Shown here: one piece after another, positions 1 to 64,000 of the stretch | Position numbering within the stretch: position 1 is the stretch's first letter | How the letters are laid out: the number at the start of each line of letters is the position of its first letter | NCBI GenBank assembly: GCA_013360215.1 | Contig: JABWCP010000005.1 | Location: 1 to 64,000, forward strand | Direction of reading: 5' to 3' | DNA length: 64,000 bases | From: a bacterium | Lineage (GTDB): Bacteria > CLD3 > SB21 | Notes under the pieces: model-generated | The model's input: the letters and a program-made list of their open reading frames with translations, nothing else | Told to the model about the DNA's origin: nothing | Database searches by the model: none | Made by a program: the position numbers and the translations under genes

Positions 1-620
1 ATTTGCGCCCATTCCAGTCGCGCATCCGGTCTGCAGTGCCGTTGCCAGGCATACGCCGGTTTTTTCTTTAAACGATCATAAAACATCAACCCGGCAGCCG
101 ATCCTCCAAGATCGCCGGTTACCGCGATCACGTCCCCGATACGGGCATCGCTGCGAAGCCATGGTCTATTTCTTTCAGCAACGTTTCCGATTAAAGTAAC
201 CGTTATCGAAAACGCAGAACTGCGCGAAATGTTTCCGCCGACAATTTGTACATTATAATTCCGGCATGCTTTTGTTATCCCGCGATACAACGCATGTATA
301 CTTTTAGTACGCGTCTGCGAATCCATTTGAAGCGCGATCACTGCAAATGAAGGGTCTGCACCCATGGCCGCGATATCACTGACATTGACGGAAATACTTT
401 TATAGCCAATATCTTCAAACGTCATATATCGCCGGTCAAAATGAATCCCTTCGACCATTGCATCCGTCGTGATAACTTGTTGTTTTGCCGATGACCGCAC
501 CCATGCCGCATCATCGCCTATGCCGCAAAGAACATTTTTTCCGGCCGGATAGCCCGACTCCAGAATCGCGTGTAACTGACGAATCAGGCTAAATTCGTCG
601 CCCGTTTTTTTTGATTTCAT
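1..620 (-). CDS. thiL: Thiamine-monophosphate kinase, N-terminal part (runs off window)
   Basis: Phosphorylates thiamine monophosphate to thiamine diphosphate with ATP, the last step of cofactor synthesis in the cytoplasm. I translated this frame directly: it starts with ATG at 618-620 (MKSKKTGDEFSLIRQL) and stays open to the window edge, giving about 206 residues of a family usually 310-350 long. Visible family motifs are GIGDDAAW near residue 34, TTDAMVEGIHF near 55, VSDIAAMGADPSF near 82, and the GGN loop of the AIR-synthase/ThiL fold. The C-terminal half lies outside the window, so the gene is incomplete only because of the window boundary. It is transcribed leftwards, away from the terminator at 724-767. 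Confidence 0.93.
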   Translation of the reverse strand, partial: MKSKKTGDEFSLIRQLHAILESGYPAGKNVLCGIGDDAAWVRSSAKQQVITTDAMVEGIHFDRRYMTFEDIGYKSISVNVSDIAAMGADPSFAVIALQMDSQTRTKSIHALYRGITKACRNYNVQIVGGNISRSSAFSITVTLIGNVAERNRPWLRSDARIGDVIAVTGDLGGSAAGLMFYDRLKKKPAYAWQRHCRPDARLEWAQ

Positions 621-723
621 CAGGCGGCAATATACGGGTAGGGGCTTTTTATAGCAATTATTTTATGCGTTTTAAAGCAATAAAACCGATTAAAAATCAA
701 CCCGTTAAAAGTCGTGATTTCCC

Positions 724-767
724 ATAAAAAAACGCGGGCTCGCCTGAAATGATGGGTGAGCCCGCGT
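724..767 (-). terminator. Rho-independent terminator
   Basis: A perfect 10-bp stem pairs 732-741 (acgcgggctc) with 758-767 (gagcccgcgt). Read on the minus strand it is followed by a run of T (725-731). It lies just past the stop codon of the minus-strand lipoprotein gene and before thiL, so it most likely ends the lipoprotein transcript. Confidence 0.85.
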
Positions 768-803
768 ACGTATTCTCGAGATGGGATCCGAGTTCAGTAA
801 AAA

Positions 804-1418
804 TTAATCAAGGATATAATCTATCGTACCGATAAGCTGTTCAAACTCCTTACTGTATTTGTCCATCGTGGTTTGAGGGCCGACCGCTTTGAGAAACCAA
901 GGACCATTGGGCGCCTCGACGATAGCGGCCCACATCGCATAACCCGGCGTTTCATCCACCGGGCCGCCCATTTGACCGGCCACACGCGGTTTCATATAAT
1001 TACCGCTCACACGAACAATCGTTATTTTGAGTTTGTTGTTTTCTGTATTTTTGATTACGGCTTTACTTTGAGTATCGCTGCCGTCCGGTTGTTTAAACTG
1101 CCCGTACCAACGCGAAAGATTGGCATCAACGGATCCGCCGGCACCGGGAAAATAAGACAGTACAAGTTCCGCGTCATCTTCCGGTTTACTGCCGGGAAGA
1201 CGGTACTGCTCCTTACGCATCGAATTGGTCGGCGTTTCAGACTTCCAAACTTCAGGGGCTTTAAAAACTACATGGCCCGGCGCATTCATATCAATATTTG
1301 CATGCGGATTTCCGGCATGGGGATTACCTGCGGGCGCATTTTCGGGAGCCGGTTTCGGCCCGGGTTTGCAACTCACTATCGTCATTACGAATACAACAAA
1401 AATCACTATGTACTTCAT
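804..1418 (-). CDS. Conserved small lipoprotein of unknown function
   Basis: 204 residues with a lipoprotein signal peptide: hydrophobic residues 3-15 and a lipobox ending TIVSC (Cys17), so it should be lipid-anchored outside the cytoplasm. A Pro/Gly/His-rich linker with the repeated unit NPHAG follows (residues 20-40). The rest is a soluble domain with the stretches AELVLSYFPGAGGSVDANLS and RWYGQFKQPDG, a pattern I associate with conserved hypothetical proteins of Gram-negative bacteria but cannot give a function. It appears monocistronic, with a terminator at 724-767. Confidence 0.75.
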   Translation of the reverse strand: MKYIVIFVVFVMTIVSCKPGPKPAPENAPAGNPHAGNPHANIDMNAPGHVVFKAPEVWKSETPTNSMRKEQYRLPGSKPEDDAELVLSYFPGAGGSVDANLSRWYGQFKQPDGSDTQSKAVIKNTENNKLKITIVRVSGNYMKPRVAGQMGGPVDETPGYAMWAAIVEAPNGPWFLKAVGPQTTMDKYSKEFEQLIGTIDYILD

Positions 1419-1496
1419 AAGCTAACTCCAAAATCATTTTTCTTTGTGTGCATTGAGAGTATAAACAAAATTGAGGATTGGAAACAAGTATTATCG

Positions 1497-2615
1497 TTAA
1501 TCACTGGTTTTACGATAACGAATGACAGCCAATGTAAACATAGTGAAAGCTAAACCTATCAACGCGGAAACATAAGGAATTATATCCTGCAGCGGCGCGC
1601 CTTTGAGCAACACCTGCCGCAGTATGCGAATAAACAACGCTACCGGATTGATCCACATGGTCTGTTGCGCCCATAGCGGCATACTGTCAAGCGGCGTAAA
1701 AAGCCCGCCCATCAACATAAAAATCACCATAAAGAACCATGCGATAAACATCGCCTGCTGCTGCGTTTCTGTAACCGTCGAAATAAAAAGACCCAGCCCC
1801 AAAACCAATATCAGATAGATAATCGTGATGCCAAAAACCAGCGGTAATCCGCCGAGCATCGGCAAATCAAACACTAAGCGGCCAATAACCAACCCCATAG
1901 CCAATTCAAATAATCCGATGATGAGAAACGGTAGCAGTTTTCCTATGATGAATTGATGTTTTTTTATCGGCGTTACGTTGATTTGTTCGATCGTACCGAT
2001 TTCTTTTTCTCGCACAACGTTCATGCCTGACAAAAACAGACCGATCATCGTTACCAATGCCACAAGTATGCCGGGTATCATATAATGTTTATAATTCAAT
2101 TCCGGATTATACCAATTTCTGGCGATTATTTCGATGCGCTGCGTCGTGCCCTGAGTCGGCTGAAAAGGCACGGTCTGTCTCGTAAAATCCTGAATGATCT
2201 GAGCCGCATACGACTGAATCACGCCGGCCGTACTTCCGTCTTCGGAATTGATCACCAGTTGCAATTTCGCCGTCGCTCCCGTGATCACATCCTTTTCGAA
2301 AAAAGCTGGAATTTCAACGATCAAACTGGCTTCGTTTTTTAAAACGGATCCTTCCGCTTGCGCATAATTGGTCGGCATGTCCGTGAGAATAAAATGATGC
2401 GTTGACGTAAAACGCTCGATCAGTTGCCTTGACAAATCCGATCGGTCGCGATCGACGATTTGAAATTTTACATTCTTCACATCGAATGTCGCCGCATTGG
2501 AAAGTATCAACAGCTGAATGAAAGGCATAACGAAAATAATAGGCAACATACCTTTGTTCCGAAAAATCTGAAGAAACTCTTTACGCAAAATAAATCGAAT
2601 CGTCCGCATCGTCAC
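1497..2615 (-). CDS. ABC-2 type efflux permease, YbhR-like
   Basis: 372-residue inner-membrane subunit of a drug/efflux ABC transporter. The topology is that of ABC-2 permeases: one N-terminal membrane helix (about residues 23-43), a large extracytoplasmic domain, then five or six helices in the C-terminal half. The segment RNWYNPELNYKHYMIPG and the following VVREKEIGTIEQINVTPI are hallmarks of the YbhR/YhhJ group. The start is GTG at 2615, giving a 4-bp GTGA overlap with the upstream permease; an ATG two codons in (2609) is equally possible. Last gene of the efflux operon; it should heterodimerise with the permease encoded just upstream. Confidence 0.9.
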   Translation of the reverse strand: MTMRTIRFILRKEFLQIFRNKGMLPIIFVMPFIQLLILSNAATFDVKNVKFQIVDRDRSDLSRQLIERFTSTHHFILTDMPTNYAQAEGSVLKNEASLIVEIPAFFEKDVITGATAKLQLVINSEDGSTAGVIQSYAAQIIQDFTRQTVPFQPTQGTTQRIEIIARNWYNPELNYKHYMIPGILVALVTMIGLFLSGMNVVREKEIGTIEQINVTPIKKHQFIIGKLLPFLIIGLFELAMGLVIGRLVFDLPMLGGLPLVFGITIIYLILVLGLGLFISTVTETQQQAMFIAWFFMVIFMLMGGLFTPLDSMPLWAQQTMWINPVALFIRILRQVLLKGAPLQDIIPYVSALIGLAFTMFTLAVIRYRKTSD

Positions 2616-3712
2616 TCCAATCGGATTTTAAATTTTCGCGCACTGATGGTCATGAGTAAGAGTGTCATACCCGCGAGCACCAGGGTTTCTTTCCACAGAT
2701 ATTCGATACCAACGCCTTTGAGCATGATACCTTTGACGATAATGAGAAACCATTTAGCCGGAACAATATTGCTAAAAATCTGAAGTGGCACCGGCATACT
2801 CGAAACCGGAAAAATAAACCCGGAAAGAATAATAACGGGCAGCATCAGTCCGGCCAACGATGCCATCATAGCTACCTGTTGTGTACGGGCAATCGTAGAA
2901 ATCAGTAACCCAAGCGATAAAGCCGTCATGATAAAAAGTAACGCCTCCGCGTAAAAAAGCGCGTAACTGCCGCGAAACGGCACTTCGAAAACAAATCGTG
3001 CCAGCAAAAGAACTGTTGAAGTATTGACCAAGGACAACAATAAATAAGGCAATACTTTTCCGACGATGATCTGTATCGGTCGCAGCGGGGAAACCAATAA
3101 AATCTCCATCGTTCCGAGTTCCTTTTCGCGAGTGATGGTGATGGAAGTCATCAGTGCGGATATCAGCATCAGCAAAAGCGCAATAAGCCCCGGGACAAAA
3201 AGATATACGCTGCGCATCTCCGGATTGAAAAGCATTTTTACTTCAGTGACTATCGGCGTCAAGGCATGCGGATTAAGATTCGCCGAATAATCCCGGATAA
3301 TGGAAGTCGCGTAGGCCGTCAACGTCGTAGCCATATTGGGTTCCGTCGCATCGGTGATCAGTTGTATATTCGCTACACCTTCGTGATACAAACGCGCGGT
3401 AAATTGCGGTTCAAAAACCACAGCCATCTTTACGTCGCCGGTTTCAAATGCCGGCGCTATTTGATCGTCGTGCGTCAGTGTTTGAACATTTTGAAAATAA
3501 CCGGATGATAAAATTTTTTGAGTGATTTCCTGTGAACGCGCATCGTGGGCATGATCCAGTATGGCAATGCGCGCATCATTGATTTCATTACGAATGGCAA
3601 AGCCGAATAAAATCATTTGAATGACAGGCATACCAAAAAGAATCAATACCGTTCGTTTGTCGCGAAGGATGTGAAAGAATTCTTTGACGATAAATGCGCG
3701 AAAGCTTTTCAT
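2612..3712 (-). CDS. ABC-2 type efflux permease, YbhS-like
   Basis: 366-residue membrane subunit with the same architecture as its downstream neighbour: N-terminal helix around residues 22-40 (VLILFGMPVIQMILFGFAI), an extracytoplasmic domain, and a block of helices from about residue 170. The motif TITREKELGTMEILLVSPL before the second membrane block is typical of ABC-2 permeases of the YbhS/YhiH type. It overlaps both neighbours by 4 bp, which indicates translational coupling and a fixed stoichiometry with the second permease and the ATPases. Substrate unknown; the E. coli homologues are linked to drug or cation export. Confidence 0.9.
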   Translation of the reverse strand: MKSFRAFIVKEFFHILRDKRTVLILFGMPVIQMILFGFAIRNEINDARIAILDHAHDARSQEITQKILSSGYFQNVQTLTHDDQIAPAFETGDVKMAVVFEPQFTARLYHEGVANIQLITDATEPNMATTLTAYATSIIRDYSANLNPHALTPIVTEVKMLFNPEMRSVYLFVPGLIALLLMLISALMTSITITREKELGTMEILLVSPLRPIQIIVGKVLPYLLLSLVNTSTVLLLARFVFEVPFRGSYALFYAEALLFIMTALSLGLLISTIARTQQVAMMASLAGLMLPVIILSGFIFPVSSMPVPLQIFSNIVPAKWFLIIVKGIMLKGVGIEYLWKETLVLAGMTLLLMTISARKFKIRLE

Positions 3713-4464
3713 AATTCTTTACTTTGCTGCGGTCTTGCAAGGCGGATAAACACGTCGTTCATAGATTTTGCCTCAAACGTTTGCTTCAATCCGCGCGGCG
3801 TGTCCAGCGCAGCCATGCGCCCGTCCACCATGATCGACACGCGATCACAGTACTCCGCTTCGTCCATATAGTGCGTGGTTACAAATACGGTGACACCGCG
3901 ATGCGCCGCTTCGTAGATCATATCCCAAAACTGACGCCGTGTGATCGGATCCACACCACCGGTCGGTTCGTCTAAAAAAACGATGGCCGGATCGTGTAAT
4001 AATGCCACCGAGAAAGCCAGCTTTTGTTTCCATCCCAAAGGCAACTCGCGCAGCATAGTCCTGGCTACATCATGCATGCGCAGACGATCCAGTAGCATTT
4101 CGCTTTTGGTACGTATCGCCGCGTCGGATAAACCGTAAATACCGCCGTAAAAGGTGATATTTTCCTGCACGGTCATATCTTCATACAGCGAAAACCGTTG
4201 ACTCATGTAGCCGATATTTTTTTTAATGCTCTCTGTTTGCGTATAAACATCATACCCGGCGACTTGTGCCGTACCCGACGTAGGCGCCAATAATCCGATG
4301 AGCATTCGCATCGCGGTGGTTTTACCGGCCCCATTGGCGCCCAAAAAACCGAAAATTTCACCGCGACCGACATCAAACGTAATCGCATTGACAGCGATAA
4401 ACGAACCAAAGCGTTTAGTCAAATCACGAACCGTAATTGCCGCATCGGATTTATTGGGTTTCAT
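3709..4464 (-). CDS. ABC transporter ATPase (second half of a split YbhF)
   Basis: 251-residue nucleotide-binding subunit. Walker A is GANGAGKT (about residues 42-49), Walker B IVFLDEPTGGVDP, and the H-loop lies in FVTTHYMDEAEYCDR. The signature loop reads LPLGWKQK rather than LSGGQ. The gene overlaps the next ATPase gene upstream by 14 bp. In E. coli YbhF both ATPase domains sit in one chain of roughly 580 residues; here two separate proteins of 306 and 251 residues take that place. Probably works as a heterodimer with the upstream ATPase. Confidence 0.9.
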   Translation of the reverse strand: MKPNKSDAAITVRDLTKRFGSFIAVNAITFDVGRGEIFGFLGANGAGKTTAMRMLIGLLAPTSGTAQVAGYDVYTQTESIKKNIGYMSQRFSLYEDMTVQENITFYGGIYGLSDAAIRTKSEMLLDRLRMHDVARTMLRELPLGWKQKLAFSVALLHDPAIVFLDEPTGGVDPITRRQFWDMIYEAAHRGVTVFVTTHYMDEAEYCDRVSIMVDGRMAALDTPRGLKQTFEAKSMNDVFIRLARPQQSKEL

Positions 4465-5371
4465 GTTGCTCCATCAATGCCATAAACGAATCTTCGATGG
4501 TCGGTTCGGTGCGCATCACTTCGACATCATCAAATCCCTCCGTCCTCAGTTCATCACGTAATTGCTGTTCGGAAACCCCGGGACGCCGATCCGTGTAATG
4601 CAAAAATTCGCCGAACGGAAAAATAGATTGTGTTTCCGCAGATCCGCGCAAATGCTCCATCAAAAGATAGGTCTTACGACTTTTGATCGCATACAGCGGC
4701 GAACGAAATTTTCCCACCACATCGGCCGGTGTGTCGATATCCAAAATTTTACCGCTTTGAATCAATGCGATACGATCACAAAGCCCGGCTTCATCCATGT
4801 AAGGCGTGGATACGATGATGGTAATACCTTTGGTCTGGAGCCGTTTGAGCATGTGCCAAAACTCTTGCCTTGAAACAGCGTCAACACCCGTGGTCGGCTC
4901 ATCCAAAAAAAGAACTTCCGGCTTGTGTATCAACGCGCAACTCAAGGCCAGTTTTTGTTTCATGCCGCCGGACAGCTGGCCTGCGCGGCGTTTTTTGAAC
5001 GGTTCGATCTGAACATAGATGTCGCGAATGAGATCGTAGTTTTCCTGAATAGAGGTGCCAAAAACCGATGCAAAAAATTGTAGATTTTCTTCTACACTGA
5101 GATCCTGATACAACGAAAAGCGACCCGGCATATAACCTAATCGTTTGCGCAATTCCCTGAAGTCGCGAACAACGTCCAATCCGCTCACGGTGGCGCGGCC
5201 TTCGTCGGGTATCATCAGTGTTGTCAGAATGCGAAATAACGTACTTTTTCCTGCGCCATCCGGTCCGATAAAACCAAAAAGTTCTCCGGCTTTGACCTGA
5301 AAACTCAGGCTTGTAATCGCTGACGTTTTGCCAAATCGTTTCGTGAGATGATCCGCTTCGACCGATATCAT
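4451..5371 (-). CDS. ABC transporter ATPase (first half of a split YbhF)
   Basis: 306-residue nucleotide-binding subunit with canonical motifs: Walker A GPDGAGKST, signature LSGGMKQK, Walker B VLFLDEPTTGVD, H-loop region VSTPYMDEAGLCDR, in which the usual switch histidine is replaced by Pro (STPYMDEA versus TTHYMDEA in the partner). The last 80 residues are an extension beyond the core fold. The start overlaps the stop of the small membrane protein upstream by 4 bp. Partnered with the next ATPase, with which it overlaps by 14 bp. The two proteins have complementary defects (H-loop here, signature there), a common feature of heterodimeric ABC ATPases with one degenerate site. Confidence 0.9.
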   Translation of the reverse strand: MISVEADHLTKRFGKTSAITSLSFQVKAGELFGFIGPDGAGKSTLFRILTTLMIPDEGRATVSGLDVVRDFRELRKRLGYMPGRFSLYQDLSVEENLQFFASVFGTSIQENYDLIRDIYVQIEPFKKRRAGQLSGGMKQKLALSCALIHKPEVLFLDEPTTGVDAVSRQEFWHMLKRLQTKGITIIVSTPYMDEAGLCDRIALIQSGKILDIDTPADVVGKFRSPLYAIKSRKTYLLMEHLRGSAETQSIFPFGEFLHYTDRRPGVSEQQLRDELRTEGFDDVEVMRTEPTIEDSFMALMEQHETQ

Positions 5372-5766
5372 AGTTTGGTATTATCCGCTTGGTTTTTCAC
5401 AAAAACATAATACCCGATCAGAGAAATAATGCCCCACACTATCCATCGGAAGCCCATCGCTGCAACGGTTCTTTTTTCGTAGGCCAAACCCGATGCGATA
5501 TGTATTCCTAATAAAACAAAAATCACACTCGTCGTAATAAAGATGTAAACGCTTAGTTTGTAGGCTACGCGCGGATCAATCCACACATACAGACTTGCTG
5601 CGACATAGATAAAACCTGAAAAAAAATTAAACCAGACAACCCAAGGTATGACTGTTCCGAAAACACCCGCATTAAAAAAAATGGCAGCGCCGCCCGCCGT
5701 GATGGTCGCCAGTCCAAAGATGGCCGCCGACAACGAAATAAGTAATTTTGTTATTAACGGTTTCAT
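5368..5766 (-). CDS. Small four-helix membrane protein of the efflux operon
   Basis: 132 residues with four predicted transmembrane segments (about 8-30, 38-60, 70-92, 105-125) and no cytoplasmic domain. I do not recognise the family with confidence. It sits between the HlyD-like lipoprotein and the first ATPase, overlapping the latter by 4 bp (ATGA), so it is co-translated with the transporter. It is not part of the E. coli YbhGFSR set. It could be an accessory subunit or simply a passenger. Confidence 0.7.
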   Translation of the reverse strand: MKPLITKLLISLSAAIFGLATITAGGAAIFFNAGVFGTVIPWVVWFNFFSGFIYVAASLYVWIDPRVAYKLSVYIFITTSVIFVLLGIHIASGLAYEKRTVAAMGFRWIVWGIISLIGYYVFVKNQADNTKL

Positions 5767-5796
5767 TTTAAAAAACTTCTAATCATTCACCTGACT

Positions 5797-6684
5797 TTAT
5801 TGAAAATACATTTCGCCCGGCATCCCGATTTTCAAACTGCCATCGTTTTGAACTTTTACTTTGATGGCGTACACCATATTGACGCGTTCCTCTTTGGTCT
5901 GAATAATCTTCGGTGTAAATTCCGCCTTAGAGGCAATCCAAATCACTTCGCCTTCGAGCGAGCGATTGTCCGTAGCGTTGTCATCTATCGCGACTCGCAC
6001 TTTTTGACCTATTTTTACATGCGGCAGCTGATCACCGCTGATGTACGCGCGCAAATGCATCACACGGATGTCGGCAATTTTATAAAGCGGTTTGCCAAAG
6101 GATACGATCTCATACGATTGTACATATTTAGCCAATACGGTTCCCGATATCGGATTGATAATGAGACTTTTTTGTATTTGATCGTTGATCTGACGTATCT
6201 GCGCATCCAACCCGGCCAGTTCCGACAATACGCCGGCATTTTGTGCTTCCGTGGAAGCGATTTGTTTTTCGATCACACGCACCTGGCCTGTGATGTCATC
6301 CATTTGTTTCTGCGTCGCTACTTTTTCACGATAGAGATTCTCAATACGCGTTTTTTCCGTCATGGCCACACGGCGCTGCTCCTGCAGTACTTCCATTTGC
6401 GCAAGGACGTTATCTGATCGGGCGGCTACACTTTGTTTGGACGCGACCAATTGTATCCGCTTCAGCGCCAGTTGTGTGGTATCAATACATCCGACGCGTT
6501 GTTGTTCGGTCAAAGTGATCCCCTCTTCGACATCAAAAAAAAGCAGCTTTCCGCCGGCTTCAGCAGCAATCAAAGTTTCGACTGCTTCAAAATTACCGTA
6601 CGCATCGGCCATGTTGTTTTTTTTGGAACACGCCGTCAGGGTTATTAAAAATAATGTGATCGTTATAAAGGTTTTCACATGCAT
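5797..6684 (-). CDS. HlyD/YbhG-like membrane fusion lipoprotein
   Basis: 295-residue periplasmic adaptor of the efflux system. The N-terminus is a lipoprotein signal with lipobox LTAC (Cys19), unlike HlyD proteins anchored by a helix. Domains in order: a first half of the lipoyl/barrel-sandwich (about 35-60), a long coiled-coil hairpin rich in Glu, Gln and Ala (about 75-175), the second lipoyl half (INPISGTVLAKYVQ, about 177-190), and a beta-barrel domain. First structural gene of the operon, 3 bp downstream of the TetR gene. It would link the inner-membrane ABC complex to an outer-membrane channel; no TolC homologue is present in this window. Confidence 0.88.
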   Translation of the reverse strand: MHVKTFITITLFLITLTACSKKNNMADAYGNFEAVETLIAAEAGGKLLFFDVEEGITLTEQQRVGCIDTTQLALKRIQLVASKQSVAARSDNVLAQMEVLQEQRRVAMTEKTRIENLYREKVATQKQMDDITGQVRVIEKQIASTEAQNAGVLSELAGLDAQIRQINDQIQKSLIINPISGTVLAKYVQSYEIVSFGKPLYKIADIRVMHLRAYISGDQLPHVKIGQKVRVAIDDNATDNRSLEGEVIWIASKAEFTPKIIQTKEERVNMVYAIKVKVQNDGSLKIGMPGEMYFQ

Positions 6685-6687
6685 CTC

Positions 6688-7311
6688 CTAAACCCGTAAA
6701 CCATTGAGCACCAGCATGGTGACCTGCGCTTTACGGCGTTCTATAAATTCATTGAATTGTTTTTCGTCCATACTGAAAAAAAACTCGACCATCGGTTTGG
6801 CAACAAAAGGAAAAACACATTGGCTTAAAATACTAAGAAGCAATTGCTCCGGCTCGATCGGGATATAGCGTCCATCTTCGATGCCTTCGCGTATTTGACG
6901 TTTGATGACATCTAGCTTAGGTACTATACCGCGTTCCTCAAATATGCGCCGCATACGCTCGGGGTTGGTCGTCATTTCATGTAAAACGAAACCGGGAATG
7001 AAGCGATTGTTTTTTATAAAGTCGATATAGGTGTGAATCAGTTTTTCGATTTTTTGCTCCAGTGGTGCTTCGGAATTGATCATATGTAAAACGAGAGGAA
7101 AAAAACGTGAGATCGCCTCTTCAAAAACAGCTTGAAACAAACGGTCTTTGCTGCGGTAATAATAATGCAAAAGTGCTTTATTGATGCCGGCTTCGTCGGC
7201 TATTTCCTGCATCCGGGCGCCGTCAAAGCCTCGACGATGAAATATGGAACGAGCGGCTTTGATGATCTTGTTTTCTGCTGAATCTTGTTCTGTTTTTATG
7301 TTTTGATCCAT
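6688..7311 (-). CDS. TetR/AcrR-family repressor of the efflux operon
   Basis: 207 residues. The N-terminal helix-turn-helix (about residues 14-60) has the TetR pattern: IFHRRGFDGARMQEIADEAG then INKALLHYYYRSKDRLF. The C-terminal ligand-binding domain is helical and resembles the YbiH/CecR type, which controls ybhGFSR in E. coli. First gene of the operon, followed after 3 bp by the HlyD-like gene, so it is likely autoregulated through the inverted repeat at 7355-7372 just upstream. The inducer cannot be told from sequence. Confidence 0.9.
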   Translation of the reverse strand: MDQNIKTEQDSAENKIIKAARSIFHRRGFDGARMQEIADEAGINKALLHYYYRSKDRLFQAVFEEAISRFFPLVLHMINSEAPLEQKIEKLIHTYIDFIKNNRFIPGFVLHEMTTNPERMRRIFEERGIVPKLDVIKRQIREGIEDGRYIPIEPEQLLLSILSQCVFPFVAKPMVEFFFSMDEKQFNEFIERRKAQVTMLVLNGLRV

Positions 7312-7354
7312 TTTAAATATTGATAATAATAAACTTAAATTATTAATTAGATAG

Positions 7355-7372
7355 TTTAACTAAACAGTTAAA
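7355..7372. promoter_or_regulatory. Putative TetR operator
   Basis: Inverted repeat TTTAAC-N6-GTTAAA, 44 bp upstream of the TetR start codon, in a very AT-rich divergent intergenic region. Half-site spacing and position fit an autoregulatory TetR-family operator. Assignment is by position and symmetry only. Confidence 0.5.
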
Positions 7373-7384
7373 TATATATTATAA

Positions 7385-7396
7385 ACACAGCTGTGT
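7385..7396. repeat. 12-bp perfect palindrome
   Basis: acacagctgtgt, a perfect palindrome in the divergent region between the TetR gene and the sensor-kinase gene. It may be a second regulator site for either gene; no family can be assigned. Confidence 0.35.
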
Positions 7397-7567
7397 CAAG
7401 TTTTTTATGTAGCAAACGCTAAAAAACTGTCTTTAGTGTTTATGTTTAATAAAACAATTTAGAAAATTCTATGAATCGGTCTTTCAAGTATAAAACATAA
7501 ATTTTTATGGAAAATGAGGGATATAAATTATTATAATACCCCTATCCAAACCACTTTAAAACTTCTC

Positions 7568-10500
7568 ATGACAAAATACGTTTGGCGGAGCCTGCTTTTT
7601 TTTGAAATTACCCTAATATCGCTGATTTGCAGCGTAACGGCACAGGTGCGTTTTGTTGATCTGGACCGGCTTTCCCTCGAAGAAGGGCTCTCTCAAAGCT
7701 CCGCTATCTGCATGCTACAAGACAGGCAAGGTTTTCTTTGGATTGGCACCGAAGACGGACTTAATCGCTACGATGGGTATTCCATTAAGATTTTCAAAGC
7801 CGATCCGGCAGATTCCGGTGCGTTACAAAATGCTTGGATAACTTCACTTTTTGAAGATCATACCGGTAATTTATGGGTAGGAACCCGCGGCGGGCTGCAC
7901 CGCTACGATGCGGCACGAAACAAGTTTATTTCTATACCGCTGGATAATACCTCATTGTCTGTCTTTGCAATTACGGAAGATTTGCAACACCATCTTTGGG
8001 TTGGCACACAGCAAGCCGGGTTATTCAGAAAATCTGCATCAACGGCCGATTGGCGACAGTATCGTTTTGACCCTGCGGATCCCCGGTCTGTGAGCAGCAA
8101 TGATATTTTTGTTTTATACACGGATGATATCGGCCGTGTTTGGATTGGAACACGAGACAATGGTCTCAATCGCTACGATGCGATGGCGGATAATTTTATT
8201 CGTTACCAACCCACTACAGGAAATCCCTATAGCATCAGCGGCTTATCCATTCGCAGCATCCGTCAGTATAAAACGGAAATCTGGATTGGCACACTCAATA
8301 ACGGGGTCAATCGTCTTGATCCGCTTACCGGACGATTCAATTCGTATCAACCCGATGCTTCCAAACCCGGCTCAATAGCTCATAACAGTATTTGGTCCTT
8401 ATTTGCAGACAGTAAAGGCATTTTGTGGGTAGGCACATTTGGCAATGGTGTTATGCAATATGATCCTGCCGGGGATAGCTTTGTTCAAATTCAGTCCAAA
8501 CCTTCCTCAACACCGCGCAATGATCAAGTCGTAGTTTCTATTCTGGAAGACCGCAGTGGCATGATGTGGTTTGGCACTATCGGTGATGGGTTACGCAAAT
8601 ACCTTCGTATCAAAGACCGCTTTCAATTTATCAATGCACACCCCAATCCTAAACGCGGTTTACCGGATAATATGATCTGGTCACTGCACGAAGATCGGCA
8701 ATCCAACATATGGATCAGTACTCAAAAAGGCATCACGGTCTATAACCCCAAAAAAGAGGTTTTTTCTCAATATACCAACCCGCGAAGGGAAGCGTGGAAG
8801 CTCGGCGAAACAGCCTACGCAATGGCACAGGACAGCAATGGTGTGATTTGGTTTGCGACGTTCGGAGACGGTCTCAAACGGTTTGATCCGCGCACACAGC
8901 GCATTTCAGCGTTTCAAGTTAATAAATTTTCGCCGGGCGGAATTCCTACAAATAATATTTTAGCACTATACGTTGACCACGAAAACGTACTTTGGGTTGG
9001 TACGTATGACGCCGGGCTTCTCCGATTAGAACCCGGAAACAGAACTTTCAAAGTTTTTAAGAAAAAAGAAAAAGATTCAACTTCTCTGCAAGACAATCAG
9101 GTGCGTACTGTTTTCGAAGACGCGCGCGGCGTTTTATGGGTAGGCACGGCGCAAGGCGGGTTACATCGTTTCGACAGAAATTCGTCTACGTTTAAAGTAT
9201 ATTCGACGCAAAGTCCGGGACTGAAACGTCTTCAAAATAATTTTGTCAGCGCCGTATCCGAAGACAAAGACGGTAGTCTGTGGGTGGCCACCTACGGAGG
9301 ATTGCACCGGATGAACCGCGAGACAGAAACATTTATTTGTTACTCCGAAAAAAACGGACTCGCAAGTAACCAAATATACGCCTTGATCAAAGATCAGCGT
9401 GGCCGTTTTTGGATGACCACCAGCCACGGATTATCCGTACTGGATCCGCACGATGCCGTACCTGTATTTCGAAACTATACATCGCACCACGGCCTGCAAA
9501 GTGATGAGTTTAATATGGGCGCGGCGATTCGCAATGTATCCGGAACGATCATGGCCGGCGGTGTGAGCGGCGTGGTGATTTTTCATCCGGATAGCCTCGA
9601 AAGTAAAAAATACGATGTCCCGGTGGCTATCACGGCCGTGCGTGTTGCCAATCGCATGTTGGAGCACGAACCTTGGGATGACAAATATACGACGCTTCGG
9701 CATGATCAATCTACCTTGGCTTTTGAGTTTGCATCGTTTGATTTTTCTTTTCCAGAACAGAATAAATACGCCTATCGCCTTGAAGGATTTGAAACGGAGT
9801 GGTCCGATGCTGATGCATCACGACGTACGGTCAATTATACCAATCTTGATCCGGGAAAATATGTTTTTCAGGTACGCGGCACCAATAGCGACGGCCATTG
9901 GAGTGATAAAACGGCCGCATTTCGTTTTGAAATTCTGCCGCCATTTTATAAAACATGGTGGTTCGTCGGCAGCAGTATTTTTCTGATTGTGTTTTTAGCT
10001 ATTCTATTTTATCGAATACGCATCCGCCGCATCGAAAATCAAAAGAACGAATTGGCACGCCAGATAACGGAGCGCACAAGAGAGTTGCGTGAAAAAAACA
10101 GCGAATTGGAACGCGTCAATGCGATACGAAACGAACTTCTGGGCATGGCTGTACACGACTTGCGTAGTCCTATCTCTGCGATACGAAATCTGGTTCAGTT
10201 TCACTTGGAAGCTTTAAAAAATCAAATTAACGATCGTGAAACAGATATGCATGATATGGAACGTGCGCTAAGTTTATCCGATCGCATCAGTTCGACATTA
10301 AATGATCTGTTGGATATTTCCGCTATCGAATCGGGCAAATTATCCATAAACAAACTCCCCGAGAATATCGAAACCATTATTCATGATGCGTTCGAGCTCA
10401 ATCTTCGTGCAGCCGAGCGCAAAGGTACTACGTTAAAATCCGATATCGCACCCAACCTCCCCAAGATTCTTGTGGATCGTATTCGGATCGCCGACGTACT

Positions 10501-10819
10501 CAACAACCTCATCAGTAACGCCGTCAAATACACACCTAAAAATGGCCGCATCCGTGTCTATGCCGAAGTATCGGGCATGTTTATGCATATTCATGTCGAA
10601 GACAATGGCCAGGGCCTAACGCAGGAAGATTTATCCAGCGCTTTCAAAACATTCACGCGATTGAGCGCCACACCTACCGATGGTGAAACCAGCACCGGGT
10701 TAGGGCTGGCCATCGTAAAAAAAATAGTCGAACTCCACGGCGGTTCGGTCTGGGTGCGATCAGAAAAAAATAAAGGCTCGACATTTAGTTTTTCCGTTTC
10801 GCTCGAAGGACACCATTAA
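7568..10819 (+). CDS. Propeller-sensor histidine kinase (reg_prop / Y_Y_Y / HisKA)
   Basis: Membrane sensor kinase of about 1083 residues. I prefer the ATG at 7568 because it opens a signal peptide (MTKYVWRSLLFFEITL...SVTAQ); an in-frame ATG at 7514 adds 18 residues. The periplasmic part is a run of reg_prop units with the recurrent pattern LWVGT/IWIGT...G(L)xRxD (two seven-bladed propellers in known relatives), then a Y_Y_Y domain (YAYRLEGFETEWSD). One transmembrane helix (about 797-819) leads to HisKA with phospho-acceptor His863 in AVHDLRSP, and to HATPase with N-box NNLISNAVKYTP, G1 EDNGQGL and G2 STGLGLAIV. Unlike many Bacteroidetes hybrids it has no receiver and no AraC-type output domain, so it needs a separate response regulator, and none is adjacent. 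Confidence 0.93.
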   Translation: MTKYVWRSLLFFEITLISLICSVTAQVRFVDLDRLSLEEGLSQSSAICMLQDRQGFLWIGTEDGLNRYDGYSIKIFKADPADSGALQNAWITSLFEDHTGNLWVGTRGGLHRYDAARNKFISIPLDNTSLSVFAITEDLQHHLWVGTQQAGLFRKSASTADWRQYRFDPADPRSVSSNDIFVLYTDDIGRVWIGTRDNGLNRYDAMADNFIRYQPTTGNPYSISGLSIRSIRQYKTEIWIGTLNNGVNRLDPLTGRFNSYQPDASKPGSIAHNSIWSLFADSKGILWVGTFGNGVMQYDPAGDSFVQIQSKPSSTPRNDQVVVSILEDRSGMMWFGTIGDGLRKYLRIKDRFQFINAHPNPKRGLPDNMIWSLHEDRQSNIWISTQKGITVYNPKKEVFSQYTNPRREAWKLGETAYAMAQDSNGVIWFATFGDGLKRFDPRTQRISAFQVNKFSPGGIPTNNILALYVDHENVLWVGTYDAGLLRLEPGNRTFKVFKKKEKDSTSLQDNQVRTVFEDARGVLWVGTAQGGLHRFDRNSSTFKVYSTQSPGLKRLQNNFVSAVSEDKDGSLWVATYGGLHRMNRETETFICYSEKNGLASNQIYALIKDQRGRFWMTTSHGLSVLDPHDAVPVFRNYTSHHGLQSDEFNMGAAIRNVSGTIMAGGVSGVVIFHPDSLESKKYDVPVAITAVRVANRMLEHEPWDDKYTTLRHDQSTLAFEFASFDFSFPEQNKYAYRLEGFETEWSDADASRRTVNYTNLDPGKYVFQVRGTNSDGHWSDKTAAFRFEILPPFYKTWWFVGSSIFLIVFLAILFYRIRIRRIENQKNELARQITERTRELREKNSELERVNAIRNELLGMAVHDLRSPISAIRNLVQFHLEALKNQINDRETDMHDMERALSLSDRISSTLNDLLDISAIESGKLSINKLPENIETIIHDAFELNLRAAERKGTTLKSDIAPNLPKILVDRIRIADVLNNLISNAVKYTPKNGRIRVYAEVSGMFMHIHVEDNGQGLTQEDLSSAFKTFTRLSATPTDGETSTGLGLAIVKKIVELHGGSVWVRSEKNKGSTFSFSVSLEGHH

Positions 10820-10909
10820 TCCGTTCGGGTCGGCCTCTTTTCTGCGCGCCGCGTTACTTTGAAATCCTCCTTGCAATCCATTTCGGTTTTTTCTAATATG
10901 GCGCGTTCC

Positions 10910-10933
10910 AAGTTTCAAAAATAATTGAAACTT
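10910..10933. promoter_or_regulatory. Perfect 9-bp inverted repeat upstream of mqnC
   Basis: AAGTTTCAA, 6-nt spacer, TTGAAACTT. It ends 17 bp before the mqnC start codon and lies about 90 bp after the sensor-kinase stop. It could be an operator for mqnC or an AT-rich hairpin ending the upstream transcript; there is no clear T-run, which favours a binding site or a leader hairpin. Confidence 0.5.
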
Positions 10934-10950
10934 TAAATGAAAGCGAATTT

Positions 10951-12036
10951 ATGCTGCAGAAGATTTTTGATAAAATCGAAAACAACGAACGCCTGACGTT
11001 TGAAGACGGGATGACGCTGTACGCTTGCAAAGAGCTACCGCTGCTCGGTTTCCTCGCCAACCATGTTCGCCAAAAAAAGCGTCCGGGCAATCAAGTCACG
11101 TATATCATTGATCGTAATATCAACTATACCAACGTCTGCGTTGATCTGTGCAGTTTTTGTGCTTTTTATCGCCCGATAGGTCACGACGAAGGTTACGTCC
11201 TTCCTACGGAAGTTATTGATGAAAAAATTGACGAACTTATCGCACTGGAAGGCATTCAGATCCTTATGCAAGGCGGACTGAATCCAAAACTCAAAATCAC
11301 TTATTACGAAGATTTATTTCGTCATCTGCGCTCCAAATACCCTCAGATTTGGCTGCACTGCCTGAGCGCCCCGGAAATCCGCTACATCGCCAAAGTTTCG
11401 GGACTTACGCTGGATGAAACGGTTGCGCGACTCAAAGCCGCCGGACTTCAGTCTGTGCCCGGTGCCGGCGCAGAGATCCTTGTAGATCGTGTTCGCTCGG
11501 AAATTTCACGCGGAAAATGCGACACCCAAGAGTGGCTGGATGCGCATAGTATATTTCACAAACACGGCTTGACATCCACGGCGACGATGATGTACGGCCA
11601 TGTGGAAACCCGCGAAGAGCGCATCGAGCATATTCTTAAAATCCGCGATCTTCAGGATAACAGTTTAAAAAACTACGGCCTCGGTTTTACCGCATTTATC
11701 CCGTGGAATTTCCAGCCGGATAATGTACCTCTCGGCAAAAACCAAAACCTGCGTACCACCACGACAGTAGAGTATCTCCAGACATTAGCCATTTCTCGCC
11801 TTTTGCTTGATAATATTGATAATTTTCAGGTGTCTTGGGTTACACAAGGGCAAGACATCGGCCAATTAGGCCTCAATTATGGCGCCAACGACTTTGGCAG
11901 TCTCATGATCGAAGAAAATGTTGTAAGCCAAAACGGTACCTCTTTTAACGTAACGGTGAAAGACATAGAAAAAATGATCCGTGATGCCGGTTATGAACCC
12001 AAACGCCGAAATAATCAATACACTTTTGTGAATTGA
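10951..12036 (+). CDS. mqnC: Cyclic dehypoxanthinyl futalosine synthase (radical SAM)
   Basis: Radical SAM enzyme of the futalosine route to menaquinone; it cyclises dehypoxanthine futalosine. 361 residues, the normal length. The cluster-binding motif CVDLCSFC (CxxxCxxC) follows IDRNINYTN, and the next residues AFYRPIGHDEGYVL, the segment QGGLNPKLKITYYEDL and PWNFQPDNVPL match MqnC rather than MqnE. No other mqn gene is in the window. Its presence implies that menaquinone is made by the futalosine pathway, consistent with quinol-dependent NrfHA encoded further on. Confidence 0.92.
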   Translation: MLQKIFDKIENNERLTFEDGMTLYACKELPLLGFLANHVRQKKRPGNQVTYIIDRNINYTNVCVDLCSFCAFYRPIGHDEGYVLPTEVIDEKIDELIALEGIQILMQGGLNPKLKITYYEDLFRHLRSKYPQIWLHCLSAPEIRYIAKVSGLTLDETVARLKAAGLQSVPGAGAEILVDRVRSEISRGKCDTQEWLDAHSIFHKHGLTSTATMMYGHVETREERIEHILKIRDLQDNSLKNYGLGFTAFIPWNFQPDNVPLGKNQNLRTTTTVEYLQTLAISRLLLDNIDNFQVSWVTQGQDIGQLGLNYGANDFGSLMIEENVVSQNGTSFNVTVKDIEKMIRDAGYEPKRRNNQYTFVN

Positions 12037-12136
12037 TTGATCATAGCCTCTTCGCAATAGCATGTCACGTAACAAGCGGATTGTTTTTTGATTCCTAAAT
12101 TAATTTAAAACCGGATTCACGGTTTATTTCCTTTCT

Positions 12137-12595
12137 ATGACAAAACTCTCATCCGAAGATGTCCTCCGCATATTAGACTTGCAGCCGCACCCCGAAGGCG
12201 GCGCTTATCGCGAAACTTACCGTTCAAAAAATCAGGCAAATGTGGATCCGCAACGATCGGTATGTACGGCGATTTATTTTTTAGTACAAGCACATCAAAA
12301 AACAGAGTGGCATCGTGTCACATATGATGAAATGTATCATCACTACGCCGGCACAATATTGGATGTCCTCCTCATTAGCCCCGACGGTGTTTTTGAAAAA
12401 CATAAACTTGGCGATGATTTAGAGACGGGTGCGCGACCGCAACTGTTGATTCCCGGTGGTTATTGGCAATCGGTACAAGCGCATGATTTTTGGGTTTTGG
12501 TAGGATGTACGGTCTCTCCGGGGTTCGATTTTTCAGATTTTGAATTATCCAATGAAGCCGCTTTAAAAAAGCAATTTCCTCACCTATCCTTTTGA
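12137..12595 (+). CDS. Cupin, DUF985/Cupin_5 family
   Basis: 152 residues matching the Cupin_5 (DUF985) family: LQPHPEGGAYRETYRS near the N-terminus, AIYFLVQAHQKTEWHRVTYD in the middle, LLIPGGYWQSVQAH and LVGCTVSPGFDFSDFEL near the end. A double-stranded beta-helix protein of roughly normal length; no enzymatic role is firmly established for the family. It is followed 11 bp later by the CPBP protease gene and is probably co-transcribed with it. Confidence 0.87.
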   Translation: MTKLSSEDVLRILDLQPHPEGGAYRETYRSKNQANVDPQRSVCTAIYFLVQAHQKTEWHRVTYDEMYHHYAGTILDVLLISPDGVFEKHKLGDDLETGARPQLLIPGGYWQSVQAHDFWVLVGCTVSPGFDFSDFELSNEAALKKQFPHLSF

Positions 12596-12606
12596 AAGGT
12601 ACACGT

Positions 12607-13569
12607 ATGACCACGCAGGAAGTTTTTATCAACAAAAATTATCAGATGCGTGCAGGATGGCGCGTACTTATTTTCATTGTCGCTTTTATCCTGATCAGCA
12701 TGCCATCCGTTTATCTGGGATTATTATTTACTAAGTTTCTTGAGTTCCCCAAAGAATACAATGAAATTATCGTAAAATTTTTAACCACTATTATCCCTTT
12801 AGGTTTATCATTTTTCCTCTTGAAAAAACTCGATAACCGCTCTACCGACTATCTTGGATTAAAAACGGATCGTGCCGGATTTATAGAGTTGGCGTGGGGA
12901 CTTCTGATCGGTTTTGTAATGTTGACGATTGCGGTTCTAATACCGTACGCGATGGGTTACGTGACGCTTCAGTTCGCAGCGGAACCGCCTTCGTATTTTT
13001 TTAGCGGTCTGGCATTCAATCTTTTACTTTTCATCGTCGTAGGTTTTAACGAAGAAATTTTATTCAGGGGTTATATCTTTCAAGCTACCGGTGAGGGACT
13101 TGGGTTCATCAGCGCCACGCTGCTTTATTCTCTGCTTTTTGGTGCCGCTCATCTCGGAAATCCGAATGTCTCTGTATTTGGCATTATTAATATCGTGTTG
13201 GCCGGAGTCTTATTATCGCTCGCGTATATCAAAACACGTGCACTTTGGATGCCGATCGGCATTCACATCGCGTGGAATTTTACGCAGGGATATATTTGGG
13301 GGTTACCGGTGAGCGGGACGACGGTCATTCAACCAATGATCATCGCTCAGGAGATCGGACCGGACGAAATCACCGGTGGATCATTTGGTCCTGAAGGCGG
13401 CATCATGTGCTCGATCGTATGCATCGGCGCTTGTTTATTGATATGGAAATATTTCACCCCATCCGATGCGATGAAGCAGGTCATACAAGAGGCCAAAGCC
13501 GCTCAACCATTCAAACCCGATATCAGCAAATCCGCCAGTAATACTAACCCGGATAGCGAAGTTTCATAA
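12607..13569 (+). CDS. CPBP-family intramembrane metalloprotease
   Basis: 320 residues from the ATG at 12607, chosen because gaaaggt sits about 7 bp upstream; a TTG at 12592 would overlap the previous gene. About eight transmembrane helices. The CPBP/Abi active-site motifs are visible: NEEILFRGY (Glu-Glu and Arg), then FGAAHLGNP (His) and GIHIAWNF (His/Asn). Members cleave prenylated or membrane proteins or act in membrane stress; the target here is unknown. The C-terminal 35 residues are a hydrophilic, Ala/Lys/Ser-rich tail. Confidence 0.9.
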   Translation: MTTQEVFINKNYQMRAGWRVLIFIVAFILISMPSVYLGLLFTKFLEFPKEYNEIIVKFLTTIIPLGLSFFLLKKLDNRSTDYLGLKTDRAGFIELAWGLLIGFVMLTIAVLIPYAMGYVTLQFAAEPPSYFFSGLAFNLLLFIVVGFNEEILFRGYIFQATGEGLGFISATLLYSLLFGAAHLGNPNVSVFGIINIVLAGVLLSLAYIKTRALWMPIGIHIAWNFTQGYIWGLPVSGTTVIQPMIIAQEIGPDEITGGSFGPEGGIMCSIVCIGACLLIWKYFTPSDAMKQVIQEAKAAQPFKPDISKSASNTNPDSEVS

Positions 13570-13706
13570 ATATTTTCAAGAAAACTATCCCCAAAAACCG
13601 CAGATGGGGCGACTAACCACCGTATTTACGTTAGATTGATAGGGAATTTTTTGTTTTACCGTTAAAAACAAAATGTACCCATAAGCTAACTTAAAGAGAG
13701 GTGGAT

Positions 13707-14807
13707 ATGAATCGAATTATCTTTTTTTTGGGAGTTTTATCTTTTTCGTCTTTTCTTTTTGCACATGACGGAGATATACACAAAGATTCTTCCAGTACGA
13801 CCGTTCGTACGATAACCCATGTTGCTCCCAATATCTATATGATACGCCATCCGGACGCCCCGGACGGGTTTCCGCAAGGTAATACTACGGTTATCATCGG
13901 TGATCGCGAAGTATTGGTAGTGGATGCCTGCTACTTGCCTTCTTCAGCCAAACAAGATATCGAACAAATTCAAAAATGGACTTCCAAACCGGTACGTTAT
14001 CTCGTTAACACCCACTGGCACTACGATCACACGATGGGCAACGGGACATACGCCGAGGCTTTTCCGGGTATTTCCATCATCGCGCATCACGAAACAAAAA
14101 AAATTATTCAGGGTTATAACCCGGGTTGGTTTGCCCGTTTTCCCAATCGTTCAGCGATTTTTAAAAGTGCCATCGAATCCGGAAAAGACGCCAATGGTAG
14201 CAAATTATCCGAAAGTGATATACGCGACTACAAAAAGTATCTTGACGGATTGACACCGGTACAAGAAGAATTTAGTAAGATCAAAGATCGCGCGCCCAAT
14301 CTTTCGTTTGATCATGAGTTGACAATAGATCTCGGTAATCGTGAAGTGCAAATAAAACATCTGGGACGTGGAAATTCAGCCGGCGATATAATCCTTTATT
14401 TACCCAAAGAAAAAATCATCGTCATCGGCGATTTGATGGATCACCCTGTACCGTATCTGGGCAGCGGGTTCCCCGGCGAACAAGTCGAAACGCTCAACAA
14501 AATTGCGCAGCTTGATGCGGATACATTTATACCGGGTCACGGGAATATCCTCACCGGTAAATCCTATCTTTTCTTATTACGAGACTTTATCGCCGAAGTC
14601 GTCGCGGCGGTACGCACTGAAATCGAAAAAGTCGGAAACAACCCTCGGCTTATAGAGCAAGTCCGTGAGTCTGTTCACAAACGGGTTGATTTTACGGCAT
14701 GGAAAAAGAGATTTGTCGGTGACAATAAAGAAGACGGCGATTTTTTTGACAGCTTCTCTGTTCAAGGCGTTTTTAACTGCGCTTTCAATGAGCTTGTGAG
14801 AAAATAA
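13707..14807 (+). CDS. Secreted metallo-beta-lactamase-fold hydrolase
   Basis: 366 residues. The ATG at 13707 is preceded by agagaggtgg and opens a signal peptide ending around FLFAHDG, so the protein is exported; a GTG two codons earlier is less likely. The zinc-binding motif is NTHWHYDHTMGNG (HxHxDH), followed by the GDLMDHPV aspartate and FIPGHGN histidine. The N-terminal part (HVAPNIYMIRHPDAPDGFPQGNT) is typical of MBL-fold hydrolases of unassigned substrate. Followed by a structured non-coding region. Confidence 0.87.
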   Translation: MNRIIFFLGVLSFSSFLFAHDGDIHKDSSSTTVRTITHVAPNIYMIRHPDAPDGFPQGNTTVIIGDREVLVVDACYLPSSAKQDIEQIQKWTSKPVRYLVNTHWHYDHTMGNGTYAEAFPGISIIAHHETKKIIQGYNPGWFARFPNRSAIFKSAIESGKDANGSKLSESDIRDYKKYLDGLTPVQEEFSKIKDRAPNLSFDHELTIDLGNREVQIKHLGRGNSAGDIILYLPKEKIIVIGDLMDHPVPYLGSGFPGEQVETLNKIAQLDADTFIPGHGNILTGKSYLFLLRDFIAEVVAAVRTEIEKVGNNPRLIEQVRESVHKRVDFTAWKKRFVGDNKEDGDFFDSFSVQGVFNCAFNELVRK

Positions 14808-15188
14808 TTTTTGGCACTCGTTTTATAAACCGGCTTATTCATACTCCGTAGAGGTTATGCGGTTAAGATATTAAACTCTGGACATTTCATGTTCATGGTT
14901 GTCTGTCAATCTTTAGCATAACCTCTATTGTTATAAAATTCTTCCCTCTCCATTCGCCACTCATATTCATAATTAGCTGCCATTTTAAGGGCCTCACCGT
15001 TTAGTTATACTGATTTAATAGGAAGCGAAATCACGTAATTTACGCAAACTATTGTAAAATCAACACTTTTTCAATTGACTTACCGATATTTTTTTGTTAT
15101 ATTCGCGGGTTGCGCTAGGAGTTTGATTTTTAATATTTTCAATAATTTAGCGCGTTGCAACAAACTATTCATTGTGTTTGAGGCTTTC
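14808..15188. other. Gene-free stretch with a long imperfect hairpin
   Basis: 381 bp between the MBL hydrolase and queA with no credible ORF. An upstream extension of the queA frame (from 15075) is open but does not resemble QueA. It holds the inverted repeat at 14850-14926, listed separately, and then AT-rich sequence likely to contain the queA promoter. No tRNA is visible. Confidence 0.6.
14850..14926. repeat. Inverted repeat, 77-nt stem-loop
   Basis: Arms agaggttatgc (14850-14860) and gcataacctct (14916-14926) are perfect complements over 11 bp, separated by 55 nt; a further 5 bp (aagat/atctt) can pair inside after an asymmetric internal loop. No T-run follows on either strand, so it is not a classic terminator. 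Confidence 0.55.
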
Positions 15189-16217
15189 ATGAAACTTGCA
15201 GATTTTAAGTTTAAGTTACCGGAAAAATACATCGCGCAGTACCCGGTCGAACCGCGGGACAAAGCCAAACTTATGGTTTTGGATCGTAAAACGGGTGATA
15301 TCGAAGATAAAATATTCCGCGATATTACGGAACACATCACAAAAAACGATTGCCTCGTTCTCAACGAAACTCGTGTATTTCCTGCCCGTTTGATGGCCCG
15401 CAAAGAAAAAACCAACGCTAAAGTCGAAGTGTTTTTGCTGCGCGAACTAGAGAACAATCTGTGGGAAGTGCTTGTCAAACCCGCACGCAAAGTGCGTATC
15501 GGCAATCGTTTGGTAGTTGACGGCGTCTATTGCGATGTTATTGATAATACGGTTTCCGGAGGTCGTGTTGTTCGCTTCATTTACCCTCAAGCCGATTTCC
15601 ATAAATTTATAGACAAAGTAGGCCAGTGCCCCCTGCCGCCGTATATCAAACGTTCTGCCGAAGAAAGCGATAAAGAAGATTATCAAACCGTATTTGCACG
15701 TGTACGCGGCTCAGTTGCAGCACCCACGGCAGGCCTGCATTTTACCAAAGAACTGCTCGGACGCCTGAAACGTAAGGGTGTTACTATCGTACCGCTCGTG
15801 TTGCACGTCGGTCTAGGTACTTTCCGTAAAGTGCAGGTGGAAGATTTATCTCGTCATAAAATGGATTCGGAATACTTTGAAATACCGGAAATTACAGCGC
15901 GTGCGATCAATCAAACCAAAGATAAAGGCGGCAAAGTGATCGCCGTGGGTTCGACCGTCGTACGCAGCATTGAATCCGCCGTTACCTCGCTTAACCGCGT
16001 AAAACCACATCGTGGTTGGACTGATAAGTTTATGTATCCGCCGTATGAATTTAAAATCGTTGATAAAATGGTTACCAATTTTCATACACCGGAATCCACA
16101 CTTTTGATGCTGGCCGCAGCATTTGGCGGGAAAGACAACATCTTCAAGGCATACAAAAAAGCGATGAAAGACAATTATCGTTTCTACAGCTTTGGCGATG
16201 CGATGCTGATCGAATAA
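15189..16217 (+). CDS. queA: S-adenosylmethionine:tRNA ribosyltransferase-isomerase
   Basis: Makes epoxyqueuosine from preQ1-tRNA by transferring and isomerising the ribosyl group of SAM. I place the start at the ATG at 15189 (MKLADFKFKLPEKYIAQYPV), which gives 342 residues, the usual QueA length. Family motifs: EPRDKAKLMVLDR, NETRVFPARLMARK, RVRGSVAAPTAGLHFT, VLHVGLGTFRKV and NFHTPESTLLMLAAAFGG. Monocistronic, with a strong terminator directly downstream. No other queuosine genes are nearby. Confidence 0.96.
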   Translation: MKLADFKFKLPEKYIAQYPVEPRDKAKLMVLDRKTGDIEDKIFRDITEHITKNDCLVLNETRVFPARLMARKEKTNAKVEVFLLRELENNLWEVLVKPARKVRIGNRLVVDGVYCDVIDNTVSGGRVVRFIYPQADFHKFIDKVGQCPLPPYIKRSAEESDKEDYQTVFARVRGSVAAPTAGLHFTKELLGRLKRKGVTIVPLVLHVGLGTFRKVQVEDLSRHKMDSEYFEIPEITARAINQTKDKGGKVIAVGSTVVRSIESAVTSLNRVKPHRGWTDKFMYPPYEFKIVDKMVTNFHTPESTLLMLAAAFGGKDNIFKAYKKAMKDNYRFYSFGDAMLIE

Positions 16218-16243
16218 AAAACTACATGTTCATGAAGATAAAA

Positions 16244-16269
16244 AACCCGCTTTTTGAGCGGGTTTTTTT
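16244..16269. terminator. Bidirectional terminator between queA and the SRPBCC gene
   Basis: Stem aacccgct (16244-16251) with agcgggtt (16257-16264), flanked by A-run on the left and T-run on the right, so it can end both queA (+) and the convergent gene at 16295-16717 (-). Confidence 0.9.
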
Positions 16270-16294
16270 ATTTAAGCAAATATATACTAAAACA

Positions 16295-16717
16295 TCAAAC
16301 GGCGACAACGTACTTTGCAAAGTTATCGAGAATCGCTTGCCATCCATTTCTTTGCATATCAACGGGGTTCTCCTGTTCCGCATCAAAAACGCTAACGATT
16401 TTCGTGCTTTTTCCTGATTGAGAAAAATGTACGCGTACTTTCCTTCCGTCTTCCATCGTATAAGCGATCAATTCATGCTGTACCACTTCATCGTACGTGC
16501 CTGTGAAATCAAAGCCGAAACTGCCGTCTTTGGCTTCCATACGCGATAAAAAACGCCCGCCGACACGTAAATCATTTTCTGCTTTTGTTGTATGCCAGTC
16601 GTCCGAGGCCGCATTCCACTTAACGATATGTTCAGGTGATGTCCACACTGACCAAACTTTTTCTATAGAGGCTTGTATCGTAGCCTCTATAGTGACTTGC
16701 GTATATGGGTTTTGCAT
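16295..16717 (-). CDS. SRPBCC-fold protein, AHSA1-like
   Basis: 140 residues of the START/Bet v1 fold, AHSA1-like group: ATIQASIEKVWSVWTSPEHI near the N-terminus, then GGRFLSRMEAKDGSFGFDFT and the C-terminal helix NGWQAILDNFAKYV. These small hydrophobic-pocket proteins bind lipophilic ligands; no specific ligand can be assigned. It lies downstream of the NADP-binding oxidoreductase gene, 72 bp apart, on the same strand. Confidence 0.87.
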   Translation of the reverse strand: MQNPYTQVTIEATIQASIEKVWSVWTSPEHIVKWNAASDDWHTTKAENDLRVGGRFLSRMEAKDGSFGFDFTGTYDEVVQHELIAYTMEDGRKVRVHFSQSGKSTKIVSVFDAEQENPVDMQRNGWQAILDNFAKYVVAV

Positions 16718-16789
16718 GAATTTGATCTTTCAAAAAACGTTGGTTATCTCATTTAGAACATGTCAGTTTGATAAAAAGTAACTGCGCTT

Positions 16790-17434
16790 TTACTTCTTCA
16801 AGAGTTTAAAGGCATGCATCCATGAATTGGATGTAAAACCCGGAATACACCATAATATACAGAGCGGTTCTATCGCGCGGGCGGCTTCGACTTTGCCCAT
16901 ATCCGCCCAATCCCAACCAAACTGAGTTAATATAGACGTGACTTGCGCTTTGGCTGCATCGTTATTACCACAAATGAACATGGTGGGCGTACCTTCCGCC
17001 ATTTTGGGATTGACCATCAGGGCATTGCCAACACAACTAAAAGCTTTGACAAAATTGGCCTCCGGCGCAAGAACCTGTAATTGCTCCATCAATGATTCAT
17101 TGGGTCCGGTAAAAAATTGCAATACGCCGTTGACCGGAGGAACTTCTTTGATCGGGTTATTTACATCAATCACTGTTTTGTTTTTTAGGTTGTTGATGCC
17201 GGCGCTTTTGACTGCATCTGCAGCCGCATGACCTTTTACGGCAAGCACGATCAACTCACCAAATGATGCAGCCGATGCCATACTTCCCACCTGAGCTTTA
17301 TCACCGTTTTTGGATTTCCAGTCGGATAATTTATTTACGTCACGCGTTCCCATCATCACTTCATGACCATGTTTGATAAAACCACTGGCTAATACCTGAG
17401 CCACCTGACCGGAGCCGAGTACACCTATTTTCAT
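16790..17434 (-). CDS. NADP-binding oxidoreductase, F420-dependent-reductase fold
   Basis: 214 residues. The Rossmann motif is at the extreme N-terminus (GVLGSGQVAQVLASGF) and is followed by HEVMMGTRD, the usual NADP-recognising segment of the NADP oxidoreductase/F420H2:NADP family. Later motifs are VIDVNNPIKEV and FVKAFSCVGNALMVNP. The bacterial members often act as ferric or flavin reductases or have no known substrate; coenzyme F420 use should not be assumed. An inverted repeat lies upstream at 17488-17515. Confidence 0.85.
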   Translation of the reverse strand: MKIGVLGSGQVAQVLASGFIKHGHEVMMGTRDVNKLSDWKSKNGDKAQVGSMASAASFGELIVLAVKGHAAADAVKSAGINNLKNKTVIDVNNPIKEVPPVNGVLQFFTGPNESLMEQLQVLAPEANFVKAFSCVGNALMVNPKMAEGTPTMFICGNNDAAKAQVTSILTQFGWDWADMGKVEAARAIEPLCILWCIPGFTSNSWMHAFKLLKK

Positions 17435-17487
17435 ATTAATTTCTCCATTAGTTAATAAACTTTTTAAAATCGTTTTTCATCATATTC

Positions 17488-17515
17488 CGCGATTTGAATT
17501 GTATCCAATATCGCG
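17488..17515. promoter_or_regulatory. Inverted repeat upstream of the NADP-binding oxidoreductase
   Basis: CGCGAT and ATCGCG arms separated by 16 nt, 54 bp upstream of the oxidoreductase start and 16 bp after the exporter stop. It may be a regulator site or a weak hairpin after the exporter gene; there is no T-run. Confidence 0.35.
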
Positions 17516-17531
17516 AAACTAATTTGTTTAA

Positions 17532-19325
17532 TTAATTTTTTCGTGCCGAGTTTGCTTCCATCATATTTTTAACCGTCATATCGGATTTATTTTCTCCGAT
17601 TTGTTGACGCCACATGGCGTAATACAGTCCTTTTTGTGCAAGCAATTCGTCATGTTTTCCGGCTTCCCCTATGCGGCCTTTTTCTAATACGAATATCCGG
17701 TCGGCATGCATGATAGTCGAAAGGCGGTGCGCAATACATATCGTCATATGTTCCTGACGATGTGAGATATCACGGATCGTATGCGTGATTTCTTCTTCTG
17801 TCAGCGAATCAAGACTTGATGTCGCTTCATCAAAAACCAACAAACGCGGACGACGTAATAGCGCGCGGACTATGGACAAGCGTTGTTTTTCACCACCAGA
17901 AACCTTAACGCCGCCTTCGCCGATAACCGTATCGAGGCCCTTATCGGCACGCGCCAGCAAACTGCCGCATGCGGCTTTATTCAAAACATCGAGACATTCC
18001 TGATCCGTTGCCTTCGGATTGACAAACAATAGATTCTCCCGTATCGTACCCGCAAAAAGCTGTGTATCTTGCGTAACAAAGCCGATCTGCTCACGCAGCA
18101 CATCCAAATCAATCGTGTCGCCGCCATGGCCGTTATATCGTACGATACCGGACTGCGGTTTGTATAAACCGACAAGAAGTTTGACCAACGTTGTTTTACC
18201 GGCACCCGACGGGCCGACAAATGCAATCGTCTCGCCGCGATGCACCGAAAATGAAATTCCGTCCAAAGCATGGCGCTGCGCAGACTGATGTTTGAATACT
18301 ACATTTTCAAATTCTAATTTTTCTATATCGGCGATCGGTACGGGATTGGCCGGTTTGGCTTCGCGCGGCGTGTTGAGAATATCTTCAAAATTTTTGAGTG
18401 ACACCTCGGCTTCGCGATAAATATTGATAACGTTGCCTAACTCCTGTAACGGGCCAAATATGAAAAAGGAATAAATGAACAACGAAAAAAATTCGCCAAA
18501 TGTGATCTCCTGTGCGAAGATCAGATATAACATGATAAATAAAATCGAATTTCTAAGAAAATTAACCAGGGTCCCTTGTACAAAACTCAAGCTCCGTATG
18601 TACTTCACTTTTTTGAGTTCCAGCTTCAGTATCTTTTTGGTTGTACCGTTGAGACGTTCGATTTCTTGCTGTGCCAATCCCAAACTTTTGACCAATTCGA
18701 TATTGCGCAGGGATTCCGTCGTCGAACCCGCCAGTGCCGTGGTTTCTGAGACAATGGCTTTTTGGACTACTTTGATCTTTTTGCTAAGTACCGAACTCAC
18801 CCAGCCGATAATCGGTATGGTAGAAAAGTAAATCGGAGCGATAACCCAATGCACGCTGATCGCGTATGCCGTCACGAAAATAATTCCAACCAATGTCGTA
18901 AATAAAATATTGATAAAGGCTGAGATCAGGCGTTCGACATCGGTTCTGACTTTTTGAAGTTTACCCAGTGTTTCTCCGCTGCGCTGATCTTCAAACGTGC
19001 TATAAGGAAGCTCCAGTGAATGCCGCAGACCGTCGGAGTATATTTGCGCACCTAATTTTTGTGTGATCGTATTGATATAATAGTCCTGAAAATTTTTGGC
19101 AACACGCGACACAAAAGCGACGCCGATCGCCGCGCCGAGTAATACGGATACGCCTTTGACAAACTCCTCAAACGAATAATCTTTGTAACGCGTCGCATAT
19201 TCGTCGATCACGTGACGAAAAATCCACGGATCAAGCAACGAAAAAATCTGATTGACCGCTGCCAAAAACAACGCCAAAGCAACCAACTTCCAATAATTTT
19301 TCAGATACCCGATCAATAACTTCAT
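17532..19325 (-). CDS. ABC exporter, MsbA/BmrA type (fused permease-ATPase)
   Basis: 597-residue half transporter that works as a dimer. The N-terminal six-helix exporter domain spans about residues 1-310. The ATPase domain follows: Walker A GPSGAGKTT, Q-loop FVTQDTQLF, signature VSGGEKQRLS, Walker B LLVFDEATSSLD and switch His in CIAHRLSTI. All catalytic residues are intact, so a homodimer is feasible. It lies 34 bp downstream of the DUF2798 gene and is probably the last gene of the NmrA-type operon. The substrate (drug, lipid or conjugate) is not evident. Confidence 0.92.
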   Translation of the reverse strand: MKLLIGYLKNYWKLVALALFLAAVNQIFSLLDPWIFRHVIDEYATRYKDYSFEEFVKGVSVLLGAAIGVAFVSRVAKNFQDYYINTITQKLGAQIYSDGLRHSLELPYSTFEDQRSGETLGKLQKVRTDVERLISAFINILFTTLVGIIFVTAYAISVHWVIAPIYFSTIPIIGWVSSVLSKKIKVVQKAIVSETTALAGSTTESLRNIELVKSLGLAQQEIERLNGTTKKILKLELKKVKYIRSLSFVQGTLVNFLRNSILFIMLYLIFAQEITFGEFFSLFIYSFFIFGPLQELGNVINIYREAEVSLKNFEDILNTPREAKPANPVPIADIEKLEFENVVFKHQSAQRHALDGISFSVHRGETIAFVGPSGAGKTTLVKLLVGLYKPQSGIVRYNGHGGDTIDLDVLREQIGFVTQDTQLFAGTIRENLLFVNPKATDQECLDVLNKAACGSLLARADKGLDTVIGEGGVKVSGGEKQRLSIVRALLRRPRLLVFDEATSSLDSLTEEEITHTIRDISHRQEHMTICIAHRLSTIMHADRIFVLEKGRIGEAGKHDELLAQKGLYYAMWRQQIGENKSDMTVKNMMEANSARKN

Positions 19326-19359
19326 AATCTCATACTTTCAATTAACTGACTTAGCAAAA

Positions 19360-19584
19360 TTATTCTGTAATCATTTCGACCAGACGACGTATGCGCGGAA
19401 CAGCTATGTACGCGACGGGAAAAGCCACTAAAAACGAAAAACCCCAGGCCTGAAGCCATAAATTGACATGCCACATTTCTACACCAAATGTGCGAAGTGT
19501 CATAACCAGTGACATAATGCAACTCAACGTCAGCGCCATAAAGAGGACGAATAACACTTGGGAATGCTTTTTGTTAAACTTCAT
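19360..19584 (-). CDS. DUF2798 membrane protein
   Basis: 74 residues with two transmembrane helices (about 8-30 and 38-62) and the family pattern LSCIMSLVMTLRTFGV then WLQAWGFSFLVAFPVAY and the closing VPRIRRLVEMIT. DUF2798 proteins are small integral membrane proteins of unknown function. It lies 15 bp downstream of the isomerase-like gene and 34 bp before the exporter gene, so it is part of that operon. Confidence 0.85.
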   Translation of the reverse strand: MKFNKKHSQVLFVLFMALTLSCIMSLVMTLRTFGVEMWHVNLWLQAWGFSFLVAFPVAYIAVPRIRRLVEMITE

Positions 19585-19599
19585 ACTTAGAATCCGCTT

Positions 19600-19896
19600 T
19601 TAATTGATCGAAAATAAGGTCGAACGCACTGTAGCTTTATTGTGAAAAGCTAATTCATAAATATCGAAGCGAAAATAATCATACAGTGGAAACGTAGCTA
19701 ATATGTCAAACGCTTCCGAATCACTTTGAGCCCGGATGACAATCCAGAGTTTGGTACGATCGGCAGACAAAGCATAACTTTGTACAACCCGTTCTTCCAA
19801 TAACCGATTGATCAATGTGCGCTGTTCCGGAATTTTGGAGAAAAACGCTTCATCGGGAAATTCTGGTAAAGATACATCCACCATATATTGATTCAC
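19600..19896 (-). CDS. Muconolactone isomerase-like small protein
   Basis: 98 residues with the ferredoxin-like dimeric alpha-beta barrel pattern of the muconolactone isomerase/YciI group: a short first strand (YMVDVSLPE), a helix with EQRTLINRLLEERVV, the stretch LWIVIRAQSDSEAFDILATF and the ending PLYDYFRFDIYEL. The family includes enzymes acting on aromatic breakdown products and proteins without known substrate. It sits 21 bp downstream of the NmrA-type reductase gene. Similarity is moderate, so the enzymatic role is inferred. Confidence 0.65.
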   Translation of the reverse strand: MNQYMVDVSLPEFPDEAFFSKIPEQRTLINRLLEERVVQSYALSADRTKLWIVIRAQSDSEAFDILATFPLYDYFRFDIYELAFHNKATVRSTLFSIN

Positions 19897-19917
19897 TGTA
19901 CACCTCCTGCATTATTT

Positions 19918-20772
19918 TTAAAACCGCGCCGCATTATCTTTGGCAAATTGCTCAAAACCTATCGGATCTTTCCCGGTCATATCGCGCGTCACATTTGAAA
20001 TTTCAGCGGCGTACCCCGCTTTGTTGATCGCATGAAGCTCTAATAACCCGTCAATGGCCCAGTTCGGCATTTGCATTTCTATCATCGCTTTACGCGCCGC
20101 TTCTTCGGGCACGTCCGTGTAGGAAATGCTTTTGCCCGTTGCTTTGGAAAGTATCTTTGAAACTTCGTTGACACTCAATGCTTCGGGACCGGTGATCGTA
20201 TAAGCTTTGCCGGCGTGTCCGCTGTGAGTTAATACATGCGCTGCTACGGCCGCAATATCACGGACGTCCACCCAACTTACTTTGCCTTCACCCAACGGCA
20301 GGTATATTACATCATTTTGAGGTGGAAAGAAATTGATAAAATTTTGCATAAACGAATTGGGACGCAGATGTGTATAAGGAATGCCGCTGGCTTCAATATA
20401 TTTTTCAACTTCGCGATGCCAGCGCACCAAAGTAATACCCGGCTCGGCATCCGCTCCGGCGGCCGATAATTTGACGATGTACTGTACTCCGGCTTTTTTT
20501 GCTGCATCCACGATACGTTTCCCCATCGTGACGGATTCATCGGTAAACGGAGTAAGCATAAATAATTGCTTCACGCCACGGAGTGCATTTTCGATCGAAG
20601 ACGGCAAAGTATAGTCTATGTGTACCGGCACTACATATTCGCTTGCTAAGGTTTCAGCTTTTTTTATATCACGGACTCCCGCTTTCACTTTGACTCCGAG
20701 TGTGGCGAGGTGTTTGAGTAATTGCGAGGCTGTTGTACCGGTCGCACCGGTGATGAATATCGAATTCGACAT
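19918..20772 (-). CDS. NmrA-type NAD(P)H:quinone oxidoreductase-like protein (QorB/YtfG-like)
   Basis: 284 residues of the atypical short-chain dehydrogenase NmrA/HSCARG group. The nucleotide-binding loop is ITGATGTTASQLLKHL at residues 6-21; YIVKLSAAGAD and HLRPNSFMQNFINFF are typical of YtfG/QorB-like quinone reductases. The divergent HxlR regulator gene begins 135 bp away, the same arrangement as ytfG-ytfH in E. coli, which supports a quinone or electrophile detoxification role. First gene of the operon that continues with the isomerase-like protein, DUF2798 and an ABC exporter. Confidence 0.85.
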   Translation of the reverse strand: MSNSIFITGATGTTASQLLKHLATLGVKVKAGVRDIKKAETLASEYVVPVHIDYTLPSSIENALRGVKQLFMLTPFTDESVTMGKRIVDAAKKAGVQYIVKLSAAGADAEPGITLVRWHREVEKYIEASGIPYTHLRPNSFMQNFINFFPPQNDVIYLPLGEGKVSWVDVRDIAAVAAHVLTHSGHAGKAYTITGPEALSVNEVSKILSKATGKSISYTDVPEEAARKAMIEMQMPNWAIDGLLELHAINKAGYAAEISNVTRDMTGKDPIGFEQFAKDNAARF

Positions 20773-20860
20773 AAGTTTCTCCTAATAAATGGATTTATAG
20801 GTTGCCAATTAACAATGATAGTGTTAATTTAATCTTAAAGTTACCATTCGTCAAGTAAGC

Positions 20861-20893
20861 ACTATAAAGTATTATAGTATCTAAAAGGATACT
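20861..20893. promoter_or_regulatory. Two adjoining inverted repeats, putative HxlR operators
   Basis: ACTATAA-N4-TTATAGT (20861-20878) and AGTATC-N6-GATACT (20876-20893) are both perfect and overlap by three bases. They lie directly upstream of the HxlR start at 20907 and in the divergent promoter of the NmrA-type operon, the expected place for HxlR-family operators. Confidence 0.65.
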
Positions 20894-20906
20894 AATGGAG
20901 TAACAC

Positions 20907-21266
20907 ATGAAAAAGCAATTACCATTTTGTCCGGTCAATGCAACACTCAATGTGATCGGAGGACGCTGGAAACCGGTCATACTCAACCTCCTGCGCGAAG
21001 ATACACTTCGGTTTAGCGCGTTGAAACGCCAAATACCGGGTATAACACAGAAGATGCTCACCCAGCAATTGCGTGAATTAGAACAAGATGGCATCGTTCA
21101 TCGCGAGGTATTTCCCGAGGTACCTCCGAGAGTCGAATATTCGTTGACCGAATTTGGTCAAAGCTTAAAACCTATACTGAAAGCAATGTGCAGTTGGGGA
21201 TCTGAACACCGGCGGTATCTGGACCGTAAATTGAAAGAAAATAGATCCGTCGAAGAAGCCGCATAA
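20907..21266 (+). CDS. HxlR-family regulator with N-terminal Cys (YodB/QorR-like)
   Basis: 119-residue winged-helix repressor. The family core is clear: [37 protein letters not shown] and [20 protein letters not shown]. Cys8, in the motif PFCPVNATL, sits where YodB, CatR and HypR carry the single redox-active cysteine that senses quinones and other electrophiles. Preceded by atggag and by two perfect inverted repeats. Divergent from the NmrA-type gene; the downstream GNAT gene starts 5 bp later and is likely co-transcribed. Confidence 0.92.
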
Positions 21267-21271
21267 ACACA

Positions 21272-21775
21272 ATGAAACAACCCACACGACTACATAATTT
21301 CATCATCCGCAAGGCTAGCATTGAGGATGTACCTCTGATCTTAAATTTTATCACCGAACTGGCAGAATACGAAAAACTTCGTCATGAAGTCGTCGCAACG
21401 GAAGCTCTTTTACAAAAAAATCTTTTCGATAATAACCCAAAAGCTGAAGTCATCATCGGCGAATTGGATGGAAACCCTGTATGCTTCGCTCTATTTTTTC
21501 ACAATTTTTCGACTTTTTTGGGTAAACCCGGAATTTATTTGGAAGATTTATACGTAAGACCCGCCGTTCGTAGCCAAGGAATAGGCCGTATTATGCTGGC
21601 TTACTTGGCAAAACTGGCTATCGAACGAGACTGTGGACGACTGGAGTGGTGGGTATTAGATTGGAATAAACGGGCCATACAATTTTATGAATCTATCGGC
21701 GCTACACCGATGGACGAGTGGACTGTATTTCGTGTTACCGGCAGAAACCTGGAAGAGTTAAAAAACGAATTCTGA
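21272..21775 (+). CDS. GNAT-family N-acetyltransferase
   Basis: 167 residues of the GCN5-related acetyltransferase fold, resembling the spermidine/diamine acetyltransferase (SAT) group: FIIRKASIEDVPLILNFI at the start, LAEYEKLRHEVVAT, then GIYLEDLYVRPAVRSQGIGR with the acetyl-CoA pyrophosphate loop RSQGIGR. The later LEWWVLDWNKRAIQFYESIG is also typical. The substrate is not defined. It follows the HxlR gene by 5 bp, so the two are co-transcribed and the enzyme may belong to the same stress response. Confidence 0.9.
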   Translation: MKQPTRLHNFIIRKASIEDVPLILNFITELAEYEKLRHEVVATEALLQKNLFDNNPKAEVIIGELDGNPVCFALFFHNFSTFLGKPGIYLEDLYVRPAVRSQGIGRIMLAYLAKLAIERDCGRLEWWVLDWNKRAIQFYESIGATPMDEWTVFRVTGRNLEELKNEF

Positions 21776-21970
21776 TCAACGGCTAATCTGTCATTTGATA
21801 AGCGTGAATCTTTCGTGAACAAGTAGAAAGTATTCTGAAATCTTTTACACTAAATATAACTACAGTGATAGATCAAAAGCGGATGTAATCTAGCGCTATT
21901 GTATATAGCAACTTGGTATGGCGTACTTGAAAAGCGGGTTTATTTTTCAGTCAGAAGGAGACGCGATAGC

Positions 21971-22834
21971 CTAGTTGTGCTGAACGTTATTTTGTTTTAC
22001 TGAACGAAAAGTAACCACAGGTACCGGCGAATTATTGACCACTTCGGAGGTAACGCTGCCCATCAATACGCGCTTCAATCCTGTGCGTCCGTGTGTACCC
22101 ATCGCAATAACATCAATTTCATTTTTGACGGCACATTCGATGATGCCGGCCCCTTCGGTATGCGCTTTGACCATCATCGTACGGTAAATCACACCCGTAA
22201 TGTCAATCCTTGAAAGAAAACGCTCAAAATCATCCTGAATGCTTTTTTCCGTTTCGTTTTTATGCGAAACAGAAACATAAACGAGCGTCAATTCGCATGC
22301 AAAATCCCGTGCATAGGCAATAATTTGTTTCATCGTTTGACGGCACATATCTGAAAAATCAACAGGAATGAGCATTCTGCAAATATGGTTGGCATCACGT
22401 TTTTGGCGAATGGTCATCACGGGACAAGGCGCCTGGCGCACTATGCGTTCAGCATTGGAGCCGATGATCGCATTGATGCCACTTTCCCCATGCGTACCCA
22501 TGATGATCATATCCGCCTTGATATTGCGCGCCGTTTCGACAATCTGATAATACGGCCTGCCGATCACCACGTGTTTATGTCCCACGACCCCGTGGTGCAA
22601 GCGCTGAATCGTATCGTCTAATTTTTTGTCGGCATAACTCGTTACATTATCCGATAACTGGTGCAGGTCGTTATCCCCGTAAGGCCCCATGGGGTTAAGC
22701 AAATACGTCGCTTCATCCACATACAAAAACTCCAGCGAAGCTTTATATTTTTTTGCGGTCAGTACAGCATATTCCAACGCCGCATCGGCGCAATCCGAAA
22801 AATCGGTCGGAAATAATATTTTATCTATTTTCAT
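21971..22834 (-). CDS. Tandem universal stress protein
   Basis: 287 residues made of two UspA domains (about 1-145 and 150-280). Both carry the ATP-binding glycine motif: GTHGESGINAIIGSNAERIV in the first and GTHGRTGLKRVLMGS in the second. Both start with the strand KILFPTDFSD / RMLIPVDFSD with its conserved Asp. Tandem UspA proteins usually bind ATP and act in stress, redox or anoxia responses. Located 85 bp downstream of nrfA on the same strand, so it may be expressed with nitrite respiration. Confidence 0.93.
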   Translation of the reverse strand: MKIDKILFPTDFSDCADAALEYAVLTAKKYKASLEFLYVDEATYLLNPMGPYGDNDLHQLSDNVTSYADKKLDDTIQRLHHGVVGHKHVVIGRPYYQIVETARNIKADMIIMGTHGESGINAIIGSNAERIVRQAPCPVMTIRQKRDANHICRMLIPVDFSDMCRQTMKQIIAYARDFACELTLVYVSVSHKNETEKSIQDDFERFLSRIDITGVIYRTMMVKAHTEGAGIIECAVKNEIDVIAMGTHGRTGLKRVLMGSVTSEVVNNSPVPVVTFRSVKQNNVQHN

Positions 22835-22919
22835 ATCATAACTCCTGCCATCCTACCTAAAAATAGGATAACTCGTAAAAACACAAAACGACGCGTATCA
22901 TGCTAAACGATGATAATGA

Positions 22920-24404
22920 TCACTCAATTTTTGTGCCCATTTTGGCTTGTCGTTCGGTTGCTTTTTTATCCCATTCCGGCAAAACATTTTTTATAAACTC
23001 ATCTTTTGCCGCTTTAAGTTTTGTCATGTCCAGACCGATAAACGCCTGCGCCTTTTCTTTCGTTGTGATATCAGGCATCGTGATCGGCCACGCTACGCCT
23101 TTGGCCATCAAAACCTGCGATAATAAAATCCGGGCTTCCTGTGCCTTTTGGATGCCTGCGCCTAAAACGCGCGCCGCCTCAAGCGGTGCATGAAACGAAC
23201 CACCGTGACTCGCGGCAACATAGTCCCAGCGCCACTGTGCCTGGCGTATCAATTGTAACGCCGGCTTCATTTCATTCTCAGTTGCACCTTTTTCCCATGC
23301 TGTTTTGGCTTCGATATGTGCTTTGGCTAAAACGTCTTCCAGGCGTGAACGCACTTCGATCACTTTGTCCTGACGATCATTCACATTTTTTCGAAGCGTC
23401 TCTTCGCTCTCGCGATGGCACACCTGACACGAACCGGCGATATTGTTAAGCGGACTTTGGATTTTATGGTCGGTAAACTTAACGCCGCCCTGGCTACGGT
23501 ACGGCATATGACAATCCGCACAGGATACACCGCGTTCTGCGTGAATACCTGTTTTGAAAATTTCGTAATCCGGATGCTGCGCTTTGAGCATCGGCGCTTT
23601 ACTTACGGCATGTACCCAATCTACATGTTGTACCGAGTCATAATAAGACTCCATCTGTTCCGCCGTAAATCCCTTGTCCCAAGGGAAAGTCAGATACTTG
23701 TCCTCTTTTCCTTTAAAATAATACTCGACATGGCACTGTGCGCAAACCAATGAACGCATATCTTGATGATTTGATTTTTCCACATCCATACCGCGTCGTT
23801 TAAAAGCTTCGGCTAATGCAGGGCGCGTAATGCGAAGATTCATCGTCTTTGGATCATGGCAATCCTGACAACCGATGGGATTAACTATTTCATGGCCAAG
23901 ATTATCCCATTTTTCTTTATAAAAATTGGGAGCGCCGCGTTCATTCATTACGCGCGGTACATCCGTGCTTTTGCATGTCCAGCACGTACCGGGCTGCGGA
24001 GCGCCGGTGCGCAAGGTTTTCCGAATATCTTCGACCGCATAATAATGACCGCGGGCTTGTTTAAAATCTTTAGAAAATGCATAACCGGCAAAAAGAATAA
24101 CTACATTCGGATATTCAGCAAGTACATCGCGGGTTGCGCTCCCGCCATGTTTGCTGCGAAACGATGTATCTTGCGTACTCATATACGTTTCATATTCGCG
24201 CGGAAAATTTTCACCCCACACTTCATTGCGCGGTTCCCAATCAGCGATTGGTTTGACCATTTGAAACAATGTTTTCTCTTCACCGCGACGCTCCATCACG
24301 GTATTGGCAAACATGCCAACGAGAAACACAATGCCCACGGTTGCAAAAAAAAGCAACCAACCGATCCACGGCTTTTCCTGAACCGTTTGGATAATGTTTT
24401 TCAT
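22920..24404 (-). CDS. nrfA: Ammonia-forming cytochrome c nitrite reductase, catalytic subunit
   Basis: Periplasmic pentahaem enzyme reducing nitrite to ammonium with six electrons. 494 residues with an N-terminal membrane/signal helix (about 15-33). Haem sites in order: CWTCK (the active-site haem with Lys ligand), CQDCH, CAQCH, CADCH and CQVCH, exactly the NrfA set. The catalytic residues are in place: Arg in LRITRPAL, Tyr in CAQCHVEYYF, and His in KTGIHAERGVSC. It follows nrfH by 15 bp. The gene pair nrfHA uses menaquinol as electron donor, consistent with mqnC in this window. Confidence 0.97.
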   Translation of the reverse strand: MKNIIQTVQEKPWIGWLLFFATVGIVFLVGMFANTVMERRGEEKTLFQMVKPIADWEPRNEVWGENFPREYETYMSTQDTSFRSKHGGSATRDVLAEYPNVVILFAGYAFSKDFKQARGHYYAVEDIRKTLRTGAPQPGTCWTCKSTDVPRVMNERGAPNFYKEKWDNLGHEIVNPIGCQDCHDPKTMNLRITRPALAEAFKRRGMDVEKSNHQDMRSLVCAQCHVEYYFKGKEDKYLTFPWDKGFTAEQMESYYDSVQHVDWVHAVSKAPMLKAQHPDYEIFKTGIHAERGVSCADCHMPYRSQGGVKFTDHKIQSPLNNIAGSCQVCHRESEETLRKNVNDRQDKVIEVRSRLEDVLAKAHIEAKTAWEKGATENEMKPALQLIRQAQWRWDYVAASHGGSFHAPLEAARVLGAGIQKAQEARILLSQVLMAKGVAWPITMPDITTKEKAQAFIGLDMTKLKAAKDEFIKNVLPEWDKKATERQAKMGTKIE

Positions 24405-24419
24405 ACTGTAAACCTCGAT

Positions 24420-25046
24420 TTAAGGGTGAAGCGTAGTATCTAAATTTGTTTTTTGCGGATTTTTTAAAAACGATTCCATCCAATCCGGCATAACCTTGGC
24501 CAAACGAGGGACGCGTGCATAGGGCGTGGAGGCCAGGCTATTGACGCGACCGTGTGGCGTTTCACGGTGGCATTGCCAGCAAAGAAGGCCTTCACCGTGC
24601 CGAGATTCAGCATACGAAGTACGCCCCGCTGAAACACGTTCAGTAAGACTGTTGTGACAACGTTGGCAGTTTTCCTGCACAACCGCCGCTCCGGCTTCTT
24701 TGATCTGAATTACCTGCGGTTCCATGCGTAACGTAAACATTGTGGCGTGACGAAGCCCGTCTTGCGCTTTAAAAAAATACTTTCGAATTATATTATCGTG
24801 CGGAACATGACAGTCGTTGCATACCGCAACGCGTGCATGGCTTCCGTGTTGCCAGGTTGCAAATTGCGGCGCCATAACATGGCAATTGACGCACGTAGCC
24901 GGATCATCCGATAGATATGAAACAGCATTGGAAATTTTGAGAATCACCAATCCCAAGCCAAAAAGAATACCCATGAGAATTAAAACAGGGAACCGCCACT
25001 GATCAGGCGGTATAACCAGCACAATAAGTTCTCGCAGTTTTCTCAT
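24420..25046 (-). CDS. nrfH: Cytochrome c nitrite reductase membrane subunit (tetrahaem NrfH)
   Basis: Membrane-anchored quinol dehydrogenase of the NapC/NirT family that passes electrons from menaquinol to NrfA. 208 residues: one transmembrane helix near the N-terminus (about 22-42) and four CxxCH haem sites, CVNCH, CNDCH, CQRCH and CWQCH. The sequence LSDDPATCVNCHVMAPQFATW is the usual NrfH start of the haem domain. First gene of the nrfHA pair; more than 600 bp of non-coding DNA lies upstream and should hold the promoter. No clear FNR palindrome was recognised there. Confidence 0.95.
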   Translation of the reverse strand: MRKLRELIVLVIPPDQWRFPVLILMGILFGLGLVILKISNAVSYLSDDPATCVNCHVMAPQFATWQHGSHARVAVCNDCHVPHDNIIRKYFFKAQDGLRHATMFTLRMEPQVIQIKEAGAAVVQENCQRCHNSLTERVSAGRTSYAESRHGEGLLCWQCHRETPHGRVNSLASTPYARVPRLAKVMPDWMESFLKNPQKTNLDTTLHP

Positions 25047-25656
25047 AATGCTCTGATTCCAAAAGCTTTTTATATAAAAAAGACAACACTATCTCAAATT
25101 TAACAGTAAATCTTACTGAAATCACACAGAGCACACCATGACAAAAGTCATTAAAATATTGATTTACGGGTCAGCTACGAAATGAACGAATATCAAAAAA
25201 AAACGATGTTTTTTTTATAACTGACAATTATCACTTACAAACCCCCATACTGTCAGATGATTTGTATATGCTTAAAAAACGAATAACATCAAAAAATAGA
25301 ATCAATATTGGGCTTTTTTTGATTTTTCGAACTTTGAAATGCACTATTGGCGACGATACATTGCGTCAACCTGCCAGATAATGACGCGCTAGAACGTTGT
25401 AGCGCGGGAGAGGGAATATGCAAAGCGTTCTTCTTGTATACTAGAAAGCTCGCTGAGTCATCAGGATAAAAGAAAAAAGTATCAATCTTAAATCTTATTC
25501 ACAACGCCTACGTGTGAAGTGATTGTTTTGAAAAAATCATTGCGGTCGTGTCGAATCAATACCTCCTCATACATGCCGCCCATTCGACTAACTCGGATGT
25601 ATTCATTCGTTGACCGGTATTGTCGCCTCAGAAAGTCACGTATCGCTTGCGTTCTC
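25047..25656. other. Gene-free region upstream of nrfH
   Basis: 610 bp between the S9 peptidase stop and the nrfH start. It holds the likely nrfHA promoter in the left part. A perfect 7-bp hairpin (CGCGCTA/TAGCGCG, 25385-25406) is followed on the plus strand by an SD-like gggagaggg and an eight-codon mini-ORF starting at 25418, with nothing downstream on that strand. A minus-strand frame of 66 codons (25488-25688) runs into the end of the peptidase gene and has no recognisable family. I assign no gene. Confidence 0.55.
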
Positions 25657-27696
25657 TCACGGTGCCGGTTGGCGTAACCACTGATCAAACCATGTGTGTA
25701 CAGTCTGGTACCATAAACGCCCGTTCTGCGGTTTGAGTATCCAATGTCCTTCGTCGGGGTAATACAAAAACTTGGAAGGAATGCCTTTGCGCTGCAATAC
25801 TTGAAAAAGATTTACACCTTCGATAACCGGTACACGATAATCCAGTTCACCATGCACGACGAGCGTCGGTGTTTTAAAATTTTGCACATAGTTATACGGT
25901 GACCATTTTTCAAACGTCTCCCGATTAGCGCCTTCCCAATAAGGGCCGCCCATTTCCCATTCATCAAACCACATTTCTTCGGTGCCGCCATACATATTAA
26001 ATTTATTCATAATACTTGCATGGCTTACAAAACATTTAAAACGATCCGTGTGCCCGTTCATCCAATTCATCATATATCCGCCGTAACTTCCGCCCGCCGC
26101 ACCGATACGATCTTTATCAATGAAACTATAGGTCGAACAGATATAATCCATACCTTTCATCAGATCTTCGTACGGTTTGCCACCCCAGTCCATTCGTATT
26201 TCATCGGTAAACTGCTGCCCATAGCCTGTTGATCCGCGAGGATTGACCATCACAACGACATAACCGGGTGCAGCAAAAAGCATCGGATTCCATCGCCAAC
26301 TCCATGTGTCGTTCCAGGCGTTTTGCGGTCCGCCATGCACCAAATACACTACCGGATATTTTTGAGCCGGGTCAAACTTCGGCGGTTTCACCAAAAAACC
26401 GTGTACGGGTGTATTGTTCGCTCCGATAAACCAAAATTCTTCAGGCGCGGCCATTTCCAATGCGGCTAACTTCGCTGTATTTACATTACTGAGCGGCGTA
26501 CTTTTTTTTCCGTCCTCGCTTACGGCAAAAATTTCACTCGGCATACGCATACTACTCCGGCGAACAATAACCGCTCCTTGCGCTACATCCGACAAGAGGT
26601 CAAATGTTTTTGTGGTGATTTTTTTAGGTTCACCACCACTAACGGATATTTGAAAAACCGGATGGTAACCCTGATCCTCCGCATCAAAATAAATAGATTT
26701 GCCATCGCGCGACCACACCAACGTTCCGACCGAACGATCAAATTTTTCCGTCAGATTTTTCGTTTTTCCGGTGGCTACTTCATACAGTTTGAGATCCGTT
26801 TGATCCGCTTCATATCCTGCACGTTCCATCGAACAGTAGGCGATATACTTACCGTCTGGCGAATAAACACCATTATTATCTACGCCGGGACTAGTGGAAA
26901 TTTTTTTAGGCTCACCGCCGATTACCGGCATCGTCCATACATCGTTATTGGTGGACCAGGCTATTTTAGGATCCGTATTCATCGTAAAAATGATCGTCTT
27001 ACCGTCCGGCGAGAAACCAAAATCATGAGCACCGCCCAGATCAATCGGAGGCACATCATAGTCTCCTGCGATCATATCGGATATTTTGCCTGTCGCCACC
27101 TCCAAAAGAAGAAGTTGACTACGTTTACCGTCTTTAAACGAATCCCAAACGCGGAATGGCAATTTGTCAATGAGCTGCGCTTTGACTTTGCTGTTTTCGG
27201 CCGCATCGTTATGAGCGCGATTACAATCATCCGTTTCACAATCCGGAAACACATCCGACGTAAAGAGAATGTATTGGCCGTTAGGCGACCATACCAATCC
27301 GTTACCTGAAACCTGCGTGGAAAGATTCGTCACACGTTTTGGTTCGCCACCGTCCAATGCCATAGTCCATATTTGAAAACCACCAAGCCGATTGGATAAA
27401 AATGCTATAGTTTTACCATCGGGTGACCAGATCGGCGTAATATCTTTGGTCGGTGAAAAAGTCAACTGGCGCGAAGTTTTACCATCTACCGATGTCAGAA
27501 AAATATTGGAAGTATACGTATTGGATTCCAGCGAGTATTTACGCACGTTGTACAAGACCCAATTACCGTCCGGTGAAACAGCCGGTTCGTCCACACGCCG
27601 CAAATCTGCAAAAGCTTCGTATGTCAGAATTTTTTTATCCTGCGCGATTAAAACCGCAGAAAACAATGTTATCACTAATAAAATTTGACGTAGCAT
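25657..27696 (-). CDS. Secreted S9 prolyl-oligopeptidase-family serine peptidase
   Basis: 679 residues with a signal peptide (MLRQILLVITLFSAVLIAQ). The N-terminal 400 residues form a TolB/WD-like beta-propeller with repeated SPDGKxIxF motifs (PVWSPDG, FSPDGKTI, YSPDGKYI). The catalytic alpha/beta-hydrolase domain follows: nucleophile Ser in GGSYGGYMMN, Asp in VVHGELDYRVP and His in YPDEGHWI. This is the layout of dipeptidyl-peptidase or acylaminoacyl-peptidase relatives found in the periplasm of FCB bacteria. All triad residues are present. Monocistronic as far as can be seen. Confidence 0.94.
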   Translation of the reverse strand: MLRQILLVITLFSAVLIAQDKKILTYEAFADLRRVDEPAVSPDGNWVLYNVRKYSLESNTYTSNIFLTSVDGKTSRQLTFSPTKDITPIWSPDGKTIAFLSNRLGGFQIWTMALDGGEPKRVTNLSTQVSGNGLVWSPNGQYILFTSDVFPDCETDDCNRAHNDAAENSKVKAQLIDKLPFRVWDSFKDGKRSQLLLLEVATGKISDMIAGDYDVPPIDLGGAHDFGFSPDGKTIIFTMNTDPKIAWSTNNDVWTMPVIGGEPKKISTSPGVDNNGVYSPDGKYIAYCSMERAGYEADQTDLKLYEVATGKTKNLTEKFDRSVGTLVWSRDGKSIYFDAEDQGYHPVFQISVSGGEPKKITTKTFDLLSDVAQGAVIVRRSSMRMPSEIFAVSEDGKKSTPLSNVNTAKLAALEMAAPEEFWFIGANNTPVHGFLVKPPKFDPAQKYPVVYLVHGGPQNAWNDTWSWRWNPMLFAAPGYVVVMVNPRGSTGYGQQFTDEIRMDWGGKPYEDLMKGMDYICSTYSFIDKDRIGAAGGSYGGYMMNWMNGHTDRFKCFVSHASIMNKFNMYGGTEEMWFDEWEMGGPYWEGANRETFEKWSPYNYVQNFKTPTLVVHGELDYRVPVIEGVNLFQVLQRKGIPSKFLYYPDEGHWILKPQNGRLWYQTVHTWFDQWLRQPAP

Positions 27697-27811
27697 AATC
27701 TATCCTCATGTAATAAATGATATACTAAGTAGTACTTAAAAAATAATTTTAGTTTAGGCAAGATGCAAGTAGCAGCTTTACAAACGAGATGATTATGACT
27801 TGAGAATAAGC

Positions 27812-27850
27812 AAAAAAAAAGCGCCACAGAACCCATCTAACTGTGGCGCT
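27812..27850 (-). terminator. Rho-independent terminator
   Basis: Stem agcgccacag (27820-27829) with ctgtggcgct (27841-27850), 11-nt loop; on the minus strand it is followed by nine T. It ends the transcript entering from pepE or a short RNA in between. Confidence 0.88.
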
Positions 27851-27914
27851 TGCACGTTATCCCGAAACCCTAAAATCAGAATAACGAACCCTAAACCCAA
27901 AAAAGGAGAAAAAT

Positions 27915-27949
27915 TTCAAAAAACTGAAGTTAAAATTCAAAAAACTGAA
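27915..27949. repeat. Two 14-bp direct repeats, 21-bp period
   Basis: ttcaaaaaactgaa occurs at 27915-27928 and again at 27936-27949. Each copy is itself weakly symmetric (TTCA...TGAA). A 21-bp period is two helical turns, the layout of a tandem regulator site, but no promoter for a known gene lies next to it. Confidence 0.45.
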
Positions 27950-28077
27950 TTATTTTAACTCTATTTTATTCTTAAGTTTATAATTTACAAATTTCGAAGA
28001 ACATTCTCATTGCTTACACATATTATATAAACAATACTTATGCCAAAAACATCTTTGAGTAAAATCTTAAGATTTTA

Positions 28078-28779
28078 TCAAAAACCTCGCAATAAAAAGC
28101 TGAGGTCGGCGCCCGTGTTATAGAGTTGAGGCGTATTACCTTTGGTAAACAATTTTGCTCCGTTTTTTCCTTTGAGAGTTAAGGTGTCACCCTCACGCCG
28201 AATGAGTGCACCCTCCCTGAGACCAAGCACTGGAGCATTATTGACTTCATGAAATTCCGATATACGCTGGTCACGGGTTTCACCCATATGTTGGGTCGAA
28301 GGATCAGGGTCTATGTAATGCGGATTAATATTAAATGGCACCAGATTGAGTGCTTCAAAACTCGGCGGATAAACGATCGGCATATCGTTGGTCGTCTTGA
28401 TGGAAATAGTAGCCACATTGGTACCGGCACTTGCACCGAGATACAACATGCCGTCGCTTACGCGATGGCGAATAAGATCAATCAAATCCTCGTCATATAT
28501 TTTTTTTAAAAGCCGAAATGTATTCCCTCCGCCGATGTGTATCGCTTCGGCTTCGGTTACCATTTTACGCGGATCGTTTTCGTGAATCCCGGTCACACGT
28601 ATTCCCATCGCCGCATACCGATCCCTTGTTTTTTTTGTGTATGCATTCAGATCATCTAATGCGTATGGTACAAATACAATTTGTTTTATCGCGCCTAAAA
28701 AATCAACGATCTCCGCAGCCCAGTGATCTAGATAATTTTCACCAAAGTTGGTCGAATTACTGCATAATAATAACCGCAT
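28078..28779 (-). CDS. pepE: Peptidase E (Asp-specific dipeptidase, family S51)
   Basis: Cytoplasmic serine dipeptidase cleaving N-terminal Asp-X. I start at the ATG at 28779 (MRLLLCSNSTNFGENYLDHW), preceded by gggagt, giving 233 residues against about 229 in E. coli PepE; a longer frame from 28842 lacks support. Motifs: VPYALDDLNAYTKK, EAIHIGGGNTFRLL, and the nucleophile Ser in YLGASAGTNVA, with NPHYIDPDPSTQHMGETRDQ later. All family hallmarks are intact. Stands alone on the minus strand, divergent from the STN-repeat protein. Confidence 0.93.
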   Translation of the reverse strand: MRLLLCSNSTNFGENYLDHWAAEIVDFLGAIKQIVFVPYALDDLNAYTKKTRDRYAAMGIRVTGIHENDPRKMVTEAEAIHIGGGNTFRLLKKIYDEDLIDLIRHRVSDGMLYLGASAGTNVATISIKTTNDMPIVYPPSFEALNLVPFNINPHYIDPDPSTQHMGETRDQRISEFHEVNNAPVLGLREGALIRREGDTLTLKGKNGAKLFTKGNTPQLYNTGADLSFLLRGF

Positions 28780-28898
28780 AAATAACTCCCTATAGTTATG
28801 GTCTGCCGAAATTAAGCAAAAATTCCGATTTACAAAAGACATCCGTCATGAATAGATGGTTACCTATACTTAGAAGAGAACAAAAAACGAGGGAAGTT

Positions 28899-30452
28899 AT
28901 GTGTCGATTTATAACGCTATGTTTAATCAATTTATTATTTGTTTTTTCATCACTTCAAGCCGGCGATGGTGATAAAAAACCGCTCAGTGATGTATTGAAA
29001 GGTATTGAAAAAAAACATAATGTTGTTTTCTCTTATGTACCGGCTTTAGTACAAAATGTTCGCGTCAATACACCTTCCGAATCCGATAAACTCAATCGCC
29101 AATTGGATTATGTTTTTGCTCAAACGGATCTCACCTACCGTTTTATCGGAACAAAAGAAATAACGCTATTTAAAAAACCAAAAACCAACAGCAACATTGA
29201 AGCTACGGCGCAAGCGCGTTTGCAAGCCGGAAGATCACGTGCCGGTGAAGCGCTGAGTGCCCTGAATAAAACTTTGGATGGTGAACAAAAATCCGGCGAC
29301 CACGAAGACGATTCATTACCGGCCGATACCACCGTAACCACCGTTAAAAATGAAACATCTCCTTCAGTCGTGACGCCAGCACCCATATCGCCACAAACCG
29401 AAGCGCAAAGCGTAACCGCTGAAAAAACGGAGCCGCAAGACTTGAAAAACCGAAGCGTTCGTAGTGAATTCTTGGGCATGGATTTCGCTCCCACAACACG
29501 CATCGAACCGGCTTACGTGCCCGTGCCGCTGCATGCAATTTCGATCAACATCATTTCTAATCGCCTTGTAAGCATTGAGGGTGTTGAAGTAGGGATTATC
29601 GGAAATTACGACCGGATGTATGTCAACGGATTACAAATCGCCGGCGGAGGAAATCGCGCGTATCTTCATGCACGCGGTCTACAGATCGCCGGAGGTTCCA
29701 ATCAAACAGGTGATTTGTCCGGCGTTCAAATCGCGACCGTCAACATTGCAGACCAAACGAACGGTCTTCAGATCGGTGCAGTCAATATATCCAAAAAAGA
29801 TCATTCCGGGTTACAAATCGGTGCGGGGTATAATCATGCCGAAAATGTACGCGGATTGCAACTTGCTTCGGTCAATGAAGCCGGTCATGTACACGGAATT
29901 CAGATCGCATTGGTCAATCGCGCAAAACAAGTCCATGGCGCACAAATAGGACTGTTTAATTTTGCAGACGAGAACAACGGGATTGCGCTGGGTTTACTCA
30001 ATTTTATTCGCAACGGGCAACATCACGGACGTTTAGCGCACACCGAGCGCGGTTTCAACCATTTTTCTTATACTCACGGCAGCAAATATATGTACACGAT
30101 ATATGATGTAGCCGTTCGCCAACTTCGTGAACCTGCACAATGGGCTCTGGGCGGCGGTATAGGCGCAATAGTTTGGCCCGATCGGCGTTTATCACTCGCT
30201 ATCGAGGCTACGACCCACCAACACAATAAAGATAAATTTTGGGAACACCGACTCAACATGGTAAACACATTAAAAATCACACCTACGATTAAATTACATA
30301 AACACCTATCCGTGTATGCCGGGGCATCAGCCAATGTATGGGTATCGCGTGCTGAAAACGGTTTTTCGGCACCGACGAATGCCTACAATTGGGATTATAA
30401 GCATACCACGATTCGTGCTTGGTGGGGTGGATTGGTCGGAATTCGTTTCTAG
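28899..30452 (+). CDS. STN-domain protein with ten GLQI-type repeats
   Basis: 517 residues from the ATG at 28899, chosen because gaggga precedes it and it opens a signal peptide (MCRFITLCLINLLFVFSSLQA). Residues about 25-98 form an STN-like domain (short N-terminal domain of secretins and TonB receptors): LSDVLKGIEKKHNVVFSYVP and the closing FIGTKEITLFKK. A low-complexity Thr/Glu/Pro linker follows to about 205. Then come about ten units of 14-17 residues with pattern N/V-G-L-Q-I-A/G-x-x-N (GLQIAGGGN, GVQIATVNI, GLQIGAVNI, GIQIALVNR), similar to the Leptospira LA_2272 surface repeat. The last 110 residues look like amphipathic strands and end in Phe, as outer-membrane barrels do. I do not know its function. 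It precedes the ECF sigma gene by 139 bp. Confidence 0.75.
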   Translation: MCRFITLCLINLLFVFSSLQAGDGDKKPLSDVLKGIEKKHNVVFSYVPALVQNVRVNTPSESDKLNRQLDYVFAQTDLTYRFIGTKEITLFKKPKTNSNIEATAQARLQAGRSRAGEALSALNKTLDGEQKSGDHEDDSLPADTTVTTVKNETSPSVVTPAPISPQTEAQSVTAEKTEPQDLKNRSVRSEFLGMDFAPTTRIEPAYVPVPLHAISINIISNRLVSIEGVEVGIIGNYDRMYVNGLQIAGGGNRAYLHARGLQIAGGSNQTGDLSGVQIATVNIADQTNGLQIGAVNISKKDHSGLQIGAGYNHAENVRGLQLASVNEAGHVHGIQIALVNRAKQVHGAQIGLFNFADENNGIALGLLNFIRNGQHHGRLAHTERGFNHFSYTHGSKYMYTIYDVAVRQLREPAQWALGGGIGAIVWPDRRLSLAIEATTHQHNKDKFWEHRLNMVNTLKITPTIKLHKHLSVYAGASANVWVSRAENGFSAPTNAYNWDYKHTTIRAWWGGLVGIRF

Positions 30453-30591
30453 TCGATGCCTGAGCAATACAAATAATATGGAGTACGGAGGAAGACGAAA
30501 AAGATTCTGTACCCTTTTGTTTATTGACCGCTTTCTCATGTTGTGATATATTATTCTCGTCTCATGAAAACAAGGGAAACTCTACAGGGGT

Positions 30592-31128
30592 ATGACCACC
30601 GAGGAAATTCATCTCTTAACCAAAAAAATTCGCAACTCTGATACTCTGGCTTTTCGTACGTTATTTGATTTTTTCCATCGCCCTCTTTATCATTTTGTGT
30701 TCTATAAAACCTACAATAGGGCACTATCTGAAGATATTGTGCAGGATGTTTTTATTCGATTGTGGGAAAATCGAATCAATCTTCGAGAAGATTTATCCAT
30801 CAAATCCTATCTCTATACGATAGCCGTTAATCTTACTCTCAACAGTATACGTCGTCATACAATTCGTACCGGTGAGGGAATCGAAGATCCTGATACCCAA
30901 CCGCACGAAGAAACACCTCTGTCTGTTTTGGAGAAAAAAGAATTTGAACAACTACTTAATGCTGCGATTCAAAAATTGCCCGAACAAGCACGTATCGTAT
31001 TCATGATGAGTCGCTATGATGACTTATCATATTCAGAAATCTCCGAACGCCTTTCCATTAGTGTTAAAACGGTCGAAGCACACATAGGTAGAGCTTTGAA
31101 GCAATTGCGGGCTACATTAAAACCCTGA
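30592..31128 (+). CDS. ECF sigma factor, FecI-like
   Basis: 178-residue extracytoplasmic-function sigma factor. Region 2: FHRPLYHFVFYKTYNRALSE then DIVQDVFIRLWENR; region 4: LPEQARIVFMMSRYDDLSYS followed by EISERLSISVKTVEAHIGRA. The pair of regions and the length match the Bacteroidetes FecI-type group. Starts a plus-strand locus with a lipoprotein, FecR, TonB receptor, DUF4249 and another lipoprotein. It should be held inactive by the FecR protein and released upon ligand binding to the receptor. Confidence 0.95.
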   Translation: MTTEEIHLLTKKIRNSDTLAFRTLFDFFHRPLYHFVFYKTYNRALSEDIVQDVFIRLWENRINLREDLSIKSYLYTIAVNLTLNSIRRHTIRTGEGIEDPDTQPHEETPLSVLEKKEFEQLLNAAIQKLPEQARIVFMMSRYDDLSYSEISERLSISVKTVEAHIGRALKQLRATLKP

Positions 31129-31254
31129 CCCATTTCCGACACTTATCCTCATTAAAAACAAATTTGTAAAATTTTTTACTTCTGACTAAGGGTTTGTCTT
31201 GTTTAAAGTGTATGGTCTTTGGAGGTTGTTTAATTTACTAATCAGGAGGATAAC

Positions 31255-31680
31255 ATGAAAAGGGATTTTCTTTCGTACATATTTATTGTATCCACTTTCT
31301 TTGCACTGGCTAGCTGTAAAGATAAAGAAACAAAAGAACACGATGCCGCATTTTTGGGAACATGGATTTGGCAGGAATCCCGACACGGCGAAGGCAGCAT
31401 GGATAGTGCACCTACAGAAATCGAACGGCTTGGTATATCCGGAGATTCATCCGTAATTACGTTTTACGCAAACGGTACTTTTTTTAATCAGCGTTACGAA
31501 GACGGTGAAGAAGCCGGCGAAGACATGATGCATTGGTACACCAATGGAGGTCGATTTTATGTTGATGATCGTGGCGAAGTCAATTCATTGGGATATTCTA
31601 TTGCCGGAGATTCACTAAAGCTAATCGAATCCGACGATACCTCATGGAGCATAGAAATCTATATTAAACAAAATGAATAA
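31255..31680 (+). CDS. Small lipoprotein with lipocalin-like pattern, within the FecI/FecR locus
   Basis: 141 residues. A strong SD (aggagg, 31243-31248) precedes the ATG. Lipobox LASC gives Cys21. The mature part has a lipocalin-like pattern: FLGTWIWQESR near the start, SSVITFYANGTFFNQRY in the middle, then NGGRFYVDDRGEVNSLGYSI and GDSLKLIE. It stops 2 bp before the fecR start. FecI and FecR genes are normally adjacent; a lipoprotein between them is unusual, and it may be a ligand-binding or regulatory accessory. No proof of function. Confidence 0.75.
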   Translation: MKRDFLSYIFIVSTFFALASCKDKETKEHDAAFLGTWIWQESRHGEGSMDSAPTEIERLGISGDSSVITFYANGTFFNQRYEDGEEAGEDMMHWYTNGGRFYVDDRGEVNSLGYSIAGDSLKLIESDDTSWSIEIYIKQNE

Positions 31681-31682
31681 CC

Positions 31683-32639
31683 ATGAGTGAAAATTACTAT
31701 CACCAAGACGGCTTTATCGGCCGTTGGATCGCGGGTGCATTGACCGACGAAGAAAAAAAAGAATTTGAGCTATGGCAAAAAAACAACAACCATCGGCAAG
31801 AGTTTTTCAATGAATTAACAAAAATTCATTGGTCACAAAAATCCTTAGAGATCCCAAAGGCTTCCTCCGAGCGCATGTGGAGTGCTATCGCTGAAGCAAC
31901 AACATCCAAACAGGTTTCACGAAGGTGGGTTAGAAACACAACGCAATGGGCTGCAACCATAGCCGCAAGCATTGTCATCTACTTTGGGTTGGAATCTCAA
32001 TTCGCTTACAGAGAAATAACAACTTCAAAAGCACAACAAACCGAAATCGTATTACCCGACGGCTCTATAGCAAGACTCAATGGGCTATCTTCAATTCGCT
32101 ATAACTCCTGGCGATGGCCGTTAACGCGCAGCGTCACTATGCATGGCGAAGTGTATTTTGAAGTGCAAAAAATGAAACAACCTTTTAATGTCACTGCTGA
32201 AAACCTGAATGTGGAGGTTTTGGGAACCAAATTTAATATAAGGGATCGTGCAGACCGCTCAGAAGTCGTCTGTTCATCCGGAAAGGTACGCGTAAACGCA
32301 AGGAACAGTTCAGAAAATACGATTCTGACGCCGGGTCTCGCCGTAAGTATGCATCGGGGGCATTTTTCTATGCCGTATTCTATAGATACGGTGCTAGTCG
32401 CAGGATGGTCGCAAGGAATATGGAACTATCAATCAGCGCCGATTTATTCGATCTTAAACGATTGGGAGATCACCTATGGACTAACCATTACTATGGATAG
32501 CATAGATACCAAACGCACTTTCACCGGATTGATCCACGGTTCATCCAGTCTTAGCGCTTTAACACAATTAGGATTATCCGCCGGTTTTGAAACCACAATC
32601 GTCAATGATTCTACTTTTTTTTTAAAACTTAAAAAATAA
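31683..32639 (+). CDS. FecR-family anti-sigma factor
   Basis: 318 residues, single-pass inner-membrane regulator. Cytoplasmic N-terminus about 1-87 binds the sigma factor; a transmembrane helix lies at about 88-104 (WAATIAASIVIYFGL). The FecR domain follows: EIVLPDGSIARLNGLSSIRY, VTMHGEVYFEVQ and LNVEVLGTKFNIRD. A C-terminal DUF4974/STN-like domain (YSILNDWEITYGLTITM to the end) should contact the N-terminal STN domain of the receptor. It lies between the lipoprotein and the TonB receptor, 13 bp from the latter. Normal length for Bacteroidetes FecR. Confidence 0.95.
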   Translation: MSENYYHQDGFIGRWIAGALTDEEKKEFELWQKNNNHRQEFFNELTKIHWSQKSLEIPKASSERMWSAIAEATTSKQVSRRWVRNTTQWAATIAASIVIYFGLESQFAYREITTSKAQQTEIVLPDGSIARLNGLSSIRYNSWRWPLTRSVTMHGEVYFEVQKMKQPFNVTAENLNVEVLGTKFNIRDRADRSEVVCSSGKVRVNARNSSENTILTPGLAVSMHRGHFSMPYSIDTVLVAGWSQGIWNYQSAPIYSILNDWEITYGLTITMDSIDTKRTFTGLIHGSSSLSALTQLGLSAGFETTIVNDSTFFLKLKK

Positions 32640-32652
32640 ATTTTATTACTTC

Positions 32653-35367
32653 ATGAACTTCTATCGGGTCTTTTTTGTAGCTTTTTTTTACACGATTTAT
32701 CTAACTTTTGCTCAGGAGAAGGAGATTGCTTCTTCCTCTGCTCAAAGTGCCATATCTCTCAAACAAGCCGTCGCAGAATTGGAGTTACGGTACCATGTGC
32801 GATTTTCATATGTTGACCAGACCATAGCAAAATATACTGTCCGTACTCCGATCAAAGGCGATGATTTGCAACAATCCTTAGAGTATATATTGATCGGTAA
32901 ACCACTCGCATACAAACGCATCGGAAAAAATATTATCGTTTTGTATGAAGACGACACAAAAAAGCAAGAAGCTTCAGGTCAGTTCACATCTGTTCGCCTA
33001 ACGATCGTTGATGCACGTACGTCAGAGGGGATTTATTTTGCCAACGTAACAATCTCCGGTAGTCGTCGCGGGGCATTGAGCGATGCACATGGCCAAGCTG
33101 TAGTTCAGCACATTCCTTACGGGGATTACACACTCCGTATAACAGCATTAGGTTATTTGCCTTTGGACAAGGCGTTGCATCTTTCATCTCAAGAAATCTC
33201 TCTGGATACGATACGTCTCGAACCCAGCGACATTCGATTGGACTCCACTATCGTCTTTGGTGAAAGGGAAACATGGCGTGTCAGTGATCCCAAATTGCGC
33301 GTTCAACCCAGCGTCATCGTTATTGATCACCGAAAAATCAACTCAACACCGAGCGTTCTTGAGCCTGATCTTTTTAGAACCTTGCAAACACTACCCGGCG
33401 TCACCGCTCCCAACGATCTATCCAACGAACTGTATGTGCGCGGAGGAACCCCGGATCAAAATCTAATCACAATGGATCGCGCTATTGTATATCAACCATA
33501 TCACCTTTTCGGTATAGCCGGTATATTTAATACTGACGCTATCGAACAAGTGAACTTTTCCACCGGTGGTTTTTCAGCACAATACGGCAATCGTCTGAGC
33601 TCTGTAATTGATGTACGCACTAAATCGGCTTCACCAAATAAGTTCTCGGCCACGGGTAATGTCAGTTTGCTCAGTTCCAAAATCACGATGGATGGTCAAC
33701 CCAACAAACATTGGTATTACCTCGTTTCTTTGCGTCGGACCTATTTAGATTTTGCCACCAAAGCGGCGGTATGGTTAAAAATAGCTCCGGAATCAATCCC
33801 TTATTCTTTTTATGACGGACTGAGCAAAGTAGTGTACCGTCCGAATACACTGCACGAATTTGGAACTTCATTATTTTTCAGCCAAGATAAATTTTTTTCA
33901 AAGCACAGGGATTATGAATATGTCTTCAACGAATTTAATGTCAGTCGGAAGTTACCTATGTATAGCGTCGGCCGCCTTGACTATGGCTGGGGAAATTTAA
34001 ATGCTGCTATTTATTGGGACTGGCAGGCGGGAGATCTTTTCCGATCGCGAGTTACGATCAGTCAATCCAAAGCTACAATCAAACTGGATGAAGACCTCTA
34101 TTACGGGTATGACAGCGGTGCGCCAGATTCGATCCGTCGGCGGACAGATAGCCTTAATGCATTACAGGAAAAGCGTCCTTTTGATACGCGAAACTATATC
34201 GTAGATCGAGGGTTCGCATGGGATACACAATGGGAATGGTTAAATGAACACAGTATGTATCTGGGCGTTTCACTTAACTTGATCGAAATGTCCTATTACT
34301 GGAAAAACTTTAACGCACCACCGCATTATGTACAAGTGTTTTACGATTTTGCGCCGGACAGCTTTCGTTATCAGCGTCGCACAACTAATCTCGCATTTTA
34401 TATCGAAGACATGTGGAAAAAAGGTGACTGGACGATCAAACCGGGTATTCGAATAGAACATTTTTCAAGCAACAAACGATCTCTATTGATAAGCCCGCGT
34501 ACGGCGATTCGGTATGATGTCTCGCCCAAACTAGCGCTCAAAGGAAGCGCCGGCATATATTATCAGTCTCTTTTTACTGCGCGCGAGCGCGGCTATATCG
34601 GTTTTTTAGAAGTGCCTTTCTCCACTGAAAATCAGGTTGAAAAAGCAACTCACATCATTGCAGGTGGTGAATTTTTTCCAAATCCCAACATTAGGCTGAC
34701 GGCAGATATCTATTTCAAACATTTTAATCGTCTTTACCGAAAAGACCGCTCATCGGATAGCCTTCACTTTGATGAAGGCGTCGGTGACGCATACGGATTA
34801 GAAATCACCTACCGGCGAATAGGCAATAAAATGAGTTTTGAGGCCGATTATTCTTTAGCCTGGGTTACACGCACATTTGACCAAAAGACATATGTCACTA
34901 ACTATGATCAGCGTCATACATTAAATTTACTCTTCAGTTATCGCTTGCCAAAAAACTGGACTGTGGATGCACGATGGGTTCTAGCTTCAGGTCGTGCCTA
35001 CCGACCGACGGAGTTTTATGGCGCTTTTGTTGACATTAATCTGTTCGATGGTAGTGTTGGAACATCGCCATATGCGTATGAATTTGGGCAAAAAAATTTA
35101 GATCACTTGGAGTTTTACGACCGATACCCCTTCTATCATCGTCTCGACATTAGCTTAGTTAAAACGATCCGATTTAACGCATGGACATTAAAACCTTATG
35201 TTTCCATTATCAACACGTATTACTCCAACAACCCTTTGTTTTATGATTATGCTACCAGTGGAAGTGTGATCACTAATGAACCTGATCCTCGCCGCTTGTA
35301 TTATTCCAAACGAAAAGGTTACGGAGTTCCTATTTTGCCAAGTTTCGGAGCATTTTTCGAGTTCTAG
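32653..35367 (+). CDS. TonB-dependent outer-membrane receptor with STN and carboxypeptidase-like domains
   Basis: 904 residues. Signal peptide to about residue 20 (ending TFAQ). STN domain about 35-100 (ISLKQAVAELELRYHVRFSY ... KNIIVLYEDD), which identifies a signal-transducing receptor for FecI/FecR. A carboxypeptidase-regulatory-like domain spans about 116-200 (FANVTISGSRRGALSDAHGQ). Plug about 225-335 with NELYVRGGTPDQNLITMDRA and FSTGGFSAQYGNRLSSVIDV, then a 22-stranded barrel ending FEF. It is followed 2 bp later by the DUF4249 gene, a common partner of such receptors. The imported ligand is unknown; no SusD-like or glycoside hydrolase gene is nearby. Confidence 0.95.
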   Translation: MNFYRVFFVAFFYTIYLTFAQEKEIASSSAQSAISLKQAVAELELRYHVRFSYVDQTIAKYTVRTPIKGDDLQQSLEYILIGKPLAYKRIGKNIIVLYEDDTKKQEASGQFTSVRLTIVDARTSEGIYFANVTISGSRRGALSDAHGQAVVQHIPYGDYTLRITALGYLPLDKALHLSSQEISLDTIRLEPSDIRLDSTIVFGERETWRVSDPKLRVQPSVIVIDHRKINSTPSVLEPDLFRTLQTLPGVTAPNDLSNELYVRGGTPDQNLITMDRAIVYQPYHLFGIAGIFNTDAIEQVNFSTGGFSAQYGNRLSSVIDVRTKSASPNKFSATGNVSLLSSKITMDGQPNKHWYYLVSLRRTYLDFATKAAVWLKIAPESIPYSFYDGLSKVVYRPNTLHEFGTSLFFSQDKFFSKHRDYEYVFNEFNVSRKLPMYSVGRLDYGWGNLNAAIYWDWQAGDLFRSRVTISQSKATIKLDEDLYYGYDSGAPDSIRRRTDSLNALQEKRPFDTRNYIVDRGFAWDTQWEWLNEHSMYLGVSLNLIEMSYYWKNFNAPPHYVQVFYDFAPDSFRYQRRTTNLAFYIEDMWKKGDWTIKPGIRIEHFSSNKRSLLISPRTAIRYDVSPKLALKGSAGIYYQSLFTARERGYIGFLEVPFSTENQVEKATHIIAGGEFFPNPNIRLTADIYFKHFNRLYRKDRSSDSLHFDEGVGDAYGLEITYRRIGNKMSFEADYSLAWVTRTFDQKTYVTNYDQRHTLNLLFSYRLPKNWTVDARWVLASGRAYRPTEFYGAFVDINLFDGSVGTSPYAYEFGQKNLDHLEFYDRYPFYHRLDISLVKTIRFNAWTLKPYVSIINTYYSNNPLFYDYATSGSVITNEPDPRRLYYSKRKGYGVPILPSFGAFFEF

Positions 35368-35369
35368 TT

Positions 35370-36302
35370 ATGAGAAAAAAATCGACAATAATACTGATGT
35401 TTGCTATTTCACTGAGTGCCGCATGTAATTCAAATCACTCCAATGAATTTCTGGGTGCTTTTGGTGTCTTGATGCCGTATGCCTCCGAAAATGCAACGGT
35501 CATAGTAACGCGCGCCTACAGCCAGGAAAACTATCAAGAATTTATACCCGAAGAACTTCTGACTTTGGAATCCAATGCCGAGGTTACCATTACGAGTGAT
35601 TCGCAGAGCATTAGACTTTCGGAAGTGATACCAGGGCGCTATATAGATACAGCAGGAGTGTTAAAATATTTCCCCGGCTCCATCTATCGACTCGAAGTTC
35701 GAGCCGTGGACGGCCTGCGCATAAGCGCAGAATGTACGCTTCCGGGTGTACCGATTCCTGATCCGGAAATAACTCCCGATAGCTTTTCTGTCGCGATAGA
35801 AATGGATACAGTCCGCCGAGTCGTCTCCGGATATCCTTATCCTGTTTTGACGCCGCTATATTACCTTCGTTCTCCCAAAATACGATTTGATTGGAGTGAT
35901 GTTATTGGCGCTGAAGCCTACTATTGGGAGATTGGTTCTGATACATCGTATCTTAAAGAATCTGATCAAGAATTTTTCATACCAAACTCAAAATTATTTC
36001 AGGCCGAAAAATGGATCACGTATTCATCGTTAGTATTATTTGATCACTGGGATTCTACTAGCTATAGAGGCATTTATAATAAGCCGGATAACCCCTGGAC
36101 ATGGAGCGGCTTCAATATCGATTCGGAAAGGGAGTTTGTTTATACATCACAACTCCGTATTACCGCCATAGACCGAAATTTCATTAACTATAAGGATAAT
36201 CACAAATCTAACATCCGCGGTGGATACGGGTATTTTAGTGCCGCCACAAGGCATGAACGACCGATAACCGTCCATGTCAAATCAGAAATGAGGACACGAT
36301 GA
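35370..36302 (+). CDS. DUF4249-like lipoprotein, TonB receptor partner
   Basis: 310 residues, lipoprotein signal with lipobox SAAC (Cys19). The N-terminal domain has the beta-sandwich pattern of DUF4249: ATVIVTRAYSQENYQ, TLESNAEVTITSDSQSIRLS and the stretch PGSIYRLEVRAVDGLRISAE with CTLPGVPIPDP. DUF4249 proteins are surface lipoproteins encoded directly after TonB receptors of this type. The spacing of 2 bp to the receptor and 4-bp overlap with the next gene indicate one operon. Function is inferred from context. Confidence 0.8.
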   Translation: MRKKSTIILMFAISLSAACNSNHSNEFLGAFGVLMPYASENATVIVTRAYSQENYQEFIPEELLTLESNAEVTITSDSQSIRLSEVIPGRYIDTAGVLKYFPGSIYRLEVRAVDGLRISAECTLPGVPIPDPEITPDSFSVAIEMDTVRRVVSGYPYPVLTPLYYLRSPKIRFDWSDVIGAEAYYWEIGSDTSYLKESDQEFFIPNSKLFQAEKWITYSSLVLFDHWDSTSYRGIYNKPDNPWTWSGFNIDSEREFVYTSQLRITAIDRNFINYKDNHKSNIRGGYGYFSAATRHERPITVHVKSEMRTR

Positions 36303-37411
36303 GCACTTTACGCCGTATCGTTATCATGGCATGTCTTTGCCTATATTGGACAGCTTGCAGTGAAGAAAAGAATCAATCCAACGACGATCAACAGGTGCCT
36401 CACTTTGAATGGGACCCCGGCTCTGCCGCCACAAGGCCAGTCGAAATAGCTCCGTATAGCGATGGTAATATCGCTATTCTTTGCGACCACTATGATCTTA
36501 ACCGTTCAAGCTTGACTGGATTTGCTCCTGACGGAACTATTCGTTTCCAAAAACAATTACCTGCTTATTACGGGGTAGCAAACGAATTAGATTATAACAA
36601 TGGTGTTTTTACCTTCGTTTTGAATCCCACAAGAGTTGGTTCAAATCCACTTTTCATGCAAGTAGACACTACCGGAAATGTGATTAATCAAAAGCAGTTT
36701 GTACAAACAGCATACACGTCTATGTATAAACTGAACAGCGGCGGCTATATGATAAGAGCAGCAACAGCAGATTCGTTTAAAAACAAAATCGGCAAACTGG
36801 ATGACGATGGCGACATTTTGTGGGAGAAGGAAATATCGAGGAATTATACTACCCTTTATGTCGTGGATGATCGCGTATTCGTGAGTTATTTTAATACGGA
36901 TAATACGTCATATTTTATGTCATCTTTTGATGAGTTTGGTAACGTACTTTGGACAACGGAACTTTCAACACTAGCTCAGCCACTGATATGCAAAATCGCA
37001 AATCAAGATTATCGAATTACCGGTCTGCTCTATAATCAATACAAGTATAGATTTGATCGTTTGACCATTAGTGTGATGGATCAAGATGGCGTTATAACAC
37101 CGTTGGATACCATCCCATTAAACGGCACGTCAGATTTTTACGCGTTAGAGAGCCTGGTTGCCGGTGAGTTAGTGCTGGTAGGACGGTGGAGCGGTACTAG
37201 TAAACTTTTATTTATGAGGATTATGAACGATGGATCGTGGATTGATTCGTATATCGTTCCCGATTTGAATGATTTTACCCACTACAGAGTGCGACCTACC
37301 GGAAATGGCGCGTATCTTATTATGGGGACAACTTATCAGAGTTCGACGGGACTACCGACCGTTATGGTCTATAAAGTAGACGCATACGGAAATTATTTAG
37401 CGTTCGATTGA
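36299..37411 (+). CDS. Lipoprotein with beta-propeller-like repeats
   Basis: 370 residues; lipobox WTAC (Cys19-20). The mature chain has recurrent short strands with the pattern DxDGxIxxxxxL/DEFGNVLWTTEL/DDDGDILWEKEI, which suggests a propeller of the PQQ-like or outer-membrane type. No catalytic motif is seen. It overlaps the DUF4249 gene by 4 bp and ends the locus. It may form part of the outer-membrane complex with the TonB receptor and DUF4249 lipoprotein, but I do not recognise a named family. Confidence 0.7.
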   Translation: MSTLRRIVIMACLCLYWTACSEEKNQSNDDQQVPHFEWDPGSAATRPVEIAPYSDGNIAILCDHYDLNRSSLTGFAPDGTIRFQKQLPAYYGVANELDYNNGVFTFVLNPTRVGSNPLFMQVDTTGNVINQKQFVQTAYTSMYKLNSGGYMIRAATADSFKNKIGKLDDDGDILWEKEISRNYTTLYVVDDRVFVSYFNTDNTSYFMSSFDEFGNVLWTTELSTLAQPLICKIANQDYRITGLLYNQYKYRFDRLTISVMDQDGVITPLDTIPLNGTSDFYALESLVAGELVLVGRWSGTSKLLFMRIMNDGSWIDSYIVPDLNDFTHYRVRPTGNGAYLIMGTTYQSSTGLPTVMVYKVDAYGNYLAFD

Positions 37412-37518
37412 TACCGCCTTGAATTTCTTCTTTCACTCTCGTATTATTGCCCGCCGAAAATAATCATTTTAAAATTATCAGGCGTATTTTCCATTTCTTA
37501 ATCAGGAGTTTTGATCGC

Positions 37519-39702
37519 ATGTCCGAACAGGAAATTCTGCGTCTCGTTGCCAAAGAACTCAATATCCCCGTCCAACACGTCACTTCAACCACCCAGTTGC
37601 TTGACCTGGAAAACACCGTTCCTTTTATCGCACGCTACCGAAAAGAAGTAACCGGCGGTATGGACGAAAATCAAATCCGGGATATACAGGATAAGATGAC
37701 ATACTATCGCGCACTGGAAGCACGTAAAGAAGTCGTACTCAAGTCTATCGAAGAACAAGGTAAACTTACCGACGAACTCAAAGCGCGTATCGTAGCCGCT
37801 ACAATGCTTCAAGAAGTCGAAGATTTGTATCTGCCGTATAAACCAAAACGTCGTACCAAAGGTATTATCGCCAAAGAAAAAGGCCTCGAACCGCTCGCTT
37901 TCCAAATCCTTGCACAAGAGATTACAAGCGGCACCCTAGACGAATATGCCCAACCCTTCATCAATCCCGAAAAAGGAGTTACGACCGTCGACGAAGCGTT
38001 GCAAGGCGCACGCGATATCATCGCCGAGATCATCAGCGAAGATGCGGATGTAAGAAAAGATGTGCGCGAGTTTACACGTGAGAACGGCATCCTCGTGTCT
38101 GAAGTGAAAGAAGACCCCGAAAACGAATATGAAATGTATCATACATTTAGCGAGCCGATCGCCAAAATGCCTCCGCATCGTATCTTGGCTACCAACCGCG
38201 GTGAGCGCGAAGAAAAACTCCGCATCAAAATCACGGTTGACGAAGAAGCCTGTTGCAACATCATCGGATATCGCCACGTTAAAAAACAAAAATCTATTTT
38301 TCGTGATCAGGTTATCGAAGCCATCAAAGAAAGTTATTTCCGTTTGATCGCACCTTCCATTGAACGTGAAATCCGCGGCGAGTTTACCGAAAAGTCCGAA
38401 GAACATGCGATCGAAGTATTCGGAAGTAATGCGCGAAACCTACTTCTCCAAGCTCCCACCAAAGGCAAAATCATCATGGGCATTGATCCCGGATTTAGGA
38501 CGGGATGCAAAGTCGCTGTCATTGATGAAACCGGAAAATACCTTGAGGGCGAAACCATCTATCCGCATGAACCGCAAAAAGACACCTTGGGCTCAAAGCG
38601 CGTTTTGAAACAATTCATCAGAAAATATGAGGTGACCGTCATTGCAATCGGGAACGGCACCGCGTCCCGCGAAACGGAATCTCTCGTTGCCGATCTGATC
38701 ACCGATCTCAAAAAAGAAGATCCTCATCTGGAACTCGTGTATACGATCGTATCGGAAGCCGGCGCTTCGGTTTATTCGGCTTCAAAAATTGCACAACAAG
38801 AATTTCCTGATCTTGAGGCCTCGCAACGGGGCAATATTTCCATCGCGCGGCGACTTCTGGACCCCTTGGCCGAATTGGTCAAAATTGACCCCAAATCCAT
38901 CGGAGTCGGCCAGTATCAGCATGATGTCAACCAAAAACGTTTGGCCGAACAGCTTACACATGTCGTGGAGTCTGCTGTAAACTACGTCGGCGTTAATCTT
39001 AACACAGCCTCCGCTGCTCTTCTGACGTACGTATCCGGCCTCTCATCCAAAACAGCCCAATCCATCATCGCACATCGGGATAAAAATGGAAAATTCTCAC
39101 GCCGTGAACAACTTATGGATGTGACCGGTATCGGTCCGGCCGCATATCAGCAATGCGCAGGATTTTTACGTATTCCGGACGGCGATAATCCGCTAGATAA
39201 TACGTCCATTCACCCGGAATCGTATGACGCCACACAAAAGCTGCTCAAAAAATTCAATATCGTCGACCCGTCAACAGCCGGAAGCCTGCTTGAACTGCAA
39301 CTACGTAATGCAAAAATGTCTTTTGAAAATATCGCCGGGGAAGTCGGAGTCGGTGTTCCTACACTCAAAGACATTTTAGACAATCTTAAAAAACCGGGTC
39401 GTGATCCGCGTGAAGAAATGCCAAAACCCATTTTCAAATCCGATGTATTAAAAATGGAGGACCTGCGCGAAGGCATGATACTCAAAGGTACAGTTCGCAA
39501 TGTCGTTGATTTTGGCGCTTTCGTGGATATCGGGGTTAAGCAGGACGGATTGGTACATATCAGCCATTTATCCAATAAGTATGTTAAAAACCCGATGGAG
39601 GTGGTGGCTGTCGGCGATGTGGTGGATGTAAAAGTAATGAGCGTTGATCTCAAAAAGGGACGCGTTCAACTCAGCATGAAAGAAGCATCACGCAGTTATT
39701 AG
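37519..39702 (+). CDS. tex: Tex-family RNA-binding transcription accessory protein
   Basis: 727 residues from the ATG at 37519 (MSEQEILRLVAKEL), preceded by aggag; the longer open frame upstream is not Tex-like. Domains in order: Tex N-terminal helical domain (1-190), a YqgF/RNase H-like domain with MGIDPGFRTGCKVAVID (about 330-450), helix-hairpin-helix segments (SALLTYVSGLSSKTAQSI), and the C-terminal S1 RNA-binding domain (GMILKGTVRNVVDFGAFVDI, about 645-720). Known for roles in transcription and RNA metabolism. Monocistronic; a strong terminator follows. Confidence 0.95.
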   Translation: MSEQEILRLVAKELNIPVQHVTSTTQLLDLENTVPFIARYRKEVTGGMDENQIRDIQDKMTYYRALEARKEVVLKSIEEQGKLTDELKARIVAATMLQEVEDLYLPYKPKRRTKGIIAKEKGLEPLAFQILAQEITSGTLDEYAQPFINPEKGVTTVDEALQGARDIIAEIISEDADVRKDVREFTRENGILVSEVKEDPENEYEMYHTFSEPIAKMPPHRILATNRGEREEKLRIKITVDEEACCNIIGYRHVKKQKSIFRDQVIEAIKESYFRLIAPSIEREIRGEFTEKSEEHAIEVFGSNARNLLLQAPTKGKIIMGIDPGFRTGCKVAVIDETGKYLEGETIYPHEPQKDTLGSKRVLKQFIRKYEVTVIAIGNGTASRETESLVADLITDLKKEDPHLELVYTIVSEAGASVYSASKIAQQEFPDLEASQRGNISIARRLLDPLAELVKIDPKSIGVGQYQHDVNQKRLAEQLTHVVESAVNYVGVNLNTASAALLTYVSGLSSKTAQSIIAHRDKNGKFSRREQLMDVTGIGPAAYQQCAGFLRIPDGDNPLDNTSIHPESYDATQKLLKKFNIVDPSTAGSLLELQLRNAKMSFENIAGEVGVGVPTLKDILDNLKKPGRDPREEMPKPIFKSDVLKMEDLREGMILKGTVRNVVDFGAFVDIGVKQDGLVHISHLSNKYVKNPMEVVAVGDVVDVKVMSVDLKKGRVQLSMKEASRSY

Positions 39703-39724
39703 ACCAACATTGCTTTTGCAAAAT

Positions 39725-39758
39725 AAAAAAGGCTGCTTCGTTTGAAGCAGCCTTTTTA
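39725..39758. terminator. Bidirectional terminator between tex and nuoB
   Basis: Stem aaggctgcttc (39729-39739) with gaagcagcctt (39744-39754), loop of 4 nt, A-run on the left and T-run on the right. Serves tex (+) and the convergent nuoB (-). Confidence 0.92.
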
Positions 39759-39774
39759 TATTAAATCGTAAATT

Positions 39775-40347
39775 TCAGAATTTGCCTGTCGCTATTTCCG
39801 CTACCAGATCTTTACCACGACCTGCGATACCGACTTTATCATCGCCATACATACCGTCATCTTTGATATCGCGTGCGTAAGCCGCTTCGCGTTTGGCAAT
39901 AAGTTTTTGAATTTTCATCACGCCTTCGATCAAACCTTCAGGACGTGGCGGACACCCCGGCACATATACATCCACTGGGATAAACTGATCAACACCTTGA
40001 ATGAGCGTGTAGGTGTTAAAAAAACCTCCGGTCGAAGCGCAAGCGCCCATCGAAATACACCATTTAGGTTCAGGCATTTGATCCCAGATGCGTTTGAGCA
40101 CAGGCATCATCTTGATCGAGACACGGCCGGAAACAATCATCAAATCAGCCTGACGCGGTGAAAAACGGATAGCTTCCGACCCGAATCGCGACATATCATA
40201 GCGCGGTCCGAGCGTCGCCATCATTTCGATCGCACAACATGCTGTACCGAAAGGCATCGGCCAAAGTGAATTGCGGCGGCCCCAGTCATAAACGGCTTCG
40301 ACGGTCGTCAGAAGCACATTATCTTTGAGTTCTTTCGTGAGATCCAT
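39775..40347 (-). CDS. nuoB: NADH-quinone oxidoreductase subunit B, isolated from other nuo genes
   Basis: 190 residues of the complex I subunit that holds iron-sulphur cluster N2. All four cluster cysteines are visible: the tandem pair in [11 protein letters not shown], one in [10 protein letters not shown] and one in [11 protein letters not shown]. Other hallmarks are [26 protein letters not shown] and [14 protein letters not shown]. No other nuo gene is in the window; the neighbour 33 bp upstream is sodA. It may act with a nuo operon elsewhere, or belong to a related NuoB-like complex. A terminator follows immediately. Confidence 0.93.
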
Positions 40348-40380
40348 AAAGGATGTTTCCTTTTTTCGAAAATCTAAAAC

Positions 40381-40986
40381 TTATTTGGCGTTCGCGAAGT
40401 TTTCGGCAACTTTGTTCCAGTTAACCACATTCCAAAACGCGGTGATATAATCCGGACGACGGTTTTGATATTTAAGATAGTACGCGTGTTCCCACACGTC
40501 TAATCCCAATATAGGCGCACCTTTAACTTCGGCAATATCCATTAACGGATTATCTTGATTGGGGGTAGAGCATATCGCCAATTTGCCTTCCTTTACGATG
40601 AGCCATGTCCAACCGGAACCAAAGCGTGTCGCACCGGCATTTGCAAATTGAGTTTTGAAATCGGCAAACGAACCGAATGCTAATTTGATCGCATCCGCTA
40701 ATGCGCCCGTCGGTTCACCGCCTGCATTGGGACCAAGAACCGTCCAAAAAAGCGAGTGATTAAAATGTCCGCCGCCATTATTGCGTACGGCGACAGGGTA
40801 TTTGGAAATATTTTTACAGATTTCTTCGATACTCAGATTTTCTTCAGGCTTACCGGCCACCGCGTTATTGAGATTGGTTACATAGGCAGTGTGGTGTTTG
40901 CCATGGTGGATTTCCATAGTCATCTTATCAAAATGAGGTTCCAACGCATCATGTGCGTACGGAAGCGAGGGAAGTGTAAAAGCCAT
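40381..40986 (-). CDS. Superoxide dismutase, Fe/Mn type
   Basis: 201 residues, cytoplasmic (no signal peptide). Metal ligands are in the expected places: His in [13 protein letters not shown], His in [11 protein letters not shown], and Asp and His in [20 protein letters not shown]. Iron versus manganese use cannot be set from sequence by eye. It lies 33 bp upstream of nuoB on the same strand, so the two genes are probably co-transcribed; protects against superoxide formed by respiratory chains. Confidence 0.96.
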
Positions 40987-41065
40987 TGTATATTCTCCTT
41001 GAGCTTGTTTTTTTTACTGGTCAATACTAATCAAAATCACCTTATTTTGCAATGTTTTTCCATGA

Positions 41066-41479
41066 TCATAGTCCCATGATTTTGATCACAACGCGTTTTT
41101 TTCGCTGCCCGTCAAACTCGGCATAATAGATCTGCTGCCAAGGGCCAAAATCCAGCCGACCACCGGTCACCGGCACAATCACCTCATGATGCAATAGCAA
41201 GTTCTTTAAATGCGCATCCGCGTTGTCTTCGCCGGTACGATGATGAAGGTAATTCGGATTAACGGGCGCCAGATGATCCAGCCATTTGTCAATGTCCTTG
41301 ATAAGACCATCTTCTGCGTCATTGACATATACCGCCGCTGTAATATGCATCGCCGACACAAGCGCCATACCCTCTTTGATCCCCGAAACGTTAAGCGCCG
41401 ACTCTACTTCATCGGTGATATTGATATATTCTCTTCTTTGTTTAGTGTTAAACCACAGGTAGTGTGTATGAACTTTCAC
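41066..41479 (-). CDS. yjbQ: YjbQ/UPF0047 family protein
   Basis: 137 residues of the UPF0047 family, which is annotated as secondary thiamine-phosphate synthase on the basis of weak activity in E. coli YjbQ. Hallmarks: [39 protein letters not shown] and the ending [20 protein letters not shown]. The conserved His, Asp and Glu residues cluster as a metal or active site. It lies 79 bp upstream of sodA; whether it shares a transcript is unclear. True physiological role not established. Confidence 0.93.
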
Positions 41480-41567
41480 AAGGCCTCCTTTTTTAAAATT
41501 TCGTTATTCCATTTCAATTTCGCAAGAATCGGGTGGTTTTCAGAAATTGAATATCACATATTATCGC

Positions 41568-42455
41568 ATGTTAAAACTCTACATACAACTTCCTCCCGAC
41601 TTTTCGTTTGACGAATGCCTTGTTTTTCTGACTCGGTCTGATCGGGAAATACTGCATCGCGTTCAAAACAAATCGTTAACTAAAGCGTTTCGTATAGGCC
41701 ACGAAACTTGTTTAACTACTATATCCGTTAAATCGGATAAAATGATGCTCCGTTTTGACAGAGACATCTCCAACGAAGCGGCGCGTCTTATTCGCTCAGA
41801 AGTTTCCGAATGGTTTGATCTGTCATGCGATCTTGCGAACGTTTATCGTCTTATGAAAAAAGATCCGAAATTATTCGCACTTACCAAACGTTTTCACGGT
41901 TTACGGTTGATCGGTATTCCCGATCTTTTTGAGGCTTTAGCTTGGGCTGTCATCGGTCAACAAATCAATCTGACTTTTGCATACACGTTAAAACAACGTT
42001 TGATCGATGTTGCCGGGCAATCGCTTACTCATGATGGATTATCTTATGGTTTATTTCCTGACCCGACCACCGTGGCTGATTTGAAGGTAGATACGTTACG
42101 AAAATTACAATTTTCAACGCGTAAAGCAGAATATCTTATTCATATCGCGCGGCAAATCGCCGACAAAAAAATCGAGAAAACGGCTTTGCAAAACCTCTCG
42201 CTTTCGCAAATAGTAGAGCGGCTTACGGCCGAACGCGGCATTGGTGCGTGGACAGCGCATTATGTGGCGATGAAGTGTCTTCGTAAAGCCAATGCTTTTC
42301 CTATCGGGGATGCCGGATTGCACCAGGCCGTATTTCGTATTTACCAAATGAAAGGGAAACCCACACTCAAACAGGTTGAGAAAAAATCAAAATTGTGGCA
42401 AGGATGCGAAGCGTATGCTGTCTTTTATTTGTGGCGAAGTCTGCAGGAAACATGA
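41568..42455 (+). CDS. DNA-3-methyladenine glycosylase II, AlkA-like
   Basis: 295 residues from the ATG at 41568 (MLKLYIQLPPDFSFDECLVF); a TTG at 41547 seven codons earlier has a better SD (gggtgg) and cannot be excluded. Helix-hairpin-helix glycosylase that removes alkylated bases from DNA. The N-terminal domain (PPDFSFDECLVFLTRSDREI) matches the Bacillus-type AlkA; the HhH-GPD core includes EALAWAVIGQQINL, LTAERGIGAWTAHYVAMKCL and the catalytic Asp in FPIGDAGLHQA. There is no Lys of bifunctional lyases at the hairpin. Convergent with the lepB genes, with only 6 bp between stops. Confidence 0.9.
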   Translation: MLKLYIQLPPDFSFDECLVFLTRSDREILHRVQNKSLTKAFRIGHETCLTTISVKSDKMMLRFDRDISNEAARLIRSEVSEWFDLSCDLANVYRLMKKDPKLFALTKRFHGLRLIGIPDLFEALAWAVIGQQINLTFAYTLKQRLIDVAGQSLTHDGLSYGLFPDPTTVADLKVDTLRKLQFSTRKAEYLIHIARQIADKKIEKTALQNLSLSQIVERLTAERGIGAWTAHYVAMKCLRKANAFPIGDAGLHQAVFRIYQMKGKPTLKQVEKKSKLWQGCEAYAVFYLWRSLQET

Positions 42456-42461
42456 AGTGAT

Positions 42462-43235
42462 TTAATGAATCATCTGACCCAAACGATCCCAACGAATATC
42501 AAAATTATCCTGACTTGCCGTGGACCAGTAAATCATTACGGCTTGCCCGATAAGATGGTCTTTGGGTACAAATCCCCAGTGGCGACTGTCATAACTCCGA
42601 TCGCGGTTGTCCCCTAAAACAAAATATGAATCTTCCGGCACAATGACCGGCCCATAGTTGTCACGGCTACCGGCATCGCGCGGAAAAACAGATTCATATC
42701 CTTTATTACGAGGTATAATTTCCGGATCCTCAAATTTTAAACCCGGCGGTCGGATAATTTCCGAAAAATCTTTGCCGTCCACATACACGATTTTGTCTTT
42801 GATCTCTACTGTTTGACCGGGTAATGCCACAAGCCGTTTGATATAGTCTACGGTCGGATCGGGCGGAAACTTAAAAACAATCACATCCCCTTGTTTGGGT
42901 TCACGCACAGCCGGAAACTGATACTGCGCCAAATCTATGTCGGTAAAAATTAAGGGTATTGTCGCAGGTGTCTTTACACCGTAAATACACTTATTAACTA
43001 AAATGAGATCGCCGACGAGCAGGGTATCCTCCATACTGCCGGTCGGTATTTTAAAAGCTTGAACAAAGAAAAGTCGAACGATGATCGCAATTAAAACCGA
43101 AACGAAAGCAATCTGGAAAAGCTCGGTTGTTTTATTATGATTATCTGACAATGGTTTTTCCGCAACGTTAGATTCTTCCGCTGTAGATACGTCGGATGGC
43201 GATGTAATGTCCATATGTCCGGTCGGTTCTTGCAT
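42462..43235 (-). CDS. lepB: Signal peptidase I (second of two tandem copies)
   Basis: 257 residues. One transmembrane helix (about 40-62) followed by the catalytic domain: Ser in IPTGSMEDTLLVGD, Lys in YIKRLVALPGQ, and box E GDNRDRSYDSRHWGF. Both catalytic residues are present. It cleaves signal peptides of exported proteins at the inner membrane. It is the downstream copy; the other lepB gene ends 4 bp before. The N-terminal cytoplasmic tail is acidic and Ser/Thr-rich. Confidence 0.95.
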   Translation of the reverse strand: MQEPTGHMDITSPSDVSTAEESNVAEKPLSDNHNKTTELFQIAFVSVLIAIIVRLFFVQAFKIPTGSMEDTLLVGDLILVNKCIYGVKTPATIPLIFTDIDLAQYQFPAVREPKQGDVIVFKFPPDPTVDYIKRLVALPGQTVEIKDKIVYVDGKDFSEIIRPPGLKFEDPEIIPRNKGYESVFPRDAGSRDNYGPVIVPEDSYFVLGDNRDRSYDSRHWGFVPKDHLIGQAVMIYWSTASQDNFDIRWDRLGQMIH

Positions 43236-43239
43236 TTTT

Positions 43240-44175
43240 TTAGCGAATAATCGTTCCGATACGATGCCATTTGACAGAGAAAAAATTGAACATCATAAGT
43301 ACCTTCATCGGGATGGACGATTGTTTAGCGGCATCCGTATTGGACCAATAAACCAGCATGCCTTGACCTGCAATGTGACTACGTGGCACCGGCCCCCAAT
43401 AGCGGCTATCCAAACTGTTATCGCGATTGTCACCCATCATAAAAAAATAATCCTGACCGACCGTATAAAGAGTTGACTTAACGCCATCAACAGTCCATTC
43501 CCCGCCGCGCATCTCAAGTTTTTTTCCGTCCCGTAATGAAAGATACCGGACCAATTCATAATTTGTCAGATTCAGTTCAATTTGGTCACCTTTTTTTGGA
43601 ACGCGGAACGGGCCAAAATTATCTCCGCTACCCATGTGGCGCGGAAAAACTTGCCCTTCGGAACGCTCGTAAGGATCAAAGTGAACACCCGGTAGGTCAA
43701 ACTTTACAGATAATGCCTCACTATCAACAAACAAAACTTTGTTTCGCACATACAAAGTTTGACCGGGCGCCGCTACACAACGCTTGATATAATCCAATCC
43801 GTTCTGACTCGGCATCATTTCAGGGTGGGGGAAACGAAAAACTACGACATCACCTTGTTGCGGTTCTTTAAATGCAGGAAGTTGAAACTGTGGCAATTTA
43901 ATATCCGTGAAGGGAATATTTTCCGGTGATTTGGCGCCGTAAATGAATTTATTAGCAAAAATAAAATCCCCGGGCAAGAGTGACACTTCCATCGAACCCG
44001 TTGGAATGGTAAAGTTTTGCACAACAAAAGTGATCGTGATATAATAAACGCATAGCGCCCAAGCAAACGATTTGACATTTTCCACAAGTCGCTCAGTAAA
44101 GGTCATTTCTTTTAGGGGTTTTCCGGGCACCGGATTGTTTTTTTTAGGCTCTTCTTTTTTTCCGAAAAAGGACAT
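43240..44175 (-). CDS. lepB: Signal peptidase I (first of two tandem copies)
   Basis: 311 residues, longer than its neighbour by an insertion between the Lys box and box E (about residues 165-240). Helix at about 38-58, catalytic Ser in IPTGSMEVSLLPGD, Lys in YIKRCVAAPGQ, box E GDNRDNSLDSRYWGP. Both copies look active and diverged, so they probably have different substrates or regulation. It follows coaD by 1 bp and precedes the second lepB by 4 bp, all in one minus-strand operon with rsmD. Confidence 0.95.
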   Translation of the reverse strand: MSFFGKKEEPKKNNPVPGKPLKEMTFTERLVENVKSFAWALCVYYITITFVVQNFTIPTGSMEVSLLPGDFIFANKFIYGAKSPENIPFTDIKLPQFQLPAFKEPQQGDVVVFRFPHPEMMPSQNGLDYIKRCVAAPGQTLYVRNKVLFVDSEALSVKFDLPGVHFDPYERSEGQVFPRHMGSGDNFGPFRVPKKGDQIELNLTNYELVRYLSLRDGKKLEMRGGEWTVDGVKSTLYTVGQDYFFMMGDNRDNSLDSRYWGPVPRSHIAGQGMLVYWSNTDAAKQSSIPMKVLMMFNFFSVKWHRIGTIIR

Positions 44176-44176
44176 G

Positions 44177-44662
44177 CTACTTTTGCACTTTCAGTTTTTC
44201 TTTAATTCGTTGTTCTATAAAAGCCGGGACAAAACTTGATAAATCACCGCCGTATTGCGCGACCTCTTTTACAATAGTCGAATTCAGATACGCATATTTT
44301 TCGCCGGGCATAAGAAACATCGTAACTATTTGCGAATTGAGGCGGCGGTTCACGTGCTCCATTTGCAGCTCATATTCAAAATCCGAAATCACTCGAAGCC
44401 CTCGTATAAGCACGTGCACCTGACGACTGACCGCGAAGTCAACGATCAATCCTTCCGATGGCTCGCAGCGCACATTGGCTATATCTTTTGTAGCCTCAGT
44501 TATCATCGCTACGCGTTCTTCCGGTGAAAACAACGGCTTCTTTTTTGAATTATTGGCAACCGCGACAATAATCTCGTCAAATAATGTCGCTGCTCTTGCG
44601 ATCACATCAAGATGCCCCAACGTGAGAGGATCAAATGTCCCCGGATAAATCGCACGTCTCAT
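44177..44662 (-). CDS. coaD: Pantetheine-phosphate adenylyltransferase
   Basis: 161 residues, the normal length. Transfers AMP from ATP to 4'-phosphopantetheine, the penultimate step of coenzyme A synthesis. Nucleotidyltransferase motifs: YPGTFDPLTLGHLDVI (T/HxGH), ANNSKKKPLFSPEERVAMI, RGLRVISDFEYELQM and the ATP loop YLNSTIVKEVAQYGGDLSSF. The start overlaps the rsmD stop by 4 bp (ATGA). The pairing rsmD-coaD is common in bacteria. Confidence 0.97.
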   Translation of the reverse strand: MRRAIYPGTFDPLTLGHLDVIARAATLFDEIIVAVANNSKKKPLFSPEERVAMITEATKDIANVRCEPSEGLIVDFAVSRQVHVLIRGLRVISDFEYELQMEHVNRRLNSQIVTMFLMPGEKYAYLNSTIVKEVAQYGGDLSSFVPAFIEQRIKEKLKVQK

Positions 44663-45228
44663 AGTTCATTCGCCTTATTCATTAAAAAACTCACGGCACT
44701 TTCGCCCCAGGTTTTTTGCTTATGCATCGTTAACCCATGCGCAGGCAACCACTCATTTTCAATTTCTTCCGGCGATGTTTCGATTACTAAAACGCCTCCG
44801 GGATTTAACCATTTTCCGGCGTCAATTTTTTTTGCAATCATGGCCCCGGTTCGCATCGCATACGGGGGATCAGCAAAAATAATATCATACTTTTTTACGG
44901 CAGCGGAGGATACGAATTCTAGCGCATCGCCCGTGATTACTTCAGTGTGTTGCTCAAACCGGCATTTTATTACATTGTTTCGCAACACTTGTATAGCCTT
45001 GGAATGAAGCTCCACAAAAGTAGACTTTGCCGCGCCACGACTTAGCGCTTCGATTCCGAGATTGCCAGTCCCTGCGAACAAATCCAAAACCTGTGTTTCG
45101 GCAATATCTATGATATTTGCCAAAATATTAAAAACAGATTCTTTAACTCGGTCTTTGGTCGGACGAATAGCCTCTTCATCGAATGTATTCAAAACCAAAC
45201 CGCGTCGTATACCGGCTATAATTCGCAT
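44659..45228 (-). CDS. rsmD: 16S rRNA (guanine-966 N2)-methyltransferase
   Basis: 189-residue SAM-dependent rRNA methyltransferase. Start pattern MRIIAGIRRGLVLNTF, RPTKDRVKESVFNIL, SAM-binding VLDLFAGTGNLGIEALSRGA, and catalytic FADPPYAMRTG. It begins a new transcript after the terminator at 45231-45260 and is coupled to coaD by a 4-bp overlap. Confidence 0.96.
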   Translation of the reverse strand: MRIIAGIRRGLVLNTFDEEAIRPTKDRVKESVFNILANIIDIAETQVLDLFAGTGNLGIEALSRGAAKSTFVELHSKAIQVLRNNVIKCRFEQHTEVITGDALEFVSSAAVKKYDIIFADPPYAMRTGAMIAKKIDAGKWLNPGGVLVIETSPEEIENEWLPAHGLTMHKQKTWGESAVSFLMNKANEL

Positions 45229-45230
45229 AT

Positions 45231-45260
45231 AAAAAATAAAGCCGAAGGGCCACCTCGGCT
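45231..45260 (-). terminator. Terminator between the PilN-like gene and rsmD
   Basis: Stem agccga (45240-45245) with tcggct (45255-45260), loop of 9 nt; on the minus strand followed by TTTATTTTTT. Ends the pilus-like operon, so rsmD starts a separate transcript. Confidence 0.8.
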
Positions 45261-45290
45261 ATTGGATTTTCATAAAAACCGCATTGATAA

Positions 45291-46277
45291 TTATTTTGTC
45301 TTCGTTGAGTCGGCTGATTCCGATTGGCGAGGCAGTAGAATACTATACTTCATAAAAATAGTATCCGGCACCGGTTTCTTCTTATCAGCCTTACGGCGTG
45401 CCGAATAATCGGCATATTGAATATCAATCTCACCGATTTCGAAGTTGAAACGCATTTCATTCAGCTTTGCCATGTATTTGAAGTAATCCGAAACCGACCC
45501 TTCAAGTTTTAACTCACCGCTGTGCGTACTCATGACTACCCCTTTGGAAGATGTCATTTTACCGTCTTGTAATATTTTCAATCCGGCATTGCGGGCACCG
45601 TCGAGGATTTTTTGTTTGGCTTTTTCCAAATCAAGATAGATTATTTTTAACGCGACTATCTCCGAATCACTCGGCGTCGAAACCGTTTTGAGTGTACCGG
45701 ACATCGTACGTTTGAATCCCAAACCTTTGACTAACGATGTCGGTTTGATCGCTTGCGGTTTGGTTTCGTCTATGCTTTTTGATTCTAAAAACAAAACGGT
45801 AAAATCTTCGAGATCTTTCTGTGTTTTGCCAAACACGTCAAAAGCATAGTTACTTTCTTCCACACCGAGCGAAGTGAGATGCCATTTTTGCGAATTCGCA
45901 GACACTATCGAATCCGTCCTAAATAAAAAGCGGCGGTACCGCTCCTGATAGCGAATCGTGTTGTACATATACAGATTTCGGATTTTTTCCTGGCGCGCTT
46001 CTTCGGCCGCTTTTGCTGCCGTCTCCATATCTTGCTCAGGCAAAAGATGCAACGGCCCCGTATATTGCTCTAACCACGCCACAACAGCATAACGTTCCAC
46101 CCAGCCGTATGTCAAACCGCCAACGAGCGCAACAAAAATCAAAATAATAAACAAAAGCCGTCGTTGGCTTTTTTTGGCCTCGATCGTTATCGTTTTGCCG
46201 GCCGACGTATCGGAATCCGTTTTTTCGTGCTGAGCAGGCGGCGCAAAATGATTTTCAAGCAGATTTATCTTGATCAT
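45291..46277 (-). CDS. PilN/PilO-like inner-membrane protein
   Basis: 328 residues. The N-terminus MIKINLLENH is the PilN-type start that contacts PilM; a basic cytoplasmic stretch follows, then one transmembrane helix (about 41-60) and a periplasmic part with a coiled coil (residues 85-110) and a C-terminal alpha/beta region (about 185-310) such as PilN/PilO carry. Sequence identity to known PilN seems low. It starts 1 bp after the PilM-like gene and is the last gene of the group. Probably part of the inner-membrane alignment complex of a type IV pilus, competence or secretion machine; the remainder (PilB, PilC, PilQ) is not in the window. Confidence 0.65.
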   Translation of the reverse strand: MIKINLLENHFAPPAQHEKTDSDTSAGKTITIEAKKSQRRLLFIILIFVALVGGLTYGWVERYAVVAWLEQYTGPLHLLPEQDMETAAKAAEEARQEKIRNLYMYNTIRYQERYRRFLFRTDSIVSANSQKWHLTSLGVEESNYAFDVFGKTQKDLEDFTVLFLESKSIDETKPQAIKPTSLVKGLGFKRTMSGTLKTVSTPSDSEIVALKIIYLDLEKAKQKILDGARNAGLKILQDGKMTSSKGVVMSTHSGELKLEGSVSDYFKYMAKLNEMRFNFEIGEIDIQYADYSARRKADKKKPVPDTIFMKYSILLPRQSESADSTKTK

Positions 46278-46278
46278 A

Positions 46279-47367
46279 TCAATCCATTAGAAGTTTGATG
46301 GCCGCTCCTACCGCTTCCGCATACACCGCATAATCCGGAGGCGCTATGACAACTTGCGATTTATTATCTTTTTCGTCGGCATCCGCAGATGCGGATTCGG
46401 AGTCTTCATTTTTTTCATGCGGCCTGAATTCAGCCGGGAGTTTTATTTTACGAAAAGGCTCAATTACCGAGGGATTAAAATCTGCTTCTATATATGGCAA
46501 TACTTCTTGCGCAAGGTCATGACATAATATCAAACGCCCTACGACAGAATTGGTATTACCCGCCGTCGCATGATATGCCTGCATCATATTGGGTATATGC
46601 GCATTGATAAGCTCGCCTATTTTTTGCGGGGTACTTTTGGGCGAAACGGTAAACTGATATACGTGCTGCACATCGTAATCTTTGCACAGAAGTAAAGTCA
46701 CTGAACCGATCTTGCATTCGGCCAATACCGTCATTCCGTGATATGAAATATCGTAATTCACTTCATAGGTAGCATGTGAACACAATATATCTACGTCCAT
46801 GTTGCTGAACTGAATCTTGCTTTTATCAAGCACCGAACGCAAACTGTCGGCATAACGACGACGGATACCCACCATCAGCATAGGATCCATCGGTGCCGGC
46901 GATGTCTTCTCAAGCGGAACCGTATTCAAAATATATTGATCAAAATCGTCCGTAACTTGCTGACGAAATTCCCATTTGATATAATCCTGAAAATCGGACT
47001 CCGACCGCTCACTCTCAACCATAACCTTATGTAAGGTTACAAGGTTGGTATTTAAACTAATATTCATTCGTTTGGCGCGAATACCATTATCCTCAAGGCA
47101 GCCTTTGAGGTACGCAAAAAGACCTTGTACGTTACGTTCAACACCTTCAATGCCGGTACCAAACTTCATAGTCGTCTGAATGGTGCCCATTTTTCTGACC
47201 GAAAAACCGTCTTCCGAACGTAATATTTCTGCAAAATGAATCTGTTGCCCATGAAAACTCAGACCAAACGCGAGGTTGCGATATTCACCCGCTCGACGTG
47301 CATAATCCTGATCTATGGCATCATGATCCAGATCGCCTCGATCGCTTTGTATACTCATTTGTGACAT
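46279..47367 (-). CDS. PilM-like protein of actin/FtsA fold
   Basis: 362 residues, cytoplasmic. The pattern NLAFGLSFHGQQIHFAEILR at residues 33-52, KRMNISLNTNLVTLHKVMV, DYIKWEFRQQV and the domain after residue 190 (NMDVDILCSHATYEVNYDIS, MTVLAECKIGSVTLLLCKD) resembles PilM, which binds the PilN N-terminus. A Ser/Asp/Glu-rich loop occurs near residue 325. Its location next to a MIKINLL-type protein strengthens the call. Similarity is weak by eye and ATP-binding motifs are not clear, so the assignment is tentative. Confidence 0.6.
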   Translation of the reverse strand: MSQMSIQSDRGDLDHDAIDQDYARRAGEYRNLAFGLSFHGQQIHFAEILRSEDGFSVRKMGTIQTTMKFGTGIEGVERNVQGLFAYLKGCLEDNGIRAKRMNISLNTNLVTLHKVMVESERSESDFQDYIKWEFRQQVTDDFDQYILNTVPLEKTSPAPMDPMLMVGIRRRYADSLRSVLDKSKIQFSNMDVDILCSHATYEVNYDISYHGMTVLAECKIGSVTLLLCKDYDVQHVYQFTVSPKSTPQKIGELINAHIPNMMQAYHATAGNTNSVVGRLILCHDLAQEVLPYIEADFNPSVIEPFRKIKLPAEFRPHEKNEDSESASADADEKDNKSQVVIAPPDYAVYAEAVGAAIKLLMD

Positions 47368-47382
47368 ACTATCAACGCTATC

Positions 47383-47922
47383 TCAGTAAGTAAGTTCTAG
47401 TTTTTCATTCCAAGTAACACGACTATCTATGACGGCCCCGATTCGCTGAATTTCCGAATCCACGGACGATGGTTTTATATGGATCGTCTTGCGGCCATCT
47501 TTCAAACCCGTTTCTATTATAAATTTTTGCCCGTTCATCGGATTGTCAGTCAAAGATTCAAAATACTGCTCGCGGTACGCCGCAGGCGTGACATCTTTGA
47601 AATACTCGCTATACTCGGGAAATCGCATCAAGGCTTCGATCACCGGAGTAAAAACTTCGTCTGAAACTCTGTCTTTTCCTTTTTTATTAACGAAATCGAA
47701 TAATTTACCGTTATCGGATGTAAAAGACGAGTCGGAAGCAAAATATGCTTTTTGTACCGCCAACAAAGCCTTCATTTTAGCGCGTGTTAATCGAATTTTA
47801 TTTCGATCTGCTTTCTCGGCTTGCACGGGCGAAACCACACTCCACACTAAAAAAACAAACAGCAAAACAATAATTGTTTTGAGAATATAATCCGTGATGC
47901 GTGTTTTAGGAATGGATGCCAT
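47383..47922 (-). CDS. Single-pass membrane protein of the pilus-like cluster, unknown
   Basis: 179 residues with one transmembrane segment (about 13-30), then an amphipathic helix rich in Lys, Ala and Leu (RLTRAKMKALLAVQKAYFAS) and a soluble domain. The layout resembles a pseudopilin or minor pilin, with a hydrophobic helix followed by a Tyr/Phe-containing segment, but the prepilin peptidase site (G-F-T-x-x-E) is absent. I cannot name a family. It lies between the comEA-like gene (3 bp) and the PilM-like gene (15 bp), so it should belong to the same complex. Confidence 0.65.
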   Translation of the reverse strand: MASIPKTRITDYILKTIIVLLFVFLVWSVVSPVQAEKADRNKIRLTRAKMKALLAVQKAYFASDSSFTSDNGKLFDFVNKKGKDRVSDEVFTPVIEALMRFPEYSEYFKDVTPAAYREQYFESLTDNPMNGQKFIIETGLKDGRKTIHIKPSSVDSEIQRIGAVIDSRVTWNEKLELTY

Positions 47923-47925
47923 AAC

Positions 47926-48456
47926 TCAGTTAATATCTATGAATGGCCTAATTTTTTCAATGAGTTTCTTCCCGACACCTTTGACATTTTGAATATCTTC
48001 CAACTTAGAAAACGGCCCGTTTTTATTCCGGTATTCGATAATACGTGCCGCTATCTTAGGACCGACACCGGGAAGCGAACTTATTTCTTGCACATCCGCT
48101 TGATTGATTCGAACCACTCGTGCGGGCGCATCGTTTGTTTTTATTATAAACCGCTGGATCGAATCCCGAGCAACACCTTTACGGAATAATGTTTGCAACG
48201 TATCTTGGCGTGAAAACCATACTGAAACCGTGCTGTCATTTTCAGACTTCTGAGGATAAGGACGGGCCTTGCTCTTGGGATAAGGAACGGATGTAATTTC
48301 TATCGTGTCATCACGATACGTTTCTTTTATCAGACCGACCAATCCGCCCATCAGAGTTATTCCCGCCAGCACACAAAGAACAACGGCCTCCTGCCGTCTC
48401 AGACCAAAATATTCAAAAAATTTATAAGCGTTTTCGCCCCAATTCCTAAAATTCAT
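47926..48456 (-). CDS. ComEA-like helix-hairpin-helix DNA-binding protein
   Basis: 176 residues: N-terminal membrane helix (about 22-42), a flexible linker, and a C-terminal double helix-hairpin-helix domain (residues about 115-175): RINQADVQEISSLPGVGPKI then NGPFSKLEDIQNVKGVGKKL. This is the ComEA pattern, a periplasmic receptor for incoming DNA. It sits ahead of the PilM/PilN-like genes, suggesting natural transformation, but many FCB genomes carry ComEA-like proteins for other purposes. The comEC channel is not in the window. Confidence 0.88.
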   Translation of the reverse strand: MNFRNWGENAYKFFEYFGLRRQEAVVLCVLAGITLMGGLVGLIKETYRDDTIEITSVPYPKSKARPYPQKSENDSTVSVWFSRQDTLQTLFRKGVARDSIQRFIIKTNDAPARVVRINQADVQEISSLPGVGPKIAARIIEYRNKNGPFSKLEDIQNVKGVGKKLIEKIRPFIDIN

Positions 48457-48483
48457 CCCCCAATTCCCCCGGCAACGGCATAA

Positions 48484-49620
48484 TTATGCCGTAAATGCTT
48501 CCTTTATTTTTTTAAAAAAACTCGTGTCATTACTATTCGGCGATCTAAAATTATCATAACCCATAAGTTCTTCGATAAGTCGGCGTTCTTTGTCGCTGAT
48601 CTTAGAAGGTGTGTGTACGGCGACACGAATCAATTGATCTCCGGAACCGGAACCATTGAGATGCGGAATGCCTTTGCCGCGCATGCGCAGTATTTTGCCG
48701 GATTGAATACCTCCCGGAATCGTTAACTTGGCTTTTCCAAATAGTGTCGGCACTTCCACTTCATCCCCTAAAACCGCTTGAGGGAACGTGATATTTACGT
48801 TGAGCAACACATCATCACCGTGCCGTTCGAAAATTTCATCTTCAATTTCTTCGAGAACGACAATCACATCGCCCGATTCCCCTCCATGCGGTGCGGCATG
48901 ACCTTGCCCCCGAAGCGGAATATAATTTCCTGTAGTGACACCGGCTGGAACTTTGACACTGATCACCGTTTCACCCATGGTCACTCCGTCACCCTTGCAG
49001 GTTGAGCAGGGTTTTTCAACTATAGTTCCCTGACCTTCGCAATTGCGGCACGCAGCAATATTCACAAATTGGCCGAATACCGATCGCGAAACTTGTCTTA
49101 CCTGACCCGAACCGTGACATACACTACACGTTTTTCGCGATGATCCGGCGGCTGCACCACTTCCGTTACAGGATTCACAGGACTTGCGTTTACGAAGCTT
49201 TATCTTTTTAGTAACCCCTTCGGCGATCTCCTGCAGCGTTAGTTTCAACTTAACTTCCAGATCAGCGCCGCGATTGGAACGGCTACTGCGCCCGCGCCCA
49301 CCGCCAAATGCATCACCGAAACCAAAGCCTTCGAAAATATCACTAAAGTGTGAAAAAATATCATTGATGTCGCTGAATCCTTGCTGACCCATGCCGCGCA
49401 TACCGTCATGACCAAAACGATCATATTGAGCGCGCTTTTGTTCATCGCTCAACACGGAATACGCTTCCGCAATCTCTTTAAATTTTTCTTCTGCGGACTT
49501 ATCTCCCGGATTTTTATCCGGATGATATTGCATCGCCAATTTGCGGTACGATTTCTTGATTTCATCCAACGAAGCGTTCTTGGAAACACTCAGCACTTCG
49601 TAGTAGTCGCGTTTAGCCAT
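48484..49620 (-). CDS. dnaJ: Chaperone protein DnaJ
   Basis: 378 residues, type I J-protein. J domain 1-70 with HPD in [13 protein letters not shown]; a Gly/Phe-rich stretch about 75-115; four zinc-finger repeats [24 protein letters not shown] and CSTCKGDG; then the two C-terminal substrate-binding domains. Co-chaperone of DnaK in protein folding. It lies upstream of the comEA-like gene (27 bp) and about 155 bp downstream of the unknown gene behind clpC. dnaK and grpE are not in the window. Confidence 0.97.
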
Positions 49621-49775
49621 ATTCCTTTATTCAAAAAAATGAATGTTAAATTCGGGTATTTAAAACTTACGTGCACCGTAAGTCTTCAAAGAAATAAAAT
49701 CTTAGTAAGAACCGGTTATTAGATTAGAAGTTGAAAATCTTTTCATTAAGACAACAACCGAAGAACCGAACACCA

Positions 49776-50309
49776 TTACTCCATAATAATATCTATGATT
49801 TTATCTTCGTTCAGATTAAAATGTTTATCCTTCTTTTCTCCATTTTCTTCGTACTCGACAGCAAACACCTTATTGTATTCATCTTTGAGCGTGATGATGC
49901 CTTTGACCGAAACCCCGCGCCCCTTGATGACGTCGAAATATGAAACCGCAATATGATCACCGTGATCCAAAGCTTCCAGTAATTCGATGATCTGGGCTAC
50001 TTCCATAAACGTATTCTGCTGATTCTCATCGAGATCAATACTGATCGCTACGCGATCCAGTTTCACTATATCACCGACTTCAATATAAAACTCAATAGAT
50101 TCTCCGGAACCTTCCTCTACAAGCACAAAAGAAGTGAAATCCGTCGCCACGTGGCTTACGCGCCCGGAAACAGTCGAACGGCTTCCATCCCAATCCACAC
50201 GTTCGACGGTAGCACCATCGTTTACCGCTAACCCTTTGATAGCCACTTTGACCGCATCCGCATCCAACGCACCCGGACGCGTGTGTATTTTTTTCTTTCC
50301 AAAAAGCAT
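49776..50309 (-). CDS. Conserved hypothetical protein behind clpC
   Basis: 177 residues, no signal peptide or transmembrane segment, predominantly predicted strands. It has two similar-looking beta-rich halves (about 25-95 and 115-175), the second with VSVKGIITLKDEYNKVFAVE and an acidic C-terminus. The N-terminus MLFGKKKIHTRPGALDADAV is basic. I do not recognise a family. Encoded 40 bp downstream of clpC and in the same direction, it may be a client adaptor or a passenger of the ClpC operon. Confidence 0.7.
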   Translation of the reverse strand: MLFGKKKIHTRPGALDADAVKVAIKGLAVNDGATVERVDWDGSRSTVSGRVSHVATDFTSFVLVEEGSGESIEFYIEVGDIVKLDRVAISIDLDENQQNTFMEVAQIIELLEALDHGDHIAVSYFDVIKGRGVSVKGIITLKDEYNKVFAVEYEENGEKKDKHFNLNEDKIIDIIME

Positions 50310-50349
50310 ATTTCAAAAACCTCCGTTATAAAGTACAATCATCTGACTT

Positions 50350-52800
50350 CTAAACTGCTTCGTGCGCCATTTCCACAAACGCCAATTCCCCATCACGCAG
50401 TTCAATAGACACAAGGCTTCCGTCCGAAAACTCACCTTTTAATATCTTTTCAGCAACAGCATCTTCGATATGTTTCTGGATTGCTCTGCGTAGCGGTCGG
50501 GCACCATACACCGGATCAAATCCTTTGGTGGCGACAAACTCTTTTGCCGCATCCGTCAGATGCAGTGTCATATTACGCTCTTTGAGTTTCTTACGAACGT
50601 CGTCCAGCGATACGTCAATAATACGAAGCACATGCTCTTTAGTCAGTGCGCGGAATACGATCACTTCATCAATACGGTTGAGAAATTCAGGATTAAAAAG
50701 CTTCTTGGTTGCCTCTTCTGCTTTGGCTTTCATACGCTGATATTCATCTTCACCGTTATCTTTGGTTGAGAAACCAAAACCGTCGGTCTTACTCATCTCC
50801 CGTGCGCCGACATTAGATGTCATGATAATCACGGTATTTTTAAAACTCACCTTGCGGCCAAGACTATCCGTGAGGATGCCGTCATCTAGAACTTGTAAAA
50901 GAATATTAAAAACATCCGGATGGGCTTTTTCGATTTCATCCATAAGTACGACGCTGTACGGTTTACGGCGAATTTTTTCCGTAAGCTGACCGCCTTCTTC
51001 GTAGCCGACATATCCCGGAGGCGGACCGACTAAACGGCTCACGGAAAATTTTTCCATATATTCCGACATATCAATACGCACCAACGCATCGGCATTTTCA
51101 AAAAGATAATAAGCCAATTCTTTGGCAAATTGTGTTTTTCCCACACCGGTCGGACCGAGGAAAATAAACGAACCGATAGGACGATTAGGATCTTTGAGTC
51201 CTGCACGGGTGCGGCGGATGGCGCGCGTTACCGACTGTATCGCATCATCTTGACCGATGATACGACTGCACAAAACATTTTCCATTTTGAGTAATTTTTC
51301 CGACTCGCTTTGTGCAACACGATTGACAGGAATACCCGTCATCATCGCAACTACGTGAGCAATCTGCTCTTCACCGACTTCGACGACTTGTGTATCCTCT
51401 TTCTTTTCCCATTCCTCTTTCGCCACGCGAAGCTGTTCCGTTAATCGTTTTTCGACATCACGCAACTCTGCGGCTTTTTCGAATTTTTGATTTTTTATAA
51501 CAAAATCTTTTTCCGTACGAACGCGTTCTATTTCCTGCTCAAGCGCAACAATTTCTTCCGGCACGACGATATTCATAATGTGCGTGCGGGAACCGGCTTC
51601 ATCCATCACATCAATCGCTTTATCGGGAAGATGGCGATCCGTGATGTAACGATCCGACAAACGAACGGCTTGCACCAGCGCTTCGTCCGTGTACGTGACG
51701 CGATGATGTTCTTCGTATTTGTGTTTTATTTGACGCAAAATTTCAAGGGTTTCTTCGACCGATGGGGGATCAACGATCACTTTTTGAAAGCGGCGTTCAA
51801 GCGCACCGTCTTTTTCAATATATTGACGATATTCATCCAGTGTGGTAGCGCCGATACACTGAAGTTCGCCGCGGGACAGCGCAGGCTTGAACATATTTGA
51901 TGCGTCCAAAGACCCACTTGCTCCGCCGGCCCCGACGATCGTATGCAGTTCGTCTATGAATAATATCACTTCCGTGGTTTTTTCCAGCTCACTCATGATC
52001 GCTTTGACGCGCTCTTCAAATTGGCCGCGGTATTTTGTACCGGCCACCAGCGCACCAACATCCAGAGTTACGATTCGTTTACCCAAAAGCACACGGGGAA
52101 CTTTTTTCTGAACGATACGCAGCGCCAGACCTTCGGCGATAGCTGTTTTCCCTACGCCGGGTTCGCCAATCAAAACAGGATTATTCTTTTTTCTGCGGGA
52201 TAGGATCTGTGCAACGCGTTCGATTTCTTCATCACGACCGATGATCGGATCAAGGCGATTTTCTTCGGCATACTGCGTGAGATCACGACCAAAGTGATCC
52301 AGGGCAGGTGTCTTACTTTTTTTAGGTTCCGGTTTTTTGGCTGTGGGATTCGTAGGAGTCTGCGTTCCGCTCATGATATTGGTCAGCTCCTTTCTTACCG
52401 TTTCGTAATCAATGTTGAACATGGATAAAACCTGCGCAGCAAGACAATCTTTTTCTTTGATCAACGCAAGTAAAAGATGTTCGGTACCGATAACATCCGA
52501 TTTAAAATTTTTGGCCTCCACGTACGTGGATTTCAAAATTTTTTCGGCTCGTTTGGTAAGCGGCGGATTACCGATGACCGTATTATCCGTTACCGGTTTT
52601 ACCATATCTTCGATAGCACGTTTCAGTTTTTCTAAATCCATAGCCAGATTTTTGAGCACTTTGACGGCGACGCCTTCGCCTTCGCGAATCAAACCCAATA
52701 AAAGATGCTCTGTACCGATATAATCGTGGCCGAGCCGGATGGCTTCTTCCTGCGATAATTTTACGACCAGTTGGACACGGCTGGAAAAATTATTTTTCAT
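50350..52800 (-). CDS. clpC: ATP-dependent Clp protease ATPase subunit ClpC
   Basis: 816 residues from the ATG at 52800 ([20 protein letters not shown]), preceded by ggag; an upstream extension to 52857 is not family-like. Two Clp N-repeats (1-145), first AAA+ domain with GEPGVGKT and [10 protein letters not shown], the UVR-type middle domain ([13 protein letters not shown]), second AAA+ domain with GPTGVGKT and [12 protein letters not shown], and sensor 2 region [10 protein letters not shown]. Unfolds proteins for ClpP or acts as a chaperone in stress. ClpP is not in the window. Confidence 0.97.
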
Positions 52801-53019
52801 ACTGACTCCATTCTGAAAAGGCCAAATAACAAAACTTATTATCGTTATTTTGAGCACAATTCAAAAAAATATAGAGATTCGGGCTACATTAGTCAAGAAG
52901 TAATAATGTTAGAAAAATTACACACTTAGATGCGGGAAAAACCAATCATGAAACAACACAAAAAGACGATTAATTTGAAATCAGGGTAACAGAAAGAAAG
53001 ATTGATGAAATTGTTTTAA

Positions 53020-53865
53020 TTAACCCAAATAGTGCCGTAATACATGACTTCGCGAAGTGTGGCGCAGACGGCGAATCGCTTTTTCTTTGATTTGACGGAC
53101 ACGCTCACGCGTTAACTGAAAACGTATACCTATTTCTTCCAATGTCATCGGATGATCATTTTCGAGGCCGAAGTACAAACGTATCACTTCCGACTCACGT
53201 GCAGATAAACTGTCGAGCGCACGTTCGATTTCAATTTTCAAAGACTCGTTGACAAGATCGTGATCCGGCGGCGCCTGCTGCTCGTTTTCGATGACATCAA
53301 TCAGCGTATTATTATCTGAATCGTAAATCGGTTCATCAACCGAGATGTGCCGTCCGGACATTTGTAACGTATCGTGTACTTCGAGCTCGGAAATTTCCAA
53401 CTGCTCCGCGATCTCTTCGGCACTGGGTTCACGCTCGAATTCCTGTACCAAATCACTATACACGCGACCGATTTTATTAAGCGTTCCGATTTTATTGAGC
53501 GGAATACGAACGACGCGAGATTGTTCGGCAAGCGCCTGAAGTATGGCCTGACGAATCCACCATACGGCATAAGAAATAAACTTGAATCCGCGCGTTTCAT
53601 CAAATCGTTTCGCGGCTTTGATCAGTCCGATATTACCTTCGTTGATAAGGTCATTGAGAGAGAGGCCTTGACCTTGATATTGTTTGGCTACGCTGACGAC
53701 AAAACGGAGATTGGCTTTGGTCAGATGTTCGAGCGCCCGTTCATCACCCTCGCGTATGCGCTGTGCCAGCGCGATCTCTTCTTCGGATGTCAGGAGCGGT
53801 ACCGCGCCGATTTCCTGCAGATACTTGTCAATGAGATCATTATTGTGTTCGACATAATGAGCCAT
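53020..53865 (-). CDS. Primary sigma-70 factor, short RpoD/SigA
   Basis: 281 residues from the ATG at 53865, with aagaagg 5 bp upstream (a TTG at 53871 adds two residues). Region 1.2 [20 protein letters not shown]; regions 2.1-2.4 with [17 protein letters not shown] and [20 protein letters not shown]; region 3; region 4.2 [20 protein letters not shown]. No region 1.1 is present, as in Bacteroidetes and related housekeeping sigma factors. It directs transcription of most genes. Located 32 bp downstream of the second EutN gene. Confidence 0.95.
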
Positions 53866-53897
53866 AGACAACCTTCTTTCATTTTGTTGTACGATGG

Positions 53898-54161
53898 TTA
53901 ACGATCTATACGGTCTACAATTCCTATAATTGTTGCATCGGTAGGCGCTTTACGATCCAGAGGGATCGGCGCCTCACCCGATGTTACATAATAAACTAAT
54001 TCATTAGGCTGTCCGGCGCCTACCGAGTCGGTCGCCACGATCGGGCCGCCGACATGCTTCAATTCTGAATCCACCGGCTGGATGATCTGTAAACGGCACC
54101 CTTCGATAGAAGGATGTTTTTTAGTAGCCCAAACCGTGCCGATGATGCGCGCCATATTCAT
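53898..54161 (-). CDS. EutN/CcmL-family microcompartment vertex protein (copy 2)
   Basis: 87 residues, the usual size of a BMC-P pentamer subunit that caps the vertices of bacterial microcompartments. Family patterns: [19 protein letters not shown] near the N-terminus, [20 protein letters not shown] in the middle, and [15 protein letters not shown] at the end. Either of two ATGs (54161 or 54155) may be used; the first overlaps the cupin stop by 4 bp (ATGA). No hexameric shell gene or encapsulated enzyme is in the window. Confidence 0.93.
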
Positions 54162-54523
54162 ATATGCTGCAAATTCTCGCGTGTGCGTTCGTTTTTGAGA
54201 TTCCCGGTATTTACGGTCGTTGCCGGCTCAAAAAGCATGATCTCCGTTTCTACGTCAGAAACCGGCCGGTGTTCCACACCGCGCGGCACGATGATAAATT
54301 CACCCGGATTGATGATTTCCGTTCGATCGCGAAATTCCATTTTCAAACAACCGCGAACCACGTAAAACATTTCGTCCTCATGATCATGATGATGCCAAAC
54401 AAATTCACCAGAAACTTTGACTAACTTGACATGCTGACCATTCAGTTCGCCCACGATACGCGGATGCCATGTATCGGAAAAAGTTTCAAACTTATCCGCG
54501 AGATTAATTTTATTTGAGATCAA
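54158..54523 (-). CDS. Cupin-fold protein between two EutN genes
   Basis: 121 residues, a single small cupin. Both cupin motifs are visible: first [20 protein letters not shown] with three candidate His and Glu metal ligands, then [19 protein letters not shown] with the third His. Likely binds a divalent metal; the substrate is unknown. It overlaps both flanking EutN genes by 4 bp (ATGA at both ends), so the three proteins should be made in fixed ratio. Could be a mutarotase-, isomerase- or ligand-sensor-like protein. Confidence 0.9.
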
Positions 54524-54789
54524 GGATGTACTTCCATTTTATCAACAATAGCCATAATAACCGCATCAACCGGCCGATTTTCTGTCGCTTCGGTTTGTCG
54601 TGCCGAACTGCCGGTGCAATACAGCACCACTTCACCGACGCCGGCCCCGACGGAATCGGCCGCCACCACGAAAGCGTCTTTTTCTTTGTAGTCCAATCCT
54701 ATACTGCGCACAATCAACAGCTTCACGCCCGTGAGTTTTTGGTCTTTCCGTGTGGCCCATACAGAACCTATAACTTTACCTAGAACCAT
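54520..54789 (-). CDS. EutN/CcmL-family microcompartment vertex protein (copy 1)
   Basis: 89 residues. It is the more canonical copy: [59 protein letters not shown] and [15 protein letters not shown] match the BMC-P (Pfam EutN_CcmL) family. First of the three-gene overlap set; it starts 6 bp after the GAF/GGDEF gene. The two copies differ widely in sequence, so they may form separate pentamers or a mixed one. Confidence 0.94.
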
Positions 54790-54795
54790 ATATTC

Positions 54796-56547
54796 CTAAT
54801 CTGCGCATGCAATGCGGCGCTCATTAAGTTTTTTAGCATTCACTAAAGCAACATTAGCACGGTGCATCAGTGCGTCGGCTTCAGTACCATCCGTACCATA
54901 TGTAACCACACCGACCGTTGCGGTCAACGGAATCTCTTCATCGCCGGAATGAATCACCGCCGATTCGAGCGCGTTGAGTATCCGGCCTGCACATTCTACC
55001 GCTTCTTTCCTTTTACTTTCTACAAGTAACACCCCAAATCGGTCGTGACTCAAACGAGCAAGGTTATCAATAAGCCGTATCCCATTTTTTAAAATTTCTG
55101 TTATTTTTTCAAGCGCTAAATCACCGGCTTCTACACCGAAAGCTTCATAAATATTCTTGACATAGTCTACCTGAAAAACCAGAACACTAAACGAAGTTTC
55201 AAATCTTTTAGCGCGATGTATCTCGGACACGACGTTTTTCATAAACGTTTGTTCCTCCGTTGCCGTATTGCGTTCGCCTTCGTTTGCGTTTTTAGATAAA
55301 TGCTGATCCAGAGCGATACGCGCCAATGCGAGTCCTGCGCTATTGCAGGCGGTTTCAAGAAACTGCACTTCATACACATCGTATGCGTTTTTTTGGCCTT
55401 GTTCGATCACCAGCACACCAAAACAATGGTCCTGATCACAGATCGGGATGACCACGACGGAAGCAAGGTAATTCAATTCCAATTCGCTGTTTACCGAAGT
55501 CCGGTCAATGGATGTCACATCGGATATATAAAGCCGACGCCGTTTCGTCATAACTTTTTCGATCATCGTACCGTCAAGCCGAACCATAGATTCTTTATCG
55601 TATACCGCGCTGCCACCGGCCTCCGCCAATCGTATTTCCTCCGCGCCATGTCGCAGCCATATATGCATACGATCAAAACGAAGCGTGTTTTGAATCTGTT
55701 CTTTCAGGCAAATCATCGTTTGCGTTTCCATACCCGCAAGGCTCAGGCGCTCGCTAAATTCGCGTAAACTCTGGGAAAGGCGGCGGAGCTTGTTTTTCAT
55801 ATACACGCCGTCAATACTTTGAATAGACAAAAGTATGAGGCGTCCGTACTGCTTGATCGCGTCAAACTCCTGTTCGGTTAACGCCGTGTCCGTAATACGA
55901 TCCACGCCAAGGAGACCGAGCACAGCACCTTTTCGCATCAACGGAATAATCACCAAATGTTTAACGGGTACTGCGGTACGATAATACGGAACGGGCGTCG
56001 TACCGGGTTCGCGCAAATCCATAACAAGTGATTCCTTGGTTTGAATCACCTGATGAAACGGCGCATAATCGCCGTATCGAAACGATTTTTCAGGTATAAA
56101 ATCACGGCTTTCACTTCGGAAACTTTGCGGTAAACATTCGCCGCTATCGTCATGGCATAGATACAAAAAGGTAGAATGGGCTTGCAATGTATCGTGCATG
56201 ATAGCGATCACGCCATCCGCTGTCTGATTGAACATAAGCGAAGCCTGCGTATCATCCAGTATTTCCATCGCGTGATCTTCTTCGCGAACGATCGACCCGG
56301 AAGCGGTTTCCACGGTATGCGGGTGCGTGACGGGGCGTCGTATCGTATTGCCGGAGACTTTATATTTTTCAACCGGTTTTTCACGACGAGCGGCGATCCA
56401 TCGTGCAGCTATCACAAAGGCGGCCAGAACGACAGCACCCATGATCAATGTAATGGCCGTATTAAAAAAAACCGACGCGAGGATGACTCCCGAAATGAAA
56501 ACGAGGAGGAATGCCGAAATGCGCAGGACGTAGGAAGTAAAGGGCAT
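54796..56547 (-). CDS. Membrane GAF-domain protein with a degenerate GGDEF domain
   Basis: 583 residues. Two N-terminal membrane helices (about 8-28 and 31-50), a basic linker, GAF-like domain 1 (about 110-250), GAF-like domain 2 (about 275-415), and a C-terminal GGDEF fold (about 430-583). At the catalytic position the sequence reads RLSHDRFGVLL (residues 498-508) rather than RLGGDEF, so the signature is lost and the protein is unlikely to make cyclic di-GMP. It may bind GTP or be purely regulatory. It is encoded 116 bp after ptsI and 6 bp before the EutN trio. Confidence 0.88.
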   Translation of the reverse strand: MPFTSYVLRISAFLLVFISGVILASVFFNTAITLIMGAVVLAAFVIAARWIAARREKPVEKYKVSGNTIRRPVTHPHTVETASGSIVREEDHAMEILDDTQASLMFNQTADGVIAIMHDTLQAHSTFLYLCHDDSGECLPQSFRSESRDFIPEKSFRYGDYAPFHQVIQTKESLVMDLREPGTTPVPYYRTAVPVKHLVIIPLMRKGAVLGLLGVDRITDTALTEQEFDAIKQYGRLILLSIQSIDGVYMKNKLRRLSQSLREFSERLSLAGMETQTMICLKEQIQNTLRFDRMHIWLRHGAEEIRLAEAGGSAVYDKESMVRLDGTMIEKVMTKRRRLYISDVTSIDRTSVNSELELNYLASVVVIPICDQDHCFGVLVIEQGQKNAYDVYEVQFLETACNSAGLALARIALDQHLSKNANEGERNTATEEQTFMKNVVSEIHRAKRFETSFSVLVFQVDYVKNIYEAFGVEAGDLALEKITEILKNGIRLIDNLARLSHDRFGVLLVESKRKEAVECAGRILNALESAVIHSGDEEIPLTATVGVVTYGTDGTEADALMHRANVALVNAKKLNERRIACAD

Positions 56548-56663
56548 TAGTTTATTTCAACACAATCTTGTGTTAGTTCGGCAAAACTTAACCCCTTTGC
56601 CTAAAAAAGTCAACGCATTTGCTGAAAGAAACGATGGGATTGGAATACGACAGAGAAACGGTT

Positions 56664-58442
56664 TTAACCTAGAATCGCTTTGGTGCGAAGGGAAACTTTT
56701 TTTTCTATTTCCGCCACATCGGACATGACCAGTATTTCCGATGCAAACGCTTCAGCTTCTGTTTTGGAAACGCTTCGGATTATCTTTTTGATTTTGGTGA
56801 GTACAGGAGGAAGCACGCTGAATTCGTGCAAACCCATACCCAAAAGAAGTATAGCCGCATAAGGATTACTGGCCATTTCACCGCACATAGCAACATGGAT
56901 TTTGCGTTGATGCCCTGCAGCAATGGTTTGTTTTATGAGTCTCAAAATAGCCGGATGAAAACAATTGTACAGCCCGGATACTTTAGGGTTGCCGCGATCT
57001 ACAGCCAGCGTGTACTGAACAAGATCATTCGTGCCAATACTAAAAAAATCCACCTCGGCCGCAAATTCCTGAGCCAAGATCGCTGCGCCGGGCGTTTCGA
57101 TCATCATGCCGACAGGAATATTTTCATTGAAAGGAATATCTTGCCGTCGCAATTCCTGTTTGCATTGTTCGATAATGCGTTTGGCCTCCCGCATTTCACT
57201 CAAATTAATGACCATCGGAATCATGATTTCGACATTAAATTCCGATGAAAGGCGCAGCATGGCGCGAATCTGCGGAATAAAAAAATCCGGATATTCCAAA
57301 GCGATACGGATCGCCCGCCAACCGAGAAACGGATTGTCTTCGTGGACATAACCTTTAGCGGTGAGTATTTCCAGCGGAATTTTATCACCGCCGACATCAA
57401 ATGTACGCATCGTTATTTTATGCGGATGGTTTTTTTCGGCAATACGTCGGTATTCGCGATACTGCGTCTCCTCATCCGGCAACTCACGCGCCGAAAAGAG
57501 CATATATTCCGTCCGATAAAGCCCGATGCCTTGCGCTCCGAGATGTAAGGCGTTTTCTACTTCTTCGGGAAGTTCAACGTTGGCACAAAGCGCAACTTCG
57601 TATCCATCGTTTGTGACGCACGGTAGTTTGGCCACCGTTTCCAAATCGGTTTCTTTTTTGGCGATCTGGCGCGATTTTGTTTTGATGCGATCAATGTCTT
57701 TTTTATCGGGATTGATGATCAGTTCGCCGGTATGACCATCAAGAAGCAAGGTATCGTCTTTGCTTATGATACCTGTCAGGTTGGCGATACCTACGATGGC
57801 CGGAATATTGAGCGAACGCGCAACGATAGAAAAATGCGATAATTTGCTTCCGGCTTCCGATACAAATCCTAATATTTTATTGCGATCAATACCCGCAATG
57901 TCGGACGGCTTGATCGTATCCGCGACGATGACCGATGCTTCAGGAATATCAAAAGAACGCTGCTGACCAAGCAAGTTGCCCAACAAACGGCGTTTGACAT
58001 CCTCCAAATCGTTAGCCCGTTCGCGGAGATACTCATTATTGGACTTAAGAAAACCGGTTTTAAATTTATCCATCACGGCCGCAAATGCCGCTTCGGCATT
58101 CATTTTGACGGACTTGATATTTTTCAGCGTGCCGCGGATCATTTCCTGATCCTCGAGCATCAGAAAATGTGATTCAAGGATCGCGCTGTATTCTTTACCG
58201 TATTTGGATTTAGCGTCCCGGATAAGCTGATCCAGCTGCTCTCGTGTGATATCGAGCGCTTGTTGGAACCGTGATGTTTCTTGTACAATCTCGTCTTCGC
58301 TTTTGAGCGTGCGTTCGTGGATACGAAAATTATCGGCGTGAAGTACGTAGACCGGCCCGATCGCAAATCCGTCGGAAACACCCAACCCTTTGATGGCTAG
58401 AGACTCCGATGTTTCGGATTTATTTCGTTTGGTCGAAGGCAT
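56664..58442 (-). CDS. ptsI: PTS enzyme I (phosphoenolpyruvate-protein phosphotransferase)
   Basis: 592 residues, slightly longer than the usual 570-575. Autophosphorylates from PEP and passes the phosphate to HPr. The active-site His203 lies in GSKLSHFSIVARSLNIPAIV; the PEP-binding region has ALHLGAQGIGLYRTEYM, GWRAIRIALEYPDFFIPQIR and FFSIGTNDLVQYTLAVDRGN, and the final catalytic Cys is in VAMCGEMASNP. It follows HPr with no gap. No enzyme II component is in the window. Confidence 0.96.
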   Translation of the reverse strand: MPSTKRNKSETSESLAIKGLGVSDGFAIGPVYVLHADNFRIHERTLKSEDEIVQETSRFQQALDITREQLDQLIRDAKSKYGKEYSAILESHFLMLEDQEMIRGTLKNIKSVKMNAEAAFAAVMDKFKTGFLKSNNEYLRERANDLEDVKRRLLGNLLGQQRSFDIPEASVIVADTIKPSDIAGIDRNKILGFVSEAGSKLSHFSIVARSLNIPAIVGIANLTGIISKDDTLLLDGHTGELIINPDKKDIDRIKTKSRQIAKKETDLETVAKLPCVTNDGYEVALCANVELPEEVENALHLGAQGIGLYRTEYMLFSARELPDEETQYREYRRIAEKNHPHKITMRTFDVGGDKIPLEILTAKGYVHEDNPFLGWRAIRIALEYPDFFIPQIRAMLRLSSEFNVEIMIPMVINLSEMREAKRIIEQCKQELRRQDIPFNENIPVGMMIETPGAAILAQEFAAEVDFFSIGTNDLVQYTLAVDRGNPKVSGLYNCFHPAILRLIKQTIAAGHQRKIHVAMCGEMASNPYAAILLLGMGLHEFSVLPPVLTKIKKIIRSVSKTEAEAFASEILVMSDVAEIEKKVSLRTKAILG

Positions 58443-58709
58443 TTATTCTTCGTTGAATTTGGAAGCAAACAAAGCCGCGATCGCATCGGCCGCTTGCATT
58501 TCGTCGGAACCCTCGGTTTTTATTTTTACGACGCTGCCTTGAGCTGCCGCAAGCATCATGACGCTCATGATACTTTTGGCATTGACTTCAGTGCCGTCGC
58601 ACGATAAAAACACTTCGGAATCAAACTGGCTTGCGGTTTTAACGATCATCGCCGACGGGCGTGCATGGACGCCGGCTTTATTGATAACGGTGATTTCCCT
58701 TTCGATCAT
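58443..58709 (-). CDS. Phosphocarrier protein HPr
   Basis: 88 residues. His15 in AGVHARPSAM is the phosphate acceptor from enzyme I; Ser46 in NAKSIMSVMML is at the HPr kinase site, as in Gram-positive and many FCB bacteria, so HPrK-type regulation is possible although the kinase gene is not here. Directly upstream of ptsI (stop next to start). With no sugar-specific PTS genes nearby, the pair may serve mainly in regulation. Confidence 0.94.
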   Translation of the reverse strand: MIEREITVINKAGVHARPSAMIVKTASQFDSEVFLSCDGTEVNAKSIMSVMMLAAAQGSVVKIKTEGSDEMQAADAIAALFASKFNEE

Positions 58710-58743
58710 GGATTCAGCGATGGTCCTCGGTGTGAAGCGTGTA

Positions 58744-59724
58744 TCAGTTTTTACGCTGTCCGGCGCGGTGTGCGATAGCTACCAATTGGGCTTTGGCGCT
58801 GCTATCTTTGATGCGGTCCAGACTTTGAACGGCCGATTGGACATACTTGGCAATCGCCTTTTCCGTTTTTTCCTGAATACCCGTTTTTTGAATGAATTTT
58901 CTAAAATCTTCGATAACACGTTTGAGAATATCGGGGTCGGTGACATTCTGAAAAACGGAAAGAAAATCTTTGCCGTATTTATCCTGTACACAATGAAGCG
59001 CGATGTACGATTTTTTTCCCTCCATAAGATCGCTGCATATATCTTTACCCAGCGTCGCTTCATCCCCGATCACATCCAGTAAATCGTCCTGAATCTGAAA
59101 CGCCATACCGCAATAATAACCGTAATCACGTAAAGCTTGCTCTTTTTTGAAGTCCGCTTTTCCGACTACAGCACCGATCTGGGCGGCGGCGGCAAATAAA
59201 CCGGCGGTTTTCAGTTCGATCATTTTAAGATAATCAGTGAGTTTTATATCCGAACGTTTTTCAAACTCTTTATCCAATGCTTGGCCTTCGACCAATCCGA
59301 TATAGGCATCCGAAAAAATATCCAATACACGAGGTAATACGGATTCAGGAGAACCATTTAATGATTTGAAAGCCAAAGCATGCAATAAGTCACCGGTGAG
59401 AATAGCGACGTTTGCATTCCATTTTTTATGTATGGTTTCCCGTCCCCGCCGCAAGTCATCATTGTCCATAATATCGTCATGGACCAGTGAAAAATTATGC
59501 AAAAGCTCCACAGCCGCTGCGGCAGGGAATGATTTTTTATAATTTTTTTCAAACAATGCGCAGGACAATACGGTCATCACTGCACGCATTCGCTTGCCGC
59601 CGCTTTGAAAAAGATAACGCGCCGGATCGTAAAGAGTAGTCGGATTACGTTTAGCTAAATAAACTTTGATCGCTTTGTCAATTTCTTTGACAATGGGCTC
59701 TGTCTTTAGAGGTGCATGTTTCAC
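58744..59724 (-). CDS. Polyprenyl (farnesyl/geranylgeranyl-type) diphosphate synthase
   Basis: 326 residues. Trans-isoprenyl diphosphate synthase with both Asp-rich motifs: the first in VHDDIMDNDDLRRG and the second in QIQDDLLDVIGDEATLGKD. The N-terminal pattern LFQSGGKRMRAVMTVLSC is also typical. Chain length cannot be fixed; it could feed undecaprenyl, menaquinone side chains or carotenoids. It begins the minus-strand run that continues into HPr and ptsI after 34 bp. Confidence 0.93.
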   Translation of the reverse strand: MKHAPLKTEPIVKEIDKAIKVYLAKRNPTTLYDPARYLFQSGGKRMRAVMTVLSCALFEKNYKKSFPAAAAVELLHNFSLVHDDIMDNDDLRRGRETIHKKWNANVAILTGDLLHALAFKSLNGSPESVLPRVLDIFSDAYIGLVEGQALDKEFEKRSDIKLTDYLKMIELKTAGLFAAAAQIGAVVGKADFKKEQALRDYGYYCGMAFQIQDDLLDVIGDEATLGKDICSDLMEGKKSYIALHCVQDKYGKDFLSVFQNVTDPDILKRVIEDFRKFIQKTGIQEKTEKAIAKYVQSAVQSLDRIKDSSAKAQLVAIAHRAGQRKN

Positions 59725-60064
59725 GGTTGGAGTCCTGAAGACGTGAACAGACTTTCAGAAAATCTAAATACTAAATTAAGAGAAATCAAGCGATAATTTT
59801 TTATGCGACACATTGTCTGTATAGCTGAAAAAATGTCCTTTTTTTTGTAACACTTTAATTAACAATAGTATGTGAATTTTAGTGCACTTTTAACAAAAGT
59901 TGCTTTTTTGCTGACATAATGTTGTCACCCACTGAAGATATATTGATTTCAATTGTTCACAATAAAACAACCGGGTTTTTTCATTTTAAGAAACAGTTTC
60001 TTTGAAATACCGTATCAAAGGTTAATTCCTGACTACTTTCCAAATTACGGAACACGTTTATTCC
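59725..60064. other. Divergent intergenic region
   Basis: 340 bp between the polyprenyl synthase (-) and the DHFR-like gene (+), AT-rich, with no credible ORF. It must contain both promoters. A 15-bp palindrome lies at 59988-60002. Confidence 0.6.
59988..60002. promoter_or_regulatory. 15-bp palindrome upstream of the DHFR-like gene
   Basis: aagaaacagtttctt, perfect 7-bp arms around one base, 62 bp before the ATG of the DHFR-like gene. A possible operator; the binding protein is unknown. Confidence 0.35.
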
Positions 60065-60589
60065 ATGCCTAATCATGTTTTCATCGCGGCAAGCCTTGAC
60101 GGTTTTATTGCCAAAACCAACGGGTCTCTAGATTGGCTTGATCGTATCGAAAATCCGGATCATGATGATTTCGGTTACGATGAATTTCTGAAAAAGATAG
60201 ATGCGATCGTGATGGGGCGGGGCACCTATGACTTTGTAAAAAACATTACACCTTGGCCCTACAAAAAACCGGTATACGTTCTAAGCCGGAGTATGTCTCC
60301 ACAAACACTCCCGAATCAAATTACGATCACTGATCGCTCGCCGCTCGAGTTGCAGCAGGAATTAAACCGGATGGGCTATCGCAATCTATATGTGGACGGC
60401 GGTAAAACGATTCAAAGTTTTATGCGGGAAAATCTCATTGACGAATGGACTATCACGCGAGTCCCCATTCTGCTTGGTGCCGGCATACCGCTTTTTGACA
60501 ACACGCTTGAAAAAGAAACTTCTCTTGTTCACATTGCAACACGCATTTTTTCCAATGGCCTTGTACAAAGCACGTATAAAAAACAATAA
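60065..60589 (+). CDS. Dihydrofolate reductase-like / RibD C-terminal family reductase
   Basis: 174 residues. MPNHVFIAASLDGFIAKTNG and LDWLDRIENPDHDDFGYDEF at the N-terminus, VMGRGTYDFVKNITPWPY, YVLSRSMSP, NLYVDGGKTIQSFMREN and the ending LLGAGIPLFDNTL match the YwjB/YyaP-type DHFR-fold reductases (RibD_C family). Probably NADPH-dependent; substrate unknown and not a true folate enzyme by default. First gene of a short plus-strand run with DinB and enoyl-CoA hydratase homologues. Confidence 0.92.
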   Translation: MPNHVFIAASLDGFIAKTNGSLDWLDRIENPDHDDFGYDEFLKKIDAIVMGRGTYDFVKNITPWPYKKPVYVLSRSMSPQTLPNQITITDRSPLELQQELNRMGYRNLYVDGGKTIQSFMRENLIDEWTITRVPILLGAGIPLFDNTLEKETSLVHIATRIFSNGLVQSTYKKQ

Positions 60590-60645
60590 TGAAATTAGAT
60601 GTACTTATCCCTCATATTTCTTAATTTAATTAAAAGGAGTCCGTT

Positions 60646-61134
60646 ATGAATCCGCATTTGCAAGGTATTGTCGGTTGGTATGGTCACGAATCCCAATCTT
60701 CCGTAAGGATGATCAGCGCGATACCCGACAATAAACTTAATCAGAAAATTCACGATAAGTTCCGCACGGCCGGCGAACTGGCCATGCATCTCGGCGACAC
60801 GGTACGTGATCTTACCGCTACTTTCAAAACCGGCGCCGTTGTGTTTACACCCGTCATTACCGCGACACCGCCTAAAACCGCCGATGCCGTCAAACACTAT
60901 AATGACGCGATGAGCGAATTTATGGAAGCGAGCAAAAACTTTACGGATGCACAACTGAATAAAAATTATCCTTTTGAAATGGGCGGCCAAGTGGTTTGGA
61001 ATCCCACGGGTATGGAATTGATTTCCGGTTATATTTGTCACGAAATACATCACCGTGCACAGATCGGTGTCGTGCTGCGTTTAGTCGGCGCTAAAGTACC
61101 CGGCATGTACGGGCCGACAGCGGACGATATGTAA
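60646..61134 (+). CDS. DinB-fold putative metal-dependent protein
   Basis: 162 residues forming a four-helix DinB/YfiT-like bundle. Three His positions expected for a metal site are visible: LAMHLGDTVRDL, and the HEIHHRAQIGVVLRLVGAKV stretch with two His. The last sequence PGMYGPTADDM is common in DinB family members. Preceded by aaaaggag and starting 56 bp after the DHFR-like gene. Family members are thiol transferases or have unknown substrates; no definite role here. Confidence 0.9.
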   Translation: MNPHLQGIVGWYGHESQSSVRMISAIPDNKLNQKIHDKFRTAGELAMHLGDTVRDLTATFKTGAVVFTPVITATPPKTADAVKHYNDAMSEFMEASKNFTDAQLNKNYPFEMGGQVVWNPTGMELISGYICHEIHHRAQIGVVLRLVGAKVPGMYGPTADDM

Positions 61135-61152
61135 AAAAAGGACGATACGGAT

Positions 61153-61896
61153 ATGATCGATGTTACGCAACACGACGGAATCGCCATTCTGCAAATGCAG
61201 CACGGCAAAGCCAATGCGCTGGATATCGAATTTTGCCATGCGCTTGCACACGCGGTGGATAAACTGCGGCATGTGGAGGTGCATGGCCTTATCCTCACCG
61301 GAACAGGCACGATGTTTTCTGCGGGTGTCGATTTACCTCGCCTAATCAAATCCGGGCCGGAGTATATCCCGGAGTTTCTTGCGGCACTTCATCACACCTT
61401 CGAAACACTTTTTACCTTTCCAAAACCGATGATCGCCGCCATCAATGGTCATGCAATTGCCGGTGGCTGTGTATTGGCCGCCTGTGCGGATTATCGTATC
61501 ATGGCCGGAGGTCGTATCGGCGTTTCGGAATTGCGGGTCGGGGTTCCATTTCCAGTTTCGGCTCTGGAGATCATGCGATCCGTTGTACCTCAAAAATTTT
61601 TGAGCGAAGTATTGTACGACGCCAAAAACTATACTCCGGAAGAAGCAAAAACCGTCGGCTTGATAGATGCGATCACCGGTTCTAACGAACTCATGTCCGA
61701 AGCCCTCAAAAAAGTCAAAGCCTGGTCTGCTATTCCGGCTACCGCTTTTGCAATTACTAAACGGCAACTACAAGCCCCATACCTTGATCGTATTCACCAC
61801 AATGCGATTGATACTTATGTCGTAAATCTCTGGAAAGAACCGGCCACGCTTAACGCAATCGGTAACTTCGTAGCAAGCACAATAAAGAAAACCTAA
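61153..61896 (+). CDS. Enoyl-CoA hydratase/isomerase family protein
   Basis: 247 residues of the crotonase fold: GIAILQMQHGKANALDIEF near the N-terminus, the oxyanion-hole segments LTGTGTMFSAGVDL and AAINGHAIAGGCVLAACADY, and RIGVSELRVGVPFPVSALEI in the middle. The first catalytic Glu of true hydratases (usually in the segment after ACD) is not clearly conserved; the sequence reads SELRVGVPF, so an isomerase or other crotonase activity is possible. Ends just before the long hairpin at 61917. Confidence 0.88.
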   Translation: MIDVTQHDGIAILQMQHGKANALDIEFCHALAHAVDKLRHVEVHGLILTGTGTMFSAGVDLPRLIKSGPEYIPEFLAALHHTFETLFTFPKPMIAAINGHAIAGGCVLAACADYRIMAGGRIGVSELRVGVPFPVSALEIMRSVVPQKFLSEVLYDAKNYTPEEAKTVGLIDAITGSNELMSEALKKVKAWSAIPATAFAITKRQLQAPYLDRIHHNAIDTYVVNLWKEPATLNAIGNFVASTIKKT

Positions 61897-61916
61897 TCTT
61901 AAAACATCTTACAAAA

Positions 61917-61998
61917 AGACCTCAAAACAGTTTTCTTTTTCAGATGTGATTTCATTTTATATCACGACTTGTTTTAAAGAGAAACTATTTTGAGGTCT
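61917..61998. terminator. Long imperfect hairpin, likely bidirectional terminator
   Basis: Arms agacctcaaaa (61917-61927) and ttttgaggtct (61988-61998) are perfect 11-bp complements around a 60-nt loop that contains a further small hairpin (gtgat/atcac). T-rich sequence follows on both strands. It lies between the convergent enoyl-CoA hydratase-like gene (+) and the lipoprotein gene (-). Confidence 0.6.
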
Positions 61999-62027
61999 AT
62001 CTTTTTATCGGTTAAATCGCTGCAAAT

Positions 62028-63689
62028 TTATTTTTGTAAATTCCAAATTTTGGTATAACCCTCCGCTTCTTCCAGTTTTTTTAATTCAATGATGGATTTG
62101 CGAAAAGCAGCCATCATATCTTCTTTGCGCACTACCCCATTGAGACTATTGGGATTGGATTTGACTTCTTCGGCATTAAACGGGGCACCTTTGCCGAGCA
62201 CCGTACCGGTAACATATTGTGTGCCGACGAGATAACCATTGGGCGGTCCGAGCAACTGATACGTAAAAACCGGGTTAAGTACGACGTGATTATTTTCATC
62301 CGTCGAAATCTGCAAATCCAGCGTCGCACTGATCAAACCATCCACACCCAATTCGCGCATCAGACGTGCATCGGGCCGGTCGCTGGCAAAAGTGGATGAA
62401 ACCGACTTGAGTATCGAAGTTAGCGACGTAGGAAGAAGGTTTTTGGTGTTTTTATAACTGCGAACAATTTTGACCTGCGTGTTTTTATCTTCGATCGGTT
62501 CCATCGCTGCATAGCCGGAAGCTTTCGTAACGCTTTCGACTGGAATCAACTCGATCTGATGTTCGTTTTTCAGTGCCGTTACAAAATCACTGTACATATT
62601 ATCCAGCAGTTTATCCCAAAATTCGTCCGGTAACTGCGGAAATTCCAAAGTCGTAATTGTCGTAGTGGTTGTCGTGACTTCGACATTACCCATCGTTTGC
62701 GTTGAACTAGAAGATTTCACATCGCGATGATAAATGGTTCCGCGTACAGAAAAGGAGGCTAACGCAAATTTTTTGCCCATGGATAAAGCGCGCCCGTAAT
62801 AGGCATTGGGTTTATTGGCGGTGAAAGAAAAACCCTTCTCTTCGCCTGTAATCTGTACATTGCTTTTGCTTGGCGATTTGCCTTTGACCGTTACCGGCTT
62901 TGTATCCCAGCTCGCGGATATCCCTTGATATCCACCGGTACCGGCATTGGGTGATAAATCATGTTCATAACGTTCGACACGAAGCCAACTGGCGCCTTCC
63001 CTAAAACTTGCAATGGAGGTACCGATCGCTTGATCTGAACTGGCCACGACTTGTGCGTTGACAAAAGCCTGGTGTGGTATGACGATTTTGTCTGCTGAAC
63101 GGCAAACCACCACATCTACAAACGACGTCGTACCCATCAAGTCCATCAGCATGCCGACTTTATACATCGTACGTTCGGAACCTTTGGGATTTTCCATTTC
63201 CAGAACAAGATCCTGCGTAACGTCTATTTCAGCACCATCGGCTTTACCGTTGATAGATTTAATGCGAACGGGATATGTAGGTTTTATCGTAAACTCGGCC
63301 TTTTGACCCGTTTTAGTTTCGATCGTTATTTTTTTGGGTGAGGTATCGCCACTATCCACAAGTTTGGTATATGCACCAAAAGCCACGTGCGACATCGGTG
63401 TACCATCCATAGCTACGACGCCGTCTATTTTATACATCCCGATACCATGTTTTTTAAAATTCATCACCGTTACTGCTGAACGACCTTCTTTCCATGCTTC
63501 GCCCATATAGGAAGTTTCCGTGCTTTTGACGGCAGCAGGATAAAGATTGCTAATATAATACACCGTCGTACCGCAGGCTTGCAAATCCGTCGTGGACTGC
63601 GTCATCAGGTTGCCTGCAAGTTTGCCGAGTTGAGCGCAGCCGCTCAGAAATAAAAATACTGAAGCGAAAAGTAGAAGTTTTGTTCTCAT
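62028..63689 (-). CDS. Large lipoprotein of unknown function
   Basis: 553 residues with a lipoprotein signal (lipobox LSGC, Cys18). The mature chain is rich in beta-strand pattern and Thr/Ser stretches (one run of six Thr), and includes AEIDVTQDLVLEMENPKGS at about residue 155, FPQLPDEFWDKLLDNMYSDF near 360, and LLPTSLTSILKSVSSTFASD. I recognise no catalytic or binding motif. It stands alone on the minus strand after a 311-bp non-coding stretch. Likely an outer-membrane or periplasmic surface component. Confidence 0.8.
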   Translation of the reverse strand: MRTKLLLFASVFLFLSGCAQLGKLAGNLMTQSTTDLQACGTTVYYISNLYPAAVKSTETSYMGEAWKEGRSAVTVMNFKKHGIGMYKIDGVVAMDGTPMSHVAFGAYTKLVDSGDTSPKKITIETKTGQKAEFTIKPTYPVRIKSINGKADGAEIDVTQDLVLEMENPKGSERTMYKVGMLMDLMGTTSFVDVVVCRSADKIVIPHQAFVNAQVVASSDQAIGTSIASFREGASWLRVERYEHDLSPNAGTGGYQGISASWDTKPVTVKGKSPSKSNVQITGEEKGFSFTANKPNAYYGRALSMGKKFALASFSVRGTIYHRDVKSSSSTQTMGNVEVTTTTTTITTLEFPQLPDEFWDKLLDNMYSDFVTALKNEHQIELIPVESVTKASGYAAMEPIEDKNTQVKIVRSYKNTKNLLPTSLTSILKSVSSTFASDRPDARLMRELGVDGLISATLDLQISTDENNHVVLNPVFTYQLLGPPNGYLVGTQYVTGTVLGKGAPFNAEEVKSNPNSLNGVVRKEDMMAAFRKSIIELKKLEEAEGYTKIWNLQK

Positions 63690-64000
63690 AGATGTAATCC
63701 TGTGGTTTGATGAGTTATATGCCTAATTTAAGATTAAACATGACGGTACAGATAACTATTAGAAGCAATTAACATACCACAATGAAACACTACTATAACT
63801 CATTGATGTTTTTACAAATGAAAAAAGGATGACTTAGTTGGCGTTACATAAACGCGACTATATCGATAAATAGTCTGTCGCCTTCAGCAGACACTCATAA
63901 AAAACATTCCGATGTATATAAAAAACTCACTCTCCATCGAGCCGTATTGTATATATAAGTGAATCTGAAATTTTAAAAATATGTCTTTCAAAAAGGCGAT
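63690..64000. other. Gene-free end of window
   Basis: 311 bp upstream of the large lipoprotein gene to the window edge. AT-rich; presumably carries the lipoprotein promoter. No ORF, RNA gene or clear repeat was seen. Confidence 0.6.

What the first reader, a model, noticed from the sequence alone, without database searches (positions are those of the whole stretch)
53898..54789. EutN-cupin-EutN trio with no microcompartment shell genes around it
Two diverged pentameric vertex-type proteins (BMC-P) flank a small metal-site cupin, with ATGA overlaps at both joints, so the three are translated as a unit. Normal microcompartment loci also encode hexameric (BMC-H) and trimeric shell proteins and an enzyme core, and none is within 64 kb. 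The trio sits between a GAF/degenerate-GGDEF gene and the primary sigma factor. Inference: the EutN proteins may work outside a shell, for example as a pentameric scaffold for the cupin, or as a satellite that supplies vertices to a shell encoded elsewhere.
Basis: partly seen in the sequence, partly recalled or inferred. Interest (0 to 1): 0.62.

Follow-up and report, generated by a model that had tools for sequence, protein, structure and literature searches.

The report
Scattered microcompartment vertex genes plus cupin
Two vertex genes of a bacterial protein shell sit far from the other shell genes because this lineage scatters its shell genes over at least five places in the genome (a layout already known as a "FRAG" microcompartment), and the small cupin gene between them looks like a chance arrival found only in this genome.

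Summary
The trio is real: EutN (P1), cupin and EutN (P2) lie on the minus strand between a GAF/degenerate-GGDEF gene and an RpoD-type sigma gene. One joint is TTGA, the other ATGA. No hexamer gene is in the window, but the genome has two BMC-H genes, one tandem BMC-T and two further EutN genes on four other contigs. A tree puts P1, P2 and a distant P3 in three separate lineages, each found once in nearly every well-assembled genome examined: the "BMC-P triplet" of the published FRAG type, whose shell genes are scattered. Over 290 genomes EutN and BMC genes co-occur almost perfectly (77 both, 2 EutN only; one of these has masked flanks, the other is marginal). So P1 and P2 are ordinary satellite vertex genes.

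The cupin is probably not part of the system. Five genomes of the same family have P1 and P2 as a pair without it. Its relatives occur in many phyla, often in genomes without EutN. In four sister genomes it sits between two xanthine-dehydrogenase-like subunit genes; here those two genes adjoin and the cupin lies between P1 and P2.

Best side lead: PduS and BMC-T sit inside a kynurenine-pathway cluster.

The parts
54520..54789 (-). EutN/CcmL BMC-P vertex protein P1, 89 aa; one member of a BMC-P triplet
   Evidence: PF03319 E 6e-31; closest solved chain 5v74 (EutN/CcmL), E 9.5e-28; 88% identical to the G002 orthologue; tree lineage P1; pN 0.05-0.10 against pS about 0.77
54158..54523 (-). Small single-domain cupin, 121 aa, TTG start, HxH...E...H metal-site residues; insertion specific to this genome
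   Evidence: PF07883 E 1.6e-12; alignment A1; closest solved chain 3d82, a cupin of unknown function; no cupin between the pair in relatives
53898..54161 (-). EutN/CcmL BMC-P vertex protein P2, 87 aa; second member of the BMC-P triplet
   Evidence: PF03319 E 1.5e-24; 83% identical to the G002 orthologue; tree lineage P2, support 97/94; pN 0.12-0.13 against pS about 0.85
54520..54523 (-). TTGA overlap joining the P1 stop and the cupin start (not ATGA)
   Evidence: sequence
54158..54161 (-). ATGA overlap joining the cupin stop and the P2 start
   Evidence: sequence
54796..56547 (-). GAF plus degenerate GGDEF protein, 583 aa; conserved upstream neighbour of the pair in the family
   Evidence: same order in G002 (L064), G003 (L065) and G006 (L068)
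53020..53871 (-). RpoD-type sigma factor, 283 aa; conserved downstream neighbour of the pair in the family
   Evidence: same order in G002, G005 and G006, 80-82% identity

Best explanation
P1 and P2 are ordinary BMC-P vertex subunits of a scattered (FRAG-type) bacterial microcompartment. Shown: the shell genes of this genome lie at five separate places (BMC-H pair on C14, BMC-T on C8, P3 on C1, P4 on C3, P1/P2 on C5), and P1, P2 and P3 belong to the three lineages that recur once each across microcompartment genomes. Inferred: each forms pentamers that cap vertices of one shell, made steadily because the genes sit inside housekeeping gene runs (rpoD; ndk-cinA-murA) and not in an inducible catabolic operon. 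The cupin is a common free-standing gene that entered between P1 and P2 in this lineage, so that it is translated with them; it is most likely not a shell part or specific cargo. The GGDEF-P1-P2-RpoD order is ancestral in the family.
For: Shell genes elsewhere in the genome. EutN and BMC presence agree in 284 of 290 genomes, Fisher p about 1e-62 with genomes treated as independent; of the two EutN-only genomes, G149 has masked sequence beside PduL- and DeoC-like genes and G227 is a marginal hit at E 9.8e-4. Four orthologous lineages P1-P4 in the tree. GGDEF-P1-P2-RpoD without cupin in G002, and the parts of it that the contigs hold in G003, G004, G005 and G006; ATGA overlap of P1 and P2 in G002. 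P3 in the ndk-cinA-P3-murA setting in family genomes. Purifying selection. Cupin relatives in 4 genomes that lack EutN and BMC (G014, G017, G024, G036) and in 80 named loci with no EutN within 3 kb. Reciprocal sites: cupin between xanthine-dehydrogenase-like large and FAD subunit genes in G001, G003, G005 and G006, the same two genes 42 bases apart without cupin in the window genome. FRAG type described by Sutter 2021 (PMC8217296).
Against: The FRAG subtype was not assigned with the published models; this genome has a fourth BMC-P (P4) besides the triplet. No encapsulated enzyme core was identified and PduL is absent, so that a working shell forms is inferred. The P1 (81/75) and P3 (90/80) lineages have only moderate support because the proteins are short. 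The overlapping frames do couple the cupin to the vertex genes, so a recruited role in this genus cannot be excluded.
Confidence: 0.88

Rival explanations
1. The cupin has been recruited in this genus as a cargo or accessory of the microcompartment, and translational coupling keeps it at vertex stoichiometry.
For: TTGA and ATGA overlaps on both sides, intact reading frame and metal-site residues. EutQ, another cupin-family protein, belongs to ethanolamine microcompartment loci (Axen 2014, PMC4207490).
Against: No relative examined shares the arrangement; cupin relatives occur in genomes without any shell genes and away from EutN. It is not EutQ-like: no EutQ family among its Pfam hits.
Confidence: 0.08
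2. P1 and P2 work outside a shell, for example as a pentameric scaffold for the cupin (one of the first reader's two readings).
For: No shell hexamer gene lies within the window.
Against: Hexamer and trimer genes exist elsewhere in the genome; EutN without BMC genes is essentially absent across 290 genomes; P1 and P2 persist in relatives that lack the cupin at this site.
Confidence: 0.02
3. The shell genes are decaying remnants of a lost microcompartment, so P1 and P2 have no present role.
For: Scattered genes and no PduL-type core.
Against: Strong purifying selection and conserved positions of the shell genes across genera of the family.
Confidence: 0.02

Closest known systems
FRAG bacterial microcompartments (Sutter et al. 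2021, PMC8217296)
   Same: Shell genes at up to six genomic places, BMC-P triplet, mostly remote from known enzymes; reported in Ignavibacteriae and related phyla and many candidate phyla
   Different: A fourth BMC-P (P4) is present; a cupin gene lies between two triplet members; FRAG subtype not assigned
Satellite BMC loci (Axen et al. 2014, PMC4207490)
   Same: A locus with only PF03319 genes, insufficient for a shell, in a genome with other shell genes
   Different: The strict definition needs contiguous shell genes and a non-satellite BMC locus with both domains elsewhere; here every locus is partial
Haliangium ochraceum (HO) BMC-P
   Same: 5v74, the closest solved chain for both proteins, is an EutN/CcmL protein; that 5v74 is the HO shell is from memory; HO loci also carry the BMC-P triplet (PMC8217296)
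   Different: HO shell genes are largely clustered in a main locus with an AldDh
Cupin of 3d82 (Cupin 2, conserved barrel)
   Same: Best solved match to the cupin family, E 2.5e-44
   Different: No link to microcompartments known from this match; function unknown
EutQ cupin of ethanolamine microcompartments
   Same: A cupin-family protein belonging to microcompartment loci (PMC4207490)
   Different: The window cupin has no EutQ family hit

Membership tests
BMC-P (EutN/CcmL) vertex protein | PF03319 domain over the whole protein above the curated cut-off | tested here: met
   107.2 and 86.8 bits against cut-off 25, positions 1-83 of 83
BMC-P (EutN/CcmL) vertex protein | Forms pentamers that cap shell vertices | not testable with these tools
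   Needs expression and structure; solved homologues include EutN and CcmL
FRAG microcompartment | Shell genes dispersed over several genomic places | tested here: met
   Five contigs: C14, C8, C5, C1, C3
FRAG microcompartment | BMC-P triplet | tested here: met
   P1, P2, P3 in three separate lineages; mapping to the published gray and orange clades not done
FRAG microcompartment | Shell genes mostly remote from known enzymes, a few with a proximal AldDh | tested here: met
   P1/P2, P3, P4 and BMC-H lie among unrelated genes; BMC-T has an AldDh about 3 kb away
FRAG microcompartment | Grouping by the published shell-protein models (FRAG1-7) | not testable with these tools
   Those models are not in the libraries available
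Satellite BMC locus (Axen 2014) | Only PF03319 or only PF00936 genes, contiguous | tested here: inconclusive
   Only PF03319 here, but the two genes are separated by the cupin
Satellite BMC locus (Axen 2014) | At least one non-satellite BMC locus elsewhere in the genome | tested here: not met
   No contig holds both PF00936 and PF03319 genes
EutQ cupin | Match to the EutQ family | tested here: not met
   Only Cupin_2, Cupin_7, AraC_binding and Cupin_1 hits at E 0.001
3-hydroxyanthranilate 3,4-dioxygenase | PF06052 above cut-off | tested here: not met
   The genome's single 3-HAO match is on C4 at 135776-136225; the window cupin matches the NCBIfam model only weakly, 20.4 bits against 220

The most novel reading that the evidence does not exclude
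Away from the trio: in three genera of this family, PduS and a PduT-like BMC-T sit between tryptophan 2,3-dioxygenase and downstream kynurenine-cluster genes including an aminomuconate/hydroxymuconate-semialdehyde-type dehydrogenase, so this FRAG shell may house the unstable semialdehyde steps of tryptophan ring cleavage, with electrons leaving through PduS and BMC-T. FRAG function is an open question in the literature.
Probability: 0.15. Interest if true: 0.6.

Novelty: new member of a known kind. Interest (0 to 1): 0.22.

Why it matters
It shows that a vertex-gene pair that looks orphaned in 64 kb is a normal piece of a scattered shell system, and that a cupin wedged between vertex genes is a lineage-specific insertion and not a new scaffold. 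It is also a caution that "no shell genes nearby" says little in FRAG genomes. The side lead, PduS and BMC-T inside a kynurenine cluster, bears on what FRAG shells do.

Tried and rejected
EutN acting without a shell: rejected on genome-wide co-occurrence. G149 as a true EutN-without-BMC genome: rejected, because sequence next to its EutN pair is masked and PduL- and DeoC-like genes stand beside it. Cupin as 3-hydroxyanthranilate dioxygenase: rejected, the real enzyme is on C4. Cupin as EutQ: no family hit. Conserved EutN-cupin-EutN order: none in the same-family genomes nor within 3 kb of 80 named cupin loci. Vertical descent of the cupin with the sister-genus copies: not decided; a clade with G001, G003, G005 and G006 is not rejected (p-AU 0.23), a clade with all seven family copies is (0.002). 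Tryptophan dioxygenase next to BMC genes outside the family: none evident from positions, and none at two loci read. Kynurenine plus microcompartment in the literature: no relevant paper.

Full report
The trio. On the minus strand P1 (54789-54520, EutN, 89 aa), a cupin (54523-54158, 121 aa) and P2 (54161-53898, EutN, 87 aa) follow a GAF/degenerate-GGDEF gene after 6 bases and precede a short RpoD-type sigma gene.

Shell genes elsewhere. The genome (3.72 Mb, 56 contigs) has two adjacent BMC-H genes on C14, one tandem-domain BMC-T on C8, and four EutN genes: the two of the trio, one on C1 and one on C3. No contig carries both hexamer and vertex genes. In G003 and G006 of the same family the BMC-H pair and the P1/P2 pair are on one contig about 6.5 kb apart, with ribosomal and translation genes between.

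Which vertex proteins these are. A tree of 50 EutN proteins gives four lineages for the window genome. P2 (support 97/94) and P4 (100/100) are well supported; P1 (81/75) and P3 (90/80) moderately. P1, P2 and P3 occur once each in the well-assembled genomes of the class and in others such as G020, G026, G033, G037 and G053; in G026 and G053 the three genes are adjacent. This is the "BMC-P triplet" described for FRAG and other types (Sutter 2021, PMC8217296). P4 was seen in the tree only in this family and G059. The fragmented genome G001 yielded only P3.

Co-occurrence. In 60 genomes the 19 with EutN are the same 19 with BMC. In 290 genomes 77 have both, 4 BMC only, 2 EutN only, 207 neither. 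Of the two, G149 has masked sequence right beside its EutN pair and PduL- and DeoC-like genes next to it, and G227 is a marginal hit. The Fisher p (about 1e-62) treats genomes as independent, which they are not, but the pattern spans many families.

Neighbourhood. G002 shows GGDEF-P1-P2-RpoD with P1 and P2 overlapping by ATGA and no cupin; G006 shows the same run, G003's contig ends after P2, G004 and G005 show the pair and the sigma gene. P3 sits in ndk-cinA-P3-murA in family genomes and P4 in another conserved run. P1 and P2 evolve under strong constraint (pN 0.05-0.13, pS 0.76-0.86). That these genes are expressed constitutively is an inference from their neighbours.

The cupin. In 60 genomes good relatives occur in four genomes with no EutN or BMC gene (G014, G017, G024, G036). 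In G001, G003, G005 and G006 the cupin sits between a xanthine-dehydrogenase-like large subunit gene and the FAD subunit gene (these two enzyme names are from sequence, not from a family search); in the window genome those two genes are 42 bases apart with no cupin. The tree does not settle whether the cupin moved within the genome or was replaced by a foreign copy.

Side lead. The C8 locus reads RpiB, tryptophan 2,3-dioxygenase, PduS/RnfC-like, BMC-T, SDR, SUFU-like, a 294-aa protein, and an aldehyde dehydrogenase whose best model is 2-hydroxymuconic semialdehyde dehydrogenase, below its cut-off. The rest of the kynurenine pathway is on C4 (kynurenine monooxygenase and the decarboxylase are named from sequence and context). 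The PduS-BMC-T pair is in the same setting in G001, G003 and G006 and is missing from the otherwise intact cluster of G002, and from RpiB-TDO-SDR in G004, so the pathway does not need it. The PduT resemblance rests on a weak model match (TIGR02526, 122 bits against 250), and the pore cysteine (SICSGK) is from sequence and memory. An actinobacterial microcompartment for 2-aminophenol uses related chemistry (PMC10470539).

Verdict. An ordinary satellite pair of a scattered microcompartment with a lineage-specific cupin insertion.

Noticed in passing
L010:6532-14552 (G000:C8): PduS-like and BMC-T genes lie between tryptophan 2,3-dioxygenase and SDR/aldehyde-dehydrogenase genes; same setting in G001, G003 and G006, absent from the cluster in G002 and G004.
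   Followed up: partly
L205:9770-16387 (G000:C4): Kynurenine-pathway cluster: 3-HAO, amidohydrolase (probable ACMSD), cyclase-family (probable formamidase), kynureninase, FAD monooxygenase (probable KMO).
   Followed up: partly
L218:463-3780 (G000:C13): Xanthine-dehydrogenase-like large and FAD subunit genes adjoin here, while four sister genomes carry the cupin between them.
   Followed up: yes
L012:9632-9886 (G000:C3): A fourth BMC-P (P4), seen in the tree only in this family and G059, outside the triplet.
   Followed up: partly
L100 about 7016-7560 (G037:C17): An RpiB-like gene lies between the P1 and P2 vertex genes of another genome, a second case of a gene wedged between vertex genes.
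   Followed up: no
G000 genome: No PduL-type phosphotransacylase (PF06130) was found, so the usual metabolosome core is lacking.
   Followed up: partly
L216:7138-13998 (G149:C1): Sequence beside an EutN pair is masked, which makes this genome look as if it had EutN without BMC genes.
   Followed up: yes
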